NCBI RefSeq assembly: GCF_947496515.1
Contig: NZ_CANMDB010000001.1
Location: 558,001 to 622,000 of the forward strand
From: an uncultured Roseobacter sp.
Lineage (GTDB): Bacteria > Pseudomonadota > Alphaproteobacteria > Rhodobacterales > Rhodobacteraceae
Direction: 5' to 3'
DNA length: 64,000 nucleotides
Shown here piece after piece: positions 1 to 64,000 of this stretch (position 1 is its first letter; each line of letters begins with the position of its first letter). A program made the translations under genes and the position numbers. The notes beneath the pieces were generated by a model. The model was not told the origin of the DNA. It ran no database searches and was given only the letters and a program-made list of their open reading frames with translations.

Positions 1-546
1 CTCGGTCACCGTTACGGTTTGCATCACATCAGGTGCGCCGACGACAGCACCGTTGGGGCCCTCGCCCCGCTTGATGGCGTCCAACACATCAAGCCCGTCG
101 GTGACACGCCCTACGACGGTGTACTGACCGTTCAGAAAGTAGCCTTCGTCAAACATGATGAAGAACTGGCTGTTGGCGGAATCAGGGCTTTGCGCCCGCG
201 CCATGCCCACCACGCCGCGATCAAAGGGCACGTCGGAAAACTCCGCCGCCAGATCAGGCTGATCGGAGCCGCCGGTGCCCGCACGGCGCATGTCGCCGCC
301 AACGCGCCCGTGCTCCACATCGCCGGTCTGGGCCATGAAGCCGTCGATCACGCGGTGAAACACCACCCCATCATAGGCACCGGCCTCGGCCAGCGCGGTG
401 ATCCGCTCGACATGGCCCGGGGCCACGTCTTCGAGCAGATCGATGGTGATGGTGCCGCTGGCTTCGCCCGCGACCTCGACCTGCAGACCAGTGGCGAGCG
501 CGGGGGCCGCCAGCATCAGCGCGGCGATGGTGGCTGTCTTACGCAT
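1..546 (-). CDS. exported peptidyl-prolyl cis-trans isomerase (cyclophilin), 3' end cut by window
   Basis: Cyclophilin-type PPIase that isomerises X-Pro bonds in folding proteins, here probably in the periplasm. The first 18 or so residues (MRKTATIAALMLAAPALA) form a signal peptide. The cyclophilin core follows, with FHRVIDGFMAQTGD, the GTGGSD turn and NSQFFI all visible. 182 codons lie in the window with no stop, so the C terminus is outside. The start overlaps the stop of the upstream cyclophilin gene by 8 bases, which implies co-transcription and possibly coupled translation. It is clearly paralogous to the upstream gene but has gained a signal peptide. Confidence 0.93.
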   Translation of the reverse strand, partial: MRKTATIAALMLAAPALATGLQVEVAGEASGTITIDLLEDVAPGHVERITALAEAGAYDGVVFHRVIDGFMAQTGDVEHGRVGGDMRRAGTGGSDQPDLAAEFSDVPFDRGVVGMARAQSPDSANSQFFIMFDEGYFLNGQYTVVGRVTDGLDVLDAIKRGEGPNGAVVGAPDVMQTVTVTE

Positions 547-1045
547 CCGCTGCGACCTTGACGGAGATCATCCGGTCCGGCTCGGCTGGTGGCTCGCCGC
601 GGGTGATCGCATCCACATGTTCCATCCCAGACGTCACCTGACCGTAGACGGTGTACTGCCCGTTCAGGAAATCATTGTCCTTGAAGTTGATGAAGAACTG
701 GCTGTTGGCCGAGTTCGGGTTTTGCGAGCGCGCAGCGCCCAGGCTGCCGCGGGCGTGCGGGATCTTGGAGAATTCCGCTGGCAGATCCGGCAGGTCGGAA
801 CCACCGGTGCCCGCGCGGCCGATATTGAAATCATCTTCCATGTCGCCGTGTTCCACATCGCCGGTCTGGGCCATGAACCCTTCGATCACCCGGTGGAAGG
901 CGACGTTATCGTAGGCGCCCGCGCGCGCCAGCTCCTTCATCCGCTCCACGTGCTTGGGGGCTACATCGGGCAGCAGCTCGATGGTGACGGTGCCGTCCTT
1001 CAGTTCCATCAGAATGGTGTTTTCGGGGTCTTTGATCTCGGCCAT
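539..1045 (-). CDS. cytoplasmic peptidyl-prolyl cis-trans isomerase (cyclophilin B type)
   Basis: 168-residue cyclophilin without signal peptide, the usual size for bacterial PpiB-type enzymes. Catalytic-core motifs are visible: FHRVIEGFMAQTGD (Arg of FHRV is catalytic), GTGGSDLPDLPAEF, SANSQFFI and NGQYTVYGQV. It begins MAEIKDPENTILMELKDG, so it should be cytoplasmic. It is first of a two-gene unit with the exported paralogue, overlapping by 8 bases, and diverges from pgk across a 128-base gap. The tandem cytosolic and secreted pair next to pgk is a familiar Rhodobacterales arrangement (family knowledge). Confidence 0.95.
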   Translation of the reverse strand: MAEIKDPENTILMELKDGTVTIELLPDVAPKHVERMKELARAGAYDNVAFHRVIEGFMAQTGDVEHGDMEDDFNIGRAGTGGSDLPDLPAEFSKIPHARGSLGAARSQNPNSANSQFFINFKDNDFLNGQYTVYGQVTSGMEHVDAITRGEPPAEPDRMISVKVAADA

Positions 1046-1173
1046 TGCCGCACTCCTTGTCTCTTTGATTGGGCAGATACCTAGGCGGTCGCAACCCGAA
1101 TGCCAAGCAGGTCATTGACCTTGTCCCCCCACCTGCGCGACACAATGGCGCGAACAGGCGAGAGGAGCGGGAC

Positions 1174-2361
1174 ATGGGCTGGAAAACGCTGGACGATATG
1201 GATCTGGACGGCAAAAGGGTGCTGGTGCGGGTGGACATCAATGTGCCTGTGGAGGACGGGCGTGTCACCGACACCACCCGGATCGACCGTATTGTGCCAA
1301 CCGTGCAGGACATTCTGGCCAAGGGCGGCAAGCCCATCCTGCTGGCGCATTTCGGACGGCCAAAAGGCAAGGTTGTGCCGGAAATGTCGCTGCGCGTGAC
1401 CTTGCCCGCTCTTGAGGCCGCATTGGGCCGGGAGGTGCATTTCATGGAGCGCCCGGCACCGGAGGCCCTCGGGTCCTTGCCCGAGGGCGCGGTGGTGTTG
1501 GTGGAAAACACGCGCTTTGCTGCAGGAGAAGAGGCCAACGATCCCGGCATGGCGCAGTTCCTGGCCACACTGGGCGATGTGTTCTGCAACGACGCCTTCT
1601 CGGCCGCGCACCGGGCGCACGCCTCGACCACCGGGGTCGCCCATCTGCTGCCGTCCTGCGCGGGGCGGCTCATGCAGGCCGAACTGGGTGCGCTGGAGGC
1701 TGCGCTCTCCACCCCGAAAAAACCGGTCGGCGCCGTGGTCGGCGGTGCCAAGGTCTCCACCAAGATCGCCCTGCTGGAAAATCTGGTGGGCAAACTGGAT
1801 CTGCTGGTGATCGGCGGCGGCATGGCGAACACCTTTCTGGCAGCACAGGGCGCCGAACTGGGCACATCGCTGCGCGAGCCGGACTACCTGGACACGGCAC
1901 GGGCCATCCTCACGGCGGCGGGGCGTGCGGGCTGCCGGGTTCTGTTGCCTGTGGATGGTCTGGCGGCACGGGAATTTGCGGCAGGAGTAGAGTACGAGAC
2001 CGTCTCGCTCGGGGCCGACACGCAGCTGGCTGACAACCAGATGATACTGGATGCGGGACCCGACAGCGTCGCAGCGGTGGAAGCCGCCTTTGAGGGGTTG
2101 TCAACGCTCATCTGGAACGGCCCATTGGGCGCTTTTGAGATCCCCCCCTTTGATCAGGCGACAACAGCTGCCGCGCGCGCAGCCGCAAGGATGACCCGGG
2201 CGGGCACGCTTGTCTCCGTTGCGGGCGGCGGCGATACGGTGGCCGCGCTGAACCACGCGGGTGCGGCAGCAGATTTCACCTATGTCTCCACCGCAGGCGG
2301 CGCGTTTCTGGAGTGGATGGAAGGCAAGGAATTGCCCGGCGTAGCCGCTTTGATGGGTTGA
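1174..2361 (+). CDS. pgk: phosphoglycerate kinase
   Basis: Transfers phosphate between 1,3-bisphosphoglycerate and ADP in glycolysis and gluconeogenesis; cytoplasmic. 395 residues, the normal bacterial size. N-terminal substrate domain [15 protein letters not shown], basic HFGRPKG loop, and C-terminal nucleotide site with GGGDTVAAL are present. The frame is open upstream to 1069, but I chose ATG 1174 because AGGAG lies 6 bases before it and homology begins there ([17 protein letters not shown]). Divergent from the cyclophilin pair; followed 81 bases later by the FtsB-like gene on the same strand. Confidence 0.97.
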
Positions 2362-2442
2362 GCCTGTCAGAGAAACCTTTGCAAAATCGGGCCATTGTGT
2401 CATAAGCGGGTCACGCCCACCAAGAGGCATGAGGCACGGCAG

Positions 2443-2742
2443 ATGACACGACAGACACGCCCCGCGTTGAGCACATTTGTGTTCTTTACCCTGGCTCTGG
2501 GTCTCGCAACCTATTTCACGTTCGCCGCCGTCCAAGGCGATTTTGGCCTCTTTCGCCGGGCGGAGATCACCGCCGAGGCACGAGCGCTGCAATCGCAGCT
2601 GGACGTCGTCGGTGGCGAAGTCGCCCGGATGGAGAACCTCACGCGGCGGCTCTCGGACGGGTTTCTCGACCTCGATCTGCTGGACGAACAGGCACGTGGC
2701 GTGCTGGGCATGATCCGCGCGGATGAATTGGTGATCCGCTAG
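2443..2742 (+). CDS. FtsB/DivIC-like septum formation initiator
   Basis: 99-residue bitopic membrane protein: short basic N terminus, one transmembrane helix (about residues 9-26, LSTFVFFTLALGLATYF), then a periplasmic coiled-coil-forming segment (EARALQSQLDVVGGEVARMENL). This is the FtsB/DivIC architecture, which bridges divisome proteins with FtsL and FtsQ. The ATG at 2443 is preceded by an AGGC-type ribosome site; the open frame upstream lacks membrane-protein character. It sits between pgk and pdhA, the standard place for the septum formation initiator gene in Rhodobacterales. Family assignment is firm; precise function is inferred. Confidence 0.88.
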   Translation: MTRQTRPALSTFVFFTLALGLATYFTFAAVQGDFGLFRRAEITAEARALQSQLDVVGGEVARMENLTRRLSDGFLDLDLLDEQARGVLGMIRADELVIR

Positions 2743-2806
2743 GCGAGACGGCGCACCACCTGCCCGGCCAGATTGCCCCTCGTCAGGGGTTTCCGAATCC
2801 GATAAA

Positions 2807-2830
2807 AGATAGTTTAACGCTAAACTATCT
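2807..2830. promoter_or_regulatory. perfect 10-bp inverted repeat upstream of pdhA (candidate operator)
   Basis: Two perfectly complementary 10-base arms (AGATAGTTTA and TAAACTATCT) flank a 4-base ACGC centre, 36 bases before the pdhA start. The arms are AT-rich within a GC-rich region and no T-run follows, which argues for a protein-binding dyad over a terminator. It would suit a repressor or activator of the pdh operon. The regulator is not identified; it does not match the PdhR or FNR consensus I know. Confidence 0.6.
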
Positions 2831-2866
2831 GCCCGGAACAGGGCGCGATGAGGGAGAACCGCTCTG

Positions 2867-3877
2867 ATGGCACCGCGAAAATCCGCCAAGAAACCCAATG
2901 TATCCGCCGACGAGTTGAAGGCCTATTACCGGGACATGCTGCTGATCCGGCGGTTCGAGGAAAAGGCGGGCCAGCTTTACGGCATGGGTCTGATCGGCGG
3001 GTTCTGCCATCTTTATATCGGGCAGGAAGCGGTTGTGGTCGGGCTGGAAGCTGCCGCGGAAGAAGGCGACAAGCGCATCACCTCCTACCGCGATCACGGT
3101 CATATGCTGGCCTGCGGCATGGATCCCAACGGGGTGATGGCGGAGCTGACGGGCCGCGAGGGGGGCTACTCCAAGGGTAAGGGCGGCTCCATGCACATGT
3201 TCTCCAAGGAGAAGCACTTCTACGGCGGGCACGGGATCGTGGCGGCTCAGGTGCCGTTGGGCGCGGGCCTGGCCTTTGCGGACAAATACAAGGGCAACGA
3301 TCGCGTCACCTTTACCTATTTCGGTGATGGCGCGGCCAACCAAGGGCAGGTCTATGAGGCCTACAACATGGCAGAGCTGTGGAACCTGCCCGTCGTCTTT
3401 GTGATCGAGAACAACCAATACGCCATGGGCACCTCCACCAAACGCTCCACCCATTCGCCATCGTATTGGGAGCGGGGCGCAGCCTACGGCATCAAGGGCG
3501 AAGAGGTGGACGGGATGGACGTTCTGGCGGTGAAAGCCGCCGGGCAAAAGGCTGTCGAGGTCTGCCGCGCGGGCGAAGGCCCCTATATTCTGGAGATCAA
3601 GACCTACCGCTACCGCGGCCACTCCATGTCGGACCCGGCCAAGTACCGCACCCGCGAAGAAGTCCAGAAAATGCGTGACGAGCGCGACCCCATCGAAGCC
3701 GTACGCTCCATGCTGCTGACCGGCAAGCACGCCAGCGAAGAGGACCTCAAGGCCATCGACAAGGAGATCAAGGACATCGTGAACGAAAGCGCGGAGTTTG
3801 CCAAAACCTCGCCGGAGCCAGCAGTCGAAGAGCTCTGGACCGACATCTACGCAACCGAAGTCCCGCAGGAGGCTTGA
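2867..3877 (+). CDS. pdhA: pyruvate dehydrogenase E1 component subunit alpha
   Basis: Thiamine-diphosphate-dependent decarboxylation of pyruvate as the alpha half of the E1 heterotetramer of the pyruvate dehydrogenase complex. 336 residues. The ThDP motif runs from GDG at residues 153-155 to NN at 182-183. The phospho-loop-like YRGHSMSDPAKYR is near residue 250, with Ser and Arg retained as in all alpha2beta2-type E1 enzymes. An AGGGAG ribosome site precedes ATG 2867. First gene of a three-gene operon; pdhB starts 3 bases after its stop. An operator-like palindrome lies immediately upstream. Confidence 0.97.
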   Translation: MAPRKSAKKPNVSADELKAYYRDMLLIRRFEEKAGQLYGMGLIGGFCHLYIGQEAVVVGLEAAAEEGDKRITSYRDHGHMLACGMDPNGVMAELTGREGGYSKGKGGSMHMFSKEKHFYGGHGIVAAQVPLGAGLAFADKYKGNDRVTFTYFGDGAANQGQVYEAYNMAELWNLPVVFVIENNQYAMGTSTKRSTHSPSYWERGAAYGIKGEEVDGMDVLAVKAAGQKAVEVCRAGEGPYILEIKTYRYRGHSMSDPAKYRTREEVQKMRDERDPIEAVRSMLLTGKHASEEDLKAIDKEIKDIVNESAEFAKTSPEPAVEELWTDIYATEVPQEA

Positions 3878-3880
3878 TCC

Positions 3881-5260
3881 ATGGCAGTTGAAATTCTGAT
3901 GCCCGCGCTGAGCCCCACGATGGAAGAAGGCACGCTCGCCAAATGGCTGGTCAAGGAAGGCGACACCGTGTCCTCCGGTGACATCATGGCCGAGATCGAG
4001 ACGGACAAGGCCACGATGGAGTTTGAAGCCGTCGATGAAGGCACCATTGGCAAGATCCTCATCGAAGAGGGCACCGAAGGCGTCAAGGTGAACACCGCTA
4101 TTGCCGTCCTGCTGGAAGATGGCGAGAGTGCGGATGATATCGACACCGCCGCCGCCAAGCCCGCGTCGGCCCCGGTACCCGCGGACAGGGAACAGTCGTC
4201 CGAGACGGCACCGGCGGCGGGCATGTCCCATCCCGAGCCGGAAGTGGATACCAGCCCGGACTGGCCCGACGGGACCACGCTGAAACAGCAGACCGTGCGC
4301 GAGGCCCTGCGCGACGGGATGGCCGAAGAGATGCGCCGCGATGACAGCGTCTTTCTGATGGGTGAAGAGGTTGCCGAATACCAAGGCGCCTACAAGATCA
4401 GCCAAGGCATGCTGGACGAATTCGGATCCAAGCGCGTCATTGACACGCCGATCACGGAACACGGGTTTGCGGGGATGGGTGTTGGTGCCGCCTTTGGTGG
4501 GCTGCGCCCGATTGTGGAGTTCATGACCTTCAACTTTGCCATGCAGGCCATCGACCAGATCATCAACTCCGCGGCCAAGACGCTTTATATGTCGGGCGGT
4601 CAGATGGGCGCGCCCATGGTCTTCCGCGGCCCCAACGGTGCCGCTGCCCGTGTCGGTGCCCAGCACAGCCAGGACTATGCGGCATGGTACATGCAGGTGC
4701 CGGGCCTCAAGGTCGCCATGCCTTACTCCGCCTCCGATTACAAAGGGTTGATGAAAACCGCGATCCGCGATCCCAACCCGGTGATTTTCTTGGAAAACGA
4801 GATCCTCTACGGGCGCAGCTTTGATGTACCGGAACTCGATGACTACACCGTGCCTTTCGGCAAGGCACGGATCTGGCGCGAGGGCGAGGATGTAACCATC
4901 GTCAGCTTTGGCATCGGGATGAGTTACGCGTTTGCCGCCGCTGACAAACTGGCCGAGGACGGTATCTCCGCCGAGGTGATCGACCTGCGCACGCTGCGCC
5001 CAATGGACACCGGCGCGATCCTGAAATCCGTCATGAAGACCAACCGCTGCGTCACCGTCGAGGAAGGCTGGCCGCAGGGGTCTGTGGGCAATTACATCTC
5101 CTCGGTGATCATGCAGGAGGCTTTCGACTACCTCGACGCGCCGGTGATCAACTGCACCGGCAAGGACGTGCCCATGCCCTATGCGGCCAACCTCGAAAAG
5201 CTGGCGCTCGTGACCACCGACGAGGTCATCGAGGCCGTGAAACAAGTCACCTACAAGTAA
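3881..5260 (+). CDS. pdhB: pyruvate dehydrogenase E1 component subunit beta with N-terminal lipoyl domain
   Basis: Beta subunit of PDH E1. 459 residues, longer than the roughly 330 of a plain E1beta because residues 1-80 form a complete lipoyl domain (lipoylated Lys43 in ETDKATMEF). An acidic/Ala-Pro linker (about 85-135) joins it to the catalytic domain ([14 protein letters not shown] ... [11 protein letters not shown] ... [13 protein letters not shown]). Lipoyl domains fused to E1beta are known in several alphaproteobacteria. The domain differs from that of pdhC at only 8 of 88 residues. Middle gene of the operon. Confidence 0.97.
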
Positions 5261-5272
5261 GGAGCGCGCAAG

Positions 5273-6610
5273 ATGCCTACAGAAATTCTCATGCCCGCGC
5301 TCTCACCCACCATGGAAGAAGGCACCCTCGCCAAATGGCACGTCAAGGAGGGCGATACCGTCAACTCCGGTGACATCATGGCCGAGATCGAAACCGATAA
5401 GGCCACAATGGAATTCGAGGCGGTGGACGAAGGCACCATCGGCAAGATCCTGGTGGATGAAGGCACCGAAGGCGTCAAGGTCAACACCGCCATCGCCGTG
5501 CTGCTGGAAGACGGCGAAAACGCCGATGATATCGGCGAGGTGTCGGAGGCGCCCAAGGAAGATGCCTCCTCCAACATGGCCCCGGCAGAGGCGTCTGATG
5601 CGACAGCACCAGCGGCGGGTCATGGCCGGGGTGCCACTGATGCAAGCCCGGCACCCGCAGCACCGGCTGCCGCCGATGGTAGCCGTATCTTCGCCTCACC
5701 ATTGGCGCGCCGCATCGCCGCCGACAAGGGGCTCGATCTGGCGCAAATCAAGGGCTCCGGCCCGCGCGGTCGCATCGTCAAGGCGGATGTGGAGAGCGCC
5801 ACCGCCGAGACCCCCAAAGCTGCGGCAGCAGCGACCTCCGACGCCCCCGCCAAATCAGCCCCTGCTGCCCCTGCGTCGGGTCCTTCTGCCGATGCGGTTA
5901 TGGCCATGTACGAGGGCCGCGAATTCGAAGAGATCAGCCTCAACGGGATGCGTAAGACCATCGCCGCACGCCTGACAGAAGCGAAACAGTCGATCCCGCA
6001 TTTCTACCTGCGCCGCGACATCGAGCTTGATGCGCTGCTGGCCTTCCGCGGTCAGCTTAACAAACAGCTCGAAGCCCGCTGCGTGAAGCTGTCGGTCAAT
6101 GACTTCATCATCAAGGCCTGCGCGCTGGCGCTGCAAACGGTACCTGACGCCAACGCGGTCTGGGCCGGTGACCGGATGCTGAAACTCACCCCTTCCGATG
6201 TGGCCGTGGCCGTCGCCATCGACGGTGGGCTCTTCACCCCGGTGCTGAAGGACGCGGAGATGAAATCCCTCTCCGCGCTCTCTGCTGAGATGAAAGACCT
6301 CGCCGCCCGCGCGCGCGACCGCAAGCTCGCGCCCCAGGAATACCAGGGCGGCAGCTTCGCGATCTCCAACCTGGGCATGTTCGGCATCGACAACTTCGAC
6401 GCGGTGATCAACCCGCCCCATGGCGCGATCCTGGCCGTGGGCGCGGGTGTTAAAAAGCCGATCGTCGGCGCAGACGGTGAGCTTGCGGTCGCCACGGTGA
6501 TGTCAGTCACACTGTCGGTCGATCACCGGGTGATCGACGGCGCGCTCGGCGCGCAGCTGTTGCAGGCCATCAAGGAAAACCTTGAGAACCCGATGACCAT
6601 GCTCGCGTAA
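5273..6610 (+). CDS. pdhC: dihydrolipoamide acetyltransferase (PDH E2)
   Basis: Core E2 of the pyruvate dehydrogenase complex, moving the acetyl group from lipoamide to CoA. 445 residues: lipoyl domain 1-80 (Lys43), Ala/Pro-rich linker, peripheral-subunit-binding domain about 138-175 ([16 protein letters not shown] ... [13 protein letters not shown]), second linker, and catalytic domain about 215-445 with the DHRVIDG active-site motif around 417-423. Begins 12 bases after pdhB and ends the operon before a strong terminator. No E3 (lpd) gene follows, so E3 must be encoded elsewhere. Confidence 0.97.
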
Positions 6611-6628
6611 AAGGACGGTCGTTGAACG

Positions 6629-6661
6629 AAAAAGCCGCCTGTATCCGCTGGCGGCTTTTTT
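6629..6661 (+). terminator. rho-independent terminator of the pdhABC operon
   Basis: Arms AAAAAGCCGCC (6629-6639) and GGCGGCTTTTT (6650-6660) are fully complementary around a 10-base loop and end in a T-run, 18 bases after the pdhC stop. The A-tract on the other arm could allow it to work on the minus strand too. Confidence 0.9.
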
Positions 6662-6844
6662 GCCTCGCAGGTCGTCGTCTCGTGAGGTCGGGCAAGATCT
6701 GGATCGCACTCCCCGGCTCGAAGTCTGCGGTTCACGCAGCCTGTGATCTCAGAGGCACGCCGCAATAGCAGGGTGAGACGCCTTGTGTATCGGCATGAAA
6801 TATGCCGTGCAAAATTTTGATTTATAAACTTAATAGTCACGCAT

Positions 6845-7168
6845 TTACAGATCGATCGGCGGCGGACTGTCTTCGGGTGGGGGCGATTCGTCCGGCTTAC
6901 GGCGAATGATGATATCGCCGTTCGGCAGCACCTCGGGCGCCTCGTATCGCGACCAATCCTCTACCTCTTCCATCAGCTCACCCAGAGCCGGACCCATCTC
7001 CGCCATAAAGCCGCGCATGCCCTCAAAGGCCGGTTCCATTTCTTCCAGCAGGCCCTCCAGGAACTGCTGCATGCCCCGCTCCATCGGGCTGGGGGCTTGG
7101 TCGTCCTGGGCCGATAGCGGCGCTGCACAGACCGCGGCCAGCGCACATGCAAGATACAAGCGTCTCAT
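6845..7168 (-). CDS. small secreted Met/Glu-rich protein, function unknown
   Basis: 107 residues with a clear signal peptide (MRRLYLACALAAVCAAPLSAQ). The mature part is rich in Met, Glu and Phe (ERGMQQFLEGLLEEMEPAF, MRGFMAEMGPALGELMEEV), predicting amphipathic helices, then a Pro/Glu-rich tail ending PPPIDL. I know of similar proteins in Roseobacter genomes, sometimes labelled as ATPases, but no Walker motif is present here and that label would be unsupported. Monocistronic; 45 bases separate its start from the end of the DjiA-like gene, which lies upstream on the same strand. Confidence 0.7.
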   Translation of the reverse strand: MRRLYLACALAAVCAAPLSAQDDQAPSPMERGMQQFLEGLLEEMEPAFEGMRGFMAEMGPALGELMEEVEDWSRYEAPEVLPNGDIIIRRKPDESPPPEDSPPPIDL

Positions 7169-7213
7169 GAAGCCTAATATAGGGTGCCACCGGCTGTGAT
7201 GCGAGCCCCGCCG

Positions 7214-7894
7214 TCAGGCCGCATTCTGGGTGATCTCATCCCAGGCGCGGTTTATGTCCGCCATCCGCTTTTGCGCGAGCTGTCGCGCTTCCTCCGGCAG
7301 ACCACGGGCGATCATCGCGTCGGGGTGATTGTCGCGCACCAGACCGCGCCAGACTGACCGGATCTCGGCCAGAGGCATATCCGGGCTGACGCCCAGCACA
7401 GCGTAGGGGTCCGCTCCTTCACGCGGAATAAACCGCATCTTGAGCCTGCTGAATTCCGCCTCCGGCACACCGAAGATATCCGCGACCCGCTCGAGAAACG
7501 CGTCTTCGTTCGGGTGGTAGAAACCATCGGCCATCGCGATGTGAAACAGCCCCTCCAGCAGATCGCGCAGGGTCTCTGGCTGGGCTTTGAACATATCGCG
7601 GATCCGCGTGGCGTAGTCCTCGAACCCTGCCACATCCTGCCGGGCAAGGTTGAACACCTGTGCCGCACCCGCCTCGTCCTGATCGGCAATATGAAAAACG
7701 TCACGAAAGGCCGTGACCTCATCACGTGTCACCTGACCGTCGGCCTTGGCCATCTTGGCGCCAAGCGCAATGACGGCGATGGTGAAAGCGACCGAGCGTT
7801 CAGGCGGGCTGCGCAGCTTCTCGAACACCGCAGACAGACCTTCGCCCGTCGCCAGAGCCGACAGCGCGTCAGAGATGCGGGACCAGATGGACAT
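7214..7894 (-). CDS. DjiA-like co-chaperone: TerB-like domain plus J domain
   Basis: 226 residues. Residues about 30-150 form a TerB/DUF533-like helical domain (AVIALGAKMAKADGQVTRDEV, HIAMADGFYHPNED are its typical acidic repeats). Residues about 163-226 form a C-terminal J domain with the diagnostic HPD tripeptide at 190-192, which stimulates DnaK ATPase activity. This is the order seen in DjiA/DjlA. Unlike E. coli DjlA it has no obvious N-terminal membrane anchor, so it may be cytoplasmic or peripheral. No partner chaperone gene is adjacent. Confidence 0.88.
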   Translation of the reverse strand: MSIWSRISDALSALATGEGLSAVFEKLRSPPERSVAFTIAVIALGAKMAKADGQVTRDEVTAFRDVFHIADQDEAGAAQVFNLARQDVAGFEDYATRIRDMFKAQPETLRDLLEGLFHIAMADGFYHPNEDAFLERVADIFGVPEAEFSRLKMRFIPREGADPYAVLGVSPDMPLAEIRSVWRGLVRDNHPDAMIARGLPEEARQLAQKRMADINRAWDEITQNAA

Positions 7895-7945
7895 GGCGAT
7901 ACCTTACCGGCTTGACCCGACCGTGTCAGCGGTAACCGGCGGGGT

Positions 7946-8422
7946 TCAGAGGATTTTCTGCATCAGAACGAGGTCGAGCCATTGCCCGGACTTGCGACCT
8001 ACTTGCGGCATCCGGGCCACTTCCAAGAAGCCGAGACGCCCATGAAAGGCCTGCGCGTCCTGATTGGTGTTGCTGATTGCTGCGATCATCACATGAATGC
8101 TATCCGCGCGCGCGGCCTCTTCCAGTCGCGCCATCAAGGCCCGGCCAAGCCCCGTACCCTGCGCGTCCGCTGACAGGATGATCGTGTGCTCGACCGTGGC
8201 AGTATAGCCGGGTCCCGGGCGGAACGGGCCGTATGTGGCAAATCCAACCGGCTCCGGCCCATCACCGGCGACAAAGAACGCCCCCGGCCGTTGGGTGATA
8301 AGCGACGCAACCTCTTCTTGCGTCTTTTCAATGGTGGTGAAAGTCGATGTCGTCTCGCGGATCATCGCGTTCCAAAGCGCTGCGATCAGGGGCGCATCCT
8401 CGACGACCGCCACCCGAATCAT
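7946..8422 (-). CDS. GNAT family N-acetyltransferase
   Basis: 158-residue GCN5-related acetyltransferase. Acetyl-CoA motif A is visible as ILSADAQGTGLGRALMARL, and motif B-like NTNQDAQAFHGRLGF follows. Overall it resembles the phosphinothricin/methionine-sulfoximine acetyltransferase branch (IRVAVVEDAPLIAALWNAMIRET). The substrate cannot be told from sequence. Its ATG overlaps the stop of the VOC gene by 4 bases, so both are translated from one message, probably with the mutase gene upstream. Confidence 0.88.
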   Translation of the reverse strand: MIRVAVVEDAPLIAALWNAMIRETTSTFTTIEKTQEEVASLITQRPGAFFVAGDGPEPVGFATYGPFRPGPGYTATVEHTIILSADAQGTGLGRALMARLEEAARADSIHVMIAAISNTNQDAQAFHGRLGFLEVARMPQVGRKSGQWLDLVLMQKIL

Positions 8423-9036
8423 TTGCCCAGCTCGCGCGGCCCCTGCGGTGTGTCGAAGACCGCGTGCAGACCTGCTGCCCCCTGCTCATAGGACAGCCGA
8501 TCATCCGCCAGATGCGGCGCCAGCCTGTCACAGATCCGGGCGGCCTGCGGATGACGAATTGTCAGGCGCCGCAACCGAATGCCCGAGTGCGCGAGCATCA
8601 ACGCCGGGTGCTGCTGCGTATCCCATGTGATCAGCGCCGGAGCACAGTTGTCATACGGCAGCACACCGCTCTGTGGTACGGCCATACGCCAGCGCAGATC
8701 GCCGCGCCGCAACGCCACCGGTGCGCCCATCTCGGGCCCAAGTGCGGCGAGAGCAGTCTCCAGATCCGCCGTCCGGCAAATCCAGTTGGTCAGCCTTGGC
8801 CCGCCCTCGAACCGGTCCAGATCGAACCAACGCGCCCGGTCAGGCGCGGGTGCTGTGGGGTTGATCGCGATGGCTTCCAGATACAGCCCATCCTCCAGCC
8901 CCAGCAACGCGTTGTGGGTATGAAAGACCGCGTGCTCCCCGCCCGGTTGCATCGACACGCCGAGTGCGGCCTCGACGTGGTCACGGGCCGCGGTAAGCGT
9001 ATCGCCAGCCACCGCCAGATGGTCCAGCACAAGCAT
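8419..9036 (-). CDS. VOC / glyoxalase-like protein
   Basis: 205 residues. It begins MLVLDHLAVAGDTLTAARDHVEAALGVSM and contains HNALLGLEDGLYLEAIAI, the pattern of the glyoxalase-like (Glyoxalase_3) branch of vicinal-oxygen-chelate proteins. His6 and a central Glu are possible metal ligands. It lies 4 bases after scpA, and methylmalonyl-CoA epimerase is also a VOC enzyme, but this protein is longer than Mce (about 135 residues) and lacks its usual sequence. I would not call it the epimerase. Translationally coupled to the GNAT gene. Confidence 0.8.
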   Translation of the reverse strand: MLVLDHLAVAGDTLTAARDHVEAALGVSMQPGGEHAVFHTHNALLGLEDGLYLEAIAINPTAPAPDRARWFDLDRFEGGPRLTNWICRTADLETALAALGPEMGAPVALRRGDLRWRMAVPQSGVLPYDNCAPALITWDTQQHPALMLAHSGIRLRRLTIRHPQAARICDRLAPHLADDRLSYEQGAAGLHAVFDTPQGPRELGK

Positions 9037-9040
9037 CGGC

Positions 9041-11176
9041 TCAGGCCGCGCTGCGCGCTGTGCGGATCAATGTCAGGATATCCTGTGCTGCCTTGGGGAT
9101 GTTGGTGCCGGGGCCAAAGATCGCCTTGACGCCCGCATCATAGAGAAACTGATAGTCCTGCTGCGGAATGACTCCGCCACAGATGACAAGGATATCTTCC
9201 GCGCCCGCGTCCTTCAGGGCAGCGACCAGTTGCGGGGCCAGTGTTTTGTGCCCAGCGGCCTGACTGCTGATGCCGATCACATGCACATCATTGTCGACCG
9301 CATCCTGCGCCGCCTCCGCCGGGGTCTGAAAAAGCGGGCCCACATCCACGTCAAAGCCGATGTCGGCAAAGGCGGTCGCGATCACCTTGGCGCCACGGTC
9401 GTGCCCGTCCTGACCCATCTTGACGACCAGCATCCGTGGGCGGCGGCCTTCGTCCTCCGCAAAGCGCTCGACCGCGTACTGGATCTCCGCAAACCCCGCG
9501 TCGCCCTCGTAGGCAGCGCCATAGACCCCGGCCAGCGTCTTCACCTCGGCTCGGTGGCGTCCAAACGTCTTTTCCATCGCCATGCTGATCTCTCCCACCG
9601 TGGCCCGTGCCCGGGCTGCTTCGATCGCCGCTTCGAGCAGGTTGCCACCCTCCGCTGCACATGTACTGAGGGCATCCAGCGCCGCCTCGCAGGCTGCCTC
9701 ATCCCGGTTGGCGCGGATCTTCTTCAAGCGGTCCACCTGGCTCTGCCGGACGGCGGCGTTGTCGATGTCCAGAATGTCGATGGGGTCCTCGGTCTCGCGG
9801 CGATACTTGTTCACGCCCACGATCACCTCTGTACCGCGATCAATGTTGGCCTGACGTGTGGCCGCCGCTTCCTCGATGCGCAGTTTTGGCATGCCGGAGG
9901 CGACGGCCTTGGTCATCCCCCCCAACGCCTCGACCTCTTCGATCAGCTGCCACGCAGCGTCGGCGAGATCTGCCGTCAGTTTCTCTACGTAGTAGGACCC
10001 GGCAAGCGGATCCACGACATTCGTCACCCCGGTTTCTTCCTGTAAAATCAATTGCGTATTGCGCGCAATTCGACTGGAAAACTCAGTGGGCAGGGCAATG
10101 GCCTCATCCAGCGCGTTTGTATGCAACGACTGCGTCCCCCCCAGAACAGCGCTCATCGCCTCATAGGCGGTGCGCACCACATTGTTGTAGGGATCCTGTT
10201 CCTGCAAGCTGACGCCGGAGGTCTGGCAATGGGTACGAAGCATCGAGGATTTGGGATTCTTCGGCTCAAACTCCGCCATGATCCGCGACCACAAGAGCCG
10301 GGCGGCGCGCAGTTTCGCCGCCTCCATAAAGAAATTCATGCCAATCGCGAAAAAGAACGACAGCCGCCCGGCGAAGCGGTCCACATCCATGCCGCGGGCA
10401 ATGGCCGTGCGCACGTACTCGCGCCCATCCGCCAAGGTGAAGGCAAGCTCCTGCACAAGGTTGGCGCCCGCCTCCTGCATGTGGTACCCCGAGATCGAAA
10501 TCGAGTTGAACTTCGGCATGTAATCACTTGTATATTCGATGATATCCGCAATGATCCTCATAGAGGGCTCCGGCGGGTACACGTAGGTATTGCGGACCAT
10601 GAACTCCTTGAGAATATCGTTCTGAATGGTCCCCGACAGCAGCGATTTGTCATGCCCCTGCTCCTCGCCAGCGACGATAAAATTCGCCAAGATGGGAATA
10701 ACCGCCCCGTTCATCGTCATGGACACCGACACCTGATCGAGCGGGATGCCGTCAAAGAGGATCTTCATATCCTCAACACTGTCGATGGCGACCCCTGCCT
10801 TGCCAACATCGCCTTCGACCCTTGGGTGATCACTATCGTAGCCACGGTGCGTCGCCAGATCGAAGGCCACGGACACACCCTGCTGACCCGCTGCGAGCGC
10901 ACGGCGGTAAAAAGCGTTGCTTTCCTCGGCGGTGGAAAAACCTGCGTATTGCCGGATCGTCCAGGGCCGACCGGCGTACATGGTGGCCTTGACCCCGCGG
11001 GTGTAGGGCGCTTCGCCCGGGATGCTGCCCAGATGGTCAAGCTCGCCTATATCATCGGCTGTATAGAGCGGCTGAACAGCGATGCCTTCCAGCGTTTGCC
11101 AGGTCAGATCGTCGAGGGGTTTGCCGCGCAGCTCGGCTTCAGCCAGGGCGCGCCATCTTTCTTTCTTCTCGCTCAT
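9041..11176 (-). CDS. scpA: methylmalonyl-CoA mutase (adenosylcobalamin-dependent)
   Basis: Interconverts (R)-methylmalonyl-CoA and succinyl-CoA, the last step of propionyl-CoA assimilation. 711 residues, a single-chain mutase: N-terminal TIM barrel with [21 protein letters not shown] and [13 protein letters not shown], linker, and C-terminal B12 domain with the cobalamin-ligand motif DGHDRG (His592) and CGGVIP. I preferred ATG 11176 to ATG 11182 because the AAAAGGA ribosome site is only two bases from the latter. The 5' end overlaps the upstream sulfotransferase-like gene by 38 bases. A VOC and a GNAT gene follow. Confidence 0.97.
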
Positions 11177-12068
11177 CACCATGTCCTTTTGATTGCGCCC
11201 CGACCGGCAGCATTGTCGCCGCTCTTGTCCGGGGGAAACTCTCCGTCAGCGTGGCCAGACCGTCGGCACCGCCGATCAACCACATCATATCATCCGCGTA
11301 AGCCTCTCGAAGTGCGGCATATTCCTCACTTGTAAATGGGCTCCAGCTTTCCATGCCAAAGGGCAGGATGCTGCCATCCTCGCCCCTTTCGGCCAACAAG
11401 CGGCGCAGTTCAGGCAATTGCGGTGTGCGGTTGCGCAATGTCCGATCCGTGTTGCGCGGCACGTCAACGTCAAGAGCCGCAGCAAGCAGCGCGTCCGGGC
11501 GGGCACTGAACCGCTCAGCGGGCAGGATCTCCAGCGCCACATCGGGGACCGACTGAGCGATCTCCGTGATCACATCACGCCAGGACCGGTGACCGTTTGC
11601 AATTCCCGCCAACCGCTCGCGATCCGGCAGCTTGGCCCCCTGGGCCACGCCGAACCCCACCAGGGAACGCCAGTACACATCCAGACTGCGGGGGCACAGA
11701 ATGATCCGCTGAACCTGTCCTTCGAACGCCGCGACATGACGCGCCACCCGCGCACCCGCCTTTGGATAGAGCACACCGGTTTCCAGGTTTTCACCGATCG
11801 TCCCCAGAAAATCCGCATCACTGACCAACAGCCGCTGCAGACCGCGCACACGCGCCGCCGCCATCATCACCTGCAGTCGGCTCCCGGCGCGCAGGATGAC
11901 CTCGTCCTCGCCCTCAGCCTCACTGTCTGCGAAGAGCCCGCGGCGCGGTTCAACGGGACCCCAAAAGGCAGCACCCGCGGCAACCAGAGCCTCTGATTGC
12001 AACGCAGCATACGCCTGAAATGTCGTCGTCGCAGTGCGATGCGCACCGATGTGAAGCGTGACATCCAT
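11139..12068 (-). CDS. sulfotransferase-like protein
   Basis: 309 residues. The N terminus [18 protein letters not shown] resembles the 5'-phosphosulfate-binding loop of PAPS-dependent sulfotransferases (beta strand, then [GA]xxRT[AG]TT). The rest is weakly conserved: [23 protein letters not shown] is compatible with the 3'-phosphate-binding region of this fold. The acceptor is unknown. The open frame extends to 12143, but ATG 12068 gives the homologous N terminus. It overlaps scpA by 38 bases in another frame, so the two are probably co-transcribed. Confidence 0.72.
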
Positions 12069-12126
12069 GATCCGTCTGGACCCGATTGAAAAGGCCGCCC
12101 CGTTCGGCCGGAATGCGGGGAGGACT

Positions 12127-12169
12127 TTCACCATTAACCGCAATCCCTTGCCGTTGATTTAATGGTGAA
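12127..12169. promoter_or_regulatory. 11-bp perfect inverted repeat between divergent genes
   Basis: Arms TTCACCATTAA (12127-12137) and TTAATGGTGAA (12159-12169) are perfectly complementary with a 21-base spacer. They lie between the start of the sulfotransferase/mutase unit (minus strand) and the DUF4174 gene (plus strand). The position suggests an operator shared by both promoters. The CCATTAACC content recalls CtrA half-sites, but the spacing does not fit TTAA-N7-TTAA. Confidence 0.45.
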
Positions 12170-12233
12170 TTTGCGTGCATTTGACATCGCAAACCTCTGC
12201 AACACCCCTATATAACACAACACAGGAGGCGCG

Positions 12234-12698
12234 ATGAAACCCATATTACCCATTGTTATGGCTTGCTTTTTTGCCAACACCGGTGCCGCGCAAACCGCGG
12301 AGCCGGAACCGATGCCGGAGCTGTTTACCACCATGGATGAGGTGAATTTGAACCAATTCAAATGGAAAAACCGCCCCATCGTCGTCTTTGCCGACAGCGA
12401 GGACAACCCCGCATTTGACGAACAGATGCGGCTGCTGCGCCAACGACCCAATGATCTGATCGAACGCGATGTGGTCGTGATCACCGATACTGACCCCGAG
12501 GCGATGTCCGATCTGCGCCGCAAACTGCGCCCGCGCGAATTCATGCTGGTGATCATCGGCAAGGACGGCGGCGTGAAACTGCGCAAACCCTTTCCGTGGG
12601 ACGTGCGCGAGATCAGCCGCAGCATCGACAAGATGCCCATGCGCCAGCGCGAGATCCGCGAAGCCAAAGAGCGCGCCCGCGAGGACGTGCCAGGATAG
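12234..12698 (+). CDS. exported DUF4174-type protein
   Basis: 154 residues with a signal peptide (MKPILPIVMACFFANTGAAQ). The mature part has a thioredoxin-like pattern without a CxxC: NRPIVVFADSEDNPAFDEQM, DVVVITDTDPE, FMLVIIGKDGGVKLRKP. This matches the DUF4174 family, periplasmic proteins of unknown function. It ends 13 bases before the pccA stop (convergent). The AACACAGGAGGCGCG ribosome site is strong. No pathway role can be assigned. Confidence 0.8.
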   Translation: MKPILPIVMACFFANTGAAQTAEPEPMPELFTTMDEVNLNQFKWKNRPIVVFADSEDNPAFDEQMRLLRQRPNDLIERDVVVITDTDPEAMSDLRRKLRPREFMLVIIGKDGGVKLRKPFPWDVREISRSIDKMPMRQREIREAKERAREDVPG

Positions 12699-12711
12699 GG
12701 CGCAACGCGGA

Positions 12712-14754
12712 TCACTCGAATTCCATGATCACATCATCAACGGCGAGGCTGTCGCCCTCGCCCGCGTTGATCTTGGCCACCGTGCCCTTGCGTTCTGCAC
12801 GCAGGATATTCTCCATCTTCATGGCCTCAATGGTGCAGAGTGCCTGACCGTCCTGAACCTCGTCGCCGACGGCGACAGTCATCTTGACCACCAAGCCCGG
12901 CATCGGGCAGAGCAGCATCTTGGAGGTGTCGGGCGGCAGTTTTTCCGGCATCCGGCGCGCCAGCTCCGCCTGCCGCGGAGTGCGCACGTGGACCTTGATG
13001 TCAGCCCCCCGCGTGCGGATACGGAAACCGCCCGAAATCTTGCCCACCTTCAACACCAGCGGACGCCCCCCGACCTGCAATTGTGCCAGCTGGTCGCCCG
13101 GCGTCCAGTCGCTGGTGACACGCAGATCGCTGCCATTGATGGTCACGGTTGCCCCCTCAAGGTCCGCGGCAATCACCGCATCATAGTCATGCCCCTGAAG
13201 GCGCAGGTTCCAGTCCGAGCCGACTTTGCGTTCGTGGTTGTCCATCCGGCCCGAGACCCGGGCGCGCCGGATCTCCGCCACCCGATGCATGGCCGCGCAG
13301 GCTGCCGCGATCCGCTGTAGCTCGTCCTCGGGCAAGGTCACGCCTTCGAACCCGTCGGGATACTCCTCGCCTATAAAGGCGGTGGTCATATCACCGGAGG
13401 TGAACTTGGGGTGATCCATCACCGCGGACAGGAACGGCAGGTTGTGCCCGATGCCCTCCACCTCAAAGCTGTCCAGCGCCACGCGCATCGCCTCGATGGC
13501 AGCATCCCGCGTCGGCGCCCAGGTGCAGAGCTTCGCGATCATCGGATCGTAATACATGCTGATCTCGCCGCCCTCGTAGACGCCAGTGTCGTTGCGCACC
13601 GCCGCCTCCCCCTCGGGCGCGTCGCCTTGCCATTTGTCGTTCACCAGCAACGGCCCCGCGGCGATCTCCTGCGGCGGGCGGTAGCGGGTCAGGCGACCGA
13701 TGGACGGCAAAAAGCCGCGGTAGGGATCCTCGGCATAGAGTCGGTTCTCGATGGCCCAGCCAGTCAGTGTCACATCGTCCTGGGTGATGCTCAGCGCCTC
13801 GCCCTTGGCCACGCGGATCATCTGCTCCACCAGATCCACACCCGTGATCAACTCGGTCACCGGGTGCTCCACCTGCAACCGTGTGTTCATCTCAAGGAAG
13901 TAGAAATTCTTATCACCATCAACGATGAATTCCACGGTGCCAGCACTTGCGTAGCCCACCGCCTGCGCCAGTGAGACCGCCTGCTCGCCCATGGCCTTGC
14001 GGGTCGCGGCGTCGAGGAACGGGCTCGGCGCCTCCTCCACTACCTTCTGGTTGCGGCGCTGGATCGAACACTCCCGCTCGCCCAGATAGATGCCGTTGCC
14101 ATGGGTATCGCACAGCACCTGTATTTCGATATGCCGCGGCTGCGTCACAAATTTCTCGATAAAGATGCGGTCATCGCCAAAGGAGTTCGCCGCCTCGTTC
14201 TTGGAAGACTGAAACCCCTCGCGGGCCTCTTCGTCATTCCAGGCGATGCGCATGCCCTTGCCGCCACCGCCCGCCGAAGCCTTGAGCATCACCGGATAGC
14301 CGATCTCACCCGAGATCTTCACCGCCTCGTCGGCATCCTCAATGAGGCCCATGTAGCCGGGTACGGTGGAGACGCCCGCCTCCTGCGCGATCTTCTTGGA
14401 TGTGATCTTGTCGCCCATGGCCTCGATCGCGCCTTTGGGCGGCCCGATAAAGGCGACACCGGCCGCCGCCAGCGCTTCGGCAAATTTCGCATTCTCGGAA
14501 AGGAACCCGTAGCCCGGGTGCACCGCCTGCGCGCCAGAGCTGCGAACGGCCTCCATCACCTTGTCGATGACGATGTAGGATTGGTTGGCGGGCGCCGGGC
14601 CAATGTGCACCGCCTCATCGGCCATCTGCACGTGCAGCGCTTGCTTGTCCGCGTCCGAATAGATTGCCACGGTACTGATCCCTATCTTGCGGGCAGTCTT
14701 GATAACGCGGCAGGCAATCTCGCCGCGGTTGGCGATGAGGATCTTATCGAACAT
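12712..14754 (-). CDS. pccA: propionyl-CoA carboxylase alpha (biotin) subunit
   Basis: Biotin carboxylase plus biotin carrier subunit; with PccB it converts propionyl-CoA to (S)-methylmalonyl-CoA. 680 residues: biotin carboxylase N domain (MFDKILIANRGEIACRV), ATP-grasp with the glycine loop KASAGGGGKGMRIA, HPVTELITGVDLVE, a BT linker domain, and biotinyl domain with EAMKMEN (biotinylated Lys646). ATG 14754 is chosen because homology starts there, although the frame is open to 14799. It lies about 2.1 kb downstream of pccB on the same strand with small genes and two terminators between, so it may need its own promoter. Confidence 0.95.
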   Translation of the reverse strand: MFDKILIANRGEIACRVIKTARKIGISTVAIYSDADKQALHVQMADEAVHIGPAPANQSYIVIDKVMEAVRSSGAQAVHPGYGFLSENAKFAEALAAAGVAFIGPPKGAIEAMGDKITSKKIAQEAGVSTVPGYMGLIEDADEAVKISGEIGYPVMLKASAGGGGKGMRIAWNDEEAREGFQSSKNEAANSFGDDRIFIEKFVTQPRHIEIQVLCDTHGNGIYLGERECSIQRRNQKVVEEAPSPFLDAATRKAMGEQAVSLAQAVGYASAGTVEFIVDGDKNFYFLEMNTRLQVEHPVTELITGVDLVEQMIRVAKGEALSITQDDVTLTGWAIENRLYAEDPYRGFLPSIGRLTRYRPPQEIAAGPLLVNDKWQGDAPEGEAAVRNDTGVYEGGEISMYYDPMIAKLCTWAPTRDAAIEAMRVALDSFEVEGIGHNLPFLSAVMDHPKFTSGDMTTAFIGEEYPDGFEGVTLPEDELQRIAAACAAMHRVAEIRRARVSGRMDNHERKVGSDWNLRLQGHDYDAVIAADLEGATVTINGSDLRVTSDWTPGDQLAQLQVGGRPLVLKVGKISGGFRIRTRGADIKVHVRTPRQAELARRMPEKLPPDTSKMLLCPMPGLVVKMTVAVGDEVQDGQALCTIEAMKMENILRAERKGTVAKINAGEGDSLAVDDVIMEFE

Positions 14755-14801
14755 GATCAGGCTTTCTGAGAAGGGATCGGGAGGCACCCGGTCCGGCACG
14801 T

Positions 14802-14829
14802 AAAAAAACCGCGCGCCCGGAGGCGCACG
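14802..14829 (-). terminator. rho-independent terminator after the small glycine-rich lipoprotein gene
   Basis: On the minus strand CCGTGCGCC (14829-14821) pairs with GGCGCGCGG (one mismatch) around a TCCG(G) loop and runs into seven T residues (14808-14802). It lies 50 bases past the lipoprotein stop and just upstream of the pccA start. Confidence 0.8.
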
Positions 14830-14879
14830 GCTGGGATCTAAGATGTTTTGATGCGCGCTCGGTGCGCCCGTGGTAACCG

Positions 14880-15086
14880 CTAGTTACAGCGTCCGGGGTT
14901 GAGCTGGCAGTAAGCGACATTGCCTGCCGCACCGATGGCCGCTCCTTCGAGCACCCCGTTGCCGGTGATGACGCTGGCACCGGCGCCGATGGCCGCACCG
15001 CCCGCGGCTTGTTGGCCCAAGGTGTCACCGCAGGCCGCAAGACCGGCACAGGCCGCAATGGCGAGAAGAAACTTTTTGACTGGCAT
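14880..15086 (-). CDS. small glycine-rich lipoprotein
   Basis: 68 residues. It begins MPVKKFLLAIAACAGLAAC, a lipoprotein signal peptide with lipobox LAAC (Cys19 lipidated). A Gly/Ala-rich stretch follows (QQAAGGAAIGAGASVITG, LEGAAIGAAGN) of the glycine-zipper (YMGG-like) kind, ending with a second Cys pair in CQLNPGRC. ATG 15086 follows AAAGGATTAGAACC, a good ribosome site. It has its own terminator. Probably an outer-membrane or periplasmic lipoprotein of unknown role. Confidence 0.82.
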   Translation of the reverse strand: MPVKKFLLAIAACAGLAACGDTLGQQAAGGAAIGAGASVITGNGVLEGAAIGAAGNVAYCQLNPGRCN

Positions 15087-15170
15087 GGTTCTAATCCTTT
15101 CGGTTCCCATTTCCACAAATGGTTAACGCCGCCCGCGCGCACGGGGTTCCGCGCCTGCCGAGAGCCCAAG

Positions 15171-15213
15171 AAAAAAGCGGGCAGTCCAGTCGCTTGCGCG
15201 TTGCACTGCCCGC
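15171..15213 (-). terminator. rho-independent terminator of the pccB-proximal gene group
   Basis: On the minus strand GCGGGCAGT (15213-15205) pairs perfectly with ACTGCCCGC (15185-15177) around a 19-base loop, followed by six T residues (15176-15171). It ends transcripts arriving from the 15376-15732 gene and those upstream, including pccB. Confidence 0.82.
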
Positions 15214-15375
15214 CAGGGGAAGGGGTACGAATAGTGTACGCAGGCACGGTGCGGGGATAGTCGCGTGTGCCTGCTCGAACCACAATACCCGCGTCGGTTG
15301 CATCGTCTACCGGTTTCACACCAGAGCTCACAGAATGGGCCGGTACCCGCCGGTTGAGGGGCAAAACAGGCGGGA

Positions 15376-15732
15376 TCATGCCGATGCCTCCCCGAAAACC
15401 TCTGGAAACGACCGGCGCGCTACCGCTTCATCAATGACCAGAAGAGCCTCGTAGTCAGCTGGATCGAAGGGGTCAGTTGCCGGGACAACTTCACGCTCGA
15501 AGAGCCAGGACAGACGTCCCGCATCAAGATTGCCGCGCTCAAAGGGGTCTGGACCAAAATGCTCCCACAACGCCGCGAAAAACGCTGCGTCTGCGCGGCG
15601 ATCAGCGGGCTTTCTGTCCCGGAAACGTTCACGTCGGGTCAGTGGGGTTACCCCGCGCGGGTTGAACCTGCGCAGGGTAAATTGATAGTCGGTGCCCGGC
15701 AAACGTCCGGGAAAACCACGATGTTTCAGCAT
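15376..15732 (-). CDS. conserved hypothetical protein in the pcc cluster
   Basis: 118 residues, soluble, basic in the first half (MLKHRGFPGRLPGTDYQFTLRRFNPRG, RRERFRDRKPADRR) and acidic in the second (FGPDPFERGNLDAGRLSWLFERE). No motif that I recognise. ATG 15732 follows GAGGCCAAG, a usable ribosome site, so I prefer it to the longer frame start at 15792. It sits between two small lipoprotein genes on the pccB strand and is followed by a terminator. Function unknown; conservation is inferred from its position, not tested. Confidence 0.65.
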   Translation of the reverse strand: MLKHRGFPGRLPGTDYQFTLRRFNPRGVTPLTRRERFRDRKPADRRADAAFFAALWEHFGPDPFERGNLDAGRLSWLFEREVVPATDPFDPADYEALLVIDEAVARRSFPEVFGEASA

Positions 15733-15810
15733 CTTGGCCTCCGCAGCGACGCTGCCGGCGCAGACAGGTAAGTGGGGTCGCAACACCCCCACCCTGCCCC
15801 GAGATCGTGA

Positions 15811-15948
15811 TCAGAGCTTGCCGCTTTGAACCGGCTCGCTTGAAATCGGTTCCGGTTCGACCACGACGAATTCTTCCTGCTCGCGTGCGCAGGCGGCCAC
15901 GACGGCGATAAAGCCAAGGGCTGCCAGTATTTTGATGCTCTTCGACAT
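15811..15948 (-). CDS. very small lipoprotein (45 residues)
   Basis: A short gene below usual ORF cut-offs: ATG 15948 follows TAGGAGAAACAG, a strong ribosome site, and the stop TGA is at 15811. The product starts MSKSIKILAALGFIAVVAAC, a typical lipoprotein signal with lipobox VAAC (Cys20). The mature peptide is only 26 residues, acidic and Pro/Glu-rich (EEFVVVEPEPISSEPV). Probably an anchored peptide of the inner or outer membrane, co-transcribed with its neighbours. Function unknown. Confidence 0.75.
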   Translation of the reverse strand: MSKSIKILAALGFIAVVAACAREQEEFVVVEPEPISSEPVQSGKL

Positions 15949-16132
15949 CTGTTTCTCCTATTAGAGGGATGCGCCTGGCCCCACTCCGAAAAGCCCTCAC
16001 CGGGCGCATGTTGAATGGCCGCACTGTCCGGCGTACCCTGCGCAACGTTAGACACTACGGCACAGAATGGAAACGCGGGCACAGCCTGCCCATCCGCGGC
16101 TTTCCGCCAAACCGGAGACTGGGCAGACACGC

Positions 16133-16519
16133 TCAGACACCTTCCCATACACACGCCCCCGCGCTCACCCGGAAAACCTCGACAAACTGGGTTGTCTCAG
16201 GATCGGTCGTGCCAAAGGGAATGGCGCGGTCAAGCAAGGTAATCACCGCCATGTCGGGGCTCACATCACTTGCAGCGATGTACGGCAAGCTCACCGTGTG
16301 GCACAGATGCTCGAAATCCGGCTCGGCCATCGCAAAATCGACGCTGCCCCCGTCACGCGCGATCTCTGGCGCGATGAAACGAAACCGGAGCCATATCTCG
16401 GTGCCCACCGTATCGGCAATCACCTCGTGCAGATGGATGGGCTGACCTGAGGGCACGTCCAGTGCCCAAGCGCTCCCGACGCTGGCGGCCCAGATCGCCA
16501 CCGCCAGCCCGCGCGTCAA
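16133..16519 (-). CDS. exported DUF6497-like protein
   Basis: About 128 residues. The mature region ALDVPSGQPIHLHEVIADTV ... IWLRFRFIAPEIAR ... VEVFRVSAGACVWEGV resembles a Rhodobacterales-restricted domain (DUF6497, named from memory). No ATG is available near the signal sequence. The best start is TTG 16519, whose TTG overlaps the TGA stop of the preceding gene, giving MTRGLAVAIWAASVGSAWA as signal peptide. An in-frame GTG six codons later is an alternative. The overlap suggests coupled translation. Function unknown. Confidence 0.7.
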   Translation of the reverse strand: MTRGLAVAIWAASVGSAWALDVPSGQPIHLHEVIADTVGTEIWLRFRFIAPEIARDGGSVDFAMAEPDFEHLCHTVSLPYIAASDVSPDMAVITLLDRAIPFGTTDPETTQFVEVFRVSAGACVWEGV

Positions 16520-16779
16520 TGGTTGCGCAAGGCGTCGATCAACCCGGATTTGTCCATCTTTGAACGCCCGTCGATGCCGATTTCCTGCGCACGCTCGTAG
16601 AGATCTTCCCTGGTCCACTCCTCGTAAGGTGGAGCTTTGCCCCCTTTTCGCGATGGATCCATGTCCTTTGAGGCTTTTGCATTGGCGATGCGCGCTGCCT
16701 TTTCCTTGGAAGCGCCATCCGCGCGCAATGCCTCGTAGGTGGCATCGTCCTTGACGCTCTTGCCGTGATCCTTGGTCAT
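16516..16779 (-). CDS. small basic protein with Rho-N/SAP-like C-terminal motif
   Basis: 87 residues, highly charged. The first half (MTKDHGKSVKDDATYEALRADG, KEKAARIANAKA) is Lys-rich; the second half (WTREDLYERAQEIGIDGRSK, MDKSGLIDAL) matches the helix-turn-helix of the Rho termination factor N-terminal/SAP-like fold, which often binds nucleic acid. AGGAG precedes ATG 16779. It lies 53 bases downstream of pccB and overlaps the next gene by 4 bases. May be a nucleoid- or RNA-binding protein; that is inference from the fold. Confidence 0.8.
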   Translation of the reverse strand: MTKDHGKSVKDDATYEALRADGASKEKAARIANAKASKDMDPSRKGGKAPPYEEWTREDLYERAQEIGIDGRSKMDKSGLIDALRNH

Positions 16780-16832
16780 ATGATGCTCCTTTCGGAGCGA
16801 ACGCCAGCCGTGCCATTGCGGTTCCCTGCACC

Positions 16833-18365
16833 TCAGAGAGGTATGTTGTCGTGTTTCTTCCAGGGCGTCTGGGCCTGCTTGTTTCGCAGGCTGGCAAAGG
16901 CACGCGCAACCCGCTTTCGGGTACTGCGCGGCTGAATGACTTCGTCCACAAACCCACGCTCCGCCGCGACAAAGGGATTGGCAAAACGCGCTTCGTAATC
17001 AGCCGTGTGCTGCGCCGTCTTCTGTGCATCCCCCAAATCACCGCGGTGCAGGATCTCCGTCGCCCCCTTGGCGCCCATCACAGCGATCTCTGCGGTCGGC
17101 CAGGCATAGTTGAAATCCGCCTGCAAGTGTTTGGACGCCATCACCACATAGGCCCCGCCGTAGGCTTTGCGCGTGATGACCGTCACCATGGGCACGGTCG
17201 CCTCACCGTAGGCAAAGAGCAGTTTCGCCCCATGTTTGATCACCCCGCCATATTCCTGGCTGGTGCCAGGCAGGAAGCCCGGGACGTCAATCAGGGTCAG
17301 GATCGGGATCTCGAAGGCGTCGCAGAACCGGACGAAACGCGCCGCCTTGCGCGAGCTGTCGATATCGAGGCACCCCGCCAGCACCATCGGCTGATTGGCC
17401 ACCACCCCCACCGTGCGCCCTTCCAGACGGATGAACCCGGTGATGATGTTTGCCGCAAAGGCTTCCTGGATCTCGTAGAAATCGCCCTCATCCGCGAGCT
17501 TGAGGATCAGCTCTTTCATGTCATAGGGCGTGTTGGGGTTTTCGGGCACCAAAGTGTCCAGCGACGGCTCGATCCGCGCGGGATCATCAAAGAAGGGTCG
17601 CACCGGTGGGCGGGCGCGATTGTTGGCAGGCAGGAAATCCACCAGCCTGCGAACCTCGGCCAGAGCTTCCACATCATTTTCAAACGCCGCATCCGCGACA
17701 GAGGACTTCTTGGTGTGGGTCCCTGCCCCGCCCAACTCCTCCGCGGTGACATGTTCGTTGGTGACGGTCTTGACCACATCAGGGCCCGTGACGAACATGT
17801 AAGAGCTGTCCTTCACCATAAAGATGAAATCCGTCATGGCAGGCGAGTAGACAGCCCCGCCCGCGCAGGGGCCCATGATTACGCTGATCTGCGGCACCAC
17901 GCCGGAAGCCATGATGTTGCGCTGAAACACGTCGCCGTAGCCCGCCAGCGAATCCACGCCCTCCTGAATGCGCGCACCGCCGGAATCGTTGATCCCGATC
18001 ACCGGTGCGCCATTCTGCATCGCCATATCCATGATCTTGCAGATCTTTTTGGCGTGCGTTTCGGAGACCGAGCCGCCCAGCACGGTGAAGTCCTGACTGA
18101 AGACATACACGAGCCGACCATTGATCGTGCCCCATCCGGTCACGACACCATCGCCTGCCGGTTTCTGAGATTCCATCCCGAAATCGGTACAGCGGTGCGT
18201 CACGAACATGTCGAACTCTTCAAAGCTGCCTTCGTCCAGCAGCAGATCGACCCTTTCACGCGCGGTGAGTTTACCACGCCCGTGCTGCGCATCAATCCGC
18301 CGCTGGCCTCCGCCGAGCCGGGCATCCTCTCGACGATCTTCAAGCTGGTCGGAAATATCTTTCAT
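16833..18365 (-). CDS. pccB: propionyl-CoA carboxylase beta subunit
   Basis: Carboxyltransferase half of propionyl-CoA carboxylase. 510 residues, normal length. Two crotonase-like halves: N half with [19 protein letters not shown] and [21 protein letters not shown] half with [22 protein letters not shown] and [15 protein letters not shown]; the Gly-rich acyl-CoA and biotin loops are intact. First gene of a minus-strand group; the divergent gene is an MFS exporter. Multiple TTTGCAAA-like elements lie 72-119 bases upstream, matching the site known for the propionyl-CoA regulator PccR. Confidence 0.96.
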
Positions 18366-18436
18366 GGCGGGTCCCTAAATTCAATTTTCGCTACCATATC
18401 GGAGAAGAACCGCCGAGCGTAGCGCTTTTTCGCTAA

Positions 18437-18484
18437 TTTGCAAAGCTTATGCAGTCATCAATTTGCAAACTGCAAAGTTGCAAA
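18437..18484. promoter_or_regulatory. TTTGCAAA repeat array, candidate PccR/ScfR operator of pccB
   Basis: Perfect palindromic TTTGCAAA at 18437-18444 and again at 18462-18469, then CTGCAAA (18470-18476) and TTGCAAA (18478-18484). Published work on Rhodobacter sphaeroides PccR, an ScfR-family activator of propionyl-CoA carboxylase, gives paired TTTGCAAA half-sites as its target. The array lies between divergent pccB and the MFS gene, and an ScfR-family gene is encoded 7.3 kb away (25807-27099). Spacing between boxes is not exactly the published one. Confidence 0.72.
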
Positions 18485-18546
18485 TTTTTCCCGATCAGCG
18501 GAGCACCTTTCGTGGACAACCCGTTGAAGTAGTATACTTTACCGAT

Positions 18547-19779
18547 ATGCGATCAACTCCCGATGTGCGGTTTCTGGACCGTTCCACCCCACCGCATATC
18601 GCGACACTCATCCTGTTGGCAGGCATGTCCGCGATGGTCATGAACATGTTTCTGCCCAGCTTGCGGAACATGGCTGAGGATTTCCAGACAGACTACGGCA
18701 CGATGAACCTGTCGGTGGGCCTCTATCTCGGGATCAGCGCGGTTCTGCAGGTTATCATCGGTCCCCTGTCCGACAAGCTGGGTCGGCGGCCCGTGTTGCT
18801 CGGTGGTCTTTTCATTTTTCTGCTGGCGACCATCGGCTGCATCCTTGCCACCAACGCCACGATGTTTCTGTTCTTTCGCATGTGCCAGGCCACCGTGGCG
18901 GTGGCCATGGTGCTCAGCCGCGCGACGGTGCGGGATATGTTTGCGCAGGACAAGGCGGCATCCATGATCGGCTATGTGACCATGGGGATGGCGCTGGTGC
19001 CCATGGTGGCCCCGATGATCGGCGGCTTGCTGGATGAGCTCTTTGGATGGCGGGCGAACTTCTGGGCATTTCTGCTACTCGGAGCCATGACACTTTGGCT
19101 GGCCTGGGCCGATCAGGGCGAGACGGCACAGCAAAGCGGCAAGACCCTGCCCGAGCAGTTTCGCGAGTACCCCGAACTGCTGTGTTCGCCGCGGTTCTGG
19201 GGCTACTCGCTCTCCGCGGCCTTCTGCTCGGGTGCCTTCTTTGCCTATCTCGGCGGCGGCTCATTCGTGGGCGAAGTCGTATTCGGGATGTCGCCCTTCT
19301 GGGTGGGCGTCTACTTCGGCGCGCCGGCTGTGGGCTATTTCTTCGGCAACATGCTGACGGGGCTCATCGCACAGCGCGCGGGCGTAAACCGGCTGATCCT
19401 GATCGGCAGCCTCATCAACGCGGGCGGCATGCTGCTCTCCCTATCTTTGTTCCTGATCGGACAGGGCACAGCGCTCAGCTTTTTTGGCCTGATGGTCTTT
19501 GTGGGTTTGGGCAACGGGCTGGTGATCCCCAACGCCACCGCGGGCATGCTGTCGGTCCGACCCCATCTCGCAGGTTCCGCATCGGGCCTGGGCGGCGCGA
19601 TCATGATCGGCGGCGGAGGCGCGCTCAGCGTGCTTGCAGGCAAGCTGCTCACACCGGAAACGGGAGCGCTGCCTTTGCTCTACATCATGGCGGCCACGTC
19701 TGTCGCGGCCGTTACCGCCATCCTGGTTGTCTACCGGCGTGAGCGTCGCCTGGCCAGACAAGCACGCGCCCATAGTTAG
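18547..19779 (+). CDS. Bcr/CflA family MFS exporter
   Basis: 410 residues, predicted 12 transmembrane helices in the inner membrane. The major-facilitator motif A between helices 2 and 3 is visible at residues 72-87 (GPLSDKLGRRPVLLGG), as is the drug:H+ antiporter motif C-like stretch MGMALVPMVAPMIGG. These features match the Bcr/CflA 12-TM drug-resistance branch; the substrate is unknown. ATG 18547 is used because the upstream extension overlaps the TTTGCAAA array and is not membrane-like. Divergent from pccB, so the operator may influence it too. Confidence 0.88.
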   Translation: MRSTPDVRFLDRSTPPHIATLILLAGMSAMVMNMFLPSLRNMAEDFQTDYGTMNLSVGLYLGISAVLQVIIGPLSDKLGRRPVLLGGLFIFLLATIGCILATNATMFLFFRMCQATVAVAMVLSRATVRDMFAQDKAASMIGYVTMGMALVPMVAPMIGGLLDELFGWRANFWAFLLLGAMTLWLAWADQGETAQQSGKTLPEQFREYPELLCSPRFWGYSLSAAFCSGAFFAYLGGGSFVGEVVFGMSPFWVGVYFGAPAVGYFFGNMLTGLIAQRAGVNRLILIGSLINAGGMLLSLSLFLIGQGTALSFFGLMVFVGLGNGLVIPNATAGMLSVRPHLAGSASGLGGAIMIGGGGALSVLAGKLLTPETGALPLLYIMAATSVAAVTAILVVYRRERRLARQARAHS

Positions 19780-20814
19780 CACAGGAGTTCCATCAGTACC
19801 TACTGGGAGCTTCTGAGCGGACGCACGATCAGAGATCTGATTGATGCCCTATGACAACCAGGCCTCAAGCGACACTGATAGCCAGAATAGGAGCTGCCAC
19901 CCGGTCCGGTAGGTTATCCAAAAACTGAAATATACCAGCTAGCAGTGCCTCAGAGGAACCGCCAAGACGTGAGGACCCACCACCCCTGGCCTCATGAGGA
20001 GCCGTCTACGGGTCCGGACAGTGCAGGGCCTATTTCGAGATCGCTCAGAGCATCAGCACCGTTCGGCAAGCCAACCTAGCGATCTGGGGACTGACTGCGG
20101 CAAGATCTTTCAGTGACCGGCCCACCATGTCTTGGCAGCTGAGACAGCTTCGTAAGCCGGCAGATCAGATCCTTTCGCTAGAGCGGCAAAGCAACCTTCC
20201 ATCATGCGCTGAGATCTCCCGTTCGATTTCCTTGGGGACCGGTGATGAAACGGTTCGGCAGCGCCAATGCAACCTTGTGAAAGCAACAGACGGATGGCGG
20301 GCAAGCTGACCCCACGCGGTCTGTTTGGTTCAGGACGGGTTTTGCAAGTGGCACGGGCCCGACGGCGCATCTCATCTTGCCGCATCGCACCAAATCTTTT
20401 CCGTCACTGACTGCAAGTGAGATACGCCGATTACGGTATGTGCTCTTGTGCCGTCAGATGTCGTTGACGCGCCAGATAACCGGGCGCTGAGCTTGAGTTT
20501 TTTTGCCGGTGGGGCGGTCATGCCCTGCTCTTTTGCTCATGAACCGAACCGCCGCCAGGCTGGCAAAACCGAACCAGCCTTTCGACCGCCTCGACGGTCT
20601 TCAGCTCGTACGGGGGATCTGACCAGAGCATGCCAATCAGAGAGTGACAGCGATGATCGGGGAGCCGAATGGGTCCGGTTGCGTGGATCGATCCTGCAAT
20701 TGGTGTCGGTTATGAAGCCGAGCATGGATGTAATCGCTCCGCACCGGTTGCCTTTTTTGATCGTAAATTCTCCATCGTAGGGCGATCCCCGACCAACAGC
20801 TGTGTGGTCTGCCC
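19780..20814. other. about 1.0 kb without a supported gene
   Basis: Between the MFS gene and the FliM-like gene. Open frames here are short (60-110 codons), occur on both strands with no strong ribosome site, and encode Arg/Ser/Pro-rich strings typical of non-coding high-GC DNA. I see no tRNA, no intact transposase and no terminal repeats. It may be decayed coding sequence or long regulatory space; neither is shown. Confidence 0.6.
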
Positions 20815-22017
20815 TTAGGCAGTCTTAATATCGGGCAGGTCGTCGAGTGGTGGCAGGTCGTCGCTGTCCAGATCCGGCAGGTCGGGCAGATCTGGTAGAT
20901 CCGGCAGGTCAGGGAGATCCGGCAAATCCGGCGTTTCCTCTGAGCTCTCGGTATCGCCCGGACCATCAAGATCGGGCAGATCCGGCAAATCGGGGAGTTC
21001 CGGCAGCCCGCCTTCATCCGGTTGCGCGTCAAAACTTGGCAAATCAGGGAGGCCCTCGGGCTCGGCCGGATCCAGCGATGCAAGCGCCCCACTGTCGGGC
21101 AGATCAGCGAGGGTTGCGCCGGTGTCACCGCCCGGCTTGCTGATCTTGGCGCTTTTGGGGGCCTCCAACTGGATCGCGCGCTGACCGTCCATCTGACCCA
21201 TGACGCCCTTGCGGATCGTACGACCCGTTATGGAGACAATCTCCACCGTGTCAAAGGCATCGGGACGAAGGGTCAACACATCCCCAACGGCGAAACCCTT
21301 GATCTTTGACAACGGCAGGCGCAACCGGCCCAGCACCGCAGTGAGGTCGGCATTCACGGCCATCATGCTGCTGCCCAGGTTCCGCTTTGGGGGGACGGGT
21401 TCGCCGAGCGGGTCGGAAGGCTCAATCGGCTCTTCGGCGTGGGTACCCGGGACCGGCAACAGCAACATCAGGCCTGATTGGAAGGCGCCGCCCGCGACAT
21501 CAACCGTCAGCTTGATCAGCGTATATTCCTGAGCATCGAGCGCCAGGGCAAAGAGGCGCGCGCTTTCAACCCGGGCACCGAACTCAAACGGTGCGAGCAG
21601 CTCGCGGTCATCCTTGGCATCCAGCAAGGAGTACGCACGTTTGAAAAGCCCGTCGACCAGTGGTGCGCAGAGTGCTGCATCAGTCGCCGTCAGGGAACGC
21701 GGCTCCGGCGCGGTTTGACCGACGGACCCGGTGGTCTGTTGCTGGATCATCGCGCCAACCAGTTCCGGCCCGACCATCGCCCCGGCCGTGGTTCCCGCGG
21801 GCCCATCCATCAGCATCATCAGGTGCGTATCGTCGAGCTTTTCCTCAAGGTCCGAGCCATCGCAGCATTCCTGCGTGATGCCGATCACGACCATCGCCAT
21901 ATCGAAATCAGTATCGGCCACCTTTGCCAGGCTCACACGCAGCGCTTTAGGCACGGTCATGGCCCGTGCCTGATGCTCCTTTTTTCCGGCTTGCGCCTTG
22001 CGCTGCAAAACTGACAT
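20815..22017 (-). CDS. FliM/FliN-family (SpoA domain) protein with C-terminal DLP repeats
   Basis: 400 residues. Residues 1-205 resemble the FliM N-terminal and middle region (ALRVSLAKVADTDFDMAMVV, VDGLFKRAYSLLDAKDDREL). Residues about 220-285 form a SpoA/FliN-like domain (VNADLTAVLGRLRLPLSKIK, AVGDVLTLRPD, RAIQLEAP). Residues 320-400 are low-complexity acidic repeats of Leu-Pro-Asp, including nearly seven uninterrupted PDL units at 363-383. No other flagellar gene is in the window. ATG 22017 is chosen over the upstream alternative by homology. Either a genuine switch component encoded away from the flagellar cluster or a FliM paralogue with another role. Confidence 0.82.
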   Translation of the reverse strand: MSVLQRKAQAGKKEHQARAMTVPKALRVSLAKVADTDFDMAMVVIGITQECCDGSDLEEKLDDTHLMMLMDGPAGTTAGAMVGPELVGAMIQQQTTGSVGQTAPEPRSLTATDAALCAPLVDGLFKRAYSLLDAKDDRELLAPFEFGARVESARLFALALDAQEYTLIKLTVDVAGGAFQSGLMLLLPVPGTHAEEPIEPSDPLGEPVPPKRNLGSSMMAVNADLTAVLGRLRLPLSKIKGFAVGDVLTLRPDAFDTVEIVSITGRTIRKGVMGQMDGQRAIQLEAPKSAKISKPGGDTGATLADLPDSGALASLDPAEPEGLPDLPSFDAQPDEGGLPELPDLPDLPDLDGPGDTESSEETPDLPDLPDLPDLPDLPDLPDLDSDDLPPLDDLPDIKTA

Positions 22018-22140
22018 TCGTGGCCCTTGTCCCTGCACCCGGCGCCATGCGCACGCACCGGGATCCGCTTGAGCATCGAATAAGGGCCAATGGTTACGAT
22101 TGCCTTTATGCCGCAGCGACCAAGACCATGCCCGTCATGC

Positions 22141-24834
22141 TTATTGCGCTGCCATGGCCGCCGCTTCGGGCAGCGTCACGCGGAAGGCCGTGCCGCCCGT
22201 GCCATCAAGATATCGTATGTCGCCGCCCAAACGCATCATGATCTCGCGACAAATGGCCAGGCCCAGACCCGCACCGTTGCCATCCTGTGCCCCAATCCGG
22301 CTGAACTTCTCGAAAATCACCTCCCGCACCGGCTTGTCAATTCCCGCACCGTTGTCGATGAAATCCACGGTGGTGTGCCCCGCCTGGGTTCCTACCTCGA
22401 TCCGCAGCTCGGGCACCTCGGCCTCGCAGTATTTCTGGGCGTTGGAGATCAGGTTGATAAAGACCTGGCTCAGCCGGTCCAGATCCGTCTCCAGCATCAC
22501 CGTTTCATCCACGTACCTGCGGCGGATCGCGACCGGCCGCGGCGCGCTGGCCTCTGCCGTGGCAATGGCCCGGTCCAGCAGATCCGACAGCCGGCCAGAC
22601 TGCTGGTTGAGCGTCACCTGACCGTTCTCCAGCACGCTGAGGTCAAGCAGGTCATCCAGCAACCGGGTCAGACGGATCGCTTCCACATGGATGATGTCCG
22701 CGTATTTGCGCTGCTCGCGCAGGCTCAGACTGTCTGCGTCACGCAGGATCTCGGAAAAAGCGCGGATCGACGTCATCGGCGTGCGCAGCTCGTGGCTGAT
22801 CTGGCTGAGGAACGCGTCTTTCTGATCGCTCAGCTGGACGAGCTTGTCATTGGCATCGCGCAGCTGCGCCGCGGTCTGGCTGAGCTCCCGGGACTTGGCT
22901 TCCAGCTGGTTGGAATACTCGAGGATCTGCGCGGATTCGTCCGCAACCGCCAGCAATTCCTGCACCGATACCGCGGCACCGCCCACAATCTGACCGATCA
23001 TCGCATGCGCCGTGGCACCACCAACGGCGCCCGCCAGCTCCCGCTCCAACCGCTGCAGAAAGGCCACCGTCGGCTCCGGCAGATAGGCCCCCTGACCCTG
23101 GGCTTCCGCCTCTGCCCGGAACAGCGCCTGTGCTTCCTCCGCGCCGAGGATCCGCTGCGCCATGACCATCAGATCCTCGCTCTCGGCATCGGGCGCCTGC
23201 CAGCCCCGGGTCTTGACCGCGTGATCAAAGACGTTGACGAACTGCGCGCCCTGCAGCCGTTCCATCGGATGCGGAAAGCTGATCAAAGAGACACCCACGA
23301 AAGCGACCGTATTGAGCAACAGGCTCCACAGCACCGCATGGACCGTCGGATCAAGACCGGTGATACCAAAGAGCGCATGGGGCCGCAACCAGCCCAGGCC
23401 CCATAGCCCCGCGTCAAAGATCTGCGCGCCCAGTGCCGCGCCCACACCAAAACTGGGCAGCAGCATGGTAAAGATCCAGATCGCAAAACCGATGCCGAGC
23501 CCCGCAACGGCCCCCGCCCGCGTGGCTCCGCGCCAGAAAATCCCGCCCAGCATCGCCGGCAGAAACTGCGCCACCCCCGCAAAAGAGATCAGCCCGATTG
23601 CCGCCAGCGCTGCCGACCCACCTGAAAGCCGATAATAGATGTACCCAAACCCGATGATGGCCAATACCGCCAGCCGCCGCGACAACAGCACGACCTGTCG
23701 CACGTCGCCCGACTGGGTGGCGCTGCCCTGCCGGTAGTACAGAAATACCGGCATCACCATATGGTTCGACACCATCGTTGACAGCGCGAGGGTCGCCACG
23801 ATGACCATCGAGGTTGCGGAGGAAAACCCGCCCAAAAAGCTGAGCATCGCGAGCCCCTCGCGCCCCTGGCTGAGCGGCAGGCTCAGCACGAAAAAATCCG
23901 GATTGGCGCCCGCGGGCAGCAGATCAAGGCCGATCACCGCGATGGGCACCACAAAGAGGCTCATCAGCATCAGGTAGAGCGGAAAGGCCCAGCTGGCGAT
24001 TTGCAGGTGCCGCTCGTCGTCGTTCTCCACCACCATGACCTGAAACATCCGCGGCAAACACACAAACGCCGCCGCCGACACGAAGGTCAGCGCCATCCAC
24101 CGACTGCCGTCCATCTGCCAGCTGCCCAAGGAGGAGGCGTCGATGCGCGCCAGCGTCTCTCCGACGCCGCCCGCGATGCCCCAGACGACGAAAGCACCCA
24201 CAGACAGGAGCGCGATCAGCTTGACCACGGCCTCGACCGCCACTGCCGTGACGATCCCATGCTGGCGTTCGTTCACGTTGAGATTGCGCGTCCCGAAGAT
24301 CACGGTGAAGACCGCAAGTCCCAGAGCGATCCAGAACCCAGCAGCGCCTTCCGACACGGACCCCGTTCCCCCCGGCTGCCCGGCCATGGCAAAGATCGAC
24401 AGCGACGCGGTCACGGACTGCAACTGCAGGGCGATATAGGGCGTCACCCCGATCACGGCCATCAACGTCACCACCACGGCGAGACCGTTGGATTTGCCGT
24501 AGCGCGATGAGATCAAATCCGCGATGGAGGTGACCTTGAGGCTGCGTCCGATGCGCACGAGACGTCGCAGAACCCACCACCAGCCCACCATCACCAGACT
24601 GGGCCCCAGATAGATCGTCACATACTCCAGACCCGAGCGCGCCGCATAGCCCACCGCGCCGTAAAACGTCCAGGCCGTGCAATAGATCGACAGCGACAGC
24701 GTATAGATCAGCGGCGAGCGCAGGAACCACGCACCCTGTCCCCGGCTGGCGGCGCGGTCGGCGGCAAAGGCCACCGCAAAAAGCAGGACCACATAAGCCA
24801 GCGAGACCGCCACCAGCAGGTTGAGCGAGGTCAC
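22141..24834 (-). CDS. SLC5-type transporter / sensor histidine kinase fusion (CbrA/CrbS-like)
   Basis: 897 residues. Residues 1-525 form a sodium:solute-symporter module of about 13 transmembrane helices (SLSIYCTAWTFYGAVGYAAR, GFSSATSMVIVATLALSTMV are characteristic). A coiled-coil linker (about 580-675) leads to a kinase: H box QISHELRTPMTSIRA with phosphorylatable His681, N box FINLISNAQKY (Asn798), DNGAG at 827-831, and GAGLGL at 854-859. CbrA/CrbS proteins of this design control use of histidine or acetate in gammaproteobacteria. Overlaps the small membrane gene by 4 bases, with a receiver gene upstream: a three-gene signalling operon. Ligand unknown. Confidence 0.92.
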   Translation of the reverse strand: MTSLNLLVAVSLAYVVLLFAVAFAADRAASRGQGAWFLRSPLIYTLSLSIYCTAWTFYGAVGYAARSGLEYVTIYLGPSLVMVGWWWVLRRLVRIGRSLKVTSIADLISSRYGKSNGLAVVVTLMAVIGVTPYIALQLQSVTASLSIFAMAGQPGGTGSVSEGAAGFWIALGLAVFTVIFGTRNLNVNERQHGIVTAVAVEAVVKLIALLSVGAFVVWGIAGGVGETLARIDASSLGSWQMDGSRWMALTFVSAAAFVCLPRMFQVMVVENDDERHLQIASWAFPLYLMLMSLFVVPIAVIGLDLLPAGANPDFFVLSLPLSQGREGLAMLSFLGGFSSATSMVIVATLALSTMVSNHMVMPVFLYYRQGSATQSGDVRQVVLLSRRLAVLAIIGFGYIYYRLSGGSAALAAIGLISFAGVAQFLPAMLGGIFWRGATRAGAVAGLGIGFAIWIFTMLLPSFGVGAALGAQIFDAGLWGLGWLRPHALFGITGLDPTVHAVLWSLLLNTVAFVGVSLISFPHPMERLQGAQFVNVFDHAVKTRGWQAPDAESEDLMVMAQRILGAEEAQALFRAEAEAQGQGAYLPEPTVAFLQRLERELAGAVGGATAHAMIGQIVGGAAVSVQELLAVADESAQILEYSNQLEAKSRELSQTAAQLRDANDKLVQLSDQKDAFLSQISHELRTPMTSIRAFSEILRDADSLSLREQRKYADIIHVEAIRLTRLLDDLLDLSVLENGQVTLNQQSGRLSDLLDRAIATAEASAPRPVAIRRRYVDETVMLETDLDRLSQVFINLISNAQKYCEAEVPELRIEVGTQAGHTTVDFIDNGAGIDKPVREVIFEKFSRIGAQDGNGAGLGLAICREIMMRLGGDIRYLDGTGGTAFRVTLPEAAAMAAQ

Positions 24835-25103
24835 GGCGCGCCTTCCCCGGCGTCTGCCTGCTCAGGGCTCTGCGGCATCCGGTGGACCAGCAGCCCCGCG
24901 GCCACGATCAACAGCGCCCAGACGCTGAAGACGTAGAGAAGCGCCCGTGACATGGGCACCGCGCCCGCGCCGTCAGACGGCCACAGCAGCGGGATCATCC
25001 ACAGCCCCGCCCCCACAAAGACCAAAAGCCGCACCGCATCGAGCAATCGCCGCAACCGGTAGCTGCCGCGCTCCAGAAAGAGCGGCGAGGTCCGGCGCCC
25101 CAT
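24831..25103 (-). CDS. small two-helix membrane protein encoded with the SLC5 kinase
   Basis: 90 residues with two likely transmembrane helices (LLVFVGAGLWMIPLLWP and ALLYVFSVWALLIVAAGLLV) after a basic N terminus (MGRRTSPLFLERGSYRLRRL), ending in an acidic tail. It overlaps the kinase start by 4 bases (ATGA) and begins 3 bases after the receiver gene, so it is tightly coupled to both. Small subunits accompanying SSS transporters are known (for example DUF4212 with acetate-type permeases), but I do not see that family's signature. Likely an accessory of the kinase. Confidence 0.78.
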   Translation of the reverse strand: MGRRTSPLFLERGSYRLRRLLDAVRLLVFVGAGLWMIPLLWPSDGAGAVPMSRALLYVFSVWALLIVAAGLLVHRMPQSPEQADAGEGAP

Positions 25104-25106
25104 GGA

Positions 25107-25490
25107 TCAGCCCCTCTGCGCGTGCACGTAGAGCAGATCGCGCACCGCCGTCAGCACTTCGGTGTTGGAAAAAGGCTTGGTCATGAAACGGTTTACACCC
25201 GCTTTTTCCGCCATTTCCCGATCCCGGCTCTGTCCCCGAGCGGTCAACATCAGAACCGGCAGATCCGCGGTGGCCGCATCCCCGCGCAGATCATCGAGAA
25301 TATCAAACCCGCTGCGCCCCGGCAGCATCACATCGAGCACCACCAGATCGGGCCTGCGCGCCCTTATCACCTCTACCGCGTCCGTACCGTCTGAATGCGT
25401 ATCGACCTGCCAGCCCTCCCGGCTGAGCAAAAAACGCATGGCTTCGATGATGTTGAGCTCATCCTCAACCAACAGAACATGCTTTCCCAT
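25107..25490 (-). CDS. single-domain response regulator (receiver only)
   Basis: 127 residues forming one CheY-like receiver domain: acidic pair in LLVEDELN, phosphoacceptor Asp in LVVLDVMLPG, Thr in MLTARG, Lys in FMTKPF. There is no output domain. ATG 25490 follows GGAGGTTGCC; the longer frame start at 25553 is rejected. First gene of the operon with the small membrane protein and the SLC5 kinase, so it is probably that kinase's substrate, acting by protein contact or in a phosphorelay. Confidence 0.92.
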   Translation of the reverse strand: MGKHVLLVEDELNIIEAMRFLLSREGWQVDTHSDGTDAVEVIRARRPDLVVLDVMLPGRSGFDILDDLRGDAATADLPVLMLTARGQSRDREMAEKAGVNRFMTKPFSNTEVLTAVRDLLYVHAQRG

Positions 25491-25806
25491 GGCAACCTCC
25501 TCCCCCGAGGCAGGCCCCCTGCGGACTAGATGTCCGTCTCCTCCCGGGGCCATATCAAACTATCGACGCTTTCCGCTGACCTGTCAAAGGTCTCGGACGC
25601 CTGACGGCACGTGAGTTTTCGTCCCGCGGTCTGCTCGCTCGGCCACATTGGCGCGGTGTCAGACAGAGGACGACGGGGCAACCCGCGCTTCTTGAGGCGC
25701 AAACAACCACGGCCCGGCTACGGGCGTCGCATTTGGTGATATTTCAAACAAGCCCGGCCCGCAGTATACGCTCCTAAAGCCGGATCTGCAGTGAAGGACC
25801 GGAAGC
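25491..25806. other. 316-bp intergenic region upstream of the receiver operon
   Basis: Between the start of the receiver gene and the 3' end of the ScfR gene, both on the minus strand. It must hold the promoter of the three-gene signalling operon. I see a weak short inverted repeat (GCGC ... GCGC near 25690) but no clear terminator, operator or small gene. Confidence 0.5.
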
Positions 25807-27099
25807 CTAGATCTCCGTACTGAGGATCGAGGGTTCGCGCCGGCCCGGACAATCGGCGCGCGGGCAGACGGTACAGGCCGACCCGACCTCCGTTGCCGTC
25901 GGGCTGTCCGCATCCGGATCGGGCAGAACGAGCATGGTTGCCTGCACCAAAGGGGCCTCATTATAGCCGGGCGCATCGCGGGGCTCGGCCACCGCGAAAC
26001 ATTCAAAGCCTGCCCGCCCCCGGCCCAGCTGAACCACGCTGCTGCGGCTGACCCGTCCGGGTTGGGACAACGCCCCAAAAAGCGGCCAGAGCGCACAGGC
26101 AGATCCGTAGCGCGGGATCACAAAATCCGTGGCGGACTTGCGAAACAGCAGGCTGCCCGCCCGGTCGCAGACCACCAGACCGGCATCCAGCCCCGGCAAT
26201 GCCGCCAGACGCCGCAGTACCGTGCTGACCGGCACCTGCAGCGCCTCGGCCAGCGCGATTGGGTCAGGTCCGAGAGCCGACACCTGTGCCTCGACCCGCT
26301 GCATCGGGGCGGCTAGTGCATCGCGGGCGATCTGGCTCAGAATGCCCTGCGCGATCTGCCGGGCCGCGACCGAGCTCAAACTGCCATCAGCCGCGGCGAT
26401 CAGGTCATCGGGCTGCTGCGCGCCCTCTTCCAGAGCGGGAAAGATGTAGTCATGTTCCTTCAGAAAGGCCTCGACCTCATCCTGAGGGCTGGCGCCTGCA
26501 TCCTCGACCCCCTGACCCGCATCCAGATACTGCACCAGCGCCTTGGAGCTATCGGCGAGACGACGGCTGTCCTGATTGATGTTGGCGTGGAACCGGTCGC
26601 GCCAGTCGTCCGTCAGATCCTCCTCATCCGCCAGGATCGCGGCCGTCGCCCGGATCGCCGCCGCGGTTGACAGCACCTCGTGCACCGACGCGGCCAGTTG
26701 CGGATCGTGGGTCAGCCTGTCGGCCAGCGTCTCCACCGTGCGCTCCAGCGAACCGATCCGCTGGTGGCCGCGCGCCAGAACCTCTGCCCAGCCCGGGAAC
26801 CGCCCGGCCAGTTCTTCCGCCCGCGCGGCCTCATCCGCTGGCAGACCCGCCGCGGTTGCCGCCTCCCGCAGGGCGGCGATCAGCGCGGCCTCTGCGCCAT
26901 CGGTCAGGGCGGAGGGCTCCACGCCGAGCAGCCGCGCGACATCCAGCAGCAGTTTACCGCCGATTCTGCGGCGGTTGTGCTCGATTAGGTTGAGGTAGGA
27001 CGCTGAAATTCCCAGATTACGTGCAAGCTCCGCCTGACGCAGCCCCACCACGGAGCGCCGCTCCCGGATGCGGCTACCGGTCAACCCTTCGCCTGCCAT
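25807..27099 (-). CDS. short-chain fatty acyl-CoA regulator (ScfR) family transcription factor
   Basis: 430 residues. N-terminal XRE-type helix-turn-helix at about 10-62 (RSVVGLRQAELARNLGISAS, YLNLIEHNRRRIGG). Central and C-terminal regions of the DUF2083/ScfR kind end in a Cys cluster (Cys409, Cys412, Cys417 in CTVCPRADC). Family members such as PccR, RamB and MccR sense acyl-CoAs and regulate their pathways. ATG 27099 follows GGGAGGATGCC. It may act on the TTTGCAAA array at pccB. It diverges from the liv-type ABC operon, so it could also control that; this is inference. Confidence 0.9.
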   Translation of the reverse strand: MAGEGLTGSRIRERRSVVGLRQAELARNLGISASYLNLIEHNRRRIGGKLLLDVARLLGVEPSALTDGAEAALIAALREAATAAGLPADEAARAEELAGRFPGWAEVLARGHQRIGSLERTVETLADRLTHDPQLAASVHEVLSTAAAIRATAAILADEEDLTDDWRDRFHANINQDSRRLADSSKALVQYLDAGQGVEDAGASPQDEVEAFLKEHDYIFPALEEGAQQPDDLIAAADGSLSSVAARQIAQGILSQIARDALAAPMQRVEAQVSALGPDPIALAEALQVPVSTVLRRLAALPGLDAGLVVCDRAGSLLFRKSATDFVIPRYGSACALWPLFGALSQPGRVSRSSVVQLGRGRAGFECFAVAEPRDAPGYNEAPLVQATMLVLPDPDADSPTATEVGSACTVCPRADCPGRREPSILSTEI

Positions 27100-27252
27100 G
27101 GCATCCTCCCCTGGCAATATCGCGCGTTTTCAACGGGTTTCTGCGGCGCAACATCACACAATTTACAAATCACCCCGTGATCCTGTCGATTTATTGACAG
27201 AATAATTGAGCAATTCAAGGTACTTGTTGCGGAATTTTCTTTTCCCCCGCCT

Positions 27253-27272
27253 CATAGATTTGCATATCTATG
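27253..27272. promoter_or_regulatory. 7-bp inverted repeat in the ScfR / ABC operon divergent promoter region
   Basis: CATAGAT (27253-27259) and ATCTATG (27266-27272) flank a TTGCAT centre, 62 bases before the substrate-binding-protein gene. The 234-base divergent region also holds CTGTC ... GACAG (27183-27200). Either could be an operator. The TTTGCA of the centre is half of the TTTGCAAA box seen at pccB, but the second half is absent. Confidence 0.35.
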
Positions 27273-27333
27273 CCGCACGGCGGACGACGGAGGGGTACGT
27301 CACGCCGGTGTTAATGAAATTGGGAGGAACTTA

Positions 27334-28683
27334 ATGTCGAACTCTAACTTCACGCGCCGCGGGCTGATCCGCTCGGGCGCTGTTGCCGGTGCTGCGGGCA
27401 TCGCGCTGCCGACATATCTGCGGGCCGATGCGCACGCGGGCTATCTGAACGCACCACAGGGCGACACCGTCACACTGGGCTTCAACGTGCCACAGTCGGG
27501 TCCCTATGCGGATGAGGGCGCGGACGAACTGCGCGCCTACGAGCTTGCTGTCGAGCATCTGAACGGCGGCGGCGACGGCGGCATGCTGAACACTTTCACG
27601 TCCAAGGCGTTGCAGGGCAACGGGATCCTGGGAAAGAAGGTCGAATACGTCACGGGCGACACGCAGACCAAATCCGACGCGGCTCGCGCCTCTGCCAAGT
27701 CCATGATCGAAAAGGACGGCGCGGTGATGATCACCGGCGGGTCGTCCTCCGGTGTGGCCGTGGCCGTACAGGCGCTTTGCCAGGAGGCAGGCGTGATCTT
27801 CATGGCGGGCCTCACGCACTCCAATGACACGACGGGCAAGGACAAGCGGGCCAATGGCTTCCGCCACTTCTTCAACTCCTACATGTCCGGTGCTGCTCTG
27901 GCGCCCGTGCTGTCGAACGCCTACGGCAACGACCGCAACGCCTACCACCTGACCGCAGACTACAACTGGGGCTACACCACCGAGGAAGCCGTGCGCTCCT
28001 CTACCGAGGCACTGGGCTGGAACACCGTGAACGCCGTCAAAACCCCGCTGACGGCCACCGACTTCTCCGCCTACATCACGCCGGTGCTGCAATCGGACGC
28101 GGATGTGCTGGTGCTGAACCACTACGGCGGCAACATGGTCAACTCTCTGACCAACGCGGTGCAGTTCGGCCTGCGCGACCGGATGGTCAACGGCAAGCAG
28201 TTCGAGATCATCGTCCCGCTCTACAGCCGTCTGATGGCCAAGGGTGCGGGTGCCAACGTCAAGGGCATCTTCGGCTCCACCAACTGGCACTGGTCCTTGC
28301 AGGATCCGGGCAGCAAGGCCTTCGTGCAATCCTTCGGCACGAAATACGGCTTCCCGCCCAGCCAGGCGGCGCACACGTGCTACGTTCAGGCGCTGCTCTA
28401 TGCGGATGCGTGCGAACGCGCGGGCACCTTCAACCCCTGCGGTGTGGTCGAAGCGCTCGAAGGGTTCGAGTTCGACGGCATGGGCAACGGCCCGACGCTC
28501 TACCGCGCCGAGGATCACCAGTGCTTCAAGGACGTGCTCGTGGTGAAGGGGAAAGAGAACCCCACCTCCGAGTTCGACCTGCTGGAGATCGTCGAGGTCA
28601 CACCCGTCGATCAGGTGACATACGCGCCGGATCATCCGCAGTTCGCGGGCGGCTCCTTAGGCACCTGCAACCCCGGCGCCTGA
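27334..28683 (+). CDS. ABC transporter substrate-binding protein, branched-chain amino acid type
   Basis: 449 residues. The N terminus has a twin-arginine signal (FTRRGLIRSGAVAGAAGIAL), so it is probably exported folded to the periplasm. The rest is a type I periplasmic binding protein: VTLGFNVPQSGPYADEGADE, ITGGSSSGVAVAVQALCQEAG, DYNWGYTTEEA. This matches the LivJ/LivK-like branch. Four permease and ATPase genes follow, making a complete importer. GGGAGGAACTTA precedes the ATG. The ligand is unknown: the family takes amino acids, amides, urea and aromatic acids. Confidence 0.9.
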   Translation: MSNSNFTRRGLIRSGAVAGAAGIALPTYLRADAHAGYLNAPQGDTVTLGFNVPQSGPYADEGADELRAYELAVEHLNGGGDGGMLNTFTSKALQGNGILGKKVEYVTGDTQTKSDAARASAKSMIEKDGAVMITGGSSSGVAVAVQALCQEAGVIFMAGLTHSNDTTGKDKRANGFRHFFNSYMSGAALAPVLSNAYGNDRNAYHLTADYNWGYTTEEAVRSSTEALGWNTVNAVKTPLTATDFSAYITPVLQSDADVLVLNHYGGNMVNSLTNAVQFGLRDRMVNGKQFEIIVPLYSRLMAKGAGANVKGIFGSTNWHWSLQDPGSKAFVQSFGTKYGFPPSQAAHTCYVQALLYADACERAGTFNPCGVVEALEGFEFDGMGNGPTLYRAEDHQCFKDVLVVKGKENPTSEFDLLEIVEVTPVDQVTYAPDHPQFAGGSLGTCNPGA

Positions 28684-28773
28684 TCCGACCCAAGATACAG
28701 GGCGGCGCAATGCCGTCGCCCTGTCCTGCCCCGGGGCAATCGGGGCATTCACTCGCTTCATGAAGGTGCGACC

Positions 28774-29805
28774 ATGGACGCAATCATTCTGCAGATTCTC
28801 AACGGTCTGGACAAAGGCTCGGCTTACGCGCTGATCGCGCTCGGTCTGACGCTGATCTTCGGTACGCTGGGGGTCGTGAATTTCGCTCACGGGGCGCTGT
28901 TCATGATCGGGGCCTTCTGCGCTGTCACACTCAGCCGGATCCTGACGCTGAGCCATGAAGTCGTGGACGAGACCCGCACCGATTTCCTGGGCAATCCGCT
29001 GAAAGTGGATGTGCCCTACCTCTATGACATCTTCGGGCAGACCACGGGCGATGCGATCATCGACTGGGCGGTGCCCATCTCGATCCTCTTTGCGATCCCG
29101 GTCATGGTCTTTATCGGCTTTGCCATGGAACGCGGGCTGATCAAGCACTTCTACAAGCGCCCGCACGCGGACCAGATCCTCGTGACCTTTGGTCTGGCCA
29201 TCGTGCTGCAGGAGATCATCAAGTATTTCTACGGCGCCAACCCCATTCCCACACCCGCCCCCTCCGCCTTTACCGGCTCTTTCGATTTCGGCGCGATGCT
29301 GGGGTTTGATCCGGGCAGCATCATCTACCCTTACTGGCGGATCATCTATTTCATGTTCGCCGCTGTGATCATCGGTGCGGTCTTTGCCTTCCTGCAATTC
29401 ACCACCTTTGGCATGGTCGTCCGGGCTGGTATGGCCGACCGCGAGACCGTGGGCCTTCTGGGCATCAACATCGACAAGCGTTTTACCATCATGTTCGGTA
29501 TCGCCGCCGCCGTCGCGGGGCTCGCAGGGGTGATGTACACGCCCATCAACTCGCCCAACTACCACATGGGCATGGATTTCCTGGTGCTGAGCTTCGTCGT
29601 GGTGGTGGTGGGCGGCATGGGCTCGCTGCCCGGGGCCGTGCTCGCAGGCTTCCTGCTGGGCATATTGGAGAGCTTTGCCTCCATGGCCATCGTGCTTGAG
29701 ACCCTGCCCGGCATCAACCAGATCATCATCTATCTGGTCGCGATCATCATCTTGCTGACACGTCCCCGCGGCCTCATGGGCCGCAAGGGCGTGATGGAGG
29801 ACTAA
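28774..29805 (+). CDS. livH: branched-chain amino acid-type ABC permease (LivH-like)
   Basis: 343 residues, integral inner-membrane permease with about 8-9 helices. It begins [20 protein letters not shown], a very typical LivH start, and contains [20 protein letters not shown] and the EAA-like loop [20 protein letters not shown]. Longer than typical LivH (about 300) because of a loop near residues 60-85 and an insertion around 150-180. Starts 90 bases after the binding-protein gene; livM-like follows after 2 bases. Confidence 0.93.
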
Positions 29806-29807
29806 TC

Positions 29808-31004
29808 ATGGGTCTGACGAAAAAAGACTTCACGCTTCTGATCATCGTGGCCGTCCTGTGCCTCTTTGCGCCCTTCATCCTGAACCCCTTCCCCGAAGGC
29901 TCCGCCATGGCGCAGTTCAACGCGGGCTACCCGGATCTGATGCAGCGGCTGGTGATCTTTGGCATCTTTGCCATCGGCTTCAACATCCTCTTTGGGCTGA
30001 CGGGCTATCTCAGCTTTGGCCACGCGGCGTTCCTGGGTGTCGGCTCTTATGCCGCGATCTGGATGATGAAGCTGCTGACCATGAACGTGATCCCCGCCAT
30101 CATCGTATCGGTGGCCGTCGCCGGGCTCTTCTCGCTGCTGGTGGGCTGGATCTCCTTGCGCCGTTCGGGGATCTATTTCTCCATCCTGACGCTGGCCTTC
30201 GCACAGATGTCCTATTCGCTGGCCTATTCCGTGCTGACGCCGATCACCGGTGGCGAAACCGGATTGCAGCCGAAATACACCGATCCGCGCATCCTAGACG
30301 GCGACCTGCCGCCCGGCGAGACACCGCGCGCCAACCTCTTCGGTCTCGACATGAAGGACAGCACGCAGATCACCATGGGGGACTGGGTCTTTACCTTCAA
30401 CGCGGGCTATTACGTGGCGGCAGTGGTCATGCTGGTGGCCTTCTACGTCTCCATCCGCATCTTCCGATCCCCCTTTGGCATGATGCTGCGCGCGGTGAAA
30501 TCGAACCAGCAGCGGCTGAACTACACCGGGCTCAACTCCAAACCCTACACGCTCGCGGCCTTTGTGATCTCGGGCATGTACGCGGGGCTCGCAGGGGGTC
30601 TGCTGGTGGCGATGGACACCCAGGTGGGCGCCGAACGGATGTTCTGGACTGCCTCCGGCGAGGTGGTTCTGATGACCATCCTGGGCGGGGCGGGCACGCT
30701 GATCGGGCCGGTGCTGGGTGCGGGCTTCATCAAGTATTTCGAAAACATCATCTCCAAGATCAACGAAAGCATCCTGCACCAGTGGTTTGCCTTCATGCCC
30801 GACGGGATCGAGGATTTCCTCGTTTCCATGGTCTACCCCTTCATCGGCAAGGGCTGGCACCTGACGCTGGGCATCGTCTTCATGCTGGTGGTGATCTTCC
30901 TGCCCGGCGGGCTGGTCGAGGGTGGCCAGCGCGTCGCGCGGCTGTTCAAGCGCCGCAAGCCCAGCAGTGACAAACCCGACGGCAAGACGACCCCCGCGGA
31001 ATAA
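29808..31004 (+). CDS. livM: branched-chain amino acid-type ABC permease (LivM-like)
   Basis: 398 residues, second permease of the importer. LivM-type motifs: [35 protein letters not shown], and the cytoplasmic coupling loop [16 protein letters not shown]. The insertion at about 150-185 ([19 protein letters not shown]) is a periplasmic loop as seen in long LivM proteins. A charged tail ([12 protein letters not shown]) is cytoplasmic. Separated by 2 bases from livH and 11 from livG, so co-translated. Confidence 0.93.
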
Positions 31005-31015
31005 GGAGACAGGCA

Positions 31016-31780
31016 ATGGGCATTCTCGAGGTCAAGAACGTCGGCAAGCGCTTTGGCGGATTGCAGGCTCTGGGGGACGTGAACCTGAGCATCGCGGAAA
31101 ACACGGTGCACGCGATCATCGGACCGAACGGGGCAGGCAAATCAACGCTGCTCAACTGCCTCGTGGGCAAGCTGATCCCGGACACCGGGTCGGTGATGTT
31201 TGACGGGAAATCTGTCCTGGGGCGCAAACCCTACGAGATCAATCAGATGGGCATTTCCCGCGTGTTCCAGACGCCCGAGATCTTCGCCGATCTGAGCGTG
31301 ATGGAAAACATGATGATCCCCTGTTTCGCCAAGCGCGACGGGGCCTTTCAGATGAACGCCATCGCCACGATCCCCTCGCAGCGCGACGTGATTGCCAGCG
31401 CAGAACAGATGCTGGAGGACATGAACATGGCGGACAAGCGCCACATGCACGCAGGCTCCCTGTCGCGCGGGGACAAGCGGCGGCTGGAAATCGGCATGTG
31501 CCTTTCCCAGGAACCGCGGCTCTTGCTGCTGGACGAGCCCACCGCGGGCATGGCGCGGGCCGATACCAACAACACCATCGACCTCTTGAAGCAGATCAGC
31601 GAAGAGCGTGACATCACCATCGCGATCATCGAGCACGACATGCATGTGGTGTTCTCCCTCGCGGAGCGGATCACTGTGCTGGCACAAGGCACGCCGCTGG
31701 TCGAGGACACACCCGACCGTATCAAGGGCAACCCCAAGGTGCGCGAAGCCTACCTGGGCGAGACCCAGGATGCGGCCTGA
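31016..31780 (+). CDS. livG: branched-chain amino acid-type ABC ATPase (LivG-like)
   Basis: 254 residues, cytoplasmic ATP-hydrolysing subunit. Walker A GPNGAGKST at residues 36-44, signature region SLSRGDKRRLEIGMCL (a variant of LSGG), Walker B LLLLDEPTAGMA, and switch His in IEHDMHVVF. The C-terminal VREAYLGE matches LivG subunits. GGAGACAGGCA precedes the ATG. The LSRGD signature replaces the usual LSYGQ/LSGGQ, a variation also seen in other Liv-type ATPases. Confidence 0.93.
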   Translation: MGILEVKNVGKRFGGLQALGDVNLSIAENTVHAIIGPNGAGKSTLLNCLVGKLIPDTGSVMFDGKSVLGRKPYEINQMGISRVFQTPEIFADLSVMENMMIPCFAKRDGAFQMNAIATIPSQRDVIASAEQMLEDMNMADKRHMHAGSLSRGDKRRLEIGMCLSQEPRLLLLDEPTAGMARADTNNTIDLLKQISEERDITIAIIEHDMHVVFSLAERITVLAQGTPLVEDTPDRIKGNPKVREAYLGETQDAA

Positions 31781-31795
31781 GGAAGGACCAGTCAC

Positions 31796-32551
31796 ATGAA
31801 CGTCAAACCCGATTTCTCCAAGAACGCCAATCAGGCGGCCACGGCCCCGGCTTTCCTGTCCGTCTGGGACATGCACGCCTACTACGGCGAGAGCTACATC
31901 GTGCAGGGCATCAGCTTTAACGTCCACGAAGGCGAGATCCTCGCGCTGCTTGGCCGCAACGGCGCGGGCAAGACCTCCACCTTGCGCGCCATTGCACGGC
32001 TGGACGCGCCCGAAGTGCAGCGCGGCGAGATCTGGCTCGACCACCAGCCGCTGCACAAGATGGCCAGCCATGAGGCAAGCCAGGCGGGCCTCGGCCTCGT
32101 GCCCGAAGACCGCCGGATCATCGCCGGGCTCACGGTCGAGGAAAACCTCAAGCTGGCCCAGATCGCCCCGCCCATCGGCTGGTCGCTGGAGCGGGTCTAT
32201 GACCTCTTCCCCCGCCTGCGCGAACGCCGCACGCAGGAGGGTGTCACGCTCTCGGGCGGCGAGCAGCAGATGCTCTCCATCGCCCGGGCGCTCTGCCGCG
32301 ACATCAAGGTGCTGCTGCTGGATGAGCCCTACGAAGGGCTCGCCCCGGTGATCGTAGACGAGATCGAAAAGACGCTCCGCGTGATCAAGGAACAAGGGAT
32401 CACCACGATCCTTGTCGAGCAAAACGCCGTACGCGCCCTGCAACTGGCCGACCGGGCCGTGATCCTGGATACAGGCGGCATCGTCTTTGACGGCACCGCG
32501 GCGGAAGTGCTGGAGAACAAGGAGTTGCGGGAAGAATATCTCGCCATCTGA
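31796..32551 (+). CDS. livF: branched-chain amino acid-type ABC ATPase (LivF-like)
   Basis: 251 residues, second ATPase. Walker A GRNGAGKT at 53-60, signature LSGGEQQMLSIARAL, Walker B VLLLDEPYEGLAP, switch region TTILVEQNA. The first 20 residues (MNVKPDFSKNANQAATAPAF) are an extension before the usual LivF start. Last gene of the five-gene operon SBP-livH-livM-livG-livF. No obvious terminator follows directly; an imperfect stem lies about 75 bases downstream. Confidence 0.93.
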   Translation: MNVKPDFSKNANQAATAPAFLSVWDMHAYYGESYIVQGISFNVHEGEILALLGRNGAGKTSTLRAIARLDAPEVQRGEIWLDHQPLHKMASHEASQAGLGLVPEDRRIIAGLTVEENLKLAQIAPPIGWSLERVYDLFPRLRERRTQEGVTLSGGEQQMLSIARALCRDIKVLLLDEPYEGLAPVIVDEIEKTLRVIKEQGITTILVEQNAVRALQLADRAVILDTGGIVFDGTAAEVLENKELREEYLAI

Positions 32552-32921
32552 TGCCAGCGTGGCGGCACCTCTCGGTCGTGGTCACTGAAACTGGACGGAG
32601 TGTGAAAGGCCCCTGCGACCGCTGACCGGGTCTTGGTCTGGACGTGTGACGTCACGGTGTGTTTCCCACTTTTGGGACCCAGACCCGTTGAACCTTCCAC
32701 CGTCAGCTTGTCAGGTTTTACCGATGTCACGGCATCTCTGCCCGGGAACAGTGCCGTCCTCTCGGATAGAGGTGACGCTGCCGATGGACAAAACCGACAT
32801 TCCCGAAAAAGCGCCTAATCAAGCCACGGACGTGGCCTGAAACCAGAAGAGGGAAACCAGAACTCCCGCGCGGCGCAAACCGGAGACTTTCATCATATCT
32901 GCGCTGAAGGTGCTCCTGACC
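32552..32921. other. 370-bp gap after livF with an imperfect stem and a GTGACGTCAC palindrome
   Basis: Between convergent livF and the unknown gene at 32922-33815. CGGGTCTTGGTC (32627-32638) can pair with GACCCAGACCCG (32676-32687), 11 of 12 bases. The loop contains the perfect 10-base palindrome GTGACGTCAC (32646-32655). No T-run follows. The short frames here show no ribosome site or recognisable product. Confidence 0.45.
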
Positions 32922-33815
32922 CTAGACCCGCAGCGACACAGCGGACCCGGTCGCATGCACCGAGAGCGACGCTGCGGCCACGTGATCGCGCGTCTCCACA
33001 AAGACCGACAGGTTATCGGCCGTGCCTTGCTTGACCGTGAAGGCTTCATGCGCCCAGACAAGGGTCTGCGTTCCGGTCACCACCAGCTTACCGCGGTCGA
33101 TGTCGCTTTTCATATCCTTGATCATGTCCGACCGAAGATTGAGCAGCTCCACCTCCGTCGCCCCCTGCGCGACAGCGCGCATTCGCTCGACCATCTTGCC
33201 ATCACCGGTGTCGAACAACGCCAGCTTGGCGAGCGATATCTCCGCCTCCATCAGCTTGGCCGCGCGCAGTATCATCAGTTTGGCATCGACCTGATCGGCA
33301 ACCGCCCGGTCCACCAGGCCGTCGAATTCAGCGCGCCGCTGATCCCCTTCTGCCGCGCTGCGCCGGGCCGCATCCAGACGCAAGGCCTCCCCCGCACTGG
33401 CCAGCGCGGTCTCGTAGGCGGTCACACCTTCCTTCACGGCCTCGGGCATCCCCTCCCACAGCTCGGACGCCTTGATCTGATCCAGCGTCATATCCTGGGG
33501 CAGCGCGGTACCGCTCACCGCCTCGATCACCTGCCGCAGGGACTGGCCCAACCGGGTCGCCTCCTGTGTGAGAACATCGCGCAGCTGGCGCGAGAAATCC
33601 GAGTACATGTCCGAGGACGACATCGGCCTGCCGGGATCCGCATAGACCCCGGGCATGCCGTGATCAGGGACCCCCGAGACTGAAATTGACGGCCCGTGGA
33701 TGTCCCGCCCGCCGCCCAGCTCCGAAAAGCTGATGGCCGTGACCTGCCGTACGCGCCCTGTCTGCAAACCGCTCAACTGACCGGTGAAGCTGCTGCCAAA
33801 CCCTGAAAGCTGCAT
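32922..33815 (-). CDS. hypothetical protein, unrecognised
   Basis: 297 residues from ATG 33815, which has GGAGGGT eight bases upstream; the frame stays open to 33857. No signal peptide or transmembrane segment. The N-terminal 60 residues are Gly/Ser-rich (MQLSGFGSSFTGQLSGLQTG). The rest is Ala/Glu/Arg-rich and probably helical (ALRLDAARRSAAEGDQRRAEF, DAKLMILRAAKLMEAEISLA). The C terminus resembles a beta-strand region (KLVVTGTQTLVWAHEAF). Codon use matches neighbours, so it is likely real. Divergent from accB; no function assigned. Confidence 0.7.
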   Translation of the reverse strand: MQLSGFGSSFTGQLSGLQTGRVRQVTAISFSELGGGRDIHGPSISVSGVPDHGMPGVYADPGRPMSSSDMYSDFSRQLRDVLTQEATRLGQSLRQVIEAVSGTALPQDMTLDQIKASELWEGMPEAVKEGVTAYETALASAGEALRLDAARRSAAEGDQRRAEFDGLVDRAVADQVDAKLMILRAAKLMEAEISLAKLALFDTGDGKMVERMRAVAQGATEVELLNLRSDMIKDMKSDIDRGKLVVTGTQTLVWAHEAFTVKQGTADNLSVFVETRDHVAAASLSVHATGSAVSLRV

Positions 33816-34101
33816 CGCGCGCACCCTCCGCATCGCTCCGCGGTTGGCATTCGACACGACCGGCGGGCCCAGAAACTCTGCAGGATTCTCTGCGACCCCG
33901 ACAGCATCCGCCAGAAATCCTTACAAGCCGTGAACGCCTCGCCATAAGCATATGACACCTCCCCCGACCACTACTCGGGTGCGGCGCGGCAACTCACGTG
34001 ACGTAAACAGGCGGGTTTTCATGCCCAAGGCCTTCGCCTATAGAGGGATTGAGGACAAAGAGCCCAGCAAAGACGGCTCCCCCGAATGGTCGAGGACATA
34101 A

Positions 34102-34581
34102 ATGACAAAAAAGAACCATGATGCCGACGTGGCCTTTATACAGGCCCTGGCCGAACTGCTGCGTGAAAACGATCTGACGGAACTGCAGGTAAAAAGGGAC
34201 TATGGCGCGGACGACAGCCTGAACGTGCGCGTAAGCCGCCATCTGCAGCAAGCACCGGCCAGCGTTCAGGTTGCGGCCCCTGCCGCCGCCTCGGCACCCG
34301 CCGCAGCGCCGGCCCCGGCAGAGGCCAGTGACGACCCCGCAGACCATCCCGGTGCCGTCACATCCCCGATGGTTGGCACGGTCTATATGCAGGCCGAACC
34401 GGGTGCCGCCTCCTTCATCACCGTGGGCGCCAGCGTCGCCGAAGGCGACACGCTGCTGATCGTCGAGGCGATGAAGACCATGAACCACATCCCCGCGCCC
34501 CGCGCGGGCACCGTCAAACGCATTCTGGTTGAAGACGGCGCCGCCGTCGAATTCGGCACCCCGCTCGTGATCGTGGAATAA
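34102..34581 (+). CDS. accB: acetyl-CoA carboxylase biotin carboxyl carrier protein
   Basis: 159 residues. Short N-terminal helix ([20 protein letters not shown]), an Ala/Pro-rich flexible linker (about 55-80), then the biotinyl domain with the biotinylated Lys125 in VEAMKTMNH, and the thumb region [15 protein letters not shown] typical of true AccB proteins. Carries carboxybiotin between AccC and the carboxyltransferase AccAD for malonyl-CoA synthesis in the cytoplasm. GAGGACATA ribosome site before the ATG. Forms an operon with accC and aat. Confidence 0.96.
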
Positions 34582-34591
34582 GGCGCGCGCG

Positions 34592-35944
34592 ATGTTCAAC
34601 AAGATCCTTATTGCCAACCGAGGCGAGATCGCCTTGCGCGTCGTACGCGCCGCCCGCGAGATGGGCATCGCCAGCGTCGCCGTGCATTCCACCGCGGACA
34701 GTGACGCCATGCACGTGCGCATGGCGGATGAGAGCGTGTGCATCGGCCCGCCGTCGAGCACGCAAAGCTACCTGTCGGTCCCCGGGATCATTGCCGCCTG
34801 CGAGATCACCGGCGCCGAGGCCATCCATCCCGGGTATGGGTTCCTGTCGGAAAACGCGGGCTTCGTGCAGGTGGTGGAGGATCACGATCTTACGTTCATC
34901 GGCCCCACCGCGCAGCACATCCGCGTCATGGGCGACAAGATCACCGCCAAGGAAACCATGCGCAAGCTTGGGGTGCCGTGCGTGCCGGGATCTGAGGGCG
35001 GTGTCGCCACGCTGGAGGAAGCCCAGCGTCTGGGCGAAGAGATCGGCTATCCGGTGATCATCAAGGCCACGGCAGGCGGCGGCGGGCGTGGCATGAAGGT
35101 CGCGCAGAACGCCGCCGAGATGGAAAAAGCCTTTCGCACCGCCCGGGCGGAGGGCAAATCCAACTTCGGCAATGATGAAGTCTATATCGAGAAATACCTC
35201 ACCACACCGCGACACATCGAAATCCAGGTATTTGGCGACGGCAAGGGCCGCGCCGTGCATCTGGGAGAGCGGGACTGTTCGCTGCAGCGGCGCCACCAGA
35301 AGGTCTTCGAGGAAGCGCCCGGGCCCTCCATCTCCGCCGAGGAACGCGCAGCCATCGGCAAGACCTGCGCCGAGGCCGTTGCCCGGATTGACTACGCCGG
35401 CGCGGGCACGATCGAGTTTCTCTACGAAAACGGCGAGTTCTACTTCATCGAGATGAACACCCGATTGCAGGTGGAACACCCCGTCACCGAAGCGGTCTTT
35501 GGCGTCGATCTGGTCCGAGAGCAGATCCGCGTTGCCGCCGGGCTGCCCATGTCCTTTTCCCAAGACGATCTGGACATCAACGGTCACGCCATCGAGGTCC
35601 GGATCAACGCCGAGAAACTGCCCGATTTCGCCCCTTGCCCCGGTCGGATCACCCAGTACCACACGCCCGGCGGGCTCGGCGTTCGGATGGATTCTGCCCT
35701 CTATGACGGCTATAGCATCCCGCCCTATTACGACAGCCTGATCGGCAAGCTGATCGTTCACGGGCGCGACCGGCCCGAGGCGCTGGCGCGTCTCAACCGG
35801 GCCCTTGGTGAGCTGATCGTGGACGGTGTGGACACCACCGTGCCGCTCTTTCACGCGCTGCTGCAGGAAGACGCGGTTCTCTCGGGGAACTACAACATCC
35901 ACTGGCTGGAGCATTGGCTGAGCACCAATCTCCGCGACGCCTGA
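34592..35944 (+). CDS. accC: acetyl-CoA carboxylase biotin carboxylase subunit
   Basis: 450 residues, normal AccC length, no biotinyl domain. ATP-grasp enzyme that carboxylates biotin on AccB: MFNKILIANRGEIALRVVRA, HPGYGFLSENAGF, glycine loop KATAGGGGRGMKV, catalytic EMNTRLQVEHPVTE. It lies 10 bases after accB and 10 before aat. accA and accD are not in the window. Distinct from the pccA and liuD biotin carboxylases, which carry their own biotinyl domain. Confidence 0.97.
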   Translation: MFNKILIANRGEIALRVVRAAREMGIASVAVHSTADSDAMHVRMADESVCIGPPSSTQSYLSVPGIIAACEITGAEAIHPGYGFLSENAGFVQVVEDHDLTFIGPTAQHIRVMGDKITAKETMRKLGVPCVPGSEGGVATLEEAQRLGEEIGYPVIIKATAGGGGRGMKVAQNAAEMEKAFRTARAEGKSNFGNDEVYIEKYLTTPRHIEIQVFGDGKGRAVHLGERDCSLQRRHQKVFEEAPGPSISAEERAAIGKTCAEAVARIDYAGAGTIEFLYENGEFYFIEMNTRLQVEHPVTEAVFGVDLVREQIRVAAGLPMSFSQDDLDINGHAIEVRINAEKLPDFAPCPGRITQYHTPGGLGVRMDSALYDGYSIPPYYDSLIGKLIVHGRDRPEALARLNRALGELIVDGVDTTVPLFHALLQEDAVLSGNYNIHWLEHWLSTNLRDA

Positions 35945-35954
35945 TCCACGCGCG

Positions 35955-36587
35955 GTGCGACTGACACCGGACGTGCTGATGCAGAGCTATGCGGCGGGGA
36001 TTTTCCCCATGGCCGAGCACCGCGACGACCCGGAGATCTTCTGGGTCGATCCGCAACGACGCGGGGTCATGCCGATCACGGGCTTTCACGCCTCGCGCTC
36101 CCTGCGCCGGGCGATGCGGAACACCGCGCTGGAGATCAGCATCAATCAGGACTTCGAAGGCGTGCTGGAGGGCTGCGCCGACCGGGCAGACACCTGGATC
36201 AACGCCGAAATTCACAGCCTTTACGCCGCGTTGCACGCCGCAGGGCATGCTCATTCACTGGAGGTCTGGGACGGCAGCGTGTTGGTCGGAGGTGTTTACG
36301 GGGTGACGCTGGGGGCTGCCTTCTTCGGTGAGAGCATGTTTTCGCGCCGCACCAACGCCTCCAAGATCGCGCTGGCCTGCCTGGTGGACCGGTTGCGCTC
36401 GGGCGGCTTTCAGCTCTTCGATACTCAGTTCCTGACGGCGCATCTGGCGTCGCTGGGCGGTGTCGAGGTGTCGCGGGCCGATTATCACCGTGCGCTGCGC
36501 GCTGCCTGCGCGATGCAGGCGTCCTTTACGGATCCGCCGCTGCGCAGCCCTCAGGAGGTCGTGCAGCGCATGGCCCAGAGGTCATAG
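35955..36587 (+). CDS. aat: leucyl/phenylalanyl-tRNA-protein transferase
   Basis: Transfers Leu or Phe from tRNA to N-terminal Lys/Arg of proteins, creating N-degrons for ClpS/ClpAP. 210 residues; MQSYAAGIFPMAE, IFWVDPQRRGVMPI, and GVTLGAAFFGESMFSR are family motifs. The start is GTG 35955, 10 bases after accC, giving MRLTPDVLMQSYAAG. Third gene of the accBC operon. Its 3' end overlaps that of the convergent DUF2155 gene by 37 bases. Confidence 0.96.
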   Translation: MRLTPDVLMQSYAAGIFPMAEHRDDPEIFWVDPQRRGVMPITGFHASRSLRRAMRNTALEISINQDFEGVLEGCADRADTWINAEIHSLYAALHAAGHAHSLEVWDGSVLVGGVYGVTLGAAFFGESMFSRRTNASKIALACLVDRLRSGGFQLFDTQFLTAHLASLGGVEVSRADYHRALRAACAMQASFTDPPLRSPQEVVQRMAQRS

Positions 36588-36907
36588 CGCGCGTGATCCA
36601 ACGCCGAGAGCGCGGGCGCAGACGCGATCATCCAGCCGGAAAACACGCGGCCCCCATGGGTCGCATCGGCCACGTCGAGTGCGACGAAAGCATCGCCCGA
36701 GGGGTTGCCAACCGGGTATCTGCAAGAGGTGACCGTAATGCGCAGCTGCTCAAACAGCGCCGTTTGCCCTGCCCGCATCTCGATGTCGTAGACTTGACCG
36801 CTGATCTTGTCGAGCCCGCGCAGCACCACGCCATCGGCCTCCGATACCTGCTGTGCCGACGCGCTACCCGCGACAACCGCAAGAAGGAAAGCCGCCGCGC
36901 GGATCAT
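36551..36907 (-). CDS. exported DUF2155 protein
   Basis: 118 residues with a signal peptide (MIRAAAFLLAVVAGSASAQ). The mature domain (VVLRGLDKISGQVYDIEMRAGQTA ... LRITVTSCRYPVGNP ... VFSGWMIASAPALSALDHARYDLWAMRC) matches DUF2155, periplasmic alphaproteobacterial proteins of unknown function regularly encoded by the NDUFA12 gene. It overlaps mlaD by 4 bases and the convergent aat gene by 37 bases at the 3' ends. Two Cys residues could form a disulfide. Confidence 0.9.
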   Translation of the reverse strand: MIRAAAFLLAVVAGSASAQQVSEADGVVLRGLDKISGQVYDIEMRAGQTALFEQLRITVTSCRYPVGNPSGDAFVALDVADATHGGRVFSGWMIASAPALSALDHARYDLWAMRCTTS

Positions 36908-37350
36908 TCGCCGCTGCCGCTCACGAACCGGAGCAGGAGCGACACGAGGCTCACCGCCCCTTGCGTATCGGTGATCGTGTCACCCGCCTCGAAAAAGAAG
37001 GGTGAGCCGCCCGGCATGATCTCCACGAAGTTGCCGCCAAGCAACCCTTCGGAGGACACGACAATGGCGCTGTCATCGGGGATGTCGATGCCCTGACGCA
37101 GCGCGACCGTCGTCTCTGCGCGGAAGGTTTCGGGGTTCAGATCAACCGCAGCCACAGACCCCACGCGCACCCCCGCGAGGCGCACGTCCGTACCGACGCT
37201 GACCCCTTCGAGGCTGCGAAAGCTCGCCTGCAGCGGATAGGTGGCCGAGCCGCTCTGATAATCGGTGACCTGCGCTGCGTAGATCACGAAAGCTGCGGCG
37301 GCTGCCAGCACGCCCGCGCCAACCAGCACTTCGGTGGTGTTCTCTGCCAT
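36904..37350 (-). CDS. mlaD: MlaD-family (MCE domain) lipid transport protein
   Basis: 148 residues: one N-terminal transmembrane helix (VLVGAGVLAAAAAFVIYAAQ) and a periplasmic MCE domain (YPLQASFRSLEGVSVGTDVRLAGVRVGSV, SEGLLGGNFVEIMPGGSP). MlaD hexamers pass phospholipids between the inner-membrane MlaFE complex and outer-membrane partners. ATG 37350 is preferred to the 37437 start because it gives the normal MlaD N terminus (MAENTTEVLVG). MlaE, MlaF and MlaC are not nearby. Middle gene of NDUFA12-mlaD-DUF2155. Confidence 0.93.
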   Translation of the reverse strand: MAENTTEVLVGAGVLAAAAAFVIYAAQVTDYQSGSATYPLQASFRSLEGVSVGTDVRLAGVRVGSVAAVDLNPETFRAETTVALRQGIDIPDDSAIVVSSEGLLGGNFVEIMPGGSPFFFEAGDTITDTQGAVSLVSLLLRFVSGSGE

Positions 37351-37357
37351 GTCGCTG

Positions 37358-37741
37358 TTACTCCGGTGACCAGGCTTCGTAGTCGCGCCGCTCGGCCGGA
37401 TCGCTGCGGCGTATGGATCCTTTCGGCGCATAGGCAAGCGGTGTGCCGGTCAGGTTTTCCTGATGCGGTTTCTCCCAAGATTTGCGCGCCAGGGGCGCTT
37501 CCGTGGGCGGCGCTTCCCAGGTGTGATGCAGCCACCCGTGCCATTCCGGATCCACGCGGCTCGCCTCCGCTTCACCGTTGAAAATTACCCAGCGGCGGCT
37601 CTTGTCCTTGTTTTCGTAAAAGATATTTCCCTGGCCGTCCTCGCCCACCTTGGTACCATTGCGCCAGGTCCACAGTTGCGTGTTCAGCGTCTGGCCGTTC
37701 CACCAGGTGACGGCGCGCAAAAGAGATGTCAGAAGTCCCAT
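37358..37741 (-). CDS. NADH:ubiquinone oxidoreductase NDUFA12-like accessory subunit
   Basis: 127 residues; homologue of mitochondrial complex I subunit NDUFA12 (B17.2), an accessory subunit that alphaproteobacterial complex I also contains. Diagnostic stretches: [43 protein letters not shown], then a Pro-rich C terminus. First gene of the three-gene group with mlaD (7-base gap) and DUF2155. No nuo genes are in the window. Confidence 0.95.
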
Positions 37742-38015
37742 GGAGTGCCTCCGCTCAGCAAGCTTGTCTCACATATGGCTGATTGTCGGGTAAACGTCCA
37801 GCAATAGCGTCGGTGGAAATAGATGGCATCGTAGAGATCCGCTCACCGCCCTTCCGGCGCGAGCGTAAGCGGAGCACACCGCATCCCCGATCTTCATCTG
37901 AAGCTTGAGAAATATCGGCCAAAATACTGTTTCAAATAACTAATATGGAAAAAAGAAGCTCCAATACCGCGCAAGCCACCGCATCCGACCTGCCGCGCGC
38001 TACGCACCCTCTCGC

Positions 38016-38399
38016 TCAGACGGTCTCGCCCGCGCGACTGTCGGGCAGGACGGCCGTCACCTCGATCTCGATCCGAAGGTCGGGGGTGATCAGCCCGCAT
38101 TCGATCATGGTCGCCGCGGGGGGATGATCGCCAAAGGCCGCCCGCAGCAGTGGCCAACAAGCGGCGAACTCGGTCCGGTCCGGCAGCATATAGGTGACCC
38201 GCACCACGTGGCTGAAATCTGTCCCCGCCTCGGTGAGCGCATCGCCGATGATCTCCAGCGCGGAGCGGCATTGCGCGACGACCGTCTGCCCCTGACCGGT
38301 CGTGCCCGCCACATGCACCCAGCCATTGGCGACGACCGCCCGGCAATATCCGATCTGCGGCTCGAATGCGCCGCCTGACGCGATCCTGCGAAAACCCAT
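38016..38399 (-). CDS. RidA family protein
   Basis: 127 residues of the YjgF/YER057c/UK114 (RidA) fold, related to enamine/imine deaminases: GYCRAVVANGWVHVAGTTGQ, QCRSALEIIGDALTEAGTDFSHVVRVTYML, ATMIECGLITPDLRIEIEVTAVL. The Arg of the active site lies in the LRIEIE segment as in many Rid subgroups. ATG 38399 follows AGGGGAGCAAG. Stands alone between a 274-base gap and a region with the clpX terminator. Exact substrate cannot be inferred. Confidence 0.88.
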   Translation of the reverse strand: MGFRRIASGGAFEPQIGYCRAVVANGWVHVAGTTGQGQTVVAQCRSALEIIGDALTEAGTDFSHVVRVTYMLPDRTEFAACWPLLRAAFGDHPPAATMIECGLITPDLRIEIEVTAVLPDSRAGETV

Positions 38400-38611
38400 T
38401 CTTGCTCCCCTTTTTGTACGTCCCACCCCTTGGCACACTGGTCCTTACCGGAACAAGATCACCCCGCAAACGGAACGCACATCCTCCGCTGTGCTGCAGG
38501 TCGCGTCCCCACACCCGCGCGATAAACGACAATTCTACCGGGTCGGCCCGACGCCCGTGCCAGCCACCCAGCCCGACAAGACAGCGCCACATCCTCCGCG
38601 GTGCGCCCAGC

Positions 38612-38642
38612 AAAAAAGGCGGGCTCGATGCCCGCCTTTTTT
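38612..38642 (-). terminator. rho-independent terminator after clpX
   Basis: Perfect stem GGCGGGC/GCCCGCC (38618-38624 and 38630-38636) with a 5-base loop, flanked by A6 and T6 so it could work on both strands. It lies 26 bases past the clpX stop on the minus strand. Confidence 0.9.
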
Positions 38643-38667
38643 GCACGTCCGTCCCAAAGGACCGGTC

Positions 38668-39933
38668 TCAACCGGCGCTGGCGGGCTCCTTCTCTGTGTC
38701 GGCGTAGATCATCAGCGGTGCGGCATCGGACACCACGGCCTCCTCGTTGACAACGATCTCTGTCACACTGTCCTGACCCGGCAGATCGAACATCGTGTCG
38801 AGCAGGATGTCCTCCAGAATGGACCGCAGCCCCCGCGCACCGGTCTTGCGCTCAATCGCGCGCTTGGCGATCGCTGACAGCGCATCATCGGTGAAGGTCA
38901 GCGCCGTATCCTCCAGCTCAAAGAGCCGCTGATACTGCTTGACCAGCGCATTCTTGGGCTGGGTCAGGATGGTGACCAGCGCGTCCTCGTCCAGATCCTC
39001 GAGGGTTGCCAGCACCGGCAGACGGCCCACGAATTCCGGGATCAACCCGAATTTCAGCAGATCCTCAGGCTCCAGATCCGTAAAGATCTCGCCCACGCCC
39101 CGCTCGTCATTATCACGCACGTCGGCACCAAAGCCCATGGCGGACCCCTTGCCGCGCGCCGCGATGATCTTGTCCAGACCCGCGAAAGCACCGCCGCAGA
39201 TAAAGAGGATGTTCGTGGTGTCCACCTGCAGGAATTCCTGCTGAGGATGCTTGCGCCCGCCCTGCGGCGGTACGGAAGCAACCGTCCCCTCCATCAGTTT
39301 CAGAAGCGCCTGCTGCACCCCCTCGCCCGACACATCGCGGGTGATCGAGGGATTTTCCGACTTGCGGGTGATCTTGTCGACCTCGTCGATGTAGACGATA
39401 CCGCGCTGCGCACGCTCCACATTGTACTCGGAGGCCTGCAGCAGCTTGAGAATGATGTTCTCCACATCCTCACCCACATACCCCGCTTCGGTCAGTGTCG
39501 TCGCATCGGCCATGGTAAAGGGCACATCCAGGATCCGCGCTAGCGTCTGCGCGAGCAGCGTCTTGCCACAGCCGGTCGGGCCGATCAGCAGGATATTGGA
39601 CTTCGCCAGCTCAATGTCACCACCCTTCTGGGCGTGGTTGAGCCGCTTGTAGTGATTGTGCACCGCGACCGACAGCACCCGCTTGGCGGTGGCCTGACCG
39701 ATCACGTAATCATCGAGCACTTCGCAGATGTCGCTGGGCGTGGGCACCCCGTCGGTGGACTTGAGCCCGGAGGCCTTTGTCTCCTCCCGGATGATATCCA
39801 TGCACAGCTCGACGCATTCGTCGCAAATGAAGACGGTCGGACCCGCGATCAGCTTGCGCACCTCGTGCTGGCTCTTGCCACAAAAGCTGCAATAGAGCGT
39901 ATTTTTGCTGTCGCCTGTCGAATTCGTTGCCAT
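38668..39933 (-). CDS. clpX: ATP-dependent Clp protease ATP-binding subunit ClpX
   Basis: 421 residues. N-terminal zinc-binding domain with Cys15, Cys18, Cys37 and Cys40 (YCSFCGK ... [10 protein letters not shown]). AAA+ module with Walker A GPTGCGKT (118-125), Walker [11 protein letters not shown], sensor and pore-loop region (GYVGEDVEN), and IPEFVGRLP near the C domain. Unfolds tagged substrates into ClpP. ATG 39933 is chosen; the upstream extension in frame is not homologous. Lies 130 bases downstream of clpP on the same strand and ends at a strong terminator. In alphaproteobacteria ClpXP degrades cell-cycle regulators. Confidence 0.97.
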
Positions 39934-40063
39934 GTCAACCCTTTCAGGTCCTGTATCCCAAGGCAGCACCTGACGTCTGCCTAGCCCTACTATGTCAGTT
40001 TAGGCCAGCGTCTGCAGGTCCACAATCGCTAAATGGTAAACCCGCAACCATGCCGCAGCTGTC

Positions 40064-40690
40064 CTAGTCTTCGCTGCTCTCCTTGCCGCGACTTTCAACA
40101 ATCTCGTCGATCAGGCCCCATTTCTTGGCCTCTTCGGGAGACATGAAGTTGTCCCGCTCCAGCGCATCCTCGACTTTTTTCAGGGTCTGGCCGGTGTGCT
40201 TCACGTAGATTTCATTCAGCCGCGTCTTCAGCTTTTGCGTCTCCTGCGCGTGGATCATGATATCCGTCGCCTGCCCCTGGTAGCCGCCCGAGGGCTGGTG
40301 CACCATCACGCGGGAGTTGGGCAGCGAGAACCGCATGCCGGGCTCGCCCGCGGTCAAAAGCAGCGATCCCATGGAAGCCGCCTGCCCGATCACCAGGGTC
40401 GAGACCTTGGGCTTGATGTACTGCATGGTGTCGTAGATCGAGAGGCCAGAGGTGACCACACCACCGGGGCTGTTGATGTACATGGAGATTTCCTTGGACG
40501 GGTTCTCCGCCTCCAGATGCAGCAGCTGCGCCACGATCAGCTGGGACATGCCGTCATGCACGGGGCCCGACAGAAAGATGATCCGCTCCTTCAGCAGGCG
40601 CGAAAAGATGTCATAGGCACGCTCGCCCCGGCTGGTCTGTTCCACGACCATGGGGACAAGGTTCATGTAGGTGTCGATTGGATCGTTCAT
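40064..40690 (-). CDS. clpP: ATP-dependent Clp protease proteolytic subunit
   Basis: 208 residues, normal length. Serine protease with catalytic Ser106 ([11 protein letters not shown]), His131 (VMVHQPSGG) and Asp180 (ALERDNFM). It forms the tetradecameric barrel with ClpX. The N-terminal stretch [31 protein letters not shown] is typical. First gene of clpP-clpX; 162 bases separate its start from the divergent photolyase-like gene. Confidence 0.97.
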
Positions 40691-40852
40691 GTGGGGATGC
40701 CTGTCATTTGGTAATCGCCCGGACCATACCGCGCGAAGCGTTACTCAACTATTAGTATCGGTGCGGGGGGGCTGCAAGGGGCCGCGGGCCTCGACACGGC
40801 AGCAGCGCGCGGTGGCATTGATCCCGCAGAGCGGCCCGCTAGATCGCTTGCG

Positions 40853-42055
40853 ATGACAGCGCTTGATCATTTCCCGCCGACCCGAACCGCCGCCCTCGAA
40901 AGGCTCGCACGATTCGTCCCCCACGCCGGGCGCGACTACGCAGCGCGGCGCAACTATGACCTCGGCCCCGGGCGTCACACGGGCGTCTCGCAGCTGTCAC
41001 CGTACCTGCGCTGCCGTCTGATCACCGAACGCGACGTGCTGGAGGCCGTGCTGGTGCGTCACAGCCCGCAAGCGGCGGAGAAGTTCATTCAGGAGGTTTT
41101 CTGGCGGACCTATTGGGTGGGCTGGCTGATGCAGCGTCCCGGTGTCTGGGACCAGTACCGCGCGGATCTCAACCGGCAGTGGGATGCGGTACAGACCCAG
41201 TCGGGCCTGCGCGCGCGGTGGGAGGAGGCCTGCAGCGGCCAGACCGGCATCGACTGTTTCGATACTTGGGCGCAGGAACTGGCGGAGACGGGCTATCTGC
41301 ACAACCACGCGCGCATGTGGTTTGCCTCCATCTGGATTTTCACGCTGGAGCTGCCGTGGGAGCTGGGCGCGGATTTCTTCCTGCGGCATCTGCTGGACGG
41401 CGACCCTGCATCCAACACGCTGGGATGGCGGTGGGTTGCGGGCATCCAGACCCCGGGCAAGACCTATCTGGCGCGCACCAGCAACATCTCCAAATTCACC
41501 GAAGGCCGGTTTCACCCCAAATACCAGCTGGCCGGTGAGGCCCCGGCGCTGAGCGCGCCTCCCGCGCCCGACGCCCGGCCGCTGCCGCCCCGGGGTCATG
41601 CGGCCAGCAGCCTGCGCAGCGGGCTCCTGCTGCATGACGCAGACCTCAGCCCGGGTTTCGTGCTGGAGCGGGTGACACCGCTGACCCATGCGGTCCTGAC
41701 GCCCGAGGCCCCTTCCCCCCTGATGCCCGCGCCGCATGTGACCGCGTTCCGGGACGCCGCGACCGGGGACACGCAGACCCGCTGGGCAGAGCGGCTGGGC
41801 ACCGCAGGCGGTCAGATGCGCACGGCTGGCGAGATCATCGATTGGGCCCGGCAACACGACCTGCAGCAAATCGTCACGGCAGCCGCCCCCACCGGTCCCG
41901 TTGCCACGGTTCTGGCCGCTCTGCGCGCCACGCCCGATGCGCCAAAGCTCGTGGAGATCCGGCGCGATTACGACGATGCGGCCTGGCCTCTGGCCACCAA
42001 AGGCTTCTTTCCGTTCAAAAAACACATCCCCAGCCTGCTCAAAACCATCCGTTGA
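40853..42055 (+). CDS. photolyase/cryptochrome-like FAD protein with reversed domain order
   Basis: 400 residues. Residues about 40-225 are the helical FAD-binding domain of photolyases: GVSQLSPYLRCRLI (44-57), EKFIQEVFWRTYWVGWLMQRPGVW (76-99), GYLHNHARMWFASIW (147-161), DGDPASNTLGWRWVAGIQT (182-200), TSNISKF (209-215). A Pro-rich linker (231-248) leads to residues 255-400, which look like the alpha/beta antenna domain: GLLLHDADLSP, AGEIIDWARQHDLQQIVTAAAPTGPVA, and a final GFFPFKKHIPSLL resembling the end of that domain in ordinary photolyases. The normal order is antenna first. Activity (repair or signalling) is unknown. Confidence 0.85.
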   Translation: MTALDHFPPTRTAALERLARFVPHAGRDYAARRNYDLGPGRHTGVSQLSPYLRCRLITERDVLEAVLVRHSPQAAEKFIQEVFWRTYWVGWLMQRPGVWDQYRADLNRQWDAVQTQSGLRARWEEACSGQTGIDCFDTWAQELAETGYLHNHARMWFASIWIFTLELPWELGADFFLRHLLDGDPASNTLGWRWVAGIQTPGKTYLARTSNISKFTEGRFHPKYQLAGEAPALSAPPAPDARPLPPRGHAASSLRSGLLLHDADLSPGFVLERVTPLTHAVLTPEAPSPLMPAPHVTAFRDAATGDTQTRWAERLGTAGGQMRTAGEIIDWARQHDLQQIVTAAAPTGPVATVLAALRATPDAPKLVEIRRDYDDAAWPLATKGFFPFKKHIPSLLKTIR

Positions 42056-42114
42056 TTTCTACTCTGGGGTGCGGTTAGGCTCTCCGTTGGGGGGCCCATA
42101 AAAAAGCCGTGATC

Positions 42115-42131
42115 CGTCACATGGGCGTTAC
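42115..42131 (+). promoter_or_regulatory. possible PHO-box-like direct repeat upstream of phoX
   Basis: CGTCAC (42115-42120) and CGTTAC (42126-42131) recur at an 11-base period, the spacing of PhoB half-sites (CTGTCAT-N4-CTGTCAT). They lie about 80 bases before the PhoX start. The match to consensus is partial, so this is a suggestion based on spacing and gene context. Confidence 0.3.
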
Positions 42132-42212
42132 ACGCGCCATGCAGATGGTCCTCAGTGATGCTGCATCCGGGGGGTGCGGCGCGTCCAACAGAGCCACCGA
42201 CAGAGGAAGCTT

Positions 42213-44249
42213 ATGAACCGCAAAGACATCATCAACGATCCCGACCATGGCAACAAGGCAGAGGCCTTCGAGGCCTTTGACGACATCCCGACGAACCCGA
42301 ACCTCAACCGCACCATCGGCGATGTGATCAACCGCCGCTACGGTCGCCGCGACATGCTCAAAGGGGTGCTCGGCGTTGCCGCAACGACAGCGCTTTTCGG
42401 CACCTCCGCCATGGTCGCGCCCAAGCGCGCCGCTGCCAGTGCCGACGCGAGCCGCTACAAATTCGACGAACTGACCTGGGGCAACGACACCGAGCATCAC
42501 ATCGCGGATGGCTACAACGCCGACGTGCTGCTGCGCTGGGGCGATCCCATCACCGCCGACGCACCCGAATTCGACGTGATGAACCAGACGGCGGAAGCGC
42601 AGCTCAAGCAGTTCGGCTACAACAACGACTACGTGGGCTTCACCGCTCTGAATGACGAAGGCACCCGCGGGCTGCTCTGCGTGAACCACGAATACACCAA
42701 CGAGGAAGTGATGTTCCCCGGCCTGGGCCGTCAGGACCGCGCGGGTTTCGAGGGCATGACCGAAGAGTTGGTGAACATCGAGATGGCCGCCCACGGCGGA
42801 TCGGTCGTGGAGATTGCGCAAGGCGAGGACGGCAAGTGGTCGCTGGTCCGCGACAGCCAGTACAACCGCCGCATCACGCCGCTCAACACCGAGATGACAA
42901 TCGACGGCCCCGCCGCCGGTCACGCGCGGATGCAGACCAACGCCGACCCCGAAGGCATGACCGTCATCGGCACCGTGAACAACTGCGCCGGCGGCATGAC
43001 GCCCTGGGGCACCTACCTGATGGCCGAGGAGAACTTCCACGGCTATTTCTGGACCGACAAGGTGGACGCCGAGGGCAAGCCCGACGTGACCGGCATGGAA
43101 GAGGCCATGGCCAAGCGCAACGGGCGCTACGGCGTGCCCGGCATGTGGTACGCCTGGGGCAAGTACCACGACCGCTGGAACATCGACAAAGAGCCGAACG
43201 AGCCCAATCGCTGGGGCTGGATCGTCGAAGTGGATCCGCGCAACCCCGATGCCGCACCGATCAAGCACACCGCTCTGGGCCGGTTCCGCCACGAAGGCGC
43301 TGAGACGACCGTGTCCAAGGACGGCCATCTCGTGGTCTATTCGGGCGACGACAACCGGTTCGACTACCAGTACAAATACGTCTCCGGCGGCACGATCAAC
43401 GACGACACGGCCGTCTTCGGCTCCTCGCTCTTCTCGGATGGCACGCTCTATGTGGCGCGGTTTGACGAGGACGGCACCGTCGAATGGATGCCACTCGTGC
43501 ACGGTGAAGGACCGCTCACAGCTGAGAACGGGTTCAACGATCAGGGCGATGTGATGATCGACACGCGCATGGCCGCGGATCTGCTGGGCGCCACGCCCAT
43601 GGACCGTCCAGAGGACGCGCAACCCGGGCCCAACGGCACCGCCTATCTGATGCTGACCAACAACACCCGCCGTCAGCCCGATCAGGTGAATGCCGCCAAC
43701 CCGCGGCCTGAATCGTCCTTTGGTCACATCATCGAGATCAAGGAAGACGGCGAGGATCATGCCGCCACCAAAGGCACCTGGTCGATCCTGGTCAAATGCG
43801 GCGATCCGACGATCGAGGAAGTGGGCGCCCAGTGGAACCCCGAAACCTCCGAGAGCGGCTGGTTCGGCTCACCCGACAACTGCGCCATCGACGCGGACGG
43901 GCGGCTGTGGATCTCCACCGACCAGGGCTCGAGCTGGGGCAAGACCGGCAAATCCGACGGGCTCTACGGCCTGGAAACCGCGGGCGATCTGCGCGGTCAT
44001 TCCAAGCTCTTCTTCCGCTGCCCGGTGGGGGGCGAGCTCTGCGGGCCGTACTTCCACGACAGCGGCGAGACGCTGTTTCTCGCGGTGCAGCACCCGGGCA
44101 CGGACGGTACCAAGGATTTCAGGGGCTTCGAGCGCGACTCGACCTTTGAGGATCCGGCGACCCGCTGGCCCGATTTCGACCCGGCCATGCCACCACGCCC
44201 CTCGGTCGTCGTGGTGACGAAAGAGGGTGGCGGCAAGATCGCCATCTGA
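42213..44249 (+). CDS. phoX: PhoX-family alkaline phosphatase
   Basis: 678 residues. Twin-arginine motif at 44-50 (GRRDMLKG) and a hydrophobic stretch to about residue 70 direct Tat export. The remainder matches PhoX/DUF839: NHEYTNEEVMFPG, NNCAGGMTPWGTYLMAEENFHGYFW, DDNRFDYQYKYVSGG, CGPYFHDSGETLFLAVQHPG. PhoX enzymes need Ca and Fe and release phosphate from organic monoesters; they are common in marine bacteria. ATG 42213 follows AGAGGAAG; the upstream in-frame start is rejected. Probably phosphate-starvation induced; ends before two hairpins. Confidence 0.94.
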   Translation: MNRKDIINDPDHGNKAEAFEAFDDIPTNPNLNRTIGDVINRRYGRRDMLKGVLGVAATTALFGTSAMVAPKRAAASADASRYKFDELTWGNDTEHHIADGYNADVLLRWGDPITADAPEFDVMNQTAEAQLKQFGYNNDYVGFTALNDEGTRGLLCVNHEYTNEEVMFPGLGRQDRAGFEGMTEELVNIEMAAHGGSVVEIAQGEDGKWSLVRDSQYNRRITPLNTEMTIDGPAAGHARMQTNADPEGMTVIGTVNNCAGGMTPWGTYLMAEENFHGYFWTDKVDAEGKPDVTGMEEAMAKRNGRYGVPGMWYAWGKYHDRWNIDKEPNEPNRWGWIVEVDPRNPDAAPIKHTALGRFRHEGAETTVSKDGHLVVYSGDDNRFDYQYKYVSGGTINDDTAVFGSSLFSDGTLYVARFDEDGTVEWMPLVHGEGPLTAENGFNDQGDVMIDTRMAADLLGATPMDRPEDAQPGPNGTAYLMLTNNTRRQPDQVNAANPRPESSFGHIIEIKEDGEDHAATKGTWSILVKCGDPTIEEVGAQWNPETSESGWFGSPDNCAIDADGRLWISTDQGSSWGKTGKSDGLYGLETAGDLRGHSKLFFRCPVGGELCGPYFHDSGETLFLAVQHPGTDGTKDFRGFERDSTFEDPATRWPDFDPAMPPRPSVVVVTKEGGGKIAI

Positions 44250-44292
44250 GCTGCAACGCCCTGCACGAGAGGTGACAGCTGCGGCCCTGCCG

Positions 44293-44315
44293 AGTTGGTC
44301 CTTCCCGGACCAACT
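44293..44315 (+). terminator. hairpin after phoX, no T-run
   Basis: AGTTGGTCC (44293-44301) pairs perfectly with GGACCAACT (44307-44315) around TTCCC, 43 bases after the phoX stop. Without a T-run it may be a 3' stabilising hairpin rather than the terminator itself. Confidence 0.5.
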
Positions 44316-44366
44316 GCGGGTCAGGCACCCAGCTGGCGCCTCTCCGCCATCACGTCGCAGATCACA

Positions 44367-44615
44367 TCAGAGACCCCGCGCGGTGTGCGGGGTCTTTTTT
44401 GGTAAATAACCTTCAAAGGTGACTTTCGGCGCTATGGACGCTCGCCCCCGCCTTCCGGTGGCAGCTTCGATCTCATACCCCCTAATGCTGTAGCCGCTCC
44501 AACTGACCGGATCTTCGTTCCAAGCCAGCGCCATGCCGCAAGGGCCCCGACCATCACGCAGGGTCAACACTCCGGTTATCTGCTCCAATTCCCCGAAGAC
44601 ACTTTCGACACTCAT
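44367..44615 (-). CDS. possible small hypothetical protein
   Basis: 82 codons from ATG 44615, which follows AAGGGGGTT at rather short spacing. The product (MSVESVFGELEQITGVLTLR, MALAWNEDPVSWSGYSIRGY, KVTFEGYLPKKTPHTARGL) looks more protein-like than the surrounding frames, but its 3' end runs through the phoX terminator, which is unusual for a real gene. The frame continues upstream to 44789 with Arg/Cys-rich sequence. It may be a remnant of a longer gene. No family recognised. Confidence 0.3.
   Translation of the reverse strand: MSVESVFGELEQITGVLTLRDGRGPCGMALAWNEDPVSWSGYSIRGYEIEAATGRRGRASIAPKVTFEGYLPKKTPHTARGL
44371..44400 (+). terminator. rho-independent terminator of phoX
   Basis: Stem AGACCCCGC (44371-44379) with GCGGGGTCT (44387-44395), a 7-base loop and a T-run through 44400. 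Located 121 bases past the phoX stop. Confidence 0.88.
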
Positions 44616-46066
44616 AACCCCCTTCACACGCCCGTCCAAAACATCTGTGACGCAAAAGATGGGTAACCTTTTCGAACGCACTACGCGCCACACAGCGCCG
44701 CACACCCAAGCCTGAGCGCGCAAGTGCCTGCGAAAACAGGTGACCCGACGTGTGAACGCGATAAAATTCTGCTTTGATCTCAGGCCCACTCGGTGCTGGC
44801 ATTAAACCATATGTGATGACCATAAACCGGAGGTTTGTCTGGATCGTGGCGGAGAAATCGAAGTCCGAACCAACAGGGCCGCCGAGAGGTGATGCAATAT
44901 GCCCCTTGTTCTCCTCCAAGCTGGGACTTGCCCCAGCCTAGCAAGCTCGCGCAGATTTCAGGCAGTTGTTGCGCGCTGGACCTGTTCATATCCGCCTTTG
45001 ATCCGCCGGAGCCGCCTCATCAGCAGGCCGCTGTATCGCGTAGACTGGCCAAGAGCGTCACGACCTGTCGCCTCTCACGGGACGAGGTCACATCAGCATC
45101 GTTCTCGCGGGCATCACGGCCACTGTTCCGGCTTCAGTAGCCATCCGTCGCAATCATGCCGGGAGGCGGCTCTATCTGATGATCCGGTCTCTGCCACCGT
45201 TGGACCATCGCAGTGGAGAGCCCCCCACCCGCAGCACGCTACTGCGACGCAGATAGTAATTCCTCGGCCATCTGTCACAGCATGATCGCGCGCGTGCGGG
45301 CAACGACGACCGTGGTCTTCCATCCATTTCCTTGTTCCGCGGAGTACTGGTTGCAGATGGCCTTGGCCTCTGGATCATGCCCGACCCATGGTCATGCAGC
45401 CTCGACCGGAATGAAGCGCAACCTCATCCGGCAGGCCCGACACATCTCCACGCTTATCGCATAGCTGCTGCTGTGGCTGACGACCGACGCAGGCCCGAGG
45501 TAGCAGGTGGGCTCTTCCCGCCCATCAAGGCGCTCAAGGGACAGCAGCGCCGCACGGAAATGCGCAGTCGCCGTTCCTTGCGGCGATGATCTACACCAAG
45601 CTTTTGAAACGTTCGTTGCACATCCACATCGTCGTGGACAGGATCATGGACCGGCGCAAATGCCTGTGACGCTGGTGTTATGTGTCTGCAGTGGGCACGA
45701 AACAGGGCCTTGATCTCCCCTGCGCCGCGGCAATGCGGCCCCGCGGCTCGATGGGGCGTCCCAACACATCAGTTGCAGACCCCTTCCGGTCATGTTCGAT
45801 GGACGGCCATGGCTGCCCCTTTTTGTCTTCCGAAGCCACACACTTGTATGGCGGCACATGTGACCATCAAAAATGCCCTCACCAGACTGACGCGCGCCTG
45901 CTACGCCAGACGGTCACAAAAGCGGCAGGCCCGCACCTCGAAAACCCGCGGCATCACAGCGAAAAGCGGCGCCGCAAAGATGTGCTTTCCGAAAGGCACC
46001 CGCTTTTCGCATGGCCTCTCGCCGCCATCCCGTGCATCACAGACGCCTCCGTGATAACGATCCACG
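44616..46066. other. about 1.45 kb without a supported gene
   Basis: Between the phoX terminator region and the methyltransferase gene. Only short frames on both strands (60-130 codons), rich in Arg, His, Ser and Cys and with no good ribosome sites. No tRNA, integrase, intact transposase or terminal inverted repeats were found by eye. A protein-like stretch on the minus strand near 44750-44890 suggests coding sequence broken by frameshifts. It may be a decayed insertion or old gene. Confidence 0.55.
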
Positions 46067-46846
46067 ATGCCCGCTGATTTCGACACCGCCTGCACCCTGG
46101 CCGAAAGCGACCGCATCCGCGGCCTCGACATCTCCATGTTCGACACGGAAGATGCGGTCAATGTCATCCTGCAGCGCTCCGAGGTGCTGGCCGACCGCCC
46201 CCGCCCCGGCCGGATCATCCGCGCATGGAGCGATGGCGACACGCGGCCCATCCGCGCCATCGCCGAGGCCGAGGGCGAGACCCTCATCCGCCGGGCCATC
46301 GCCTTCATCTTCCTCGAATTCGACACCCTCCGCCCGACACTGGCCGAGATCGCACCAGCGCGCGTGGCAGACATCGGCTGCGGCTACGCGATCTTCGGTC
46401 TGCCGTTGGCGCTGGACGTCGGATGCCACCTGACGCTGATCGATCTGGAACAGAGCGACGCGCGCCACTTCGGGTTCCAGCAACGCGCGGCCGCCTACAG
46501 CAATCTGGCGCGCGCCGCCGCTTTCCTGACGGCCAACGGCGTCCCTGACGCACAGATCGACACGCTCAACCCCGACACCCGCGATGTCATGACGATCCCG
46601 CCGGTCGATCTGGCCGTCAGCTTCCTGTCCTGCGGGTTCCACTACCCCTGGCAGACCTATGCGGCCTTCCTCGGCCAGCGGATCACCCCGGGCGGCGCCG
46701 CGATCCTCGACATCCGCGCCCGCAAGGCCGAAACCGCCCGCCGGGAGCTGGCTGCCATCGGCACAGTCACGCCCCTGCACAAGGCCGCGGGCGGCGGGGC
46801 CGAGCGTCTGCTGATCCGCACACCCGGCCTGCGGCAACCGCCGTAA
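46067..46846 (+). CDS. class I SAM-dependent methyltransferase-like protein
   Basis: 259 residues. The SAM-binding motif I is visible as VADIGCGYAIFGLPLALD (about residues 103-120), motif II-like HLTLIDLEQSD follows, and LAVSFLSCGFHYPWQTY and ITPGGAAILDIR fit later Rossmann strands. The N-terminal 90 residues are a separate helical region. Substrate unknown. The ribosome site is poor and the gene follows the gene-poor stretch. It is convergent with liuC, with a strong hairpin between. Confidence 0.75.
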   Translation: MPADFDTACTLAESDRIRGLDISMFDTEDAVNVILQRSEVLADRPRPGRIIRAWSDGDTRPIRAIAEAEGETLIRRAIAFIFLEFDTLRPTLAEIAPARVADIGCGYAIFGLPLALDVGCHLTLIDLEQSDARHFGFQQRAAAYSNLARAAAFLTANGVPDAQIDTLNPDTRDVMTIPPVDLAVSFLSCGFHYPWQTYAAFLGQRITPGGAAILDIRARKAETARRELAAIGTVTPLHKAAGGGAERLLIRTPGLRQPP

Positions 46847-46882
46847 CCTCTCAGACGTCCCGCCCGACCGCAGGTCCGGGCA

Positions 46883-46915
46883 GCCGCCTCCCTGCCTCGA
46901 TGGCGGGGAGGCGGC
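46883..46915. terminator. strong GC hairpin between convergent methyltransferase and liuC genes
   Basis: Arms GCCGCCTCCCTGCC (46883-46896) and GGCGGGGAGGCGGC (46902-46915) pair at 13 of 14 positions around TCGAT. No clear T-run on either side, so it may act as a barrier or 3' stabiliser for either transcript. Confidence 0.6.
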
Positions 46916-47065
46916 TTGCTCCCCTTCCCCCAATACGCGCTTCCGGTTCAGGCGCGCCACCAGGTTCAACCCTCTGCCCGTCGCAAAGCGCCGTGCCGCA
47001 GCACCACCGGCTCTATCCCGGCGCCATAAAAACGCGACGACCTGTCAAATCGCAGAGCGCCGATC

Positions 47066-47848
47066 TCACGCCACCCAGCTTGCCTTGCGCTTGTCAAAGA
47101 ACGCCGCGATCCCTTCGGCTGCCTCCGGTGTCTCCCACTGCGCGGCCAGCGCCGCCACACTCCGCTCGACCTGTGCTGCATCGACCCGCGCGCCCAGATC
47201 CCGCGCCAGAGCCTTGGCCGCGGCCACCGCACCGGGTGCGCAGGCGAGATAAGGTGCGACCTCCGCCTCGACCGCCGCCGCCAAAGCCTCCTCGGGCACG
47301 GCCCGCGCCAGGATCCCCAGATCCACCGCCTCCGCCGCGTCAAAGAGCCGAGAAGACATGAAAACCCGCCGCGCGCGCCCCTCGCCCATGCGCGCCAGCA
47401 CATAGGGACCGATCGTCGCCGGGATCAGACCCAGCCGCGTCTCCGTAAACCCAAAGCGCGCGCCCTGGGCGGCCACCGCCACATCGCACACGCAGGCCAG
47501 CCCCACGCCGCCGCCAAAAGCATTCCCCTGCACCGCCCCGATCAGGGGCTTCGGCAGCGCGTTGAGCGCCCCCAGCATGTCAGCAAGCTTGCGGGCCTCG
47601 GCCATCCGCGCGGGCCCGTCCATCTCGCGCTGTGCTGCCATCCACGCCAGATCGCCCCCCGCGCAAAAGCTCCGGCCCGTCCCGCTCAACACCACGACCC
47701 GCACCGACGGATCCGCCCCCAGCTCCGCCGCCGCCTGGCTCAGCTCCTCCAGCATCCGTGCGGACATCGCGTTGTGCTTCTCGGGGCGGTTCAGCCGCAA
47801 ACTGGCCACCCCGCGCGCGTCTTTCTCCAGCTCCAGCGTCTCGAACAT
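47066..47848 (-). CDS. liuC: enoyl-CoA hydratase/isomerase, probable methylglutaconyl-CoA hydratase
   Basis: 260-residue crotonase. Oxyanion-hole motifs: NRPEKHNAMSARM and FCAGGDLAWMA; substrate loop NAFGGGVGLACVCDVAV; ETRLGLIPATIGPYV with the catalytic Glu region. It is last of the liu cluster, where 3-methylglutaconyl-CoA hydration to HMG-CoA is the missing step, so that reaction is inferred from context. ATG 47848 follows GGAGGGGTG, better than the in-frame alternative at 47863. Confidence 0.9.
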   Translation of the reverse strand: MFETLELEKDARGVASLRLNRPEKHNAMSARMLEELSQAAAELGADPSVRVVVLSGTGRSFCAGGDLAWMAAQREMDGPARMAEARKLADMLGALNALPKPLIGAVQGNAFGGGVGLACVCDVAVAAQGARFGFTETRLGLIPATIGPYVLARMGEGRARRVFMSSRLFDAAEAVDLGILARAVPEEALAAAVEAEVAPYLACAPGAVAAAKALARDLGARVDAAQVERSVAALAAQWETPEAAEGIAAFFDKRKASWVA

Positions 47849-47900
47849 CACCCCTCCTGTCACAGATCACCGCAGCGCAAGCACACGGCCCACACCTGCC

Positions 47901-48779
47901 CTATACATCCACAGGGGTGCGCGCCGCGTCACTCAGGCGCTGCGCCATCTCCGCCGCCCGCGTGATCACCTCCCGGTCGAGCCCCGTCTCATAGCCCAGA
48001 GCGGCCAGATGCGCCGCCACCGCCTCCGTGGCCACATTGCCCGCGGCACCGGGCGCAAAGGGACAGCCACCCAGCCCCGCCACCGCCGCATCGAACACCC
48101 GCACCCCAAGGCTCAGCGACGTATCGATCATCTCCATCGCGCGCCCGTGGGTATCGTGGTAATGCCCCGCCAGCCGACCCACGGGCACCACATCGCGCAC
48201 CGCCAGCAGCATCCGCGCGATGCTGTCAGGCGTGCCCGCCCCGATGGTATCGCCCAGGCTCACCTCATAGCACCCCATGGCGAACAGCCGGTCCGCCACC
48301 GCCGCCACCGCCGCAGGTGCCACCGGCCCATCGTAGGGACAGGCCACCACACAGGACACATAGCCCCGCACCGGCAAATCGATGTGCCGCGCCGCCTCCA
48401 GAATGGGCTCGAACCGCGCGATGCTCTCGTCAATCCCGGCGTTCACATTGGCCCGGCTGAACCCTTCGGAGGCAGAGGCAAAGACGGCAATCTCATCCGC
48501 CCCCGCCGCCTGCGCCTCCTCAAATCCACGCAGGTTCGGCGTCAGCGCCGCGTAGCGCACCCCGGGCGCCCGGGTGATCCCCGCCAGCACCTCGGCCGAG
48601 CGGGCCATCTGCGGCACCCATTTGGGCGATACGAAACTGCCCACCTCGATCCGGCCGAACCCGGCAGCGCTCAGCAGATCCACCAGCGCCACGCGCTCGG
48701 CCACCGCGATCTCGCGGGCCTCATTCTGCAGACCGTCCCGCGGGCCCACCTCGAAAATCTCACATGCCCCCAGGCTCAT
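47901..48779 (-). CDS. liuE: hydroxymethylglutaryl-CoA lyase
   Basis: Cleaves HMG-CoA to acetoacetate and acetyl-CoA at the end of leucine catabolism. 292 residues, TIM barrel of the HMGL-like family: EVGPRDGLQNE (Arg13, Asp14 at the active site), SFVSPKWVPQMA, SLGDTIGAGTP, the metal-binding HYHDTHGRA, and the signature GLGGCPFAPGAAGNVATE with the reactive Cys. Located 52 bases upstream of liuC on the same strand and 71 bases downstream of the GST gene. Confidence 0.96.
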   Translation of the reverse strand: MSLGACEIFEVGPRDGLQNEAREIAVAERVALVDLLSAAGFGRIEVGSFVSPKWVPQMARSAEVLAGITRAPGVRYAALTPNLRGFEEAQAAGADEIAVFASASEGFSRANVNAGIDESIARFEPILEAARHIDLPVRGYVSCVVACPYDGPVAPAAVAAVADRLFAMGCYEVSLGDTIGAGTPDSIARMLLAVRDVVPVGRLAGHYHDTHGRAMEMIDTSLSLGVRVFDAAVAGLGGCPFAPGAAGNVATEAVAAHLAALGYETGLDREVITRAAEMAQRLSDAARTPVDV

Positions 48780-48808
48780 CGCTCCCCCCTCTCGCGCAAC
48801 GCGCTCTC

Positions 48809-48829
48809 TTCATCTTGCCAAATAAACTC
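48809..48829. repeat. 21-nt intercistronic repeat, copy 1
   Basis: TTCATCTTGCCAAATAAACTC lies in the gap between liuE and the GST gene, 30 bases before the liuE start. A second copy at 52173-52193 matches 18 of 21 bases and sits 27 bases before the start of the 51439-52146 gene. Two copies at the same relative position suggest a dispersed element, not chance. Confidence 0.5.
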
Positions 48830-48850
48830 ACTGTCCCGACCGCGCCGCGC

Positions 48851-49504
48851 TCACGAAGGCCAGGGCGCATAGAAATCCCGGTCGTAAAGACCGCCACCCT
48901 CCGGCAGGGACGCGCGAAACGCCGGCCGCCCCGCGATCCGCTCGTACCAATCCGCCAGAGCCCCATGCCCATCGAGCCGCGTGAAATGCCGCGCCATATA
49001 GACCGCCTGCCCCACACTCACATCCGCAGCCGTAAACGCATCCCCCAACAGACAGGCCCGCCCGTCCTGCAACAGCACCTCCAGCGCATCGTAGCACTTT
49101 CCCACCCGTGCCGCCTCCAGTTTCATCACCACCGGGCTGCGCATCGCATCCTCGTAGAGCATCACATGCTGCTGGGTCAGCGCCGCCACATGCTGGCTGA
49201 TGGTCTCCGCGAAATGCACCCAGACCAGCCACGCCGCCCGCTCCCCATGCCCCGGCATCCGGCCCAGCCCCTCCGGGCTGAACCGCTCGCACAGCACCTG
49301 CGTGATGGCCCCCGTCTCGAACAGCACCTCCCCGTCCAGCTCCAGCGCCGGGACCCGCCCCGCCGGCGACAGCGCCAGAAAACCCGCTTCCCGCAGGCTG
49401 CGATCAAAGGGGTAGGTCTTCACCGTAAAGTCGACCCCCAGCTCGTGCAGCAACCACAGGCTGCGCATGGAGCGTGTCTGCGGGCAGTGATGCAGCGTGA
49501 TCAT
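48851..49504 (-). CDS. glutathione S-transferase family protein
   Basis: 217 residues. Thioredoxin-like N domain (MITLHHCPQTRSMRSLWLLHELGVDF, GRVPALELDGEVLFETGAI with the cis-Pro and Glu/Thr glutathione site) and a helical C domain (LLGDAFTAADVSVGQAVYMARHF). Its start overlaps the liuD stop by 4 bases, so it is part of the leucine operon. It may handle reactive enoyl-CoA adducts with glutathione; that role is inference from context. Confidence 0.92.
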   Translation of the reverse strand: MITLHHCPQTRSMRSLWLLHELGVDFTVKTYPFDRSLREAGFLALSPAGRVPALELDGEVLFETGAITQVLCERFSPEGLGRMPGHGERAAWLVWVHFAETISQHVAALTQQHVMLYEDAMRSPVVMKLEAARVGKCYDALEVLLQDGRACLLGDAFTAADVSVGQAVYMARHFTRLDGHGALADWYERIAGRPAFRASLPEGGGLYDRDFYAPWPS

Positions 49505-51435
49505 GCCTCCGCCTCCAGCCGGATAAGTGCCGCCCCCGCCGCCACCTGATCCCCTTCCGCCGCCAGCACTTCAGCCACCACACCGTCGCGCGCGGCCACC
49601 AGCCCGTGCTCCATCTTCATCGCCTCCAGCACCGCCAACCGGTCACCGACCGCCACCGCCTGACCGGGGGTGGCGTCGATGGATTTCACCAAGCCCGGCA
49701 TGGGCGCCTCGATCAGCGTGCCGTCCCCGGCCGCCGCAGTTGCCCGGTCCAGCGGATCGACCCGTTCGACCGACAGCCCATAAAGATCAAAGACCGTGAT
49801 GACGGACCCCGCCACACTCACGCGCGGCGCAGGACTACCGCCGACCGTCCAGATCCCGCCGCGGCGCACCGCCTCGACCGTCTCATCGCCCACCTGCCAC
49901 CGCTGCAGCACGTCCGAGCAGACCTCGACCGTCAACTCCCGCACCGCATCTCCCACGCGCAGTTGCACGCTCTGCCGCAGGGGTTGCCACAGCGCAAACC
50001 CCGCCAGCGGCCCTGGCTCCAGCAGGCCGAGTGCGGCCATCCCGGCCAGCGCCAGATGCCGCGGCGCGGGCACCGGCTGCACGCTCAACGTCTCCAGATC
50101 CCGGGCGATCAGACCGGTATCGACCTCACCGCGCCCGAAGCCCTCATGCGCCGCCAGCGCCCCCAGAAAGCCCAGGTTCGTCACCGTGCCCGCCACCTCA
50201 CAGCCCGCCAGCGCCCGCCGCAACCGCGCCAGTGCAACCGCCCGCGTCGGACCATGGGTAATCACCTTGGCGATCATCGGATCGTAGAAAGGGCTGATGG
50301 TATCGCCACTACGCACGCCACTGTCCGCCCGTGCCCCCTCCGGAAAGCGCAAATGGCTCAGCGTCCCGGTGGCAGGCAGAAACCCCGCCGCCACGTCTTC
50401 GGCGTAAAGCCGCGCCTCAAAGGCATGGCCCCGCAACCCCAGATCCTCCTGACGCGCGGGCAGCCCCTCGCCCGCCGCCACCCGCAATTGCCACGCCACC
50501 AGATCGACCCCGGTGATGGCCTCCGTCACCGGATGCTCCACCTGAAGCCGCGTGTTCATCTCCATGAAGAAGAACCCGTCCGACCGCAGCCCGCCCGCGC
50601 CGTCCACGATGAATTCCACCGTACCCGCGCCAGCATAACCAATGGCCTCCGCCGCCCGCACTGCCGCCGCACCCATGGCGCCGCGCATCTCCTCGGTCAT
50701 GCCCGGCGCGGGCGCCTCCTCGATCACCTTCTGGTGCCGCCGCTGCAGCGAACAGTCCCGCTCAAAAAGATGCACGGCACGGCTGCCGTCGCCAAAGACC
50801 TGCACTTCGATATGCCGCGGCTGGCTCACGAACCGCTCCACCAGCACATCCGCGTTGCCAAAGGCAGTCCGCGCCTCGCTGCGGGCCGAGGCAAGTGCCG
50901 CGGCGAAATCACCCGCACCCTCCACCAGCCGCATACCCTTGCCGCCCCCACCTGCCACAGCCTTGATCATCACCGGATAGCCGATCTCCGCCGCCGCCTC
51001 CGCCAGCCGCGCGTCACCCTGATCCGCGCCGTGATAGCCGGGCACCACCGGCACGCCCGCCTCCACCATCAACGCCTTCGCCGCATCCTTCAGACCCATG
51101 GCGCGAATGGCCTGCGCCGACGGACCGATGAACACCAGCCCGGCGGCCTCGACCGCAGCCACGAAATCGGGGTTCTCGCTCAGAAACCCGTAGCCCGCAT
51201 GAATGGCCTCAGCCCCCTCCGCCAGCGCGGCTTCAATGATCCTGTCTCCCCGCAGGTAGCTCTCGGCCGGGGCAGAGCCGCCGATATGCACCGCGCGATC
51301 CGCCATCGCCACATGTTTGGCCTGCGCATCCGCATCCGAATAGACCGCGACACACCGTACCCCCATGGCCTGCGCCGTCTCGATCACCCGGCAGGCGATC
51401 TCGCCCCGGTTCGCGATCAGGATCGTTTCAAACAT
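49501..51435 (-). CDS. liuD: methylcrotonyl-CoA carboxylase biotin-carrying (alpha) subunit
   Basis: 644 residues: biotin carboxylase domain (MFETILIANRGEIACRVIET, HAGYGFLSENPDF, KAVAGGGGKGMRLV, EMNTRLQVEHPVTEAI), a BT linker region (about 455-565) and biotinyl domain with EAMKMEH (Lys607). Works with LiuB to carboxylate 3-methylcrotonyl-CoA. Assignment to the leucine pathway over propionyl-CoA rests on neighbours ivd, liuB, liuC and liuE; pccA is a separate gene at 12712-14754. Overlaps the GST gene by 4 bases; 3 bases from the upstream unknown gene. Confidence 0.95.
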   Translation of the reverse strand: MFETILIANRGEIACRVIETAQAMGVRCVAVYSDADAQAKHVAMADRAVHIGGSAPAESYLRGDRIIEAALAEGAEAIHAGYGFLSENPDFVAAVEAAGLVFIGPSAQAIRAMGLKDAAKALMVEAGVPVVPGYHGADQGDARLAEAAAEIGYPVMIKAVAGGGGKGMRLVEGAGDFAAALASARSEARTAFGNADVLVERFVSQPRHIEVQVFGDGSRAVHLFERDCSLQRRHQKVIEEAPAPGMTEEMRGAMGAAAVRAAEAIGYAGAGTVEFIVDGAGGLRSDGFFFMEMNTRLQVEHPVTEAITGVDLVAWQLRVAAGEGLPARQEDLGLRGHAFEARLYAEDVAAGFLPATGTLSHLRFPEGARADSGVRSGDTISPFYDPMIAKVITHGPTRAVALARLRRALAGCEVAGTVTNLGFLGALAAHEGFGRGEVDTGLIARDLETLSVQPVPAPRHLALAGMAALGLLEPGPLAGFALWQPLRQSVQLRVGDAVRELTVEVCSDVLQRWQVGDETVEAVRRGGIWTVGGSPAPRVSVAGSVITVFDLYGLSVERVDPLDRATAAAGDGTLIEAPMPGLVKSIDATPGQAVAVGDRLAVLEAMKMEHGLVAARDGVVAEVLAAEGDQVAAGAALIRLEAEA

Positions 51436-51438
51436 ATC

Positions 51439-52146
51439 TCACCACCATGACCCCGAGGTCCCGTCCATCAGATGTTGTCGCACGTAGGCCGGCAAAGGCC
51501 AGGCATCGTAATCAACCCCCGTCAGCCGCCCCGGCGGTGCGCCACGCCAGGCGTGCCGGTAAAGCTCCATATGCAGTGTGATCTCGATCTGTTCGAGCGC
51601 TGCATCCACCTTGCCCTTGGTCTCGGCAATGCCGTCCTCGAGCTTCTGCGCCGCGCTCTTCTGTTGCAGCCAGCCGCGCGGCAGGATCTGCCCCAGCACC
51701 TTGCTCCCGGCGGAGACCGCCACCAGCAGCACCAGATTGGCCAGCACCCCGGGCAGCGACGGGGCGGCGATGTCGCGGAAAAACCCTGGCAACCCGCCGA
51801 ACCAGCCGCGTTTGGTACCCGACTGCGCCGCAAGCTCCGACCGGGCAAGATCAAACTCCTGCGCAAAACTCTCGCGGAACTGGCGGGCAAAGGCACGACG
51901 GTTGAAATCAGACCGCCCCGCCCAAAGCTGCAGCTTCGGCCGCACGAACCACCCTTGCCGGGACTGCTCCACGAACTCCTCGAAATCGAAGATGAAAAAG
52001 TAATCCTCCGCATCCGCCGAATTGTGGATCAGGTAGACCGGCAGCGCCACCTGCCGCCCCAGCGTCGGCAGACTGACCCCGCCAAAGGCGCCCGCAACGC
52101 GCTCCCTGATCCGGCGGATCCCGCTCACGCCCCGCACCCGCACCAC
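51439..52146 (-). CDS. hypothetical membrane-associated protein in the liu operon
   Basis: About 235 residues, starting at a GTG (52146) in a run of GTG codons, so the exact start is uncertain. The first third (LPVYLIHNSADAEDYFFIFDFEEFVEQSRQGWFVRPKLQL) looks like a beta-rich domain. One hydrophobic segment (SLPGVLANLVLLVAVSAGS, about residues 128-147) could be a membrane helix, and a helical tail follows (QKLEDGIAETKGKVDAALEQ). No known family recognised. It is 3 bases upstream of liuD and so co-transcribed with leucine catabolism. Confidence 0.72.
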   Translation of the reverse strand: MVRVRGVSGIRRIRERVAGAFGGVSLPTLGRQVALPVYLIHNSADAEDYFFIFDFEEFVEQSRQGWFVRPKLQLWAGRSDFNRRAFARQFRESFAQEFDLARSELAAQSGTKRGWFGGLPGFFRDIAAPSLPGVLANLVLLVAVSAGSKVLGQILPRGWLQQKSAAQKLEDGIAETKGKVDAALEQIEITLHMELYRHAWRGAPPGRLTGVDYDAWPLPAYVRQHLMDGTSGSWW

Positions 52147-52172
52147 GACCGGTGCAGGCCCTGCCCCGCTCT

Positions 52173-52193
52173 TTCATCTTGCCCGAAAAACTC
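52173..52193. repeat. 21-nt intercistronic repeat, copy 2, followed by GC hairpins
   Basis: TTCATCTTGCCCGAAAAACTC matches copy 1 at 48809-48829 in 18 of 21 bases. It is followed by a perfect hairpin CGGGGGC-AGC-GCCCCCG (52213-52229) and then CCCGG-CA-CCGGG, giving a compact palindromic unit like REP elements of this group. Confidence 0.5.
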
Positions 52194-52278
52194 CGGGGGA
52201 GGTGCGCAGCACCGGGGGCAGCGCCCCCGACCCGGCACCGGGTCCCTTACGACATTCCTACCCGACCGCGCGCCGCGC

Positions 52279-52332
52279 ACCGACGTTATACCGACGGGAT
52301 ACCGACGCGATACCGATGCACCACCGACGCCC
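52279..52332. repeat. five tandem 11-bp direct repeats
   Basis: Successive units ACCGACGTTAT, ACCGACGGGAT, ACCGACGCGAT, ACCGATGCACC and ACCGACGCCC (last one partial) at an exact 11-base period, ending 5 bases before the liuB stop. The period is close to one DNA helical turn. Confidence 0.7.
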
Positions 52333-52336
52333 ATTT

Positions 52337-53941
52337 TCACATCCGGAAGACGCCAAACCGCGTCTCCTCGATAGGGGCATTCAGCGCAGCCGACAGCGAC
52401 AGAAACAGCACATCCCGGCTGCGGCGCGGGTCAATCACACCATCGTCCCAGAGCCGCGCCGAGGCATAGAGCGGATGGCTCTGCCGCTCGAACATCTCAA
52501 TCGTCGGTTGCTTGAACGCGGCCTCGTCCTCGGCGCTCCAGGTCTCGCCCGCACGCTCCAAGGCGTCGCGTTTCACAGTCGCCAGCACCCCCGCCGCCTG
52601 CGGCCCGCCCATGACGGAAATGCGGCTGTTGGGCCAGCTCCACAGGAAGCGAGGAGAGTAGGCCCGCCCCGCCATCCCGTAGTTGCCCGCGCCGAAAGAC
52701 CCCCCCACCAGCATGGTCACCTTGGGCACATTCGTGGAAGCCACGGCGGTGACCATCTTGGCCCCATGCCGCGCGATCCCTTCGTTCTCATACTTACGGC
52801 CGACCATGAAACCCGTGATATTCTGCAGAAAAACCAACGGGATACACCGCTGAGAACACAGCTCAACGAAATGCGCACCCTTTTGCGCGGCCTCCGAAAA
52901 CAGCACGCCATTGTTGGCCACGATGCCAATGGGGCAGCCTTTCAGATGCGCGAACCCGGTCACCAGCGTCTCGCCAAAACGCGGTTTGAATTCGTCAAAG
53001 CGCGAACCGTCCACCACCCGCGCGATCACCTCGCGGATGTCATAGGGCGTGCGCAGATCGCCCGGCACCACGCCCAAAATCTCTTCGGGATCATAGGCAG
53101 GCTCTTCGGGCGCCTCCCACTGCACCGTGACCGGTTTCGCGCGGTTCAGCGACGCGACCGCGCGCCGCGCGAGGCTCAGCGCATGGGCGTCATCCTCCGC
53201 CAGATAGTCCGCCACCCCGCTCAAACGCGTGTGCACATCGCCACCGCCCAGATCCTCCGCCGTGACAACCTCACCTGTCGCAGCCTTGACCAAGGGCGGC
53301 CCGGCCAGAAAGATAGTGCCTTGATCCCGAACGATAATTGTCACATCTGACATGGCGGGCACATAAGCGCCACCCGCCGTGCACGAACCCATGACAACCG
53401 CAATCTGCGCGATCCCCGCTGCACTCATCCGCGCCTGATTGTAGAAGATGCGGCCAAAATGATCGCGGTCTGGAAAGACCTCGTCCTGATTGGGCAGGTT
53501 CGCGCCCCCGCTGTCCACCAGATAGATGCAGGGCAGGTGATTCTCCGCCGCGATCTCCTGCGCGCGCAGGTGTTTCTTGACCGTCATGGGATAGTAGGTG
53601 CCGCCCTTCACCGTGGCGTCGTTGCAGACGACCATCACCTCCTGCCCCTTGACCTGCCCGACGCCCGCGATCACGCCCGCGCAGGGGGCCGCCCCCTCGT
53701 AGAGCCCGTGCGCCGCGGTCGCCCCCACCTCCAGAAACGGGCTGCCGGGATCAAGCAGATTTGCAACCCGGTCACGCGGCAGCATCTTGCCCCGGCTCAC
53801 ATGCCGCGCGCGCGACCGCTCACCACCGCCAAGGGCTGCCGTCGCTGCCACGGCTGCCACCTCCTCCAGAGCCGCCAGATGCGCCGCACGATTGGTCCGG
53901 AACACGTCTGAGGTGGGCAATGCCTGGGATGACAGCTTCAT
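52337..53941 (-). CDS. liuB: methylcrotonyl-CoA carboxylase beta subunit
   Basis: Carboxyltransferase subunit, 534 residues, the usual MCC-beta length. Motifs: [124 protein letters not shown]. The [11 protein letters not shown] segment distinguishes MCC from propionyl-CoA carboxylase beta subunits. 40 bases separate it from the small membrane protein gene upstream; the 190-base gap downstream holds repeats. Confidence 0.96.
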
Positions 53942-53981
53942 GACAACCTCTTGTTTTGCCGATATCCTTCAACAGGATGGC

Positions 53982-54293
53982 TCATATCTGGCCCGCCGGA
54001 TCTGACGGTTGCGGGATGATCAGCAAGCGTCCGAAACGATCCGCCGGATAGTCGAAGCGGACGCCCGACCGGGCGCAGCGCACTACGATCCAGACACCCT
54101 CGCCCTGTCCCGGCACCGCCACGCAGTCGGTCAGCCGGGCGCCCGCGCCGCCTTCGGTCAGGTAGCGCTGCGCGTAGGTGGTGATCACGTCCGTCTCGGT
54201 GATCGTGGCGAGGATCCAGCCCCAGCGAAAGGCCCAGCCGGCGCCGCCAAGAACCACGACCGCGAGCGGCGCAAACCACAGCCAGCGCGGCAT
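53982..54293 (-). CDS. small membrane-anchored protein upstream of liuB
   Basis: 103 residues. One N-terminal transmembrane helix (LWFAPLAVVVLGGAGWAFRWGW) followed by a small soluble domain with two Cys residues (LTDCVAVPGQGEGVWIVVRC). The rest (ITETDVITTYAQRYLTEGG, FDYPADRFGRLLIIPQP) suggests a short periplasmic fold. No family recognised. It is first of the minus-strand liuB group, 40 bases ahead, and divergent from ompW across 158 bases. Likely a Rhodobacterales-specific companion of the liu genes. Confidence 0.75.
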   Translation of the reverse strand: MPRWLWFAPLAVVVLGGAGWAFRWGWILATITETDVITTYAQRYLTEGGAGARLTDCVAVPGQGEGVWIVVRCARSGVRFDYPADRFGRLLIIPQPSDPAGQI

Positions 54294-54376
54294 CAGACCC
54301 GGCCATGGCAGCCCGCGTCCCGAACCACCTGCAACCTGTCAAAAACCATCTTTCTGCGGCGACCGATGGGATCATC

Positions 54377-54390
54377 TTGATCTGTGTCAA
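54377..54390 (+). promoter_or_regulatory. FNR/FnrL-type site upstream of ompW
   Basis: TTGATCTGTGTCAA fits the FNR-family consensus TTGA-N6-TCAA (TTGAT-N4-ATCAA with one mismatch). It lies 62 bases upstream of the ompW start, in the region shared with the divergent liuB group. OmpW is a known FNR target in several proteobacteria, supporting oxygen-responsive control. Confidence 0.65.
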
Positions 54391-54451
54391 CGCAACGGTA
54401 ACCAAGTTTGTGTATCGGACCGGAGAACGTGGTCAAAGAAGGGGCACCCAC

Positions 54452-55054
54452 ATGAAAACCATCCGATACATTCTGCTTTTGAGCAGCGCACTGACCATCA
54501 GTGCCGTGCCTGCACTGGCCCAGTCCCAGGGTGACTGGACCTTCGGGCTTGGCGTCGGTTCCGTGGATCCGAAATCGGACAACGGCACTGTTGCAGGCGT
54601 CGAAGCGGACATCGCCAGTGACGAGGCAATCACCTTCACGCTGGAATACTTCATCCGCGACAATATCGGCATTGAACTGCTCGCCGCCACCCCGTTCGAA
54701 CACGATATCTCGCTGCCCGGCGTGGGCGAGGCCAGCACCAAACATCTGCCGCCCACACTCTCGCTGAACTATCATTTTCAGAACGCCAGCGCGTGGAAGC
54801 CCTATGTGGGCCTCGGCATCAACTACACCACCTTCTTCGAGGAGGAGACCGAACTCGGCACGCTGGAGCTTGACGATTCCTTCGGTCTGGCCGTGCAGGC
54901 CGGTCTCGACTACCAGATCGACGACGCGCGCGCGCTGCGGCTCAATCTGCGCTGGTTCGACATTGATACCGATGCCGAATTGGACGGCGCTGACATCGGC
55001 ACTGCCGAGATTGACCCGCTCTTTTTCGGCGTCTCTTACGTGCTGCGGTTCTGA
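54452..55054 (+). CDS. ompW: OmpW family outer-membrane protein
   Basis: 200 residues. Signal peptide MKTIRYILLLSSALTISAVPALA; the mature protein has alternating beta-strand pattern ending in an aromatic Phe (FFGVSYVLRF), typical of outer-membrane barrels. OmpW-like segments: DWTFGLGVGSVDPKSDNG, LPPTLSLNYHFQNASAWKPYVGLGINYTTFF, FDIDTDAELDGADIGTAEID. An eight-stranded barrel that may pass small hydrophobic molecules. ATG 54452 gives the signal peptide; the long upstream frame does not. Inserted on the opposite strand inside the liu cluster. Confidence 0.93.
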   Translation: MKTIRYILLLSSALTISAVPALAQSQGDWTFGLGVGSVDPKSDNGTVAGVEADIASDEAITFTLEYFIRDNIGIELLAATPFEHDISLPGVGEASTKHLPPTLSLNYHFQNASAWKPYVGLGINYTTFFEEETELGTLELDDSFGLAVQAGLDYQIDDARALRLNLRWFDIDTDAELDGADIGTAEIDPLFFGVSYVLRF

Positions 55055-55100
55055 TACCACATAGCGACCGGCGCGGGAGAGTTGGGGGCATGTCATCGGG

Positions 55101-56264
55101 TCAGCCCATTGCCCCCACCAATTCACGCCCGACCAGCATGCGGCGGATCTCGGAGGTGCCTGCGCCGATCTCCATCAGCTTGGCGTCGCGAAAGAGCCGC
55201 GCAACGGGGCTGTCATTCAGAAACCCTGCCCCGCCCATGGCCTGCACCGCCTGATGTGCCTGTTTCATCGCCTCCTCGGAGGCGTAGAGGCAGCAGGCTG
55301 CCGCATCCTGCCGGGTCACGTCACCGCGGTCGCACGCCTTGGCAACCTCATAGACATAGGCGCGGGCGGAGTTCATGGCCGTGTACATATCCGCGATCTT
55401 GCCCTGCATCAGCTGGAACGATCCCACAGGCTGACCGAACTGCTTGCGCTCGGCCATATAGGGCATGATCGCGTCGAGACAGGCGGCCATGATGCCGGTG
55501 CCAATGCCGGCCAGCACGACGCGCTCGTAATCCAGCCCTGACATCAGGACGCGCACGCCTTTGCCCTCTTCGCCCAGTACATTCTCAAAGGGCACTTCAA
55601 CATCGTCAAAGATCAGCTCAGCGGTGTTGGAGCCGCGCATCCCCAGTTTGTCGAAATGCGGAGAGGTGGAGAAGCCCGTCATCTCCTTTTCGACAAGAAA
55701 CGCGGTAATCCCCTTGCTACCCGCCTCGGGATCCGTCTTGGCATAGACCACCAGCGTATCGGCATCGGGCCCGTTGGTGATCCAGTATTTCGTGCCGTTC
55801 AGCCGGTAGTGATCGTTGCGCTTTTCGGCGCGCAGCTTCATCGACACCACGTCCGATCCCGCGCCCGCCTCCGACATCGCAAGCGCCCCTACGTGCACCC
55901 CCGAGATCAACCCCGGCAGGTATTTTTCCTTCTGCTCGGGCGTCCCGTTCAACTTGATCTGATTGACGCACAGGTTGGAATGCGCCCCGTAGCTCAGCGA
56001 GACCGAGGCGCTCGCGCGGGCGATCTCCTCAATGGCGACCGTATGGGCGAGATAGGACATGCCCGCCCCGCCATCGTCCTCATCCACCGTGATGCCCAAA
56101 AGGCCCAGCTCGCCCATCTCGGGCCAGAGCGCGGGCGGAAAGGCATTTGTCTGGTCGATCTCGGCGGCCATCGGCTTCACGCGGTCCTGGGCCCAGCGAT
56201 GCACCATCTCGCGCAGCGCATTCACGTCCTCGCCCAAATCGAACGCCATCGTAGCCATGAACAT
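55101..56264 (-). CDS. ivd: isovaleryl-CoA dehydrogenase
   Basis: FAD-dependent acyl-CoA dehydrogenase, first committed step of leucine catabolism after the keto-acid dehydrogenase. 387 residues: N helix domain ([20 protein letters not shown]), [60 protein letters not shown] (catalytic Glu region of IVD-type enzymes), [22 protein letters not shown] and [18 protein letters not shown]. The start at 56264 has GGGAGGA upstream with good spacing. Separated from liuB by ompW on the other strand. Confidence 0.96.
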
Positions 56265-56338
56265 CTCGCGTCCTCCCCCGGTATGTCCGCCGCACCCGAG
56301 ACCTGACACAGGGTGCCAAAGCGGTCAAGCTGGGCGCC

Positions 56339-57547
56339 CTACTCCGCGGCGGCGGTCTGGCCCTGATAGACAGCGCTCACTTCGGCCCGGATGATGCGCG
56401 CAATCAGGTCGCAGTCTTCCAAGGAGAACGTCAGCGGCACCCGCATGTCCACAACGCCCGCCAGAATCCGGTCAGACGCAGGCATCGAAGAGGCCGGCGC
56501 ATAGCGCCAGCTGTCATAGCGGCTGGTAAAGCCCACGGGCTCGGCTGCGCCGAACCATTTGAGCTCGACCCCGCGCGCGGCACAGCGCGCGATGACAGCG
56601 CGCACGTCTTCGGGCGCCCAGTCAAGCAAAAGAAACTGGATGGAGGAGCCCACGATTGTCTCGGCCTGCGGGCGGTGGGTCAGCCGCATCCCCGGCGTGT
56701 CGCGCAAACCGGCCTCCAGCCGCCGGTAGCGGTCATTCCAGCGGGCGCATTGCGCCGCGAGATCGGCCACCTGCGGACGCAGGATCGCCGCGCGCAGGTT
56801 GTCCATCCGGCCCGAGATATTCGGCGTCTCATAGCGGATCTGCTCGAACGCCTCGCGCGGCGGCGCCGCCAGATGCCGCTCGTAAAGCATGTAGGAGCCC
56901 GACAGCATCACCGCGCGCGCCGCCAGATCCGCATCATCGGTGACCAGAAAGCCGCCCTCGCCCGAATTCACGTGTTTGTAGGTCTGGCAGGAATAGCATC
57001 CGACAGCACCAAAGCGGCCCGACGGCACGCCGTTCCACGCCGCGCCCATGGTATGCGCGCAATCCTCGATCACCCGGATCCCGACCGCATTGCACAGCGC
57101 CATGAGTGCGTCCATGTCGCAGATATGCCCGCGCATATGGCTGAGCAGCAGCACCTCCGCCCGGCCCGCCTTGGCCGCCAGATCATCCAGATCAATGGTC
57201 AGATCCTCGGTCACGCCGACAAACACAGGCTCCGCACCCACGGCAGCGATGGCGCCGGGCACAGGGGCCAGCGTGAACGCGTTGGACAGCACTCGGTCAC
57301 CCGGTTTGACGCCGAGCGCGCGCAGCGCTGTGGTCATCGCATAGCCGCCCGACGCGACGGCGAGGCAATATCTGGAGCCGACGGTCGCGGCGAATTCCTG
57401 CTCCAGCAGCGCCGTTTCACTGATCTCGCCCGCGGCTGTGTTGTAGCGGTGCAGACGACCGTGCCGCAGCACGGCAAGAGCGGCGTCGATGCCCGCCTCG
57501 GGGATGGGTTCCTGCTGGGTAAAACTCCCGGTAAATCGCTCAGTCAT
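56339..57547 (-). CDS. DegT/DnrJ/EryC1/StrS family PLP-dependent aminotransferase
   Basis: 402 residues. PLP lysine is Lys191 in SCQTYKHVNSGEGG, cofactor Asp162 in IEDCAHTMGA. The family aminates keto groups of nucleotide sugars or acts on other polyols. The N-terminal 40 residues match the family (TQQEPIPEAGIDAALAVLRHGRLHRYN). No sugar nucleotide biosynthesis genes flank it; ivd lies downstream and gph upstream. ATG 57547 is used because the upstream extension is Arg/Trp/Cys-rich non-homologous sequence. Substrate unknown. Confidence 0.88.
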   Translation of the reverse strand: MTERFTGSFTQQEPIPEAGIDAALAVLRHGRLHRYNTAAGEISETALLEQEFAATVGSRYCLAVASGGYAMTTALRALGVKPGDRVLSNAFTLAPVPGAIAAVGAEPVFVGVTEDLTIDLDDLAAKAGRAEVLLLSHMRGHICDMDALMALCNAVGIRVIEDCAHTMGAAWNGVPSGRFGAVGCYSCQTYKHVNSGEGGFLVTDDADLAARAVMLSGSYMLYERHLAAPPREAFEQIRYETPNISGRMDNLRAAILRPQVADLAAQCARWNDRYRRLEAGLRDTPGMRLTHRPQAETIVGSSIQFLLLDWAPEDVRAVIARCAARGVELKWFGAAEPVGFTSRYDSWRYAPASSMPASDRILAGVVDMRVPLTFSLEDCDLIARIIRAEVSAVYQGQTAAAE

Positions 57548-57602
57548 CTCACTCTCGTCCCTATGCCCCCGCTTGTCAGTGTGTCGCCAAGGCGCTGCCG
57601 GG

Positions 57603-58268
57603 TCAAGGCAACAGCCGCGCGACCACCTCAGGCAGATCCGCGTAATCGTGCAGCAGCGCCTCGGGTGCCAGCGCCGCCATATCGCCCCCGGCGGGCCCAA
57701 AGGTCACCAGCACGCAAGGACGCCCCGCAGCCCGCGCGGTATTGCGATCGGTGTCACTGTCCCCGATGAGCACGCAGTGCGCAGGGCTGCCGCCCGCCCG
57801 CCGTGCGGCCTCGAACAAGGGTTCGGGGTCGGGCTTGCGCACCGGCAGCGTATCGGCACCAACCAAGGAGGCGAAGGCATCGCGCACGCCCAGCCGCTGC
57901 AGCAGCGTCTCCGCCAGACCTTCGGGCTTGTTGGTACAGATGCCCACGCCGTAGCCTGCATCCCGCAGACTGGCCACCGCCGCCATGGCGCCGGGATAAA
58001 CGGTTGTGTGGGTATCGATCTCAGCACCGTAGGCTTCCAGCAGCACCGGATAGTAGCGATCAATTGTGCCGGTCTCTTCCGCCCGGCCCAACCGCTCCAT
58101 CCCCAGGCGCAGCATCGCCCGTCCGCCGCGCAGCGCCGTGCCCGCGTCCTGCGCGGGGTCCAGCATATCGCCCACGCCCATGTCGCGGAAACAGTGATTT
58201 GCCGCCGCGATCAGATCGCCGCTGGTATCCGCCAGCGTCCCGTCCAGATCGAAAATCACCGTTTTCAT
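57603..58268 (-). CDS. gph: phosphoglycolate phosphatase
   Basis: 221-residue HAD hydrolase: nucleophile and acid in FDLDGTLADT (Asp7, Asp9), motif II-like ICTNKPEG, Lys in VRKPDPEP, and the metal-binding GDSDTDRNTARAAG. Cap domain between. Converts 2-phosphoglycolate, from oxygenase or DNA-repair reactions, to glycolate. Divergent from glmU across 139 bases; 55 bases separate its stop from the DegT start. Related HAD phosphatases have other substrates, so Gph is the most likely, not certain, call. Confidence 0.9.
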   Translation of the reverse strand: MKTVIFDLDGTLADTSGDLIAAANHCFRDMGVGDMLDPAQDAGTALRGGRAMLRLGMERLGRAEETGTIDRYYPVLLEAYGAEIDTHTTVYPGAMAAVASLRDAGYGVGICTNKPEGLAETLLQRLGVRDAFASLVGADTLPVRKPDPEPLFEAARRAGGSPAHCVLIGDSDTDRNTARAAGRPCVLVTFGPAGGDMAALAPEALLHDYADLPEVVARLLP

Positions 58269-58407
58269 CGCGGCTTCCCCTTATGCGGATCCGGCGAAAC
58301 ACCGCGTAACGATGTTGCAGCCCGCAACCTATGTTGATTGTTCGGGCGCTTGCGCCGCTGCGCCAGAGCGATAAAGAGAGGTGCAGCAGAACACAAAGAG
58401 AAAAGAC

Positions 58408-59760
58408 ATGAAAACCGCTTTGGTCATCCTCGCCGCAGGCAAAGGCACCCGGATGAACTCTGACCTGCCCAAGGTCCTCCATCCGCTGGCCGGTGCACCG
58501 CTGTTGATCCACGCCATGCGCGCGGGCGAGACGCTGACACCGGAGCATACCGTGATTGTGGCAGGCCACGGGGCACAGGCCGTGCGCGGCGCAGCACTGG
58601 ACTACGACGGAACCGCCACGGTGGTGCAGCAGACCGAACAGCTGGGCACCGCCCATGCGGCAGCCCAGGCGCGCGCCGCTTTGGCGCGGTTCGACGGCAC
58701 CGCGATCGTGCTCTTCGGCGACACGCCCTTTGTCTCGCCTGACACGCTTGCCGCGATGACTGACGCTCAGGCGGATCATGATGTGGTCGTACTGGGATTT
58801 CAGGCGGCAAACCCTGGCCGCTACGGACGCCTCGTGATGGAGGGCGACAGCCTGCAGCGGATCGTGGAGTTCAAGGATGCAACCGAGGACGAGCGCGCCA
58901 TCGCGCTCTGCAACAGCGGCGTGATGGCCTGCCGCGCCGGGTTGCTGTTTGATCTGATCGACGCGGTGAGCAACGAGAACGCCGCAGGTGAATACTACCT
59001 GACGGAGATTATCGGGCTTGCGCGCGATCGCGGGTTGTCCGCCACGGTTGTCACCTGCGACGAGGCGGAGACGCTGGGCATCAATACCCGCGCAGAGCTG
59101 GCCGAGGCGGAGATGTCCTTTCAGAACCGCGCGCGGGCACATGCGGCAGAGGAGGGCGTGACCATGCCCGCACCGCAGACCGTACACTTCGCCTTTGATA
59201 CGGTGATCGGCCGCGACACGGTCATCGAACCCAACGTGGTCTTCGGCCCCGGGGTGACCGTCGAATCCGGTGCCACGATCCGGGCGTTCTCGCATCTGGA
59301 AGGGTGTCACGTGGCGCGCGGGGCGGTCGTGGGGCCCTACGCCCGGCTGCGCCCAGGCGCGGAGCTGTCAGAGGACACCCGCATCGGCAATTTCGTCGAG
59401 GTCAAGAACGCCCGCATCGGTGAGGGCAGCAAGGTGAACCACCTCAGCTATATCGGCGATGCAACCATCGGTCAGCACAGCAACATCGGCGCAGGCACGG
59501 TAACCTGCAATTACGACGGCGTGATGAAGCACCACACCGAGATCGGCGACAATGTCTTCATCGGATCGGACACCATGCTGGTGGCTCCGGTCTCCATCGG
59601 CGACGGCGCGATGACGGGCAGCGGCTCGGTCATCACCTCGGATGTGGAGGCAGGTGCGCTGGCCATTGCCCGGGCGCCTCAGGTGGAAAAACCGGGGATG
59701 GCCGCAAAACTGATCCAGATCCTGAAAGCCAAAAAAGCCAAATTGCAAAGAGGCAGCTGA
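58408..59760 (+). CDS. glmU: bifunctional GlcNAc-1-P uridyltransferase / GlcN-1-P acetyltransferase
   Basis: 450 residues. N-terminal pyrophosphorylase domain (VILAAGKGTRMNSDLPKVLHPL, QQTEQLGTAHA, LFGDTPFV) makes UDP-GlcNAc. C-terminal left-handed beta-helix acetyltransferase domain (about 250-430) has hexapeptide repeats such as RPGAELSEDTRIGNFVEVKNA, ending with GAGTVTCNYDGV. Essential for peptidoglycan and LPS precursors. ATG 58408 chosen for homology. Coupled to glmS, which starts 2 bases after its stop. Confidence 0.97.
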   Translation: MKTALVILAAGKGTRMNSDLPKVLHPLAGAPLLIHAMRAGETLTPEHTVIVAGHGAQAVRGAALDYDGTATVVQQTEQLGTAHAAAQARAALARFDGTAIVLFGDTPFVSPDTLAAMTDAQADHDVVVLGFQAANPGRYGRLVMEGDSLQRIVEFKDATEDERAIALCNSGVMACRAGLLFDLIDAVSNENAAGEYYLTEIIGLARDRGLSATVVTCDEAETLGINTRAELAEAEMSFQNRARAHAAEEGVTMPAPQTVHFAFDTVIGRDTVIEPNVVFGPGVTVESGATIRAFSHLEGCHVARGAVVGPYARLRPGAELSEDTRIGNFVEVKNARIGEGSKVNHLSYIGDATIGQHSNIGAGTVTCNYDGVMKHHTEIGDNVFIGSDTMLVAPVSIGDGAMTGSGSVITSDVEAGALAIARAPQVEKPGMAAKLIQILKAKKAKLQRGS

Positions 59761-59762
59761 CC

Positions 59763-61583
59763 ATGTGTGGAATTGTAGGGGTGCTGGGCCATCACGAAGT
59801 GGCCCCCATTCTCGTCGAAGCGCTCAAGCGTTTGGAATACCGCGGGTATGACAGCGCCGGGATCGCAACCGTGGCAGAGGGCACCCTCGACCGCCGCCGC
59901 GCGGTGGGCAAACTCGTCAACCTGTCAGATCTGCTGGTGCATGAGCCGCTGACCGGCAAGGCAGGCATCGGCCACACCCGTTGGGCCACCCACGGTGCGC
60001 CAAGCGTCACCAATGCGCACCCCCATCAGGCAGGCGGCGTCGCGGTGGTACACAACGGCATCATCGAGAACTTCCGCGAGCTGCGCGCCGAGCTTGCGGA
60101 GCACGGTTTCAGCTTCGTGACTCAGACCGATACCGAGACGGTGGCCCTGCTGACCGAACACCACATGCGCGCCGGCGCAGGCCCGGTGGACGCCGCGCGC
60201 CAGACGCTCGAAAGGCTCCAGGGGGCCTTTGCGCTGGCCTTCCTCTTTAACGGAGAGAATGATCTGATCGTCGCAGCGCGCAAGGGCTCTCCCCTCGCGA
60301 TCGGTCACGGGGATGGGGAGATGTTCGTGGGCTCCGACGCAATCGCCTTGGCGCCCCTGACCGACCGGATCAGCTATCTCGAAGAAGGCGATTGTGCGGT
60401 CGTCACCCGCGCAGGCGTGGAGATCCGCGATGCCAACGGCACGCTCGCCAACCGCGCCATCAAGACCGTCAATCTGGGCGACACCCGGATCGACAAGGCC
60501 GGGCACAAGCATTTCATGGCCAAGGAAATCGCCGAGCAGCCCACCGTGATTGGTCAGGCCATCGGCAATTATCTTGATCACGACGGCAACATCATCCTGC
60601 CCGACCCGGGGGTGGATTTCAGCAAGATCGACCGGCTGACCATGGTCGCCTGCGGAACCGCCTACTACGCCTGCCTGACGGCGAAATACTGGTTCGAGCA
60701 GATCGCCCGCCTGCCGGTGGAGGTTGATGTCGCCTCCGAGTTCCGCTACCGCGAGCCGCCCGTCACCCCCGGCACCACGGCGCTTTTTGTCAGCCAGTCG
60801 GGCGAGACCGCCGATACTCTCGCCGCACTTCGATACTGCGAGGGCAAGACCGACCGCATCCTGTCACTGGTCAACGTCCCCGAAAGCTCCATCGCGCGGG
60901 AGAGCGATCTGGCCCTGCCCATCCATGCGGGCGTCGAGGTCGGCGTGGCCTCCACCAAGGCGTTCAGTTGCCAGCTCACCGTGCTTTTTCTGCTGGCGCT
61001 CAAGGCCGCGCATGACCGGGGCGAGATGGGTGCCGAGGCGCTGGCCGATCACATCTCGGCCCTGCGCGGCATCCCCAGTGTGATCGCCACGGCGCTGGAG
61101 GCCAATGGCGCCATGCAGGCAGCGGCGCTGAAACTGGCCGAGGCGCGCGACGTGCTCTTCATGGGGCGCGGGCTGATGTATCCTCTGGCGCTCGAAGGCG
61201 CGCTGAAACTGAAGGAAATCAGCTATATACACGCCGAAGCTTACGCAAGCGGCGAATTGAAACACGGGCCCATCGCGCTCGTCGATCAATACGTGCCGGT
61301 CGTGGTGATGGCACCGCGCGATACGCTTTTCGACAAGACGGTCAGTAACATGCAGGAGGTGATGGCGCGCAAGGGTCCGGTCATCCTGATTTCCGACCGG
61401 CAAGGGTTAGCGGAGGCGGGCAGCGGAGCCGAGGCCATGATCGAGCTGCCGCATGTGCCGGATGTGCTGACACCCATCCTCTACGCCATTCCCGCGCAGC
61501 TGCTGGCCTATCACACCGCCGTGGCCAAGGGGACGGACGTAGACCAGCCCCGCAACCTCGCAAAATCCGTCACGGTGGAGTAA
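59763..61583 (+). CDS. glmS: glutamine-fructose-6-phosphate aminotransferase
   Basis: 606 residues. N-terminal class II glutaminase with catalytic Cys2 (MCGIVGVLGHHEVAP) and HTRWATHGAPS. Two SIS isomerase domains follow (CGTAYYACLTAKYWFE, SQSGETADTLAALRY; MGRGLMYPLALEGALKLKEI), ending KSVTVE. It supplies GlcN-6-P to the GlmM/GlmU route. Transcribed with glmU. No glmS-type ribozyme precedes it, as expected outside Firmicutes. Confidence 0.98.
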   Translation: MCGIVGVLGHHEVAPILVEALKRLEYRGYDSAGIATVAEGTLDRRRAVGKLVNLSDLLVHEPLTGKAGIGHTRWATHGAPSVTNAHPHQAGGVAVVHNGIIENFRELRAELAEHGFSFVTQTDTETVALLTEHHMRAGAGPVDAARQTLERLQGAFALAFLFNGENDLIVAARKGSPLAIGHGDGEMFVGSDAIALAPLTDRISYLEEGDCAVVTRAGVEIRDANGTLANRAIKTVNLGDTRIDKAGHKHFMAKEIAEQPTVIGQAIGNYLDHDGNIILPDPGVDFSKIDRLTMVACGTAYYACLTAKYWFEQIARLPVEVDVASEFRYREPPVTPGTTALFVSQSGETADTLAALRYCEGKTDRILSLVNVPESSIARESDLALPIHAGVEVGVASTKAFSCQLTVLFLLALKAAHDRGEMGAEALADHISALRGIPSVIATALEANGAMQAAALKLAEARDVLFMGRGLMYPLALEGALKLKEISYIHAEAYASGELKHGPIALVDQYVPVVVMAPRDTLFDKTVSNMQEVMARKGPVILISDRQGLAEAGSGAEAMIELPHVPDVLTPILYAIPAQLLAYHTAVAKGTDVDQPRNLAKSVTVE

Positions 61584-61586
61584 CCC

Positions 61587-62144
61587 ATGGCCACACAATT
61601 CGACCACATCAGCGATGTTCTGACCAAGTTCATCCACGCGCAGCACATCTTTTTCGTGGGCACGGCGGCGCCCGAGGGGCGGGTCAATGTCTCCCCCAAG
61701 GGGATGGACAGCTTGCGGGTGCTCGGGCCCAACCGCATCGTCTGGCGCAACCTCACAGGCTCCGGCAATGAAACGGCGGGACATCTCGCAGCACTCAACC
61801 GCATGACGCTGATGTGGTGCGGGTTCGAGGCAAAACCGATGATCCTGCGCACCTACGGCACGGCCAGAACGCTGCACCCCCGCGATGGCGATTTCGCGGC
61901 GCTGAACGCGCTCTTCCCCGCCTCTCCCGGGGCGCGTCAGATCTACGATGTGGCGGTGGAAATGGTGCAGACCAGCTGCGGCTATGCGGTGCCCTTCATG
62001 GAGTATGCGGGCAAGCGCGACGTGCTGGAAACCTGGGCGGAGAACAAAGGGGCCGAGGGCGTTGCCGACTACTGGAAGACCCGCAACCAGCAGACAATCG
62101 ACGGCGCGCCCACCCATATCCTCGGCACGTCCGAGGACGCCTGA
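61587..62144 (+). CDS. pyridoxamine 5'-phosphate oxidase family (FMN-binding split barrel) protein
   Basis: 185 residues. The split-barrel flavin domain is visible as HIFFVGTAAPEGRVNVSPKGMDSLRVL and NRIVWRNLTGSGNETAGHL, with a C-terminal RFVQTSCGYAVP-like tail (VQTSCGYAVPFMEYAGKRD). It is not PdxH itself; the NVSPKG motif belongs to the PNPOx-like group with varied or unknown reactions. It starts 3 bases after glmS, so it joins that operon. Ends shortly before a convergent lipoprotein gene. Confidence 0.88.
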   Translation: MATQFDHISDVLTKFIHAQHIFFVGTAAPEGRVNVSPKGMDSLRVLGPNRIVWRNLTGSGNETAGHLAALNRMTLMWCGFEAKPMILRTYGTARTLHPRDGDFAALNALFPASPGARQIYDVAVEMVQTSCGYAVPFMEYAGKRDVLETWAENKGAEGVADYWKTRNQQTIDGAPTHILGTSEDA

Positions 62145-62199
62145 ACGCATCGGGATCGCAGATCGCGGACCCGCTAGCACGCGCGTAAAAGGCATCGGC

Positions 62200-62673
62200 C
62201 TATCCGGTCACCTCAAGGGTCACCAGATCCGCCAGATTGACCTCCAGCGCCCGCATCGCCGAGAGCGAAATACGGCTGCCCGCTGTGGCGGGCCCGTTGA
62301 TCGGAATGAGCCGGACAGCGACTTTGGCCCCGGTTTTGGGGTCGCGCAATTGACCGTCGCGCGCTGTGCTGACAAGCGGTGTCTTGAGCCAAAAACCAGG
62401 CTCTGCCACATCGCCCAGGGACGCCACGGTGCTGCCCAACCGGCCACCCGCCCCGGTGGACACCTGTTGCGCCCTGGCCCGCTCCGCCACCGATGCCTGA
62501 TCGAGCGTCTCCGGCGTGACCGAAGAGCTTGTCGGCACCCCTTGTGATCCATTGGCCTGAGCGGGTTGCGCGCGTTTCAGCACACGGTCGATGCCTGCGT
62601 CAATTTCAGCGCAGCCTGCGACCATCATAACGGCACACAGGCAGATCAGGGCAAACGGTCGGGCCAATATCAT
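62200..62673 (-). CDS. hypothetical lipoprotein
   Basis: 157 residues. N terminus [21 protein letters not shown] with lipobox VAGC (Cys21). The mature protein has a Ser/Gln/Thr-rich region (about 36-60) and a C-terminal domain ([59 protein letters not shown]). I know similar Roseobacter proteins carry misleading enzyme names; nothing enzymatic is visible. The start 62673 is set by the signal peptide; the frame is open much further upstream. Divergent from moaA across 85 bases. Confidence 0.8.
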
Positions 62674-62758
62674 ACCTTGGTCTAAACCACAGCCTCCGCG
62701 GTGCATCAATGCCGTTAACCCCTTGCTGCGGCATGCGCGGACCTTTACGCATAGGGAT

Positions 62759-63766
62759 ATGAACGCTCCTTTGATCGACCCTTTTGCCCGTGCCATCACG
62801 TATCTGCGCGTATCCGTCACCGATCGGTGCGATTTCCGCTGCGTGTACTGCATGTCGGAGAACATGACATTCCTGCCGAAAAAGGAATTGCTGACGCTGG
62901 AAGAGCTCGACCGGCTCTGCAGCAGCTTCGTTGATCTGGGCGTGCGCAAACTGCGCATCACCGGCGGCGAGCCGCTGGTGCGCAAGGGCATCATGACCTT
63001 TTTCGAGGCGATGTCGCGCCATTTGGATGCCGGTACCCTGAAGGAGCTGACGCTAACCACCAACGGCAGCCAGTTGGAACGCTTTGCCAAGCCGCTCTTT
63101 GATGCCGGTGTGCGGCGGGTCAACGTCTCTCTCGATACGCTGGACGAAGGCAAATTCGCCGATGTGACCCGCTGGGGCCGTCTGCCACAGGTGCTGCGCG
63201 GGATCGACGCGGCTCAGGCTGCGGGGCTGCGGGTCAAGCTGAACGCAGTGGCGCTCAAGGGCTTCAACGAGGACGAGTTGCCGACGATCACCGAATGGTG
63301 TGCCGAACGCGACATGGATCTGACGTGGATCGAGGTCATGCCCATGGGCGATCTCGGCAATGAGGACCGTCTGGACCAGTATTGGTCCCTGAAGGATGTG
63401 CGGGCGCGCTATGCCGAGCACTACACCGTCAGCGATCTGGCGGAGCGTACGGGCGGACCCGCGCGCTACGTGCGGCTGGAGGAGACGGGGCAAAAGATCG
63501 GGTTCATCACCCCGCTCAGCCATAACTTCTGCGAAAGCTGCAACAGGGTTCGGATCACCTGCACCGGCGAGATTTTCATGTGCCTCGGTCAGGAAGACGC
63601 CGCAGACCTGCGCGCGCCGTTGCGCGCCCACCCGACGGACGACGCGCCCTTGCAGGAAGCCATCCGCGCCGCCATCGCGCGCAAGCCCAAAGGGCATGAT
63701 TTCGACTACTCGCGCCAGCGCGCGGACGGTCAGATGCCGCGTCACATGAGCCATACGGGCGGCTGA
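62759..63766 (+). CDS. moaA: GTP 3',8-cyclase (molybdenum cofactor biosynthesis protein A)
   Basis: Radical SAM enzyme for the first step of molybdopterin synthesis. 335 residues. N-terminal cluster Cys24, Cys28, Cys31 ([11 protein letters not shown]), [12 protein letters not shown] for SAM binding, C-terminal second cluster ([20 protein letters not shown]), and the conserved C-terminal Gly-Gly (SHTGG). ATG 62759 gives the usual MoaA start ([20 protein letters not shown]). No other moa genes follow; a Kdo transferase gene starts 9 bases later. Confidence 0.97.
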
Positions 63767-63774
63767 CAGGTCCC

Positions 63775-64000
63775 GTGCGCGCACCGCCACTATTTCACGT
63801 CTACGTGGCGGCAACTGTCTTGCTCGCCCCCTTTGTGGCGTGGTTCGAGATCCGCAAGCTGCGCAGGCAGGGTATCACGACACTGCGGGCGCACGAAAAG
63901 ATGGGCCACGCCAGTGTGGTTCGGCGCGGCGGCGGCCAGATGGTCTGGTTTCACGCCGCCTCCGTCGGGGAGAGCCTGTCCGTGCTGGCGCTGATCGCCC
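63775..64000 (+). CDS. waaA: 3-deoxy-D-manno-octulosonic acid transferase, 5' part only
   Basis: 75 codons lie in the window, from GTG 63775. An N-terminal hydrophobic segment (FHVYVAATVLLAPFVAWF) anchors it to the inner membrane, and VWFHAASVGESLSVLALIA is the well-known WaaA/KdtA motif. It attaches Kdo to lipid A precursors. Starts 9 bases after moaA; the start codon is inferred, with no clear ribosome site. The rest is outside the window. Confidence 0.88.
   Translation, partial: MRAPPLFHVYVAATVLLAPFVAWFEIRKLRRQGITTLRAHEKMGHASVVRRGGGQMVWFHAASVGESLSVLALIA

Follow-up and report, generated by a model that had tools for sequence, protein, structure and literature searches.

A Rhodobacterales photolyase with inverted domain order: almost certainly a member of the published NewPHL class

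We consider one gene in a stretch of DNA of 64,000 nucleotides (the window), whose product carries the motifs of a photolyase FAD domain in its N-terminal half and what looks like the photolyase antenna domain at its C-terminal end. Is this order a circular permutation or a swap, as the original prediction proposed, does it mark a separate clade, and is it new? We hold it almost certain that the gene encodes a photolyase of the NewPHL class, the class being matched through its published description. The novelty has to be given up, since the inverted order is a hallmark of NewPHL in excerpts of PMC9426592 and PMC13274461; the inverted photolyase is an already published class (2020), and the window gene looks like a regular member of it. 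The features of the locus are as follows.

40064..40690, minus strand: clpP, divergent neighbour (open reading frame; 162 bases to the photolyase gene)
40853..42055, plus strand: NewPHL-type inverted photolyase gene, 400 amino acids (intact open reading frame of 400 codons with an ATG start; conserved orthologues; AF2 model of the full protein from a 73-row alignment, pLDDT 96.5, pTM 0.93)
40853..41527, plus strand: N-terminal FAD/catalytic domain, residues 1-225 (PF03441, phmmer, Foldseek, and the invariant W169, W192 and N188)
41528..41599, plus strand: linker, about residues 226-249 (residues 216-255 of the model contain neither helix nor strand)
41600..42052, plus strand: C-terminal alpha/beta 'Z' domain, about residues 250-400 (AF2, Foldseek, and hhalign with controls)
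Residues 256-261, 278-282, 317-322, 339-343 and 365-369: strands of the Z-domain (AF2 model)

In the N-terminal part, the Pfam model FAD_binding_7 (PF03441) matches residues 78-216 with E 6.5e-23, and since the match covers profile positions 1 to 136 of 203, it stops short of the final third of the usual model for this domain. The phmmer search matches residues 8-198 to 1tez/1owl (E about 2.5e-20), and Foldseek with the full model finds solved photolyases and cryptochromes over 215-257 columns (best E 7.6e-8 among the 50 matches listed), which are taken to be mainly matches of the FAD domain. A sequence search of the PDB finds no solved NewPHL structure, its best match (76 bits) being a class I photolyase. 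The motifs SPYLR, NHARMWFAS and DGDPASNTLGWRW lie at residues 49-53, 151-159 and 182-194, GFFPFKKHIP lies at residues 384-393, and the active-site W-x-W motif is kept in the FAD domain. Conservation is stronger in the FAD part: over 72 relatives the median identity to the window protein is 66% there (residues 1-225), against 37% in the C-terminal part (residues 250-400).

The flavin site and the electron path can be followed by mapping residues onto the numbering of 1owl, with conservation counted over 73 aligned proteins (alignment A2, window protein included). W390 and W367 map to W192 and W169, both invariant (73/73), as is W194. W314 maps to V113 (V, L or I in 56 of the 73 rows), an assignment taken from one pairwise alignment with W110 and W123 nearby; W123, a tryptophan in 42/73, aligns with a different tryptophan of 1owl. 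By alignment, two of the three classical electron-transfer tryptophans are kept, as the dyad of W192 and W169. The flavin-site asparagine N386, which we take to be the equivalent of N395 of CraCRY, maps to N188 and is invariant in 73/73. Excerpts of the literature describe 'a mere Trp dyad' for the D. shibae NewPHL (PMC8948257) and conservation of the asparagine (N395 of CraCRY) in NewPHL (PMC12083526). Nine of the 13 FAD-site residues listed in PMC9426592 are identical in the window protein and four differ (T240 to V, W280 to F, position 346 to Y, A385 to S). As for Fe-S cysteines, the CxxC motif is absent from the window protein and present in one of the 73 aligned proteins (L137).

What, then, is the C-terminal part? 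The original prediction was to fail if residues 255-400 lacked a Rossmann-like alpha/beta fold; it passes because these residues fold as such a domain in the AF2 model. Modelled alone, residues 238-400 give five strands with intervening helices (pLDDT 94.3, pTM 0.88). The strand and helix order of ordinary photolyase antenna domains serves as the standard of comparison. Because the order inside the C-terminal domain is ordinary by this standard and the profile matches are collinear, the inverted layout is a swap of whole domains. Of the "circular permutation or swap" only the swap is retained; a permutation inside the alpha/beta domain is ruled out by the ordinary strand-helix order in the AF2 models.

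The fold has more than one family to offer, since universal stress proteins (Usp) and the photolyase antenna families both belong to the HUP fold group. The C-terminal domain might be a separately recruited Usp-type domain of the same broad superfamily and not a relocated antenna, a reading that we consider unlikely. It is favoured by the Foldseek E-values of the C-terminal part, in which Usp rank first (best 2pfs, 3.4e-4) ahead of the best photolyase-family chain (cryptochrome 2vtb_D, 6.6e-3) and the photolyase 1iqr (1.3e-2, rmsd 3.1, 126 columns). It also agrees with the silence of PF00875 (DNA_photolyase, the N-terminal antenna), for which none of the 73 A2 members, window protein included, gives a match at E 0.1; Pfam and NCBIfam searches of residues 234-400 (the C-terminal 167) give no match above the curated cut-offs. 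When the Z-domain family is compared directly with 41 canonical N-terminal antenna domains by hhalign, the match is collinear and weak (Prob 20%, E 0.0011), and its score of 27.5 is higher than all 200 column shuffles (best 21.95) but lower than two of the 100 block shuffles (29.9 and 28.6). The TM-scores by query length, however, speak against a Usp recruitment: the best are those of photolyase chains (0.55 for 1iqr and 4dja, against 0.47 or less for Usp, among the 50 matches listed). Judged from the fold, the Foldseek matches of the C-terminal part to photolyase chains probably fall in their antenna domain.

The Z-domain is tied to the antenna domain because inverted photolyases of Deinococcus bridge the profile gap. 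A profile of four of these proteins (three fused, and the separate alpha/beta gene of strain QL22) aligns in hhalign with the canonical antenna domains (Prob 95.9, E 6.1e-9, 135 columns) and with the Z-domain of the window family (Prob 58.7, E 9.4e-5, first strand included), the E-values being those of single comparisons. The second alignment scores 32.2, higher than every shuffled control (200 column and 100 block shuffles, best 24.1) and higher than a Usp profile (26/30 loci), which reaches 24.7 over 21 columns. Together with the Pfam match and the AF2 and Foldseek results, the bridge bears out the claim of an FAD domain first and an antenna-type alpha/beta domain last. That the C-terminal domain is homologous, remotely, to the photolyase antenna domain is thus likely, though not proven. 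A further reading is doubtful in our judgement: the Z-domain would truly be the relocated antenna, the inverted order would have arisen once by way of separate neighbouring FAD and antenna genes that were later fused in opposite order, and chromophore binding may persist. Its separate-gene stage is read from the arrangement that Deinococcus sp. QL22 and phr4/phr5 still show.

Several of these relatives deserve description in their own right. On the plasmid NZ_CP097153.1 of Deinococcus sp. QL22 (L217:696-1987), the FAD domain and a photolyase-domain-like alpha/beta domain are encoded by two separate genes with a 4-base overlap, a split inverted photolyase that resembles Synechococcus phr4/phr5 as described in an excerpt of PMC9426592. 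The alpha/beta gene matches PF00875 with E 2e-4, and the C-terminal parts of two of the three fused Deinococcus proteins do so with E 7e-4 and 1e-3, all below the gathering score. The fused proteins, on the plasmids L180, L182 and L216, are inverted photolyases of 456-472 amino acids with a CxxC...C cluster, which from its sequence is taken as Fe-S type. The Persicobacter plasmids L181 and L184 hold frames of 391 and 433 amino acids whose FAD domain, at the N-terminus, groups close to the inverted proteins of the Fe-S type. In genome G023 (contig C6, about 251878-253694) a PF00875 match in a 527-codon frame adjoins an inverted photolyase gene on the opposite strand. For L186 (genome G225), a motif search downstream of the FAD-domain frame finds no separate alpha/beta gene.

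From the published class, a mode of action can be proposed for the window protein. Blue light would excite reduced FAD, and the excited flavin would pass an electron to a cyclobutane pyrimidine dimer (CPD) in single-stranded DNA, splitting the dimer; photoreduction of the flavin would run via the W192-W169 dyad. The C-terminal domain, in the role reported for it, would take the place of the absent end of the FAD domain and cover the flavin site. That the protein is a blue-light receptor with cryptochrome-like signalling and not a repair enzyme is very improbable: the host genome has, besides the window gene, one photolyase of canonical domain order and one PF04244-type photolyase/cryptochrome gene, so that repair could be redundant, but W192, W194 and N188 are invariant in the aligned proteins, and the published class members are CPD photolyases on single-stranded DNA in excerpts of PMC9426592 and PMC13274461.

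We turn to the distribution of the gene. Orthologues are found in 17 of the 19 genomes of the genus (one is split in two pieces at contig ends), and the remaining two have a weaker match only, in another photolyase frame of about 480 codons. A search of the order with the C-terminal domain alone finds matches in 90 of 196 genomes, spread over 43 of 87 genera. In the named genome collection at least 588 of 595 candidate stretches are confirmed, and the best 80 of these loci, a set skewed to near relatives, were used as the relatives. Going by title, roughly 50 of the 80 are Rhodobacterales; among the others are Acidiphilium, Elioraea, sphingomonads, Hyphomicrobiales, gamma- and betaproteobacteria, and Actinomycetota (Curtobacterium, Frigoribacterium, Cryobacterium and Rathayibacter). 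The separate clade that had been predicted is recovered in a tree of FAD domains (43 rows, 7 of the 15 intended canonical rows, unrooted), where a branch supported at 100/99 sets the window group apart from the other rows. The window group, the Fe-S-type inverted proteins and the Persicobacter proteins together are split from the canonical rows with support 100/100. The position of the window group beside the Fe-S-type inverted proteins resembles the relation of Phr7 to Phr4/Phr6 in an excerpt of PMC9426592. The cyanobacterial bin L135 falls among the sphingomonads in the same tree, and its cyanobacterial assignment may be a binning error.

The clpP gene next door can be examined in the same best 80 loci, where tblastn finds matches for clpP in 47 and for clpX in 45. 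In 37 of the 80, clpP diverges from the photolyase gene at a distance of no more than 250 bases; in 9 it is divergent at 533-3476 bases upstream, and in 1 it is placed otherwise. The 33 loci with no clpP match include the Actinomycetota and sphingomonads and some Rhodobacterales (the two Ruegeria loci, L128 and L136), and some loci are short. Because the divergent arrangement is common to many relatives, the clpP neighbour looks like gene order inherited by descent within one lineage. Nothing points to a functional pairing of the two genes: the divergent arrangement recurs across the relatives, and none of the 7 Actinomycetota and 4 sphingomonad loci (groups by title) shows it. No sigma-70-like promoter or terminator is found at 40600-42250, and the GTTC-N7-GTTC box, which we take to be the LexA motif, occurs in the window as a single copy at 61617, far from the photolyase gene.

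The NewPHL class bears on how the two-domain photolyases and cryptochromes were assembled, and the window gene adds one well-conserved member to it. With the confident models and the Deinococcus bridge it becomes easier to assign the Z-domain, which the Pfam search misses, to the antenna-domain family. Dinoroseobacter shibae, the source of one tested NewPHL, belongs to the Rhodobacterales. In the 2020 work of Emmerich et al. the C-terminal domain reportedly seals the flavin site, and NewPHLs are said to substitute for DASH photolyases. In the order, not one of 196 genomes has a match that reaches the curated cut-off for DASH, which is consistent with such a replacement and gives it weak support, because about half of these genomes show no NewPHL match.

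How does the window protein compare with the known systems? Excerpts of PMC9426592, PMC13274461 and PMC8948257, which cite Emmerich et al. 2020, describe NewPHL (Phr7; also SPL) as having an N-terminal FAD domain and a C-terminal 'Z-domain', and NewPHLs or SPLs are given an inverted domain topology in PMC13274461. Some authors root the photolyase/cryptochrome family at these short proteins (excerpt of PMC9649867). The window protein shares with NewPHL the FAD-first order (by Pfam, AF2 and Foldseek), the C-terminal Z-domain, the tryptophan dyad (alignment-based, with V113 at the third position), the conserved flavin-site asparagine and the absence of Fe-S cysteines; no difference is found in this comparison, which is made with the published description of the class, its tested members being those of D. 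shibae and M. mesophilicum. With the class I CPD photolyases (1owl, 1dnp) it shares FAD-domain homology, the tryptophan pair and the active-site W-x-W motif, whereas theirs are an N-terminal antenna (PF00875, the model that matches none of the A2 members), a full FAD domain and a tryptophan triad. The SPL of Xu et al. 2021 and Phr4+Phr5/Phr6 have an inverted layout like that of the window protein, and the Deinococcus kin form the neighbouring branch of the FAD-domain tree. According to an excerpt of PMC9426592, Phr4 and Phr6 of picocyanobacteria carry four Fe-S cysteines, Phr4+Phr5/Phr6 have the inverted layout, and Phr7 of Prochlorococcus is a NewPHL without the Fe-S cysteines. The window protein, which like Phr7 lacks these cysteines, is therefore not an SPL of the Fe-S type.
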